31,679 bases of DNA, taken from the NCBI GenBank assembly GCA_018260755.1, contig JAGTWP010000003.1:11803-43481 (forward strand), read 5' to 3'. Source of the DNA: Candidatus Altarchaeum sp. (GTDB lineage: Archaea > Altiarchaeota > Altiarchaeia > Altiarchaeales > Altiarchaeaceae). The notes beneath the pieces were generated by a model. That model ran no database searches and was not told the DNA's origin. It saw only the letters and a list, made by a program, of their open reading frames with translations. The position numbers and the translations under genes are program-made. Below, piece by piece: positions 1-31,679 of this stretch (within the stretch, counting starts at the first letter, position 1; every line of letters begins with the position of its first letter).

Positions 1-66
1 TCTGCTTTCTCTTTGTTTTCTGCTTTCTCTTTGTTTTCTGCTTTCTCTTTGTTTTCTGCTTTCTCG
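1..66. repeat. 18-bp tandem repeat coding KEKAEN in the corrinoid activator tail
   Basis: The unit TCTGCTTTCTCTTTGTTT is repeated three times with a partial fourth, and the array starts at or before the window edge. On the minus strand it codes AENKEK repeats after the end of the conserved domain. It is in frame, so copy-number change would alter only tail length. Confidence 0.9.
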
Positions 67-1835
67 TTTTTTTCTTCTTTTGTTTCTGTTTTTTCTATTC
101 CCAGCTCAAAATTTTTCCATGTCGGAAATAAATCCAATCTGCTGTGCGGAAAGTACAAAGCCCCGCTATATTCATCAACAAAATTTCCGTCCTTGGATAA
201 GTCAACATAAGTTACATTCAAAGCAAGACCTTCTGCTGTTTTTTTTGCGTTTCCGTCAATTAATTGTTTGTATGCTCCGTCTAATGAACCGTTTCCTATA
301 AATTTATACTTTTCCCTTTCAACATCGGGAAATAAGCCGACTAATATAGCCGATTCCAAATCAAGGAAATTTCCAAATCCGCCGGCAATAAAAATTTGAG
401 ATATTTCATCTGATTTCACGCCCGTATTTCTTAATAATGTATTTACCCCAGAAAATATCGCCGCTTTTGTGTATTTTAAATTTTCAAGGTCTTTTTCATT
501 GAGCGTAATATCTTCATTACTTTCTCTTTCATTGCCATTTTCAAGGTGATCAACAACAACATATTCATAAACCTCCTGTCCCTGTTCTTCATAAAATTTT
601 GATTTTCTGATTCGTTCCGAATTTAATTTGCGGTTAAATTTTCCCGTTGTGTCTATCAGTTTGTTCCTCATCAGTTCCGCAATTAAAATAATCAGTCCGC
701 TTCCGCATATTCCTTTCGGAATGTCGTTTCCAATAACCCTGTAAATAACCTCTCCGCCATTGTTGTTTATCTTTATACGGTCAATTGCACCTTTCATTGC
801 TCTCATTCCACATCGGACTTCCCCCCCTTCAAATGCAGGTCCGGCTGATGTTGCACAAACAGCAAGCCATTCCTTATTTCCAAGTGCTATTTCTCCGTTA
901 GTTCCCACATCTATTACAAGACAAATTTTATCTTCATTAAAAATTTTTGAAATTATAATATCAGAGGTAATATCTCCTCCGACATAACTTCCAAGTCCGG
1001 CAACACAATAGACATCTGCATCTTCGGCGCCGTATTTTAAATTGAGAGCCCTTCCTTTAACAATGTATGGCTTTTTAAAATTCGGATTGTCGCATGCACC
1101 GTCCCTGATTTCTAACGGATTCTTATTTAAAAACAAATAGGTCATTACCGTATTTCCAGAAGCAACAATTTTTGAAATTTTTTGAAATTTTTTCCTTTCC
1201 GAAAATTTTCTTAAATGAGTATTGATTGTTGATACAATTGCATCCTGCAATGCCTGTGCCCCGTTATTATTCTCAAAAACATAATTCATCCTTGTCATAA
1301 CATCCGCTCCGAATCTAACCTGCCCGTTATAACTACCTTCCGAATCAACAACATCTTTACTTGCCAAATCAACGAGATAACTTGCTACTGTTGTGGTTCC
1401 GATATCTATTACAACTCCTGCATCTCCTGAAATTTCCTTATCTCTTTTTATTTCTACCGCCTTTCCGCTTAAGACCTCGTATTTTGACTCAATTGATTCC
1501 AAAGGAACAATAACCTCAATATTACTATTATTTTTCGGAAATGCCAGACAGGCGAGAAGATAGCCATTTAAAATTTGTTCCTGCTTTAATACCTTTGAGA
1601 GGACTTCGTTATTTAGGTCTAACTTTTCCTGCTCTTTCAAATCAATTATTACCTTGCATCTTCCGCACTTTCCCCTTCCGTTGCAGAAATTTGAAATTGC
1701 TATATCGTTTTTTGCGGCAAGAGATAATAAGGACTCCTTTGCAGAAATTTCTTCATCGCTAACAACTATTTCCTTTGTAAGATATTCTTTTTCTTTCCTC
1801 TTTTTCTCTATCTTAAATAAAATTTTTGAAGGCAT
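1..1835 (-). CDS. ASKHA-domain ferredoxin, reductive activator of corrinoid proteins (RACo/RamA-like), 3' end outside window
   Basis: The minus frame opens with ATG at 1835 and stays open to base 1 (about 611 codons). The N-terminus is a plant-type [2Fe-2S] ferredoxin with C51, C57, C60 and C96 (C-x5-C-x2-C-xn-C). A long ASKHA region (DUF4445/COG3894 type) follows, with phosphate-binding-like strands such as VVIDIGTTTVA and LVIDVGTNGEIALGN and a late IFIAGGFGNF motif. Known members use ATP to reduce Co(II) corrinoid proteins of methyltransferases or the CoFeSP of the Wood-Ljungdahl pathway. The family core seems complete: the usual end (YFPHRIDLFPTW) is reached before a Lys/Glu/Asn-rich tail of KEKAEN repeats that continues past the window edge. 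No corrinoid protein is visible nearby, so the partner is unknown. The family call is firm; the exact substrate is inference. Confidence 0.85.
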   Translation of the reverse strand, partial: MPSKILFKIEKKRKEKEYLTKEIVVSDEEISAKESLLSLAAKNDIAISNFCNGRGKCGRCKVIIDLKEQEKLDLNNEVLSKVLKQEQILNGYLLACLAFPKNNSNIEVIVPLESIESKYEVLSGKAVEIKRDKEISGDAGVVIDIGTTTVASYLVDLASKDVVDSEGSYNGQVRFGADVMTRMNYVFENNNGAQALQDAIVSTINTHLRKFSERKKFQKISKIVASGNTVMTYLFLNKNPLEIRDGACDNPNFKKPYIVKGRALNLKYGAEDADVYCVAGLGSYVGGDITSDIIISKIFNEDKICLVIDVGTNGEIALGNKEWLAVCATSAGPAFEGGEVRCGMRAMKGAIDRIKINNNGGEVIYRVIGNDIPKGICGSGLIILIAELMRNKLIDTTGKFNRKLNSERIRKSKFYEEQGQEVYEYVVVDHLENGNERESNEDITLNEKDLENLKYTKAAIFSGVNTLLRNTGVKSDEISQIFIAGGFGNFLDLESAILVGLFPDVEREKYKFIGNGSLDGAYKQLIDGNAKKTAEGLALNVTYVDLSKDGNFVDEYSGALYFPHSRLDLFPTWKNFELGIEKTETKEEKNEKAENKEKAENKEKAENKEKA

Positions 1836-1937
1836 CTTGTTTTAAATGAATTTTGGTTTTAAATAAAAATTAATTATTAAAGAATATCAAATATTAAGAA
1901 TTTAAAAATTAGGATTGAATATCAATAAATTTAAATT

Positions 1938-2110
1938 ATAACTATTCAGCTGTTTAAAAAAAATTCGGGGTATTTTGAAAATGCAGAATTTTGAAAATTT
2001 CCGAGCAATAGCGAGGTGAAATTTTTGAAATTTTCACGGATAAAATTTTTCTGTCGTTGAAGTATATCCAGCATAAATATGTGTCAACTTAAGATTTTAT
2101 AGTATTTGAA
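1938..2110. repeat. Orphan MITE-like end plus short hairpins
   Basis: TAACTATTCAGCTG at 1938 matches the left end of the MITE family annotated at 2119, 20325 and 25564, but it has no right end of its own before 2119. Between about 1970 and 2040 lie short inverted repeats (AAAATGCAGAATTTT; GTGAAATTTTTGAAATTTTCAC) and a linker GAGCAATAGCGAGG, like the modules at 4356-4727. I see no gene in the 1836-2305 spacer. Confidence 0.45.
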
Positions 2111-2118
2111 ATTTTTGT

Positions 2119-2219
2119 GTAACTATTCAGAGGGTACAAAAATTTACCTGCGAAAATTTCAAAAAATACCAAAAAATCAAAAAATTTACTCGTAATTTTT
2201 TGGGTGGCTGAATAGTTAC
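2119..2219. mobile_element. MITE copy A (101 bp, GTAACTATTCAG ends)
   Basis: Terminal inverted repeats are GTAACTATTCAG (2119-2130) and CTGAATAGTTAC (2208-2219). An exact 8-bp target duplication, ATTTTTGT, sits at 2111-2118 and 2220-2227. No ORF is present, so mobility would depend on a transposase elsewhere. This is the shortest of three copies and lacks the internal hairpins of copies B and C. Confidence 0.85.
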
Positions 2220-2305
2220 ATTTTTGTTAGAATAATGCGAAATATTAGCAGGACTTATGATTTTTGTTAATGTAAAATAACGTCAGTAATCCTGCATATC
2301 AATAA

Positions 2306-3055
2306 TTAATAGTATCCGTATTTTTTCTTCTCTTTCTTCACATCCCCGAACTTCAACACCCGCAACCCGTCCGTTAATAAATTTTCGTCGTTTCTGTCAT
2401 TAAATTTCTTCATAATATTCTCATAATTTTTACTTACTGCGTTCCTGCTTTCCTCGTCGCTCATTCCCAAAATCTTTCCGAATGCCGTTAATGTCTCTGT
2501 GGGTTTGTATTCAAATATATTGCCTGCGAATGTTGAAACAATGTAGTTAATTCCGTATTTTTTTACCATTTGAAAATTCTTTTTCATAATTGCGAGCTTC
2601 TTTACTCTTTGCATTCCCCAGCAGTTTAAAATTTCGGAAAAACCGAATGCAATGGAGATAAAATTTTTATTCATATTTTTAAATACAACCTTGTCCATAA
2701 TTTCGTTTGCTATAATAACATCAATTTCATTATATTTTGTGAGCTCATTTAATATTTTACTGTCCTTGTTGTTAGTAATGTTGCAGAATATTAGCTGAGC
2801 GGGATTTTTTCTTATGCTTTCAATAGAAAATTTCTCAAATACTAATCCTTTTAAAATTTCTTCTTTATTCCCTTCTATACCTTCATTAGTTTTATCTTTA
2901 TTTTTCTCTTTATTTTTATCTTTATTTTCAAATTTTTCAACCACAATAATTCTTGCTTCCTGCTTCTTTCCTTTTCTGTCGGGGATGTCAAATTCCTTTG
3001 CAATTTTTAAGTTCTCTAAATAATTTTCCTTTTTAAATATATCATAAGTTATCAT
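2306..3055 (-). CDS. rnp3: Ribonuclease P protein component 3 (Rpp30/p30 family)
   Basis: 249 residues. The C-terminal half carries the p30 signature: an SIAFGFSEIL strand, an RVKKLAIMKKNFQMVKKYG helix, IVSTFAGNIFEYKP, then LTAFGKILGMSDEESRNAVSKN. The family is a TIM-barrel-like protein subunit of archaeal/eukaryal RNase P that helps the catalytic RNA remove tRNA 5' leaders. Residues about 42-65 are a Lys/Asn/Glu low-complexity insertion coded by AT microsatellite DNA and are probably a disordered loop. The gene is divergent from serB across a 126-bp spacer. The start ATG at 3055 is the first in frame. Sequence is divergent at the N-terminus, but the family call is good. Confidence 0.8.
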   Translation of the reverse strand: MITYDIFKKENYLENLKIAKEFDIPDRKGKKQEARIIVVEKFENKDKNKEKNKDKTNEGIEGNKEEILKGLVFEKFSIESIRKNPAQLIFCNITNNKDSKILNELTKYNEIDVIIANEIMDKVVFKNMNKNFISIAFGFSEILNCWGMQRVKKLAIMKKNFQMVKKYGINYIVSTFAGNIFEYKPTETLTAFGKILGMSDEESRNAVSKNYENIMKKFNDRNDENLLTDGLRVLKFGDVKKEKKKYGYY

Positions 3056-3154
3056 AAGTCACCGTTGAGTAAAATTTAGCTAAAATTTAAAAATTTAATT
3101 ATGTTTTGGATTACAAATTTAATTATTAAAAATGCGATTTAAAAAAAGTATGTA

Positions 3155-3162
3155 TTTATAAA
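3155..3162 (+). promoter_or_regulatory. TATA-like box for serB
   Basis: TTTATAAA is centred about 23 bases before the serB ATG at 3182. Archaeal transcription starts roughly 25 bases after the TATA centre, so the transcript would be leaderless or nearly so. There is no Shine-Dalgarno motif before the start, which fits. Confidence 0.5.
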
Positions 3163-3181
3163 ATTTAGAATAAACTTTATA

Positions 3182-4378
3182 ATGAACAATACAAAGGAAG
3201 GCGAGCACAACAACAAAAAAAGAAACCTGTATCTCGTATCAATATTCGGTCCCGACAGGGCAGGAATATGCAGGGAATTTTCAGGAATTTTTGCACGACG
3301 AAATTTAAATATAATTGATGTTGAAGCAATAGCAATGAGGAGATATTTTATAATGCCGTTTCTCGTTGATTTCAGAAAGGAAGATCAAGGGAAATTTAAG
3401 GAAATTGAAAATGAGTTGAAAGAGACGGCGTTACGGCTGAATATTACTCTAAAAATTGAAAAGTATAAGGAAGAAAAGAAGGAAAAGAAGATAATTTATA
3501 TTTCAACAATAGGTAAAGACAAGCCGGGAATAATTTACGGATTCACATCTTTATTTGCGGGTTTAAATTTAAATGTTGAACGGATGAAAACAATCGGAAG
3601 GGAAGACCTTGCGGTTACGGAATATCGTTTGGATATCGGAGTTCAAAAAATTTCAGACATAAGGAAGAAAATTTATGAAAAAGCGGGCGAAATTGGCGTT
3701 GATGTTATTGTTCGCGACAGAAATACTTATGAAAGAACAAAGAAATTGATTGTTTTTGACCTGGACGGAACATTGATAGATAAGGAAATTATTGATGAGA
3801 TTGCAAAATTCGCAAATGTTGAGGATGCGGTTAAAAAAATAACAAAAGATGCGATGGAGGGAAAGATTGAATTTAAAAAAGCAATAAAGGAAAGAGTGGC
3901 GTTGTTTAAAGGAATGAGCGAAAGCGTTTTGGAAGATATGGCAAAGGAAATTGAATTTACACCCGAGGCAAAGGAATTGATTTACCGGCTAAAGGAACTG
4001 AATTATAAAATTGCAATAATAAGCGGTGCATTTACTATTTTTACCGACGCATTGAAGGAAAAGTATCCTGTTGATTATGTTTACGGAAATAAGCTTGAGA
4101 TTAAGGACGGGAAGCTGACGGGAAATTTAGATGGAAGGATTATAGATGCTTACGGAAAAGCAAAAATAATGAAGGAAATTGCAAAGAAGGAAGGAATCAG
4201 TGTAAGCGATGTTATTGCAGTGGGCGACGGGGCAAATGATAGGATAATGATTAAAAAAGCAGGACTTGGAATTGCATTAAATCCGAAAAAAATTTTAAAG
4301 AAATTTTCGGATGGGGTAATAAGCAGGAATGCGATGAAGGATTTGATTATGTGCATTTCAAAAACGCAGGGTTTTTGA
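3182..4378 (+). CDS. serB: Phosphoserine phosphatase SerB with two N-terminal ACT domains
   Basis: 398 residues. Two ACT domains (about 15-92 and 104-175, each with the GPDRAG/GKDKPG turn) precede a HAD phosphatase domain from about 188. HAD motifs are complete: DLDGT (nucleophile D193, acid/base D195), IISGAF (S281), the following lysine region, and GDGAND (348-353). The enzyme hydrolyses O-phosphoserine to serine; ACT domains commonly sense amino acids. It lies upstream of sepS, whose product charges the same phosphoserine onto tRNA(Cys). The last codons (FKNAGF-like end, actually SKTQGF) and the stop lie within the first hairpin of a repeat array, so the C-terminus may have been shaped by repeat insertion. 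The start follows a TATA-like box. Confidence 0.93.
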   Translation: MNNTKEGEHNNKKRNLYLVSIFGPDRAGICREFSGIFARRNLNIIDVEAIAMRRYFIMPFLVDFRKEDQGKFKEIENELKETALRLNITLKIEKYKEEKKEKKIIYISTIGKDKPGIIYGFTSLFAGLNLNVERMKTIGREDLAVTEYRLDIGVQKISDIRKKIYEKAGEIGVDVIVRDRNTYERTKKLIVFDLDGTLIDKEIIDEIAKFANVEDAVKKITKDAMEGKIEFKKAIKERVALFKGMSESVLEDMAKEIEFTPEAKELIYRLKELNYKIAIISGAFTIFTDALKEKYPVDYVYGNKLEIKDGKLTGNLDGRIIDAYGKAKIMKEIAKKEGISVSDVIAVGDGANDRIMIKKAGLGIALNPKKILKKFSDGVISRNAMKDLIMCISKTQGF

Positions 4379-4727
4379 AATATACTAAACCGCAAGTATT
4401 TTTTGTAACTTTTAAGTAATTTAGTAACTATTACGATGAGTTTTAAGAATACTCTAATGAAAAAGAGCATCATACTTTGTATAACGATGAAAAAGTTACC
4501 AATTTCACTGGCGGGTTAGTATATACTGAAAATCTGCAAGATTTTCAATCTTTAAAAATGCTTGAAGCATTTTTAAATGAGAGCGAAGCGATTTTCAAAA
4601 CGCAGAGTTTTGAAATACTAAAAATTATAAATTTTTAATCTTTAAAAATCTGCAAGATTTTGAAATACTGAAAACTACGAGTTTTCAATCTTTAAAAATG
4701 CGGAAGCATTTTGAAATGAGAGCGAAG
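4356..4727. repeat. Array of short hairpin modules between serB and sepS
   Basis: Seven short perfect or near-perfect inverted repeats are strung together, each with a 3-5 base loop: TTTCAAAAAC-GTTTTTGAAA (from 4356), GAAAATCT-GCA-AGATTTTC (4528), AAAAATGCTT-GAAGCATTTTT (4555), TTTCAAAAC-GTTTTGAAA (4592), AAAATCT-GCA-AGATTTT (4646), GAAAACT-ACG-AGTTTTC (4670) and AAAATGC-GGAA-GCATTTT (4696). Conserved linkers separate them: GAAATACTGAAAA, CAATCTTTAAAAAT and AAATGAGAGCGAAG, the last at about 4576 and 4714. The order of modules is partly repeated twice. No spacers of constant length and no coding potential are seen. Confidence 0.7.
4381..4523. mobile_element. MITE-like element with TATACTAAMCCGC ends (143 bp)
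   Basis: Left end TATACTAAACCGC (4381-4393) and right end GCGGGTTAGTATA (4511-4523) are inverted with one mismatch. The homology resumes inside at GTAACTTTT/AAAAAGTTAC. It interrupts the hairpin array: joining the flanks (GAAA and TACTGAAAA) recreates the linker GAAATACTGAAAA found intact at about 4661. A TA target duplication is possible. No ORF is present. It is unrelated in its ends to the GTAACTAYTCA family. Confidence 0.6.
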
Positions 4728-4802
4728 TTAACTTATTGATAAAAAACTTTAAAAAATAGTTAAATTTAAAACCTTAATTTAAGACATTAATAAAAATTTA
4801 CG

Positions 4803-6272
4803 ATGCAATGCAAAGCACATCCAATCCACGAGCTCATACAAAAAACGAGGGAAATTTTCCTTAGTATTGGTTTTGATGAGGTTGAAAATCCTTTATTTAT
4901 TCAAGAGGAGGAGGTATATAAGCAGTATGGAAAAGAGGCACCTGTGATCCTTGACAGAGTTTTTTATCTTGGTGGTCTTCCGAGACCGGACATAGGGTTA
5001 AGCGATGAAGAAATTTTAAAAATAAAGGAAATCAGCCCATACATAAGCATAGATAAATTTAAGAAAATTTTAAGGAATTACCGAGAAGGGGCGATTGAGG
5101 GCGATAATATGATTGAAGAAATGCTCAAGAACCTGAAAATTAACGCAACACAGGCAATGGAAATCCTTAATTTATTTCCCGCATTTAAAAATATTGAACC
5201 GGTATGCGGCAGAACAACACTTCGTTCTCACATGACGGCTGCATGGTTTCTTACGCTTGAAGCAGAGGTAGAAAAACAATCTGAATTGCCGTTAAAATTT
5301 TTCTCTATCGGATTAAGATTCAGGAGGGAGCAAAAACTTGATGCAACACATTTAAGGGCACATTATGGGGCATCATGTATAATTGTTGACAAAAATTTAA
5401 ATATTGAAGATGGAATGAATGTTGCAGAGAAAATTTTGAATGATATGGGATTTACAGACATAAAATTTACCAAAAAGAAGGCAACATCCAATTATTACGA
5501 ACAGGACAAAGAGTATGAAATTTTTTCAGGAGGTATAGAAATTGCCGACTGTGGAATGTATTCAAGGATGGCTTTGAAAAATTACAATATTCCCAATGCT
5601 CTTGATGTTTTTAACATCGGATTCGGACTTGAAAGGATTTTAATGGTCAGGAACAATATCAGCGATGTGAGAAAGGTCTTATATCCTCAGTTTTATGAAG
5701 ATGTAAGTTTAAGCGATGAAGAAATTGCCAAATCAATAAATTTAATTTCTGTTCCGGAAACAGATGAAGGAAGGACTCTTGCAGGCAAAATTTACGAGAA
5801 TGGAAAAATCCATGCCAATGAAAAATCACCCTGTAAATTTTTGTGTTTTGAAGGAAATTTAATGAACCGCAAGATTAAAATTTATGTATTTGAGGATGAA
5901 GAAAATAAAAATTTGTTGGGACCTGCCGCATTGAATGAAATTTATGTTTTTGACGGAGGCATATATGGAATTCCGGAAGATACTGAAAAGTTCGGGGAAG
6001 AAGGAAAACACATAAAAGAAAAAGGCATAAAGGCAAATTTAAATTTCCTGTATGCAGTCTCAAATTATTTTGCGAAAGAGATTGAGGACAGAGTAAAAAA
6101 AGCAACTGAATGGCAGAAGGAAAAATTTATCCTTGAAGTCAAGATGGCTAAAAGTCCTTCCGATGTAAATATAATGGTTAAAGGCAGGGCAAAAAGGTTT
6201 ATAAGTAATGAAAATAAAAGAATTGTATTAAAAGGGCCTGTTTTTATAGGGGTTGAGGTTGAGATTGGATAA
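4803..6272 (+). CDS. sepS: O-phosphoseryl-tRNA(Cys) synthetase (SepRS)
   Basis: 489 residues. Class II synthetase features are visible: RTTLRSHMTAAWF (137-149), motif 2 GLRFRREQKLDATHLRAHYG (170-189) and motif 3 GFGLERIL (273-280). YKQYGKEAPVILDRVFYLGGLPRPDIG (39-65 region) is a SepRS signature. It ligates O-phosphoserine to tRNA(Cys); SepCysS, not in this window, then makes Cys-tRNA. The protein starts about 50 residues later than the methanogen enzymes I remember, and an in-frame TAA just upstream of ATG 4803 rules out a longer version here, so the N-terminal extension is missing. Its neighbour SerB consumes the same substrate. Confidence 0.95.
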   Translation: MQCKAHPIHELIQKTREIFLSIGFDEVENPLFIQEEEVYKQYGKEAPVILDRVFYLGGLPRPDIGLSDEEILKIKEISPYISIDKFKKILRNYREGAIEGDNMIEEMLKNLKINATQAMEILNLFPAFKNIEPVCGRTTLRSHMTAAWFLTLEAEVEKQSELPLKFFSIGLRFRREQKLDATHLRAHYGASCIIVDKNLNIEDGMNVAEKILNDMGFTDIKFTKKKATSNYYEQDKEYEIFSGGIEIADCGMYSRMALKNYNIPNALDVFNIGFGLERILMVRNNISDVRKVLYPQFYEDVSLSDEEIAKSINLISVPETDEGRTLAGKIYENGKIHANEKSPCKFLCFEGNLMNRKIKIYVFEDEENKNLLGPAALNEIYVFDGGIYGIPEDTEKFGEEGKHIKEKGIKANLNFLYAVSNYFAKEIEDRVKKATEWQKEKFILEVKMAKSPSDVNIMVKGRAKRFISNENKRIVLKGPVFIGVEVEIG

Positions 6273-6341
6273 ATAAACCTTGCACCTTTAAATTTCCAAC
6301 ACATCCAAAATTTCCAGAAATTTCTCAACACTCTTTTAGTA
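6271..6341. repeat. Left direct repeat: copy of the 3' end of the DHH nuclease gene
   Basis: This 71-bp stretch matches 8441-8522, which spans the 3' end of the DHH gene, apart from a 10-bp deletion, a one-base deletion and a few substitutions. On the minus strand it still codes a near copy of the terminal KFLEILDGLEI. The two repeats bracket the restriction-modification cassette. The repeat begins at the sepS stop codon. Confidence 0.85.
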
Positions 6342-6364
6342 TCTTTATATTTTTTTATATATGT

Positions 6365-7260
6365 TTAAATTCTATTTAAATCGGAAATCAACGCCTCAAA
6401 TCCCGCTGTATTTACCCAAAAATTATTAGGATTGTGTAATAGGTATTTTTTAATCTCTTTTCTTTGTGTTGTTAATTTATCGCCCCCATCTCCAATTCCT
6501 AAAAGAACATTGGAATAACTACCATCTAAAAACGCAACATAAGTGGTATTTTTATTCTGCTCTTTTAAGCTGATAACTTCAATCAATTCGGCAATCTGTT
6601 TATCTTGTTCGCCACCAGAAGTGTTTAAATGTTTTGCCTCACATAAAAATATCCTTCCATTCATTTTGATAATTAAATCTAATTTTTTATTTTGCTTTTT
6701 GGTAGCTAATCTAACGTCGAAATTTTTACGAACATTTTTTACGCTAAAAATCTTTGAAAATTTAGCTACGCATTTTTGTTTCTTGAAAAAATCTTCCCAA
6801 CTTTTAACTTCTTGAAAACCATATTTTGCTAAAATATGTAAAAGTTTTTTCTAGCCACATTTTCCTTTTTTGCGACCTGAATTTGAATCTAAAATCGCTT
6901 GTATCCATTCTTCCGGAACTGCTTCATTTAAAATTCTTTTCTCAAAATATTTCTTAGCGATTTTTTCAAGCAAAACAATATCCTTTTTAGCAAAATTCAA
7001 AAAAGTATCACATCGTTTATAAAACAACCAAATTCAGAACAATTAGAAAATTCTCCAAGTATTTTGGAAAGTTCCAAAAAATATTTTGAGATAACTTTCT
7101 TGTTCTCCTTTTTCGTTTGTAATGTCCTTATTGTTATCAGAATATTTTTAATTTCTTTGGTGTTGGCAATATATTTCTGTAGTTGTGGGTGTTTTTCATC
7201 AAAAACATAAAAATCGTCTAAAGCCCTTTCATGATTGTTTTTTGACGGTTCAAAATAGTA
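6365..7260 (-). pseudogene. Decayed type II restriction endonuclease
   Basis: Minus-strand reading downstream of the methyltransferase gives one protein only if three lesions are bridged: a frame change near 7260 (A8 run) where the methyltransferase frame ends, another near 7010 (ending GCFINDVILF, resuming CDTFLNFAKKDIVLLEKI), and an in-frame TAG near 6854 after NSGRKKGKCG. The largest intact piece (6365-6664) has FLCEAKHLNTSGGEQDKQ, an E-x-K nuclease-like active-site pattern in a PD-(D/E)XK setting, preceded by KLDLIIKMNGR that would supply the acidic residue. I infer a restriction enzyme from this motif and from the adjacent methyltransferase. Specificity is unknown. Confidence 0.65.
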
Positions 7261-8387
7261 AAGATTGTTTTGGATTTTTTTTCATAATAAAGGTAGTTTA
7301 AAAATTTATAAGTGGTCTCAAAAGAAATTCTTTTTCTGTTATTATCCCTAAAATTAGTCAGGAAAAAAGAAAAATATTTGCTTCTTCCCTGATTCAATTC
7401 TTCGTTAAATTTCCCCATTATCTCTATTTGGTCTTTTATAGGTATTTCTTTTTTAAAAATCAGATGAGCCATATTACGAGAAGTATTTTTCCCGACAAGC
7501 CCGGTAATTCCGTATTTTCTTATATCTTCAAGCTGAATTTTCTTTCCGTTTTTGCTGTCTATTGCTCTCAATAACAGAATATTTTTTTCTATCAGTTTCT
7601 TTATATCTTTACTTATGTGAAAAATTTTCTTATTCTTAATGTTCTGAATAGCCATTTCTATCTCATATTCGCCTGATTGTAAATATTCTTCTGTTAGGCG
7701 GAAAATTCCCAAATCATTTTTTGTATTTTTGATCCTATTAATAAAATCGCCCCCTAATTGCCAGTTAAACTTTTTTTCAACAGTCAAAGTTATTTCCTGT
7801 TTTTCAGGAAAAATTGCCGCAAAAATTTCATTTTTTCCCGAATTATCTTTCTTTCTTTCAAAATAAAAAGAAATTACATTGTAGGTTGTATCCTCAAATA
7901 CCTGTTCTGAAAAAATATTTAGTTTTATAATATTAAATTTATTAAAAAATTTGTCCCTTATTTTTTTTGAATTTTCCGCACAAAGAAAATTTAACGGAAC
8001 AATTAAAATGCCTTTTTCGCAGTTCAAAATTGAAAATATTGAGACCTGATACATATCTTCAAAGTTTGAATAATCGCCCGAAAAAAATCTTTCTTTTGTT
8101 TCTTTATCAGCTTTGTTTTTATGTAAATATGGTGGATTGGTGCAAACAAAATTATACTTTTGTGGATTGTTTATTGAATCATTATAAAAAACACCAACAT
8201 TATTCACATATTTTTTATCACAATCAAAACCAGTAACTTTTTTAGCACCATTTTTCTTTGCCCACTTAATCAAATCCTGATTTCCGGCAAAAGGATCTGT
8301 AACTTCAACTTTTTTAATATATTTTTCTAATCCCTGCAAAATAAAGTCCGATTTTGTTGTAAAAAATTGTCCTAACTGTTGTTTCAT
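7218..8387 (-). CDS. DNA adenine-N6 methyltransferase of a type II RM system
   Basis: 389 residues. It has the N-terminal GQFFTT AdoMet motif, motif I DPFAGNQD (31-38), an acidic FDCD after the second strand, and catalytic NPPY (84-87), the order of gamma-type N6-adenine methyltransferases. It modifies a recognition site to protect DNA from the partner nuclease. The partner gene downstream is broken, so this is probably an orphan modification enzyme. The C-terminus may be secondarily altered: at an A8 run near 7275-7282 the next frame continues as YYFEPSKNNHERALDDFYVF. The gene lies between direct repeats of the DHH gene end, consistent with acquisition as a cassette. Confidence 0.85.
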   Translation of the reverse strand: MKQQLGQFFTTKSDFILQGLEKYIKKVEVTDPFAGNQDLIKWAKKNGAKKVTGFDCDKKYVNNVGVFYNDSINNPQKYNFVCTNPPYLHKNKADKETKERFFSGDYSNFEDMYQVSIFSILNCEKGILIVPLNFLCAENSKKIRDKFFNKFNIIKLNIFSEQVFEDTTYNVISFYFERKKDNSGKNEIFAAIFPEKQEITLTVEKKFNWQLGGDFINRIKNTKNDLGIFRLTEEYLQSGEYEIEMAIQNIKNKKIFHISKDIKKLIEKNILLLRAIDSKNGKKIQLEDIRKYGITGLVGKNTSRNMAHLIFKKEIPIKDQIEIMGKFNEELNQGRSKYFSFFLTNFRDNNRKRISFETTYKFLNYLYYEKKSKTIFTILNRQKTIMKGL

Positions 8388-8440
8388 AATAGTTATATTA
8401 AAAATAAGTTCTAAATAATTAAATTTACCTAAATTTACAT

Positions 8441-8522
8441 AAATAAACCTTGCACAACCTTACACCTTTAAATTTCCAACCCATCCAAAATTTCCAGAAA
8501 TTTCTCAACACCCTTTTTAGTA
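8441..8522. repeat. Right direct repeat: 3' end of the DHH nuclease gene
   Basis: Partner of 6271-6341. This copy includes the genuine end of the intact DHH gene and 27 bases beyond its stop, so it is the likely donor of the target duplication. Confidence 0.85.
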
Positions 8523-9922
8523 ATTCTTGCTCCTGCCGCAACACTGTGTCCTCCGCCTTCTCCCCCGACTTCGGCACACCCTTTTCTCATCAGATTTCCT
8601 AAATTAACCCCCTTTTTAACCAAATCCAGATTTGCCCTTGCCGAGACCTTTTTCATTGTTGCATCTTCGCTGTCATCCGCAAGCCCTATAATAAATTTAT
8701 CTCTGTTTAAATTTAACGACGAATAAGACATTCCGGCAATAATTCCGACAACATTTTCATCAATTGCACTCTTCGCATCAAAGTAATAAAATTTATTTCT
8801 TTCTTTTAATCCGTTTGTCTTTAAATATTCAATTCCTCTTCTTATCATAAGCCGATGTCGTTCAAGGACTCTCAACGCCTCATTAAATTTTTCATCCCTG
8901 TCTCCGAGACATATATAAATCCCTAATTCAGGCATTTTTTGTCTTCCGCAGGAATTAAGTATGGTTGCAAATTCCTTCGCATCTCTGAGTATTGTTCGCT
9001 TTTTTTCTTTAAGCAATGTATAAACCTCTCCGATTAATGACTTTGCAGCGTAGGGACTGAAATTTAAAAATTTTATATATATTGCGGATATTAATTTTTG
9101 CCTTTCCTCAAATTTTAAATCAACATAATTAACCCAGCCGTCATCATTTCTCGGTTTTATGCCAAGTGATAGAAGAAAGTCCTTTGCCGCATTTTCACTG
9201 CCCGTAATATCAGGAATAAATGGGTCGGTGGCATAAGCAAGCATATAAGGTAATGGTCTGCTCTCTCTTCCGAACAACCGTATATCTTTCTTAAATTTTA
9301 TTACTCCTTCTTCAACTCCATCGCTTAGTATTTCTCGGTTAACTCCGATTAGTTTTCCTGAACTGTCCTGCATATCACCGACCGCTCCGACTATTGCAAT
9401 ACCAACCATTTCTTTTCTTTCCAGTTCACGGGCAACAAAATAACACATTCCACTGCCAGATATCTCAAAAGCACCGTCAATACCGAATATGTGCGGATTG
9501 ACATGGTAAATTTTTAAATTTTCGGCTTCAAATTCAATTTCTGTCTTTAAGTATTCTATGGCAGGGAGATGATGGTCAATTATAAATATTTTTTTATCGG
9601 AAAAATTTTTTTTTATTAATTCAATCTGTCCGCTGCCCATATCAGTAAATATTACACATGCCCTCTTTGTTGCAATTGTCTTTATTGTTTCTATTGTTGT
9701 GCTGTCTAATTGTCTTAAAATTTTAAACTCGTAATTTTTTCCGAGAAAATTTAATAAGTCGGAAATTATTGCACAACTTGCCATTCCGTCTGCATCGTGA
9801 TGGCTTACCAGCAAAAAGTCATCGCTGTTGTTTAAATTTTCCGCAAAATTTTTTATTTGTTTCCGTGTATCTGCGTCTAATTTTTCTTTAATAGTTATAC
9901 TTTTTTTGTCTTTATCTTTCAT
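8468..9922 (-). CDS. Archaeal RecJ-like DHH/DHHA1 nuclease (GAN-type)
   Basis: 484 residues. DHH domain motifs are in order: SHHDADG (40-46), a TDMGSG strand, IIDHHLP, and GAVGDMQD. The C-terminal DHHA1 domain ends with EGGGHSVAAGARI. These are the metal ligands and the nucleic acid-binding motif of the RecJ family. Archaeal members include the GINS-associated nuclease, a 5'-3' single-strand exonuclease at the replisome, and single-strand RNA/DNA exonucleases of similar architecture. I cannot tell these apart from sequence. Full length. It sits downstream of the nuo operon on the same strand across a 142-bp gap. Its 3' end is duplicated on the far side of the RM cassette. Confidence 0.88.
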   Translation of the reverse strand: MKDKDKKSITIKEKLDADTRKQIKNFAENLNNSDDFLLVSHHDADGMASCAIISDLLNFLGKNYEFKILRQLDSTTIETIKTIATKRACVIFTDMGSGQIELIKKNFSDKKIFIIDHHLPAIEYLKTEIEFEAENLKIYHVNPHIFGIDGAFEISGSGMCYFVARELERKEMVGIAIVGAVGDMQDSSGKLIGVNREILSDGVEEGVIKFKKDIRLFGRESRPLPYMLAYATDPFIPDITGSENAAKDFLLSLGIKPRNDDGWVNYVDLKFEERQKLISAIYIKFLNFSPYAAKSLIGEVYTLLKEKKRTILRDAKEFATILNSCGRQKMPELGIYICLGDRDEKFNEALRVLERHRLMIRRGIEYLKTNGLKERNKFYYFDAKSAIDENVVGIIAGMSYSSLNLNRDKFIIGLADDSEDATMKKVSARANLDLVKKGVNLGNLMRKGCAEVGGEGGGHSVAAGARITKKGVEKFLEILDGLEI

Positions 9923-10064
9923 CGTGTAAATTTCATCGTGTAAATTTTAATAAATTCCTTAATAATTAAGAAGCATCTAAATTTTACAAAAAAGAAAATG
10001 GGAATTTAAAAATAAGAAGAAAAAAGAAACCTTAATCGTACTATTACAAATTTTCAGAAAACCC

Positions 10065-11150
10065 TCAAAACACATACGCAATTATTCCCGCAATGGCTAA
10101 ATTTATCAAAGCAAGAAATATCAGATATTTCCACCCTAAATTTAATACCTGATCAATCCTAAATCTCGGCAAAGTTCCCCTGAGCCATATTGCTATATAC
10201 ACCAAAGTAAATGTTTTAGCTAAAAACCAGAATAATTCTGAGATTGCTTCTGGAACAACAGGAATATCAAACAAGCCATTCCACCCTCCCAAAAACAACA
10301 ATGTAATCAAAGCCGAGCCCACAAACAATTCCAAATATTCCGCAAGATAAAAGAATGCAAATCTCATTCCGCTATATTCAATATGGAATCCCGCAATTAA
10401 TTCGCTTTCCGCCTCAATCGTATCAAAAGGAACTCTGCTCATTTCCGCAATTGTTGCAACAAAAAATACAAACAACCCTAACAACAAAGGAATAGCAAAC
10501 CATAAATTTTGCTGGGCATTAACTATATCAATCATATTCATACTTCCTGCAAGCACAACAACACTCAAAGCGACAATGAGCATCGGGATTTCATAAGCCA
10601 TCATTTGTGCGGCAGACCTCATTGAACTAATCAATGAATACTTATTTCCCGAACCGTAACCCGCAATAACCATTCCGAGCGATGATATTGAGCCAAAAGC
10701 AATTAGCAAAAGTAATCCGACTCCTACATTTGCAAAAGATAAGAATTCATTAAAGGGAATTAGTACAAGCGTTAAAAGCACAGGGATAAAAACAAGAATA
10801 GGTGAGATAAAGTAAAGCAATTTGTCCCTGTTTTTTGGCTTTATGTCTTCTTTGAATATCAGTTTCATTACATCTGCAAGCGGTTGAAGTATTCCGTGGG
10901 GGCCTGCCACCATAGGTCCCAGTCGGATTTGAACATCTGCCAAAATTTTTCTTTCAAGATAAGTGAGGAGTAGCACAAGGACAGCAGCGACTACAAATAA
11001 TATAATTCCGGCACCTGTATAAACAAGCAAAGAGGATAAATTTTCCTGAATGCCAAAATTTTGCAGTGTTTTGATTCCGACATCAATTGCATTTCCTGTT
11101 TTGATTCCGACATCAATTGCATTTCCCTGAAATAAATTTAATGTTTCCAT
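10065..11150 (-). CDS. nuoH: Complex I-like membrane subunit NuoH/FpoH
   Basis: 361 residues, about eight membrane helices. Signatures: TYLERKILADVQIRLGP, GILQPLADVMKLIFKED, AEMSRVPFDTIEAESELIAGFHIEYSG and the late WLRGTLPRFRIDQVLNLGWK. This subunit holds part of the quinone/methanophenazine cavity and links the hydrophilic arm to the antiporter-like subunits. It is the last gene of the operon, 48 bp after nuoCD. The N-terminus contains a duplicated decapeptide (GNAIDVGIKT twice) from a 30-bp tandem repeat, before the first membrane helix. The true start could be downstream of this. Confidence 0.95.
   Translation of the reverse strand: METLNLFQGNAIDVGIKTGNAIDVGIKTLQNFGIQENLSSLLVYTGAGIILFVVAAVLVLLLTYLERKILADVQIRLGPMVAGPHGILQPLADVMKLIFKEDIKPKNRDKLLYFISPILVFIPVLLTLVLIPFNEFLSFANVGVGLLLLIAFGSISSLGMVIAGYGSGNKYSLISSMRSAAQMMAYEIPMLIVALSVVVLAGSMNMIDIVNAQQNLWFAIPLLLGLFVFFVATIAEMSRVPFDTIEAESELIAGFHIEYSGMRFAFFYLAEYLELFVGSALITLLFLGGWNGLFDIPVVPEAISELFWFLAKTFTLVYIAIWLRGTLPRFRIDQVLNLGWKYLIFLALINLAIAGIIAYVF
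11067..11126. repeat. 30-bp perfect tandem duplication in nuoH 5' end
   Basis: The unit starting TGTTTTGATTCCGACATCAA (30 bp) occurs twice without a mismatch, at 11067-11096 and 11097-11126. It keeps frame and duplicates ten residues. Absence of mismatches suggests a recent event. Confidence 0.92.
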
Positions 11151-11198
11151 TATATATAAAGTAAATTTTTATAAATTTTTTAAAATTTTTTGTCCTCT

Positions 11199-13199
11199 TT
11201 ATCTGTCAACACATCCCATTACAGGGTCAATAGTTCCGCTTATTGCAACAACATCCGCAACATAATTATTTTCGCACATCTTTGGTAAAGCGGATAAATT
11301 TGAAAATGAAGGAGACCTTATCTTAAGGCGATATGGTTTTGGTTTTCCGTCGCTAACGATAAAAATTCCCATCTCTCCTTTTGCATGTTCAATCTTTTCA
11401 TAAACACTTCCCTTTGGAGGAATGATCATTCTCGGAACCTTTGCTATTATTTCTCCTTCTTTTACTGAATTTAGCATATCCATCCCCTGCTTAATAATTT
11501 TTAATGATTCCTCTATTTCATTCATCCTGACCATATACCTTGAAAAATTATCTCCCTCATTGAATACTGGAACATTAAATTTAAATTGAGCATACATTGA
11601 ATACGGCTCATCCTTTCTTACATCGTAATTAACACCGCTTGCTCTTAGCATAGGTCCCGTAACCCCAAAATTAATTGCATCTTCTTTTTTTAATATTCCG
11701 ATATTTTTTGTCCTTGCTAAAAAAATTTCATTTCCCGTAATCAAATTGTGATATTCCTTCATATGTGCGGGCATCATGTCTATAAATTTATAAATTTTTT
11801 TTGCGATGCTTTCATTAATGTCCTTTTTAACTCCCCCTACACACATATAATTAAACATCATTCTCGCCCTGCTTACATCCTCAAAAATTTCCAGAATTTT
11901 CTCTCTGTCGTTAAATCCGTAAAAGAAAGGGGTTGTTGCTCCCAAATCCATACACCATGTTGTGAACCATATTATGTGGCTTGCTATTCTGTTTAACTCT
12001 GCAACAATAACTCTTATTATCTGTGCCCTTTCGGGAATCTCAATATTCATTAATTTTTCCATTGCCAGAACATAAGGAAATTCGTTCAGCATTGATGCAA
12101 CATAATCCAAACGATCCATATAAGGGACAATTTGGTTGTAATTTAAACTTTCACAAACTTTTTCAATTCCTCTATGCAAATAACCGATTACAGGCTCAAT
12201 TTTAATCATCCTTTCACCATCTATTATCATCCTTAACCTCAAAACACCGTGTGTTGAAGGATGATGAGGCCCTACATTCAAATGCATAATTTTTGTTTGA
12301 TAGGTTCTTCCTTCTTGTCCTTCGCTTTCAATAAATTTATCAACTGTTAATTCGTCCTTCGTTGCCTCAAAGTCGCTGCTTAGTGAGATTTCCTGTTCTT
12401 TGTTGCATGGATATGATTTAAGTAAAGGATAACCTTTAAATTCCGCAGGAAGCAAAATTCGCCTTAAATTTTTATGTCCTTCAAAATTTATACCAAACAT
12501 ATCAAATGTCTCACGCTCATGCCAGCCAGCTGATCTAAAAATTTCAGTCAATGTTGGAACAGCAAAATTTTCATCAGAAGAAATTTTTTCTGTCTCTGTT
12601 TCCGTCTTTTTTTCTGTCTCTGTGTTCTGCTCTAATGTTTTAATTTTATTTATTTTAATTTTATTTATCGCCTTAAAAAGTTCCAAAATTTTTATCTTTT
12701 TCGGGCATTTTTCCTGACATAATCCACAGATTGCACAGTTGGAAATTTGTTTCGGGTTTATGTTTTTATTTTGCTTCAGACCGAGAATAACTGATTTAAC
12801 ATCAACGCTATTAACACAGACCTTGTTGCACAATCCGCATCCCAAGCACAATCCATAGTCATTAATACCTTCGGCAATTATTTCAGTAGGAGAGATTAAA
12901 ATTTCCGTCTCGCTTTTTGTCTCGCCTGTTTTTGGTTTATTCTTGTTTAATTTAATCTTGAGCGGAATAAAATTTTTTTGTGTATATGAATGAAGCAAAT
13001 AAACAACCTCTAATTCATTTAATTTATCAACTGCTGTCACAAAGGACAAATGTTCATAGCCCTTTTCCTTTAAAAATTTAACGAGCGGCTGTAAATTTTT
13101 ATCATTCGCAACAATGTATTTTAATGCTCCGTCTTCTTCAAGAGCAATTTCTTTTATTCCTGCATTATCCTTTATTTCGGTAAAAATTTCATCAATCAT
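11199..13199 (-). CDS. nuoCD: Fused NuoC-NuoD subunit with an inserted 2x[4Fe-4S] ferredoxin domain
   Basis: 666 residues. Residues 1-90 are the first part of NuoC (HLSFVTAVDK, ELEVVYLLHSY). Residues about 91-212 are an insertion with two CxxCxxCxxxC motifs: C118/C121/C124/C128 (CLGCGLCNKVC) and C155/C158/C161/C165 (CAICGLCQEKCPK). A Thr/Glu/Lys low-complexity linker (about 193-205) follows. NuoC resumes at FRSAGWHERETFDMFGI (221-237) and ends at YPLLKSYP. NuoD follows from about 300, with HLNVGPHHPSTHGVLRL and the C-terminal DPVMGCVDR. NuoC-NuoD fusions are common, but I know of no ferredoxin inserted inside NuoC. Frame is continuous, so this is a real fusion. It may help bring electrons from ferredoxin, since NuoEFG and FpoF are absent. 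Confidence 0.93.
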   Translation of the reverse strand: MIDEIFTEIKDNAGIKEIALEEDGALKYIVANDKNLQPLVKFLKEKGYEHLSFVTAVDKLNELEVVYLLHSYTQKNFIPLKIKLNKNKPKTGETKSETEILISPTEIIAEGINDYGLCLGCGLCNKVCVNSVDVKSVILGLKQNKNINPKQISNCAICGLCQEKCPKKIKILELFKAINKIKINKIKTLEQNTETEKKTETETEKISSDENFAVPTLTEIFRSAGWHERETFDMFGINFEGHKNLRRILLPAEFKGYPLLKSYPCNKEQEISLSSDFEATKDELTVDKFIESEGQEGRTYQTKIMHLNVGPHHPSTHGVLRLRMIIDGERMIKIEPVIGYLHRGIEKVCESLNYNQIVPYMDRLDYVASMLNEFPYVLAMEKLMNIEIPERAQIIRVIVAELNRIASHIIWFTTWCMDLGATTPFFYGFNDREKILEIFEDVSRARMMFNYMCVGGVKKDINESIAKKIYKFIDMMPAHMKEYHNLITGNEIFLARTKNIGILKKEDAINFGVTGPMLRASGVNYDVRKDEPYSMYAQFKFNVPVFNEGDNFSRYMVRMNEIEESLKIIKQGMDMLNSVKEGEIIAKVPRMIIPPKGSVYEKIEHAKGEMGIFIVSDGKPKPYRLKIRSPSFSNLSALPKMCENNYVADVVAISGTIDPVMGCVDR

Positions 13200-13247
13200 T
13201 TTAATTTTAAAAATTTTGAAATATTATAGATTATAAATTTTTCGGTT

Positions 13248-13403
13248 AATCTTCACTTATTTTTCTATAAGACGCAAAATTGTATCTATATCAGCAACAC
13301 CAGTCCGACACATCTTGCCATCCGGAGCAATCATTTTAAAACTGTTACATTTTGTAACTGTTTCACTTCCTTCTTTTTTTAAACAATTTTTTAACACTTT
13401 CAA
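13248..13403 (-). pseudogene. Small fragment resembling a Bro-N/DinD-type antirepressor, between nuoB and nuoCD
   Basis: A minus frame, TTG start at 13403 (no ATG), codes about 50 residues: KCNSFKMIAPDGKMCRTG then VADIDTILRLIEK. The pattern (x-DGK-x-T-x-A-[DN]-x-[ED]-x-[IL]-[FL]-R-[LI]-I) resembles the segment before the SIPSPKAEPFK motif of phage Bro-N antirepressor and DinD-like proteins. The rest of such a protein is missing. I made this match from memory. It lies in the only sizeable gap within the downstream half of the operon. It could instead be a small real protein. Confidence 0.35.
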
Positions 13404-13424
13404 TGATTTCTTCCAACGAATTTT

Positions 13425-13937
13425 TTACTTTTTATTTAACATTCCTTTAATTTTCTCAGTAAGCAATTTTTCCTGTGCTATCTTTTCCCTTAATTTTATT
13501 ATTCCATCAAGTAATGCCTCTGGTTTCGGCGGACATCCCGGAACATAAACATCAACGGGAATAATTTTATCAACACCTTTAACAACAGCATAAGAATTCA
13601 CAAAAGGACCTCCGCTTGTCGCACATGCTCCCATGGCGATAACATACTTCGGAGAAGGCATTTGTTCATAAAGTCGCCTGACCCTCGGGGCCATTTTATG
13701 CGTTACCGTTCCCGCAACAAACATTAAATCAGCTTGTCTCGGAGACGGTCTGAAGACCTCCATCCCAAATCTCGCAATATCATTGTCTGCTGCTGCCGTA
13801 CTCATCATTTCTATCGCACAGCATGCTAATCCAAAGGTTAATGGCCATACCGAATTCAGCCGCCCCCAGCTTAAAATTTTATCTGTAAATTCAAACACCT
13901 TTTCTGTTTTTCCAAATAAAACATTTAATTTATCCAT
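13425..13937 (-). CDS. nuoB: Complex I-like subunit NuoB/FpoB
   Basis: About 170 residues from ATG 13937. An upstream ATG at 13982 would overlap nuoA by 38 bp and add 15 residues unlike the family, so I prefer the inner start, 7 bp after nuoA. The four N2-cluster cysteines are present: [10 protein letters not shown] (two), [11 protein letters not shown] and [12 protein letters not shown]. NuoB passes electrons from the NuoI clusters to the quinone or methanophenazine site formed with NuoD and NuoH. Confidence 0.95.
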
Positions 13938-13944
13938 CTTAAAT

Positions 13945-14334
13945 TTAGTCAGTCCATTTGAGGAATTTTTTATTGAGCACATATATCAATGAGAGCAATA
14001 TTAAACCAATAAACAGCATCGCCTCCATATATCCTATAACACCTAAATTTGTGAATTCAACCGCCCAGGGAAATAAAAAGATAGCTTCAACATCAAATAC
14101 GACAAACATTAAAGCATAGATATAATATTTGAAGGAAATATTGAAAAATTTTGTATCTCCTACGGCAATTTCTCCGCATTCGTAGGTCTCATATTTTCCA
14201 CCTGCATTTTTTTTATCCCTTTCTTCTACCCTTAAAGCCCTCCATATACCCTCCATAGTAAGCAAAGCAATGAGAATTCCGACAACACCAATAACAACAA
14301 TTCCGATATATGCAGTTATATTGTCAGCGACCAT
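13945..14334 (-). CDS. nuoA: Complex I-like subunit NuoA/FpoA
   Basis: 129 residues, three membrane helices. The conserved loop with YECGE and the helix [15 protein letters not shown] identify it. It begins a second block A-B-CD-H inside the operon, 134 bp after nuoN; that spacer is AT-rich with no gene seen and might hold an internal promoter. Confidence 0.95.
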
Positions 14335-14468
14335 TTTGATTTATTTTTATTTGATTATTTGATTTTTTGTTAAATTTTTAATTTATTTTTATTTTTGAGC
14401 TTGTTTTTTATCTCTATTATTTTGAAATTTAATTATTTTAAATTTTTAATAAAACTTTAAGGTAAAAT

Positions 14469-16031
14469 TTAACTCACACCAAGCGAATGAACAATATTTG
14501 TGCAAATTTCAACGAATGGAGGGGCATAGAATAAAATGAGCAATGCAATTACCGCAATTAACATTGGAATTACAAATGCGATCGGTTCTTTAAATTTCTC
14601 AAATTTTACTTCAATGTGTTCGTTATGTCCGTTATTTTTGTTGTGTTCGTTATGCTCACCATGTTCATCACTCTTATGTTCCATTCCTTCCGGCTCAACA
14701 AACCACATATATTTTATCAGTCGTCCGTAATAATACAGAGAGATAACTGATGTTATTATCATTACAACACCCAAAATCAAAGCAAGCATATTTTCCTGCA
14801 TTGCCTGAACGAACAATTCAACCAAAATCAGAATTTTTGCCGTAAAGCCACCGAAAGGAACAATTCCCGCAAGTGAAAGCATAAATGCAGCCATAGCAAA
14901 GGCAGTAATCGGAGCGGTTCTCCACAATCCTTTGTAATCATCATAATTTTTAATTTTTCCGTCCGAAACAAAAAGTAAAGTTCCTGCGGCAATAAAGGCT
15001 CCGCCTTTCATAAACGCATGAACAATAATATAATATATTGCATAAGCGATTCCCAGCGGAGTAAATATTGCTATTGCAGCAAGAATATATCCTACCTGCG
15101 CAATTGATGAATATGCGAGCATCTTTCGAACATCCTTTTGTGCCAAAGCCAGCACATTTCCGACGAACATTGAAAGTATAGCAAGTATTGCGAGCATTAC
15201 ACTTAACTCAAATTTAAATAACACTATAAAAACCACCAAAATTTTGAGCAGGGCAACAAATGCCATCTTTTTTGATGCGCCCGCGAGCAAAGCAGAAACA
15301 GGAGAAGGAGCGCCCTGATAAGCATCGGGTGCCCAGAAATGGAACGGAGCGGCACTCATTTCATACGCCAATCCCAGCACTATTGCCAAAATCCCGATAA
15401 ATGTTAATAACTTTAAATTTTCATCTCCGCCCTGATGTAAAATTCCACTCTGATCAAGCATCAAACTGCCTGTTGAAAAATATATTAATGAAATTCCGAA
15501 CAATAAAATTGCCGAAAATACCGCTCCGAATAAAAAATACTTTGCCGCACCTTCTATTCCCTTCTTTGTTTTTTCAATCGCAACCAGCACATAAGCAGGA
15601 ATTGCGGCCATTTCCAGCCCTACAAATAATGTCAATAAATCAGCTGCAGATGCAACAACGAGCATTCCGAGAATTGCGAAAAGTATTAAGGCATAATATG
15701 CGTCAAAAATTTTATCAGATATAAATTTTTCCGTGTATTTTAGCGATGCAATAACCGCCATCAGTCCGACGATGAGAAATATAAATTTAAATACAACTGC
15801 AAGCAATCCGACATTATAAAATATGCTTATTCCTTCGGCAATTGTAATTACTGCTATGCTATCCGCAGTTGTGTTTATGGACTGAATTGCAATCACAAAA
15901 AGCGAAATTAATGAAGCAACTATTCCAAGTAAGGCAATATAACCCGAAATTTTCTTAAATTTAAATCCTGTTAATAATATCAAGATTGCTGCAACCGCAA
16001 TAACTATCTCCGGAAGTATTAAATCGAGCAT
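14469..16031 (-). CDS. nuoN: Antiporter-like proton-pumping subunit NuoN/FpoN with a His-rich loop
   Basis: 520 residues, about 14 membrane helices. The N-terminus LPEIVIAVAAILILLTGF is typical of NuoN. The helix with FVGLEMAAIPAYVLVA holds the conserved glutamate; APFHFWAPDAYQGAPSPVSALLAGASKK and the following VRKMLAYSSIAQVGYIL match the family core with its lysines. It translocates ions in response to redox chemistry in the peripheral arm. Between the last two helices, residues about 449-472 form a hydrophilic loop with six histidines (EHKSDEHGEHNEHN and GHNEH), which is not usual and could bind metal. Confidence 0.93.
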   Translation of the reverse strand: MLDLILPEIVIAVAAILILLTGFKFKKISGYIALLGIVASLISLFVIAIQSINTTADSIAVITIAEGISIFYNVGLLAVVFKFIFLIVGLMAVIASLKYTEKFISDKIFDAYYALILFAILGMLVVASAADLLTLFVGLEMAAIPAYVLVAIEKTKKGIEGAAKYFLFGAVFSAILLFGISLIYFSTGSLMLDQSGILHQGGDENLKLLTFIGILAIVLGLAYEMSAAPFHFWAPDAYQGAPSPVSALLAGASKKMAFVALLKILVVFIVLFKFELSVMLAILAILSMFVGNVLALAQKDVRKMLAYSSIAQVGYILAAIAIFTPLGIAYAIYYIIVHAFMKGGAFIAAGTLLFVSDGKIKNYDDYKGLWRTAPITAFAMAAFMLSLAGIVPFGGFTAKILILVELFVQAMQENMLALILGVVMIITSVISLYYYGRLIKYMWFVEPEGMEHKSDEHGEHNEHNKNNGHNEHIEVKFEKFKEPIAFVIPMLIAVIALLILFYAPPFVEICTNIVHSLGVS

Positions 16032-16069
16032 TTTAAATTTATTGTTTTATGTTTTAGTAGGTTTTAGTT

Positions 16070-17956
16070 TTATAATTTGATTAAGAAGACTAGAAATCCA
16101 ATTAATAAGAATAGTATTGCCATTGTTGTTGATGAAGTTATAAATTTATAGGCGGACTTGTCAAGTTCTCTCTCAATATCTTCAACATTTTTGCCTTTAA
16201 ATTTACTAATAGTATAAGCATAAGGAGCCAAGCTTAACTTAACTGCCCATTGATAAAACAAAAGTAAGCGGTGATTTAAAGATATACAGACCTTTGAAAG
16301 CGGATTTCCACCGTAAATAAAAGGTGTGTCAAATTTAATAATTTCCTTTCCTTTTGAACTTCCAAAATACCTGTAATTGAGCAATAAGAATAAAGCAATT
16401 ATGGCAAGAACAATATATTCTGCGGTTTCACTCCAGTGTTTTGAAATTTCCTCGCTAACCACATCTGCAACAGGCAGGACATGTGAAGGTGAAATTTTAA
16501 TTTCTGCTAAATTTAAGAATGGAAAAGGAACCACATAAAATACAACAACTAAAATTGCAACTACAACTATCGGCGCTAAAATTAAGATATTTACTTCCTT
16601 AAATTTTGCATATTCAATCTCATTCTCTTTCTTTGGTTTTTTGAAAAATGCTTTATAAATTATGGGGAAAAAATAAATTACATCAAGTAAGCCCGCCAGC
16701 AAAAAGACAATAAAAAATATCCAGTATCCGCTTGCGAAAGAACCCTCAAGTAACATTCCTTTACTCAAATATGCCAATGTCAGAGGTGTTGCTATCATAG
16801 CCAATGTTCCGACGGCAAAAGAAAGCATTGTTATAGGCATTCTTCTTCCGATTCCGTCTAAATCGCTGATAAGTTTTTTGTGTACGGCAACAAAAACAGC
16901 CCCTGCCACAAAGAACAACACTATTTTTCCAAACGAATGACTTGCTATGTGCAAAATTCCTCCTGTAAGTCCGCTTTTTGTTAATAACGCTACACCAAGC
17001 AGCATAAATGATAACTGACTAACAGTTGAATACGCAATCCTTCGCTTTAAATTATCCTGTGTAATTCCAAAGAATATTGCGGCAAGCAGGGTAAAAGCAG
17101 CAAAAATTCCCAGAACTATATCCAAATGCAATGTGTGCATTAAATTTGGCCCGAAAACATCAAAAACAGTTCGCATAATGCAGAATACACCTGCAACTAC
17201 AACCGCAACAGCATGCAATAAAGCAGAAACAGGGGTGGGAGCAACCATCGCTGCCGGAAGCCATGAATGAAGAGGAAATATTGCTGCTTTTGCATAACCA
17301 AACATAAGCATTAAAAATATTGCAGATAAAAGCATTGAACCGCCTTGTGCCAATCCTCCTATTCCTCCTTCACCGAATTCCATTGTTCCGGTAATTCCAT
17401 AAATAAGTAAAATTGCTGTAAGCTGCAAAAGCATTGACGCAACCATTAAATAAATCATATATTCGGTACCTGACCTCATTGATCGGCTATCTTCCTCGTG
17501 AATAACCAGAGGATAAGTCACGATTGATAAAATTTCATAAAAAATAAACAGGGTTATTAAATTTCCTGAAAAAGCGATTCCCAATGCGGCAAAAATTGAC
17601 AAAGTAAAATAGACAAAAAAACGCGTCTGTGCATGCTCCTTCAGTCCTCTCATATAGCCAATCGCATAAATGTTTGTTATAACCCATAATGTTGCGGTAA
17701 CAAATGCAAAAAACATTCCGAAAGCATCCAACTTCAAAGTAAATGCTATTCCGGGAGCAAATTCAAACAATTTCATAGTAATATTTTCTCCGTCCAATAT
17801 CGGAGGTAAAACCACAAATGCAACAAGCAAAAAGGTTATAATTGTTGCTATGACTGTAAGTCCATCTCTTAAATTCGGCTTATTCTTAAATAAAGGCAGC
17901 ATAAATGCCGCTATCAGTGAAGGCAGTAACGCATAAATTAAAATTTCTCCGTTCAT
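16070..17956 (-). CDS. nuoL: Antiporter-like subunit, NuoL position but MrpD-like
   Basis: About 628 residues from ATG 17956; the alternative TTG at 17962 adds two residues. The core reads LDAFGMFFAF, IGYMRGLKEHAQTRFFVYF, LFIFYEILSIVTYPLVIHEE (helix-5 glutamate), YAKAAIFPLHSWLPAAMVAPTPVSALLHAVAV (lysine and histidine) and LKRRIAYSTVSQLSFMLLG. The wording of these motifs is closer to Mrp-antiporter subunit D and related group 4 hydrogenase subunits than to NuoL or NuoM. A C-terminal extension (about 560-628) ends in one more helix, as in NuoL. It follows orf51 by 2 bp. No separate NuoM is present in the window, so the complex would have two antiporter-like subunits. Confidence 0.88.
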   Translation of the reverse strand: MNGEILIYALLPSLIAAFMLPLFKNKPNLRDGLTVIATIITFLLVAFVVLPPILDGENITMKLFEFAPGIAFTLKLDAFGMFFAFVTATLWVITNIYAIGYMRGLKEHAQTRFFVYFTLSIFAALGIAFSGNLITLFIFYEILSIVTYPLVIHEEDSRSMRSGTEYMIYLMVASMLLQLTAILLIYGITGTMEFGEGGIGGLAQGGSMLLSAIFLMLMFGYAKAAIFPLHSWLPAAMVAPTPVSALLHAVAVVVAGVFCIMRTVFDVFGPNLMHTLHLDIVLGIFAAFTLLAAIFFGITQDNLKRRIAYSTVSQLSFMLLGVALLTKSGLTGGILHIASHSFGKIVLFFVAGAVFVAVHKKLISDLDGIGRRMPITMLSFAVGTLAMIATPLTLAYLSKGMLLEGSFASGYWIFFIVFLLAGLLDVIYFFPIIYKAFFKKPKKENEIEYAKFKEVNILILAPIVVVAILVVVFYVVPFPFLNLAEIKISPSHVLPVADVVSEEISKHWSETAEYIVLAIIALFLLLNYRYFGSSKGKEIIKFDTPFIYGGNPLSKVCISLNHRLLLFYQWAVKLSLAPYAYTISKFKGKNVEDIERELDKSAYKFITSSTTMAILFLLIGFLVFLIKL

Positions 17957-17958
17957 TT

Positions 17959-18114
17959 TCAATAATTTTTGAGATTTTTATTTTGAAATTTCAAATAAGT
18001 AGTTGACGCCAATGTCCAATCTTCATTATCTGCTGACTTTATCCATTCAACATAAGGCCTTACAAAGTTTAGCCGTTCCTCTAAATTTTTATCTTTATTA
18101 AATTTTATCCCCAT
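17959..18114 (-). CDS. Small protein of 51 residues between nuoK and nuoL
   Basis: The frame runs from ATG 18114 to TGA at 17961-17959. It overlaps the nuoK 3' end by 17 bp and stops 2 bp before the nuoL start, so translational coupling on both sides argues that it is real. The protein is soluble and charged: MGIKFNKDKNLEERLNFV, then RPYVEWIKSADNEDW. It has no membrane helix or cysteines. The RLxFVxxxxEWxK pattern resembles small archaeal proteins of unknown function, from memory only. I do not recognise it as a known complex I subunit. Confidence 0.65.
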   Translation of the reverse strand: MGIKFNKDKNLEERLNFVRPYVEWIKSADNEDWTLASTTYLKFQNKNLKNY

Positions 18115-18415
18115 TTTTTAAATTTTCCATTAAATTGCTAATATCTATGTTTCCGAATTTTCTATAAATGATTATTGCTAATGCCAGTCCGACTGCAATC
18201 TCCGCAGCTGAAATTGCTATGATGAACATAACGAATGTTTGTCCCGAAGCATCGGCCATGAAAGATGCAATTGCCGTCAGATTTAAATTTACTCCGTTGA
18301 TTGCTATCTCAACGCACATCAAAAATTTTATGAAATTTTTCTGTGTCAATGTTCCTAATATTCCTATAAAAAATAAGAGCGTTCCGAGTATTAAATAATA
18401 AGTTATAGTTATCAT
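18098..18415 (-). CDS. nuoK: Complex I-like subunit NuoK/FpoK
   Basis: 105 residues, three membrane helices. Signatures: LIGILGTLTQKNFIKFLMCVEIAINGVNL (conserved glutamate in MCVEIAIN) and FVMFIIAISAAEIAVGLALAI (second glutamate). These glutamates belong to the ion pathway between NuoH and the antiporter-like subunits. The start lies 4 bp after the nuoJ2 stop. Confidence 0.95.
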   Translation of the reverse strand: MITITYYLILGTLLFFIGILGTLTQKNFIKFLMCVEIAINGVNLNLTAIASFMADASGQTFVMFIIAISAAEIAVGLALAIIIYRKFGNIDISNLMENLKNGDKI

Positions 18416-18419
18416 TTTG

Positions 18420-18686
18420 TTATCTTTTCGGATTTGTTTTTTCCGTATTTTCTTTATCTTTAAATACCAATATTATTGCTCCGATTACTGCTGCCGTTAA
18501 TAATAATCCGAGAACTTCAAACGGCAGTAAAAAATTTCCGAATAAATTTAATCCGATATTGTTTGCCGAAATTTCGCTGATTTTTGTTTCATCGCTTCCT
18601 ACATTCAAAAAAGCATTTGCGATAAGTATGAATAATACTATTCCTAACAATATGCCGAAAATTGAAATCGAACTATTAGCATTCAT
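18420..18686 (-). CDS. nuoJ2: NuoJ C-terminal half (NuoJ2/FpoJ2)
   Basis: 88 residues with two membrane helices: a signal-anchor-like helix at 8-27 and FEVLGLLLTAAVIGAIILVFKDK near the end, which matches the last helix of NuoJ. With nuoJ1 it makes a complete NuoJ split at the loop after helix 3. A split NuoJ is known in haloarchaea and other archaea. The two genes are 10 bp apart. Confidence 0.88.
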   Translation of the reverse strand: MNANSSISIFGILLGIVLFILIANAFLNVGSDETKISEISANNIGLNLFGNFLLPFEVLGLLLTAAVIGAIILVFKDKENTEKTNPKR

Positions 18687-18696
18687 CTTTTTATTT

Positions 18697-18963
18697 TTAT
18701 TTTAAATTTTTACCTTCTTCTTTATTTTCTTCACCTTTTATAAGCATTATCGCGAATAACATTAATACGATTACACCTCCTATATAAACCAAAATCTGAA
18801 CAGCGAAAAGGAAAAATGCCTTTAAGGATATATACAAAACCGCAATAGCCAAAAATGTCCCTGCCAGATATACCGCCGAATGCACAATATCTTTTGAAAT
18901 TATTACTGCAATCGAAAAAGCAATTGCCAATATTCCGAAAACAAAAAATAAAATTTCTTCCAT
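18697..18963 (-). CDS. nuoJ1: NuoJ N-terminal half (NuoJ1/FpoJ1)
   Basis: 88 residues with three membrane helices. The third contains FAVQILVYIGGVIVLMLFAIML, the pi-bulge helix signature of NuoJ. It ends in a charged tail. See nuoJ2 for the second half. Confidence 0.92.
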   Translation of the reverse strand: MEEILFFVFGILAIAFSIAVIISKDIVHSAVYLAGTFLAIAVLYISLKAFFLFAVQILVYIGGVIVLMLFAIMLIKGEENKEEGKNLK

Positions 18964-19006
18964 TATTTGTTTTTTATTTGTTTTTTATTTTCTGTATTTA
19001 TTTTAT

Positions 19007-19414
19007 TTATTTGCGTCCGTTGCGGGAAATTCTATAAATTTCCCTTATTATATCAGTTAAAGATAATATCCCTCTCATTTCTTTGCTGTCATCTGTAACT
19101 ATCATGCGATGAATATGCCTGTTTTGCATTATCTCTCCTGCATCCTTAACTGATTTATTCATTTCAATAACTTCCGGTGGAGAATGCATTATCTCTGTAA
19201 CTTGGACATCCTCAAAATTTCTCCCGAATGCCTTCGGAATATCCACTTCCGAAACAACTCCTATAGGCTCACGCCTTTGATTTACAACAACAATTGCATG
19301 AACGCCCCCCTCAACTAAAATATTTACCACTTCTATAACACTTGTATTTTCGGGAACAGTAATTGCTCCGTAAGTCATTATATCTTTTACTTTTGTTTCC
19401 TCTATTCCTTTCAT
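19007..19414 (-). CDS. Two-CBS-domain protein inside the nuo operon
   Basis: 135 residues forming one CBS pair: VKDIMTYGAITVPENTSV-GVVSEVDIPKAFG and VTEIMHSPPEVIEMNKSV-GILSLTDIIREIYR. Such pairs (Bateman modules) bind adenosine nucleotides and regulate partner proteins. It has no other domain. It sits between nuoI and nuoJ1, so I infer a regulatory role on the complex or its synthesis. The first CBS domain is similar to those of the four-CBS protein at 22235, for example MTYGAITVPENT versus MHYGVITITEDT, so the two are paralogues. Confidence 0.85.
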   Translation of the reverse strand: MKGIEETKVKDIMTYGAITVPENTSVIEVVNILVEGGVHAIVVVNQRREPIGVVSEVDIPKAFGRNFEDVQVTEIMHSPPEVIEMNKSVKDAGEIMQNRHIHRMIVTDDSKEMRGILSLTDIIREIYRISRNGRK

Positions 19415-19462
19415 TTTGGATTTTATAAAATTTTATAAAAATTTCTTTGCTAATTTATTTTT

Positions 19463-19837
19463 TTAATTTATTTTCCTTATTAATTTTTCTCTTGTGTAGT
19501 CAGCCATTTCATAAACATTTGTCAGGTGCATTGCATGTTTCGGGCAAATTTCTTCGCATAACCCACACCACATACAACTTCCGGTATTAACCATAAAATC
19601 ATAATCATCTGCATTTCTCGTCTTTTCACGGCCTGCTTTTTGTTCTATTTTGAGCGCATTAACAGGACAGCTTCTGGCACACATGCCGCAAACAATACAT
19701 TCCTTTGTATTGACTTTTTGTAGCCCTCTGTAAGGATGGTCTCTTCTTTCTTTTGGATATTGTAAAGTTACATTTTTCCTGAACAATGCCGTTTTTATTG
19801 TTACCCACAGGCCTTTGAGGATTCCTGTTATGAACAT
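19463..19837 (-). CDS. nuoI: Complex I-like 2x[4Fe-4S] subunit NuoI/FpoI
   Basis: 124 residues. Two cluster motifs, CIVCGMCARSCPV and CMWCGLCEEICPK, follow an N-terminal amphipathic segment and the VTLQYPKERRDHPYRGLQKV lead-in typical of NuoI. It carries electrons (N6a/N6b) to NuoB. It is the first gene of this operon, so the canonical I-to-N block precedes the A-to-H block. The tandem TATAATAATTA motifs at 19891-19933 upstream are candidate promoter elements. Confidence 0.94.
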   Translation of the reverse strand: MFITGILKGLWVTIKTALFRKNVTLQYPKERRDHPYRGLQKVNTKECIVCGMCARSCPVNALKIEQKAGREKTRNADDYDFMVNTGSCMWCGLCEEICPKHAMHLTNVYEMADYTREKLIRKIN

Positions 19838-19947
19838 CTTTATAAGTGTTTATGTGTTTGAGTAATTAATTAAAATTGATTAATTAAATTTGTATAATAA
19901 TTAGTGTATAATAATTAAAGTTTATAATAATTAAAATTTGAATTAAA

Positions 19948-20003
19948 TTAGTATTGATAAGTATTATTTATTAAATTAGTATTGATAAGTATTATTTATT
20001 AAA
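19948..20003. repeat. 28-bp perfect tandem repeat
   Basis: The unit TTAGTATTGATAAGTATTAT plus TTATTAAA occurs at 19948-19975 and 19976-20003 without mismatch. It ends at about the left boundary of the large duplication. Confidence 0.9.
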
Positions 20004-20784
20004 ATTTAAACTATCAATTTTATAAATTCGGTAAATTTTTCACTTTTATCAGCACCAAAATTTACCTACTGCAATTATATTTAACGAAATTTAATTTATT
20101 AACATATTAATTTATTAATTTATTAATATATTAATATATTTATACTTATTCATAATATTTAAAACAAAATTATTATTTATTATTCCTTATTTTTATTATT
20201 TATTTTTATATGTGTTCATAATTAAATATGTTTAAAAATAATCACAGGATTAAACAAATTTAACAAAATAAAAAACAAACTTGATTAAACAAAAATTTAA
20301 ACTAATAAAATTTAAATAAATAACGTAACTACTCACCCGCCCAAAAAATTACAGGTAAATTTTTTGATTTTTTGTATTTTTTTGAAAGTTTTTCAGGTAT
20401 TAAAAAATATTTGAAATATTTTTTAAGATTGAAAATTTATTTATAAATTTTCAGTAAATTTTGTCAAACTGTGAGTAGTTACTAAATAACAAGCAATCAA
20501 AAATTTAAAATGGAACCCCAAATGCAAAAATTTGTTGAAGCGGTTGAAAAAGAACTAACCGCAGAAGATATTGACACAAGTATAGAAGGCTGTATCGGAT
20601 GCGGAAACTGTGGGCATGCCTGCCCGTGGTATATAGTGACAGATGATCCTAAATATCACCCGAAAACAAAAGCGGATGTCGTAAGGAAGGTATATAAAGC
20701 ATACATTGACCCTGCCGGAAAAATAATGGCAAACTTGGGATTGATTAAGAAACCAACTGTTAAGGATTTGGAAGATATGAGAGA
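19991..20784. repeat. Large direct duplication, copy 1 (hdrD promoter and 5' end, with MITE)
   Basis: Matches 26023-26650. Its length is 794 bp, and subtracting the 158-bp MITE and one 8-bp target duplication leaves 628 bp, exactly the length of copy 2, so no other indel is needed. The part before the ATG differs at only about two positions; the coding part differs at about eight. Confidence 0.93.
20325..20482. mobile_element. MITE copy B (158 bp, GTAACTACTCAC ends)
   Basis: Ends GTAACTACTCAC (20325-20336) and GTGAGTAGTTAC (20471-20482) are perfect inverted repeats. The 8-bp target duplication TAAATAAC flanks it at 20317-20324 and 20483-20490. The duplicated region at 26349-26356 has a single TAAATAAC with no element, which is the empty site. 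Inside are two hairpins (AAAAAATATTT-GAAATATTTTTT and GAAAATTTATTTATAAATTTTC) whose order is the reverse complement of those in copy C. Confidence 0.95.
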
Positions 20785-20812
20785 ATTTAAAAAATTAAAA
20801 TTAAAAAAATAA
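20510..20812 (+). CDS. Truncated HdrD-like protein: N-terminal [4Fe-4S] part only
   Basis: 100 residues. Residues 1-91 are nearly identical to the start of the full HdrD-like protein at 26376, including CIGCGNCGHACPW (C28, C31, C34, C38). After DMR the sequence changes to a short Lys-rich tail (EFKKLKLKK) and stops, so the second cluster and both CCG domains are absent. It begins a gene set with the NapH-like protein 10 bp downstream. It could be a remnant that delivers a promoter to napH, or a small one-cluster ferredoxin-like protein. Intact frame and few, mixed substitutions leave both possible. Confidence 0.7.
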   Translation: MEPQMQKFVEAVEKELTAEDIDTSIEGCIGCGNCGHACPWYIVTDDPKYHPKTKADVVRKVYKAYIDPAGKIMANLGLIKKPTVKDLEDMREFKKLKLKK

Positions 20813-20822
20813 AAAACGAAAA

Positions 20823-22211
20823 ATGAACTTGTTAAATATCTTGGGGGAAAATAAAAAACACCTTCCAACAATGCTCTGGGTGGCCCGTATTTTGAATATG
20901 ATAATAATAATTGCTCTGATTTATTTTGGATGGAATGTTTTTAGCGAAGATGTAAAATACACAAACCTGACGTCCTTTTTAATTTGGGTGGTCTGGTGGC
21001 CTATGATTATTTTTATGGTGGTTCTTGCCGGAAGATTATGGTGTACTATGTGTCATCTGAAATTAATTGCAGACGCCTTTGACGGTTTTGGATTAAAATT
21101 GAAGGTTCCCAAATGGCTCATGAAAAGAGGCACGACAATCGTATTAACAATGGTAATAGCGGTTTTTATTTTGCACTCTTCAGTAGAGAGCTACGGAGTA
21201 AACAACTTTGCATATCTTTCAGTGATATATCTGATAGTCCTTACGAGTTACGCTATAGTTATCGCATTAGTATTTGAAAGGCATACATTCTGCAAATACT
21301 TCTGCCCTTTAGTCGGATTTTTAGGAAACTACACCCGATGCGCTCCTACCGAATTAAGGTCTGCTGACCTCGATAAGTGCAAGACGTGCAGAGACAAGGA
21401 ATGCGTAAAGCACTGTCCGAATAAGCTGTACATGGGAACTATGGATTCGCAGCAGCAGGAAGGATGCCTTCTCTGCATGGAATGCGTAAAGCACTGTCCG
21501 AAAAACAACATAACTTTCCGCTTTAGAAATTTCTTTAAAGGGGTATGGGATTCGCCTAAAAGAAGCGTTGGAGGAACTTTTGCAGTTATAGTCGTATTCG
21601 GAATTTTAATAACAGAATTCGGGGAAAACTGGGAAATAGTACGGCAAACAATTACTTTTATTCCGAACGCACTTGCAGAATTAACAGGCGTTGAAAATAT
21701 CGCAGGATATAAGCTGTGGAAAAGCTTGTGGTTGTTTTTAGTAGAGCCGGCATTAATACTCGGAATTTGCGGAGCAGTAGCAATGATTATAGCACGAAAA
21801 GACAGCGCATGGAACTATGTTAAAATTTACGCTCTCGGTCTTCTTCCGATGCTTTTGAGTATGCATCTTACTAAGCACTTTATTAATGTTAACGAACATT
21901 TAGGTTATCTTCCATATGTCATTAAAGATCCTTCCGGAGCAGTTACAGCAGAGGCCATAAAATCAGGTATATTAACACCTCCAAGCCCTGTTCTTTTTTC
22001 GGGTAGTATTGAAGGTTTTGCTTTGATAATCTTTATAGGAGTATTCGGGATTTTAGGGTCGTTATATGCTACCTGGAAAATTTCAAAAGTAAATTTCGCG
22101 GATGACAAAAAGCAAGGTTTGTTTAGTGCTATTCCTTTCCTCCTGATGATAGTATTTCTTGGAGGTGTGTTTGCATTGACAATTTATAATTGGATGGTTG
22201 CGGTTTTATAA
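20823..22211 (+). CDS. NapH/NosR-like membrane protein with two [4Fe-4S] clusters
   Basis: 462 residues. Membrane helices lie at about 22-40, 52-70, 105-122 and 130-150, with more in the C-terminal half (about 240-255, 290-315, 330-350, 395-412, 437-458). CTMC (74-77) and CKYFCPLVG (157-165) match the CxxxCP motif of NapH/NosR/RdxA proteins. Two ferredoxin motifs follow: C186-C189-C194-C198 and C215-C218-C221-C225. The segment CVKHCP is repeated at 194 and 221, in a 14-bp DNA repeat. Family members pass electrons from the membrane pool to outside or inside reductases. The partner here is unknown; the truncated HdrD-like gene precedes it and a CBS protein follows. The long C-terminal membrane part is not in typical NapH. 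Confidence 0.75.
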   Translation: MNLLNILGENKKHLPTMLWVARILNMIIIIALIYFGWNVFSEDVKYTNLTSFLIWVVWWPMIIFMVVLAGRLWCTMCHLKLIADAFDGFGLKLKVPKWLMKRGTTIVLTMVIAVFILHSSVESYGVNNFAYLSVIYLIVLTSYAIVIALVFERHTFCKYFCPLVGFLGNYTRCAPTELRSADLDKCKTCRDKECVKHCPNKLYMGTMDSQQQEGCLLCMECVKHCPKNNITFRFRNFFKGVWDSPKRSVGGTFAVIVVFGILITEFGENWEIVRQTITFIPNALAELTGVENIAGYKLWKSLWLFLVEPALILGICGAVAMIIARKDSAWNYVKIYALGLLPMLLSMHLTKHFINVNEHLGYLPYVIKDPSGAVTAEAIKSGILTPPSPVLFSGSIEGFALIIFIGVFGILGSLYATWKISKVNFADDKKQGLFSAIPFLLMIVFLGGVFALTIYNWMVAVL

Positions 22212-22234
22212 ATTTATTTAAAAAATTATATAAA

Positions 22235-23215
22235 ATGAGCTCAATTGAAAATAAAAAAGTGGGAGAAGTAATGCATTACGGAGTAATTACGATAACTGAG
22301 GATACTCCTGCTAAAAATATATGTATGACTATGGCAGAGAATAACATCTCCAGTGTTGTTGTGAAAAATGCAAAAGGAAATATTTCCGGGATAGTTTCAG
22401 ATACAAATATACTAAAAATTTTTGAAAAATGCAGTGGAAAATGGATTAAACCCGAGGAATGTCCTGTAAACGCTGGTGATATAATGACAAAAAAGATCGC
22501 AAACGTGAAATCAAGCGACAGCTTAAAATACGCGATTGAACTGATGGATAAAAATAAAATACACCGGGTTTTAGTGCTTTCGAATGACAATCCTGAAGGC
22601 GTATTGAGTGCGTCTGATATAAGAAAAGAACTGGCTAAGACTTCGGATAAAACACCTGAAGCATTTTATTCAAGGTTTGAAAATTATGAAAAACAGGACA
22701 CGCAAGTAATCAGCGGTGCCGTCAGCAATACAGCCATAGATGCGGAATTAAGGAAAAAAAAGATTTACGATGTTATGACTTCCGGAATTATAATGGTTCC
22801 GATAACCATGGGAATTAAGGAGGTATCAAAAATCCTTTCGGAAAAAAACATACACGGAGTTTCTGTGATAACAGATGAAGGGGAAATGATCGGAATCGTT
22901 TCAGATGTTGATATTATAAAAGCATTCACAGGAGAATTCATTGGAAGAGATCCGAGTGATTTAATTGCAGGAGACATTATGACAACAGGCGTTGAGAGTG
23001 CTACCCACTGCATGACACTTGAGGAAGGTGTGGGAATAATGAATGAAAAACACATACACCGTCTGGTTGTTTTATTCGGGCGCGCATGCGATATTTCGCA
23101 GGGTTCAGACTTAAAGAAAAAGCCGATAATGTCTCAGGGAATCGTTCGGGGAGTAAATGTTCCGGTCGGGATTTTAAGCGCAAGCAACATTGTGAGAGAG
23201 ATTGCAAAAAGATGA
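22235..23215 (+). CDS. Four-CBS-domain protein
   Basis: 326 residues from ATG 22235. An earlier in-frame ATG at 22190 overlaps the upstream gene and adds a sequence without similarity, so it was not chosen. Four CBS repeats form two Bateman pairs: about 6-70, 84-136, 177-239 and 250-325. Each has the MT-x-G or DIMT start and the GI(V/L)SxxDI end. The last domain has an insertion of about 25 residues (FGRACDISQGSDLKKK and on) between its second and third strands, which may be a repeat-derived expansion. It binds nucleotides by family; as it follows the NapH-like gene by 23 bp, it may regulate that system, as the smaller paralogue may do in the nuo operon. Confidence 0.82.
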   Translation: MSSIENKKVGEVMHYGVITITEDTPAKNICMTMAENNISSVVVKNAKGNISGIVSDTNILKIFEKCSGKWIKPEECPVNAGDIMTKKIANVKSSDSLKYAIELMDKNKIHRVLVLSNDNPEGVLSASDIRKELAKTSDKTPEAFYSRFENYEKQDTQVISGAVSNTAIDAELRKKKIYDVMTSGIIMVPITMGIKEVSKILSEKNIHGVSVITDEGEMIGIVSDVDIIKAFTGEFIGRDPSDLIAGDIMTTGVESATHCMTLEEGVGIMNEKHIHRLVVLFGRACDISQGSDLKKKPIMSQGIVRGVNVPVGILSASNIVREIAKR

Positions 23216-23388
23216 ATGCTGATTTGCAAAATTTACAAAAAACAAAAAAAAGAGTATAAAAAACCTTGCATTAGCTGCTGCATGCAGTATTTTGTTTTTT
23301 TCTCTTATCTCTTGCTCCTATGCTGAGGATGTCAAAGAAGACGACAATGGCGATAATAAAGAGGAAGATAATAAAGAAGAAGATAATA

Positions 23389-23465
23389 GAGTTGTTGCAA
23401 ATTAAAAATTTTAAAGGTGAAAACCAATAAAATTCAAAGGTAAAAAAGTTATTTTGCAACATGTC
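23389..23465. mobile_element. 77-bp palindromic MITE inside the surface-protein gene
   Basis: Ends GAGTTGTTGC and GCAACATGTC are imperfect inverted repeats, and homology continues inwards (GCAAATTAA against TTATTTTGC, then AAAGGTGAAAACC around a centre). TAATA occurs directly on both sides (23384-23388 and 23466-23470) and may be a 5-bp target duplication. Removing the element and one TAATA restores GAAGATAATATAGGTGAA, in frame with the repeat. The ends resemble those of the IS at 23744, so that transposase may have moved it. Confidence 0.7.
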
Positions 23466-23743
23466 TAATATAGGTGAAAATAATAAAGAGGAAGATAATA
23501 TAGGTGAAAATAATAAAAGGGAAGATAATAAAGTAGAGGATAATAAAAATGATAATAACGATGATGAAAGCCTGACCAAAAACGGCAGAAACGGAACTGC
23601 TGTTGAGAATCCGAAACAAGGTATTGTAAATGAAACAGTTACAAAAACACCTTCCTCCTCTGAAAAACAGGATACAAAAACACCGGTAACGCAAGTTCCG
23701 GCTGTTAAGAATGCCACTGAACCAACAGCAAAAACCGACGTAG

Positions 23744-25404
23744 GAATTGTAACGAAATAACTTAATCAATTTGGAATAATTTTATAGTTCCATTCTCCAT
23801 GAAACTCATCTTTTACAAAATTAATTTTTTTAAATTCATTATCTGTTACTCTTATTCCTATTTGATATTTATTTGTGTCTAATTCACATTTCACTTGCAA
23901 CCCTTTTTGCGTATTGGTGGAAGCAATCAGATTAACTACTACTTCATAGCTTATTAAAGGTTTACCTCGCCAATTTTTTGAAATATATGAAAATAAACGA
24001 TGTTCAATTTTATTCCATTTACTTGTAGCCGGTGGAAAATGACACACATATATTTCTAAACCTATTTCATCAGATAATTTTTGTAATTCGCTTTTCCACA
24101 ATCTACTTCTTGAACTATTACTTCCTCCGCCATCTGCTGTTATTAATAATTTTTTAGCATTGGGATAGCAAAGTTTACCCATTTTATTCCACCATCTTTT
24201 TATTGTTTCTGCAGCAAATTCCGCCGTATCATGGTCTATTCCTACACTAATCCACCCTTTATTTTGTAATAAATCATATACTCCATACAGTCTTGCTTCC
24301 CCTTTTGCGTCACTTAAAAAATCATATACTTTTACTTTTGTTGGTTCTTTTGATTTATGCCACTCTTTTCCATTATTTTTAAAATTACCTATTAGTTCTT
24401 TTTTCTTTGCATCTACTGATATTACTGGCTGATTTTCATGTTGAAAATTTTTTACTTTTTCGTGTATATATTCAAATTGTGCGTTCCTGTCAGGATGACT
24501 TTTTCCTTCATCTGTTTTACGATTTGCCTGTAAGCTAAAACCTTGCTCTTTTAATATCTGCCCAACTAATTTGTGGCTTGCACTATACCCTGTTTCTTTA
24601 AGTTCTGATGATAATTTACGTAGACTTTTGCTTGTCCACTGCAGTACAGAATCAGGATCACCTCTTACAGCAGGTTCTATCAAATCATTCAAGGCCTTTT
24701 TTATTTCAGGTATTTTTTCTACTGTTTTTTTTCTTCCACCTCCTTTTTTTCGTATTCTTCTTAAATCTACTTCCATAGGGTTTTGCAGTTCTCGCTGACC
24801 TGTTAAAATTGTTGTTTTTGATATTCCTGTTGCTTTCGCTACTTGACTAATACCTCCTTGGCCTAAAACTTTTGATTCGGCAGCACTCCACAATCTCCGC
24901 ATTTTTTCATTCATTAACGGATCTAATAATTTATAAAGTTTCTTTATTAGATTTATATTTTTCATATTGCAACTTTTCATAATTTCTAACTTTTTATTAA
25001 TTCTCTGCAATTCTTCTTGTGTCATTCTGCCAAAATAAAATATCGTATGATGTCTATTTTTACCATTTACCCTGTATGGCTCTACAAGAGAGTAATAATT
25101 ATGGTGGTGGCGTTTAACATACCAATTCATTTTCATTTTATATCTTGTATGGGTCGTAAAAAATATTATTAATTTATTAAATAATTATATGTAAAAGTAA
25201 TTAAATATACAATTAATATACCTAAATATTGGGTCGTAAAAAATATTTAAAAACCAACAAACAACAAAAATAGAAAAATACAGGCATTATGGCAATATTT
25301 CATTCCTTAATAATATCTAAAATTAATTATGAGTAGAGTAGAAAAGAAGAGTTTACAAAGAAAAAATATTTGTTATAAAGAAACAAGTTATTTTGCTACA
25401 ATGA
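23744..25404 (-). mobile_element. ISAzo13-type insertion sequence
   Basis: ATTGTAACGAAATAACTT (23746-23763) and AAGTTATTTTGCTACAAT (25385-25402) are inverted repeats matching at 16 of 18 positions. GACGTAG occurs on both sides (23737-23743 and 25403-25409), so the target duplication is 5-7 bp depending on where the ends are drawn. The element is about 1.66 kb and carries one transposase gene. A direct repeat GGGTCGTAAAAAATATT lies at 25151-25167 and 25231-25247, between the transposase start and the right end; it could be an operator or transposase-binding site. Confidence 0.88.
23766..25136 (-). CDS. ISAzo13-family transposase with an extra N-terminal domain
   Basis: 456 residues. The catalytic region matches ISAzo13 (Rhodopirellula-type DDE): SVDAKKKELIGNFKNNG (D242), LLITADGGGSNSSRSRLWK (D335) and TSKWNKIEHRLFSYISKNW (E378), with a helix-turn-helix at about 92-112 (GGISQVAKATGISKTTI). 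Residues 1-60 (YYSLVEPYRVNGK, TIFYFGRMTQEEL) look like the N-terminus of IS1634/IS4-group transposases, which I would not expect in this family. Full length and apparently intact, so the element may still be active. Confidence 0.9.
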   Translation of the reverse strand: MKMNWYVKRHHHNYYSLVEPYRVNGKNRHHTIFYFGRMTQEELQRINKKLEIMKSCNMKNINLIKKLYKLLDPLMNEKMRRLWSAAESKVLGQGGISQVAKATGISKTTILTGQRELQNPMEVDLRRIRKKGGGRKKTVEKIPEIKKALNDLIEPAVRGDPDSVLQWTSKSLRKLSSELKETGYSASHKLVGQILKEQGFSLQANRKTDEGKSHPDRNAQFEYIHEKVKNFQHENQPVISVDAKKKELIGNFKNNGKEWHKSKEPTKVKVYDFLSDAKGEARLYGVYDLLQNKGWISVGIDHDTAEFAAETIKRWWNKMGKLCYPNAKKLLITADGGGSNSSRSRLWKSELQKLSDEIGLEIYVCHFPPATSKWNKIEHRLFSYISKNWRGKPLISYEVVVNLIASTNTQKGLQVKCELDTNKYQIGIRVTDNEFKKINFVKDEFHGEWNYKIIPN

Positions 25405-25563
25405 CGTAGTTCAGGATCAGTCGTCTGTTCCGGTTCAGGAAAAAAATTTTTTGGGTATTGCCCTTATGATACTGTTGGGGTTATTTATCTCGGGAATCAT
25501 CATATATGCTTCAAGAAAATAAAAATCTGAAATTTAAAAAAAACGTTTAATAAAAGTTTTATC

Positions 25564-25807
25564 GTAACTATTCAGAGGGTACAAAAATTTACTGAAAATT
25601 TATAAATAAATTTTCAATCTTAAAAAATATTTCAAATATTTTTTAATACCTACGATTTTCAAACTTGTTTGAAAATGCACGAACGAAGTGAGTGTAAAAT
25701 TTCAAAAAATACAATTTTAAAATCTCAAAGATTTTAAAATACACGAACGAAGTGAGCGTAAAAATCAAAAAATTTACTCGTAATTTTTTGGGTGGCTGAA
25801 TAGTTAC
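25564..25807. mobile_element. MITE copy C (244 bp, GTAACTATTCAG ends)
   Basis: Perfect ends GTAACTATTCAG (25564-25575) and CTGAATAGTTAC (25796-25807). The end regions match copy A over about 30 bp on each side. Inside are at least four hairpins and the linker ACGAACGAAGTGAG twice (about 25680 and 25744), so it is a longer version of A and B. No clean 8-bp target duplication is seen (GTTTTATC against TTTTTTAT), perhaps from decay or rearrangement. Confidence 0.85.
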
Positions 25808-25870
25808 TTTTTTATTTTGTTTAAAGTTTCTAAATTTTAACCGTCTAAATTTTTCTTATCGTATCAAGGG

Positions 25871-26022
25871 TTATGTTTTTGATAAAAATTATGAGTTTAT
25901 AGATGGACACCAATTCACACGCATAACATAAACAACCATGCCGGGATGTATGTTATATCATCTTCCTCTTTAAACAAATCCTTCATCACAACGATTCCTT
26001 TTTTTACAGAAAAATTTTTCCA
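25871..26022 (-). pseudogene. 3'-end fragment of a DUF4143 ATPase gene
   Basis: About 150 bp matching 29131-29280, which covers the last 35 codons and downstream DNA of the ATPase gene at 29175. Differences are few (for example one extra A near 26015 that breaks frame). It ends exactly where the hdrD duplication copy 2 begins (26023), so this is a recombination joint. The DNA just before it (25808-25856) resembles 28744-28783, but the larE-derived segment found between these in the other locus is absent. Confidence 0.85.
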
Positions 26023-26650
26023 ATTATTTATTAAAATTGAAACTATCAATTTTATAAATTCGGTAAATTTTTCGCTTTTATCAGCACCAAAATTTACCTA
26101 CTGCAATTATATTTAACGAAATTTAATTTATTAACATATTAATTTATTAATTTATTAATATATTAATATATTTATACTTATTCATAATATTTAAAACAAA
26201 ATTATTATTTATTATTCCTTATTTTTATTATTTATTTTTATATGTGTTCATAATTAAATATGTTTAAAAATAATCACAGGATTAAACAAATTTAACAAAA
26301 TAAAAAACAAACTTGATTAAACAAAAATTTAAACTAATAAAATTTAAATAAATAACAAGCAATCAAAAATTTAAAATGGAACCCCAAATGCAAAAATTTG
26401 TTGAAGCGGTTGAAAAAGAACTAACCGCAGAAGATATTGACACAAGTATAGAAGGCTGTATCGGATGCGGAAACTGTGGGCATGCCTGCCCGTGGTATAT
26501 GGTGACGAATGATCCTAAATATCACCCAAAAACAAGAGCGGATGTCGTAAGGAAGGTATATAAAGCATACATTGACCCTGTCGGAAAAATAAAGGCAAAC
26601 TTGGGGTTGATTAAGAAACCAACTGTTAAGGATTTGGAAGATATGAGAGA
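26023..26650. repeat. Large direct duplication, copy 2 (hdrD promoter and 5' end)
   Basis: Partner of 19991-20784, without the MITE. This copy belongs to the full-length hdrD-like gene. The left joint touches an ATPase gene fragment. Confidence 0.93.
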
Positions 26651-27737
26651 TGCTATGTGGACATGCACAACTTGCGGAAGATGCACTTTAGCATGTATGC
26701 AGGGGGTAAGCAACAGGCGACTGATAAGAATAGCGAGAACTGCTTATGACGCTGCAGGAATACAGCCACCGGTTGTCCAGAAAATTAAAAATGACTGCAT
26801 AGTTCATCATCATTCTTTTGGCTCAACAAAGGAGGAGGTTTTCGGAAGAGTTCTTCCAGTACTTCAAAAAGCAGGAGTACAGGTTTCAATAGATGTAGTC
26901 GGTGCTGAATATTTATGGAGTTGTTCTGCAATAGGAAATACAAAGGTCTATGAGACAGAAGCACCTATAATGGTAAGTATGCTAAATGCTATGGGTATAA
27001 ATTATACAGTAAGTTCCCAGATTGTTGATACCGGAACTGAAATGCAGGCGGTTGTCGGAAACAGAGCATTAACAAAACAATATTTGGAAAGAATTGAGGA
27101 ACAGGCAAAACGACTTCATGTCAAAGGAATACTTCTTCCGGAATGTGCCTGTGATATCAGAGAATTGATAGTTGAAGCAAGTGATGTTCTCGGAAGGCAA
27201 TTTGAATTTCCAATAGCGTATGTGGATACATTGGCCATAGATGCTATAAATAGTGGAAAAATACCTGTTGAAAAGGTTGAAATGACTGCAACATATCATG
27301 ATCCTTGCTGGACATCACGACTAACGGGCTATGTTGAGGAACCAAGGGATTTATTGAGAAAGGTTGTAACAAATTTTGTTGAAATGACTCCGAACAGAGA
27401 ATACAATTACTGCTGTAATGCAGGCGCAGGTCCTTTAAGAATGTTTCCGTCAAAAGAAGGGGAAATAAATTTAAGGCAAAAGGTCTCTATATTAAAAGCA
27501 AAACAAATTGAAGCAACAAACGCCGATGCTGTTTTAACATCCTGTGCAACATGTTATTTGAGTTTAAAGGATACTGTTAAGGTGTATGCTTTAAAAGCAA
27601 AAGCAGGATCACTTATATCTGTTGTTTATAAAGCAATGATGAAGGCATTGGCAAAGGAAGGAAAGACGGACATAGTAAAATTCCCGGTGAATTACGATAA
27701 AATTCCGGAATCATTCAGATATATTAAAAAGGCATAA
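26376..27737 (+). CDS. HdrD/DsrK-like iron-sulfur oxidoreductase
   Basis: 453 residues. An N-terminal ferredoxin part has two clusters (C28-C31-C34-C38, CIGCGNCGHACPW; C97-C100-C103-C107, CTTCGRCTLACMQ). Two CCG (DUF224) domains follow. The first is degenerate (WSCSAIG, LLPECACDI without the CC pair). The second is complete: HDPCW, YNYCCNAGAG, TSCATC. One intact CCG domain is typical of DsrK/TmcB-like members, while HdrD has two sites, so I call it HdrD-like without naming the substrate. By family it exchanges electrons between a thiol/disulfide or similar couple and its membrane partner, the cytochrome b gene 81 bp downstream. The start has no Shine-Dalgarno motif; ATTTAAAATGG precedes it. 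Confidence 0.88.
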   Translation: MEPQMQKFVEAVEKELTAEDIDTSIEGCIGCGNCGHACPWYMVTNDPKYHPKTRADVVRKVYKAYIDPVGKIKANLGLIKKPTVKDLEDMRDAMWTCTTCGRCTLACMQGVSNRRLIRIARTAYDAAGIQPPVVQKIKNDCIVHHHSFGSTKEEVFGRVLPVLQKAGVQVSIDVVGAEYLWSCSAIGNTKVYETEAPIMVSMLNAMGINYTVSSQIVDTGTEMQAVVGNRALTKQYLERIEEQAKRLHVKGILLPECACDIRELIVEASDVLGRQFEFPIAYVDTLAIDAINSGKIPVEKVEMTATYHDPCWTSRLTGYVEEPRDLLRKVVTNFVEMTPNREYNYCCNAGAGPLRMFPSKEGEINLRQKVSILKAKQIEATNADAVLTSCATCYLSLKDTVKVYALKAKAGSLISVVYKAMMKALAKEGKTDIVKFPVNYDKIPESFRYIKKA

Positions 27738-27818
27738 AGATAAAATTTAAAAAATAAAGATAAAAATATGATAAAAATTTAAAAAATAAAAATTTAAAAA
27801 AAATTTAAAAAATTTAAA

Positions 27819-28634
27819 ATGGAATTTATTGATTTTATGGCAGGGTATGCAATATTGGCAATTGTGTTGTTTGGGATTGGAATAATTTATAAATTCGGAA
27901 AGACATTTTGGCACAGGGCAACAATGAGGAGGGAGATGACTCCAAAGACATATACAATACATCCCGTAAAGAAAAGGTCTGTTTTAGAAGCATTATATAT
28001 GGTAAATGTACTAACATTCACGAAATTTTGGGCAAAGGCAAATGTGCCGACATTTATGGCACACCTGCTTTATCATGTGGCAATTGGAACCGCTATTTTA
28101 TGTTATACATTATCGGGTATAACATTACTAATGACAGGTAAATTTTGGACTTTGTCTATACAGAATATACTTGTATATGTATTTGACTGGTTTGTAAAAT
28201 TTCATTCCGAGGGATATGCACTTTTAAATTCGGCAATATTTACTCAAGTGATGATCTATTTATTTATGATTGCGGTTGTATTAGGTATTCTTGCAGAACT
28301 TACAACACTAACACTAAGTGCATTGAAGAAAAGAGGAATGATCAGTCCGATAGATGGACCTACAAAAATGGTAAACATAAGGACAAGCGGATTGCCAAGG
28401 TCAACAAAAGGTGGCTATCAAAGAAAGATTATCGGATTAATGGTGCTTGCAATTGTCGGTCCGTTGTTTTTGCAGTTTGTAGGTGTGCTTGATGAAGAAA
28501 CTGCATTTTATATTCACGGAACAGTAGCACTGACATTTATAGCAATCTTCCCATATACTATGCTTTTCCATGAAATTGCAAGATGGAGAATGTGTACCGG
28601 GGTAAAAAGAATGATGAACAGAACAACTGCATAA
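27819..28634 (+). CDS. NarI/DsrM/HdrE-like membrane cytochrome b subunit
   Basis: 271 residues with five or six membrane helices (about 5-24, 65-90, 100-122, 130-155, 205-225, 228-248). Candidate haem b ligands are the histidines of MAHLLYHVAIG (two), FYIHG and MLFHEIARW, spaced as in NarI-type cytochromes. In HdrDE, DsrMK and TmcBC-type complexes this subunit connects the HdrD-like protein to menaquinone or methanophenazine. It follows the HdrD-like gene in one apparent operon. An AT-rich leader with repeated AAATTTAAAA precedes the start. Confidence 0.82.
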   Translation: MEFIDFMAGYAILAIVLFGIGIIYKFGKTFWHRATMRREMTPKTYTIHPVKKRSVLEALYMVNVLTFTKFWAKANVPTFMAHLLYHVAIGTAILCYTLSGITLLMTGKFWTLSIQNILVYVFDWFVKFHSEGYALLNSAIFTQVMIYLFMIAVVLGILAELTTLTLSALKKRGMISPIDGPTKMVNIRTSGLPRSTKGGYQRKIIGLMVLAIVGPLFLQFVGVLDEETAFYIHGTVALTFIAIFPYTMLFHEIARWRMCTGVKRMMNRTTA

Positions 28635-28787
28635 AAACCATACAAACAATACAAACCATACAAACAAAGGACTGAAAGGATTGACGAGTTAAGAGGCGAG
28701 GTAAATTTTTGTTTTTTAAACCTTGCTTCTTATCATTATTTTTAATTTTTTTATTTTGTTTAAAGTGTCTAAATTTTTCTTATCATC

Positions 28788-29010
28788 ATTAATTGTCTTT
28801 ACATTATAAAGTATAAAAGAGCATCGTTTTTGTGTTTTATAAAGTAAAGTTTTACTCTTATTTTTAAATTCTTTTCCCATATCACCTTGCTTACGCTCGG
28901 AGATATTCAAAATTTCATTTTGAATATCCTTCCAGATCCAGTACAACATACTCATAGTTCAGATTTTTTAGTGCACGAACAATCTTGTTTCTGTTTTTAA
29001 TAATTAATCC
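28788..29010. repeat. Left 223-bp direct repeat around the ATPase cassette
   Basis: Matches 30564-30786 with a constant 1776-bp offset and about two mismatches (28818 region, 28954 region). It contains the last 31 codons of a larE-like frame plus 127 bp beyond the stop. Confidence 0.93.
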
Positions 29011-29040
29011 GGTAAATTCAATATCACATTTAATTCCTGC
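28915..29040 (-). pseudogene. 3'-end fragment of larE
   Basis: The minus frame reads GIKCDIEFTGLIIKNRNK then IVRALKNLNYEYVVL and DLEGYSK to a TGA at 28917-28915, as in the larE C-terminus. The first ten or so residues (29011-29040) differ more than the rest, so the DNA repeat ends at 29010 while protein similarity continues; the fragment may come from a diverged paralogue partly overwritten by conversion. Confidence 0.8.
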
Positions 29041-29174
29041 AATATTTGAACCAATTCATTTGCTGGTAATTTGTGTTCATCCACAAAGTATAAAATTTTG
29101 AAAAAATTTTAACTTTTTCAAGGTAAATTATTATGTTTTTGATAAAAATTATGAGTTTATAGATGGACACCAAT

Positions 29175-30533
29175 TCACACGCATAACATAAACAACCATG
29201 CCGGGATGTAGGTTATATCGTCTTCCTCTTTAAACAAATCCTTCGTCACAACAATTCCTTTTTTTACAGAAAATTTTTCCATAAATTTGTGTAATCCTTT
29301 AATATCGGATGGTGTTTCGCGGTAATTTACTTCTATTGGAATTATCTCATCTTTGATGCACATAATAACATCTACTTCTTCTGTTTCTATCCAATAATAC
29401 TGTGTCGGGTTTATTTCGGATTCTAAATTTTTTCTATAAACCAGTGACGCTACGGCATTTTCTACCAGTTCAGGAATGTTGTTTAAATTATAATTTCTAT
29501 TTACAGCATTGGCTATTCCGGTATCTACAAAAAATATTTTCCGTTGTTGTTTGAGGAAAGAGTATGGTTTACTATACACAACTAACTCCTTTACAAGATA
29601 TATGTCTTCAATAAGAGATATATATTTTTTTATGGTGTTGACTCGTGATAAAATAAGTCCTCCTATTTTATTATAGCTAACGCGACTTCCAATCAAACTC
29701 GCAAGTAAATAGACCAATTCATTCAATGTTTTTGTGTCCCTTATTTCCTCTATTTCAAATATGTCTCTATGAATTGAAAGATCTTTATATTCAAGAAGCA
29801 TCTGGAAGGTCTCATCTATATTTTTGGTAATGGTTGCAGGGTAACCTCCTTTATGCAGATAGTCATTAAATGCGATTTGTATTTTATGTTTAGAGGTTAT
29901 CAAATTGTAATAATTTTTCTTTATCTCATTGGTCTCAAATCCAAAGGGCTTAACCGTTAATCCATACTTAACACTTAAAAACTCTCTAAAACTTAACTGT
30001 AAAAGTATTGTGTGATCAATCCGTCCGAGTAATGATTCCCCTGACCCTTTAAGCATTCTTAATGCAGATGAGCCAGATACAACAAATTTTATTTTCAGTC
30101 CGAGATCGTGCCAGTGTTTTACCTGCTCACCCCATGTGTCAAGTTTATGAACTTCATCAAGAAAAACAAAAAGAGGTGTTTCCAAATCTTCTACGGGCTT
30201 ACCTATCAAATTTGAAGATAAATCCATAATCTCGTCAAGAAGATTGTCACCTAACATATTTGGATTATCACAAGATAAATAACATATATGTTTCGCATCA
30301 ACGCCGTTTTCAAGAAGTTTCTGAATCAATTGATGTATTAATACAGTTTTTCCAGTTCTTCTCGGACCGATTATAGACACTATCTTCTCTCCTCCGATTT
30401 TTCTGTAAATTTCAGGCAGGATAAATCGCTCAAAATTACCTATTTTTTCTTTTTTTACTTTATTCGTTAGCCACCAATGATTTTGTATTGTTAATATTTC
30501 CTCAAGCCGTTGCCTGTTAACTTTTGTATTCAT
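29175..30533 (-). CDS. AAA+ ATPase with C-terminal DUF4143 domain
   Basis: 452 residues. Walker A GPRRTGKT (56-63), Walker B LFVFLDEVHKL (121-131), sensor-like VVSGSSALRML, then LQLSFREFLSVKYGL, the usual AAA_14 fold. The C-terminal DUF4143 part has the DTGIANAVNR and YYWIETEEVDVIM nuclease-like core and IPIEVNYRETP. This family is very abundant and patchily distributed in archaea; function is not established, though a restriction-like fold suggests DNA action. It is the only gene between 223-bp repeats of the larE end, and a fragment of a second copy is at 25871. I therefore regard it as a mobile cassette cargo. Confidence 0.88.
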   Translation of the reverse strand: MNTKVNRQRLEEILTIQNHWWLTNKVKKEKIGNFERFILPEIYRKIGGEKIVSIIGPRRTGKTVLIHQLIQKLLENGVDAKHICYLSCDNPNMLGDNLLDEIMDLSSNLIGKPVEDLETPLFVFLDEVHKLDTWGEQVKHWHDLGLKIKFVVSGSSALRMLKGSGESLLGRIDHTILLQLSFREFLSVKYGLTVKPFGFETNEIKKNYYNLITSKHKIQIAFNDYLHKGGYPATITKNIDETFQMLLEYKDLSIHRDIFEIEEIRDTKTLNELVYLLASLIGSRVSYNKIGGLILSRVNTIKKYISLIEDIYLVKELVVYSKPYSFLKQQRKIFFVDTGIANAVNRNYNLNNIPELVENAVASLVYRKNLESEINPTQYYWIETEEVDVIMCIKDEIIPIEVNYRETPSDIKGLHKFMEKFSVKKGIVVTKDLFKEEDDITYIPAWLFMLCV

Positions 30534-30563
30534 AATAAAAGATACTATAATTATTTACATATT

Positions 30564-30786
30564 ATTAATTGTCTTTACATTATAAAGTATAAAAAAGCAT
30601 CGTTTTTGTGTTTTATAAAGTAAAGTTTTACTCTTATTTTTAAATTCTTTTCCCATATCACCTTGCTTACGCTCGGAGATATTCAAAATTTCATTTTGAA
30701 TATCCTTCCAGATCCAGTACAACATACTCATATTTCAGATTTTTTAGTGCACGAACAATCTTGTTTCTGTTTTTAATAATTAATCC
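30564..30786. repeat. Right 223-bp direct repeat: larE 3' end
   Basis: Partner of 28788-29010. Here it is part of the intact larE gene (from its stop at 30691 upward) and 127 bp downstream. It separates the ATPase start from larE. Confidence 0.93.
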
Positions 30787-31539
30787 AATACCTTCAACAT
30801 TGCATTCAAGTCGTGCAATATTTTTATGGTCTCTTACCCTGATATTTATTAAATTTTTTGTTCGTTTTGATGACAGTATTCCCTTTATTAAATTTTCTGC
30901 TTTTTCAATCCGCTTAATTCGTTCTTTTGTTAATGGTTCATTACACGGAATTCTTGAAGCCAGACATGCCATTGATGGTTTTTCTGCATTAGTGAGTTTT
31001 ATTTTTCCTGCTATTTCCCTGATTTCCTGTTTTGTTAGTCCTACTTCTGCAAGAGGACTTATTACACCCTCTTCTCTTAATGCCTTTATTCCAAATCTTC
31101 CCGTATCTTTCAAATCATCAGTATTTGTCCCGTCAACAATCGCTTCAATATCATACTTTTTTGAAATTTGTTTTAAAATTTCAATGTCATTCTTCTTGCA
31201 GAAATAACACCTGTCGGCAGGATTTTTAAGAAAATTTTCAAAATTTTGAGTATCTTTATTTTCTTTATCCTTTACGATTATATGACTTATCCCTATTTCT
31301 TTTGCGATCTTTTTGGCATACATTATTTCTTTTCTCGGCATTACGAAACTATCAATAGTTACTGCGAGCGCATTTTTACCTAAAATTTTGTGAGCGGCGT
31401 AAGCGACAACACTACTATCAACCCCTCCTGAAAATGCAACCACTACGTTTTTTAAATTTTTTAATAAATTTAATAAATTTTCATATTTTTTATCAATCGC
31501 ATTATTTATTTGGTGTGTGTTGTTATTCTTTTTACCCAT
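30691..31539 (-). CDS. larE: ATP-dependent sulfur transferase LarE
   Basis: 282 residues. PP-loop SGGVDSS (37-43) and the LarE core DGTNTDDLKDTGRFGIKALRE with SPLAEVGLTKQEIR. Cysteines C111 and C114 (RCYFCKK) and C192 (MACLASRIP) match the three-cysteine pattern of LarE enzymes that bind a [4Fe-4S] cluster, rather than those that give up a single cysteine sulfur. LarE supplies sulfur for the nickel-pincer cofactor of lactate racemase-type enzymes; larB, larC and larA are not in the window. Some homologues thiolate other molecules, so the substrate is inferred. Its 3' end is duplicated beyond the ATPase gene. Confidence 0.88.
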   Translation of the reverse strand: MGKKNNNTHQINNAIDKKYENLLNLLKNLKNVVVAFSGGVDSSVVAYAAHKILGKNALAVTIDSFVMPRKEIMYAKKIAKEIGISHIIVKDKENKDTQNFENFLKNPADRCYFCKKNDIEILKQISKKYDIEAIVDGTNTDDLKDTGRFGIKALREEGVISPLAEVGLTKQEIREIAGKIKLTNAEKPSMACLASRIPCNEPLTKERIKRIEKAENLIKGILSSKRTKNLINIRVRDHKNIARLECNVEGIGLIIKNRNKIVRALKNLKYEYVVLDLEGYSK

Positions 31540-31679
31540 TTTAACTAAAAACTAAATCGGAGAATAATAAATTTAAGTGTATAAAATTTAAAGTGTATAA
31601 AATTTAATCGCTCATATGTTGATTTTTACTGATTAAATTATTTATTTTTGTTGTTTTGTAAAAATTTAGTTTTTTTCAT
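31540..31679 (-). promoter_or_regulatory. larE upstream region with a 16-bp tandem TATA-like repeat
   Basis: AAGTGTATAAAATTTA occurs twice in tandem (31575-31590, 31591-31606). Read towards larE each unit gives TTTTATACACTT, a possible TATA box 40-65 bases before the ATG at 31539. No gene is visible in the remaining bases. Confidence 0.4.

Follow-up and report, generated by a model that had tools for sequence, protein, structure and literature searches.

For many anaerobes, it has yet to be established how electrons are supplied to a complex I that has no NADH module. In cyanobacterial NDH-1, the counterpart of NuoC is NdhJ. Ferredoxin docks on NDH-1 at N6a beside NdhO, which contacts NdhJ (PMC7021789), and Fpo without FpoF accepts electrons from ferredoxin (PMC12918732). 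For the 11-subunit complex I, whose donor is still being sought, a search for one donor shared by all was unsuccessful, and CODH and ferredoxins are among the co-expressed donor candidates in D. hafniense (PMC11238625). In the solved CODH alpha subunit of M. barkeri, clusters E and F are proposed to hand electrons to ferredoxin-like proteins, and Inoue et al. assigned to group A-5 those CODHs in which E and F are separated by two additional Cys4 motifs, for which electron transfer was suggested (PMC6344411). Altarchaeum and its relatives are uncultured archaea of the deep subsurface. In the Altarchaeum locus described here, a cluster-bearing module of the kind found in the carbon-fixing CODH/ACS appears to sit in complex I itself, which points to a specific kind of donor.

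The window, that is, the whole stretch of 31,679 nucleotides analysed, covers bases 11803-43481 of contig C27 (43,481 bases) in an archaeal genome of 1.3 Mb that is 85% complete (G000). Of the named genomes, Candidatus Altarchaeum HURL_140 (L033) provided the best full-length relative. NuoA, B, C, D, H, I, J and K and the antiporter subunits all have profile matches in G000 (Table 1). The subunit in the nuoL position scored 535 bits with the MrpD-type model PRK08375 and about 221-223 bits with the NuoL models of NCBIfam, and the genomes G000, G002 and G003 each encode two antiporter-like subunits rather than three distinct L, M and N subunits, with three found in G001. The CBS-domain protein is a possible regulator of complex I, and a CBS-like frame occupies the same place between nuoI and nuoJ in G012, G002 and G003. 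Elsewhere in the window, a DsrK/HdrD-like Fe-S protein is present as a full copy (26376-27737) and as a truncated second copy of its N-terminus (20510-20812), the first ~90 residues being nearly identical; between them lie a NapH-like membrane protein (20823-22211) and an ISAzo13-type transposase (23766-25136). A DsrK-like gene also adjoins complex I in G012 (L116 14013-15368).

Table 1. Complex I genes in the window and parts of the NuoCD fusion (positions are those of the window)
Feature	Position	Strand	Basis
nuoH	10065..11150	(-)	PF00146 match at G000:C27:21894-22808
nuoCD fusion, 666 aa	11199..13199	(-)	Open frame; PF00329 split by insert; PF00346; NuoD equivalogs
NuoC N-terminal part, aa 1-90	12930..13199	(-)	PF00329; pLDDT 91-96 at aa 1-80, 74 at aa 81-90
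Inserted segment, aa 91-212 (122 aa)	12564..12929	(-)	Present in G003, G026, G012
Ferredoxin module core, aa 105-180	12660..12887	(-)	8 Cys conserved in four genomes; best match CdhA module
Motif 1, CLGCGLCNKVC (C118, C121, C124, C128)	12816..12848	(-)	
Motif 2, CAICGLCQEKC (C155, C158, C161, C165)	12705..12737	(-)	
NuoC C-terminal part, aa 212-290, end approximate	12330..12566	(-)	PF00329, best stretch 205-268
NuoD part, aa 301-666	11202..12299	(-)	PF00346; NCBIfam NuoD from aa 301-305
nuoB	13425..13982	(-)	PF01058; CC, GACA and PGCPP in sequence, as for cluster N2
nuoA	13945..14334	(-)	PF00507
nuoN	14469..16031	(-)	PF00361; TIGR01770 is top NCBIfam match
Antiporter-like subunit in nuoL position, closest to MrpD-type models	16070..17962	(-)	PF00361; NCBIfam PRK08375
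nuoK	18098..18415	(-)	PF00420
nuoJ, second half	18420..18686	(-)	PF00499, profile positions 72-146
nuoJ, first half	18697..18963	(-)	PF00499, profile positions 2-69
CBS-domain protein between nuoI and nuoJ	19007..19414	(-)	PF00571
nuoI, separate gene, both cluster motifs present	19463..19837	(-)	Fer4 models; TIGR01971

The NuoD part scored 521 bits with the NCBIfam NuoD model and 348 bits with the FpoD exception model, which has a cut-off of 600. By eye, it contains GPHHPSTHG and NYNQIVPYMDRLDY, with the quinone-site His and Tyr, and has no CxxC pair at its two ends, so that the cysteines of a hydrogenase NiFe site are absent. Judged from the sequences of NuoB, NuoD and NuoH, the complex is a complex I of the kind without an NADH module. 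Its identity as an Fpo complex was rejected, as an FpoC/FpoD-type core was not found and NuoD is nearer the bacterial NuoD models. No match to the NuoF family (PF01512) was obtained in G000, nor in G001, G002, G003 or G012. Two FrhB/FpoF-family (PF04432) proteins are encoded in G000, and an FpoF elsewhere in this genome was rejected because both genes adjoin polysaccharide pyruvyl-transferase-like genes. The earlier note had stated that NuoEFG and FpoF are lacking; this agrees with the result for NuoF, the subunit of NuoEFG that was searched for in this 85% complete genome, and with a context of the FrhB-family genes unlike that of FpoF.

The nuoCD frame is open through all its codons, as the earlier note had it, and joins NuoC and NuoD in one chain. 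The Pfam match to Complex1_30kDa is split in two by matches to Fe-S dicluster models and is followed by Complex1_49kDa, which bears out the two-cluster domain proposed within NuoC, and the eight cysteines were mapped to two CxxCxxCxxxC motifs as described. Even one such motif arose in just 167 of 200,000 shuffles of the insert, and the motifs are thus not a product of chance. The GC content is 33.1% in the insert and 33.8% in the remaining nuoCD. Alignment to the insert-free congener G002 places the extra segment at about aa 104-207, and the loop carrying it lies between the NuoC strand ending in KIKL and the stretch VPTLTEIF. NuoC had been thought to restart at SAGWHERE, but homology puts the restart at about aa 212 (FAVPTLTEIF, window position ~12566). 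The AlphaFold model of NuoCD gave Aquifex and E. coli NuoCD as top Foldseek matches (TM 0.70-0.84), and a well-predicted NuoC strand (residues 76-83) and helix (from residue 224) flank the insert of about 120 residues. The insert itself had a pLDDT of about 36-72 per ten residues within NuoCD and a mean of 45 when folded alone, with helices predicted at 134-142 and 171-199 at low confidence.

Among the 29 genomes of the class examined, a NuoC-family protein was found in 13. The insert occurs with all eight cysteines at the same place of NuoCD in G003, which belongs to the same genus, and in G012 and G026, which belong to two other families, so that the recurrence for which the earlier note had asked was observed in four Altiarchaeia genomes of three families. 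The occurrence of the same fusion and insert in three independent genomes excludes a frame error joining two genes, and a chimeric contig was rejected on the same grounds. The insert is absent from 74 other NuoC frames, which were found by a conserved motif in fetched loci outside the four insert-bearing genomes, and the literature searched contained no account of a dicluster insertion within NuoC. Between G000 and G003, the module core showed a dN of 0.18 and a dS of 0.79 (dN/dS ~0.23), and the C-terminal linker of the insert was just 35% identical; by these sequence comparisons, purifying selection acts on the core, and the linkers vary far more freely.

The earlier note had described the insert as a two-cluster ferredoxin domain; it is not a generic ferredoxin, and what it resembles most is the extra module of the CODH/ACS alpha subunit (CdhA) of Altiarchaeia. 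With a profile of nothing but the four NuoC inserts, the altiarchaeal CdhA modules scored 55-69 bits and all others in the fetched set no more than 42 bits, the canonical CdhA of G016 reaching 42 bits and the remaining non-module proteins scoring lower. When the insert was used as a single query, the CdhA modules scored ~37-47 bits, the canonical CdhA of G016 31.8 bits and other Fe-S proteins ~26.5 bits or less. With the NuoC and NuoD models set aside, the lowest NCBIfam E-value for the insert was that of cdhA TIGR00314 in its E/F region (8e-7), closely followed by NuoI at 1.6e-6, and the Pfam match to Fer4_17 was above its cut-off. A NuoI-type or generic bacterial ferredoxin was rejected, as NuoI scores well under the CdhA modules; HdrC was rejected as the source, being weaker than CdhA in every profile comparison, and one tree placed it beside the inserts at a support of 43/76, on a long branch. 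The insert belongs to the alpha-helical HdrC/CdhA type and not to the NuoI type.

The CdhA of G000 aligns to the solved CODH alpha subunit over 8-415 and 722-1063, with an insertion of roughly 300 aa between the E and F motifs in which the module lies, and it has four C4 motifs versus two in methanogens. The amino-acid identity of the NuoC module to the CdhA modules is about 31-42%. Trees on 77 columns had bootstrap values of 43-68 at the nodes bearing on the descent of the NuoC insert and the CdhA module, and the NuoC inserts formed one clade weakly (68/66); the kinship is therefore drawn from the profile scores. The insert is best explained as a two-[4Fe-4S] module like the one that forms part of the Altiarchaeia CODH/ACS alpha subunit, and we infer that the modules of NuoC and CdhA share a common descent. 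The CODH/ACS genes of G000 (C27:1679-11128), upstream of the window on its contig, comprise two CdhA paralogues and CdhE-like and CdhD-like genes, and a RACo-like activator, also upstream there, extends into the window start (1-1841). In G003, the contig of the CODH genes also encodes a 250-aa Fe-S protein and a large protein that has a Tat-like leader and is similar to a formate dehydrogenase alpha subunit (L252 6721-10693).

The congener G002 keeps nuoA, B, CD, H and I, the CBS gene, two J frames, K, an L-type antiporter and N, and its NuoC passes straight through the loop. Since this similar gene set is kept without the module, the insert is not essential to complex I, and G002 offers a natural insert-free control for testing the donor. 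Its CdhA1 (836 aa) has motifs 1 and 4 only and retains the remnant ETVRVERERKGMKDGIKFLTKDE, the helix found after motif 3 in its relatives being still in place, and this flanking remnant shows that the module was lost; in its CdhA2 (645 aa), motifs 2, 3 and 4 are gone. Loss rather than original absence is also the simpler reading for NuoC, though it is not proved, because the three Altarchaeum genomes (G000, G002 and G003) form a trichotomy on NuoB+NuoCD+NuoH. Among genomes with both NuoC and CdhA, the module and the insert are both present in four and both absent in one, the joint absence thus coming from a single lineage and a fragmented assembly (260 contigs, 87% complete). In G011, G014, G017 and G027, NuoC has no insert and no full CdhA match was found. 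The CdhA module is present in G022 and G023 (73-75% complete), where neither NuoC nor NuoH was detected, and it thus serves CODH independently of complex I.

The insert is best read from its sequence as having an electron-input or docking role. The presence of the module in both NuoC and CdhA, and its absence from both in one relative, suggests a shared electron port. We therefore propose, with a probability of about one half, that the NuoC insert may serve as an electron port for a ferredoxin-type partner shared with CODH/ACS, replacing NuoEFG or FpoF. The module would have come to sit in the NuoC loop in the ancestor of three Altiarchaeia families. As no NuoF was found and the FrhB-family genes stand in a non-FpoF context, N6a in NuoI would be exposed as the entry, by analogy with cyanobacterial NDH-1; the NuoC module could extend this entry and make it specific for the CODH-serving partner. 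A reduced ferredoxin-type partner, also serving CODH/ACS, would dock on the module, and electrons would cross its two clusters to N6a-N6b in NuoI, then to N2 in NuoB and to a quinone-type acceptor. Oxidation of CO or acetyl-CoA may feed electrons into the membrane in this direction, or the flow may be reverse, with an ion gradient driving low-potential electrons to CODH/ACS for CO2 fixation. Fe-S cluster assembly in the insert, electron transfer through it, its partner and the direction of flow are all presumed in this proposal.

Several observations weigh against such a port. Complex I is kept in G002 without the module, which suggests that the module is an additional port and not an indispensable part of the chain, and the ferredoxin of NDH-1 docks at NuoI/NuoD without such a module (PMC7021789). 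G022 and G023 have CdhA modules with NuoC and NuoH undetected, the joint absence comes from one lineage, the tree supports are low, the AlphaFold model of the insert is not confident and no single ferredoxin was shown to follow the module. A 61-aa two-cluster ferredoxin is encoded in G000 (L261 5139-5321) between RibH-like and Alba-like genes, near a PorB-like gene, and also in G001 and G003; it was undetected in G002, where the Alba-like neighbour is missing too, so this may be an assembly gap. We consider it unlikely that the proposal can be widened to an exchange of electrons between CODH/ACS and complex I through their similar modules, possibly within one assembly and without NAD(P)H, F420 or hydrogenase, CO or acetyl-CoA oxidation then driving ion pumping or a gradient driving CO2 reduction.

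That G002 retains the other parts of the complex but not the module would also fit an insert off the main electron path: a structural or stabilising element, an electron buffer or a redox sensor on the surface freed by the absence of NuoG. The long variable linkers suggest a mobile domain, and the G-loop of E. coli is an example of a surface insertion that stabilises the peripheral arm (PMC8357420). However, all eight cysteines are invariant and the core has a dN/dS of ~0.23 while the C-terminal linker is just 35% identical, and a stabiliser would not be expected to be missing together with the CdhA module, which leaves this reading doubtful. It is distinctly unlikely that the NuoC and CdhA modules dock mutually, so that CODH/ACS binds complex I with no diffusible ferredoxin. 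Similar modules in both enzymes, both absent in G002, would agree with such contact, as would the distance of ~8-10 kb between the two gene sets on one contig in G000; these sets are, however, on different contigs or far apart in G002, G003 and G012, and CdhA modules occur where complex I is undetected. To our knowledge, self-association of such dicluster modules has not been described.

The trichotomy and the weak clade of NuoC inserts would also allow separate entries of the module into NuoC in Altarchaeum and in the other families, G002 never having had it. We find this improbable, as all insert-bearing NuoC proteins carry it in the same loop, the inserts are closer to each other than to any CdhA module in the profile built from inserts, CdhA1 of G002, at least, has demonstrably lost the module, and the NuoC of G002 retains TKTEI, like KTEI at the insert border in G003. 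That the three-gene absence in G002 is an artefact of assembly or binning, so that the link between the modules of NuoC and CdhA would be exaggerated, is highly improbable despite the fragmented metagenome assembly and the similarity of modules within a genome, for the NuoC and CdhA1 gaps are in frame with the domain aligning on both sides, the borders in CdhA2 differ with motif 4 also lost, two contigs are involved, CdhA1 retains module-flanking residues, and the identity between NuoC and CdhA modules is too low for repeat collapse.

With the electron port as the preferred reading, the locus may be set beside the described systems. HdrC shares with the insert the motif type and a helix after the second motif, with a PDB match of 5e-5, and differs in being a separate subunit of lower similarity to the insert than the CdhA module. 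The Cdh-type CODHs of group A-5 contain a similar dicluster module, the best profile match to the NuoC insert; here the host is the CODH alpha subunit, and the main text of that study neither mentions Altiarchaeia nor connects the motif with complex I (PMC6344411). The ferredoxin:plastoquinone NDH-1 is likewise a complex I without NuoEFG, ferredoxin-fed at N6a (PMC7021789). The Fpo of Methanothrix is an archaeal complex I-type enzyme without its input subunit FpoF, in an organism with CODH/ACS, and reduced ferredoxin supplies its electrons (PMC12918732); unlike it, Altarchaeum has a NuoD nearer bacterial NuoD than FpoD, and the insert was found only in Altiarchaeia among the fetched NuoC frames. 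The 11-subunit complex I-like enzymes, e.g. that of Desulfitobacterium, share with the Altarchaeum complex the NuoABCDHIJKN core, in which no NuoF was found, the quinone-site and N2 residues in sequence, and a donor that is not known (PMC11238625). The Altarchaeum complex departs from these enzymes in the fusion of NuoC with NuoD, in its two antiporter-like subunits, of which one is nearer MrpD models than NuoL, in a CBS-domain gene within its operon and in the two-cluster module of NuoC.
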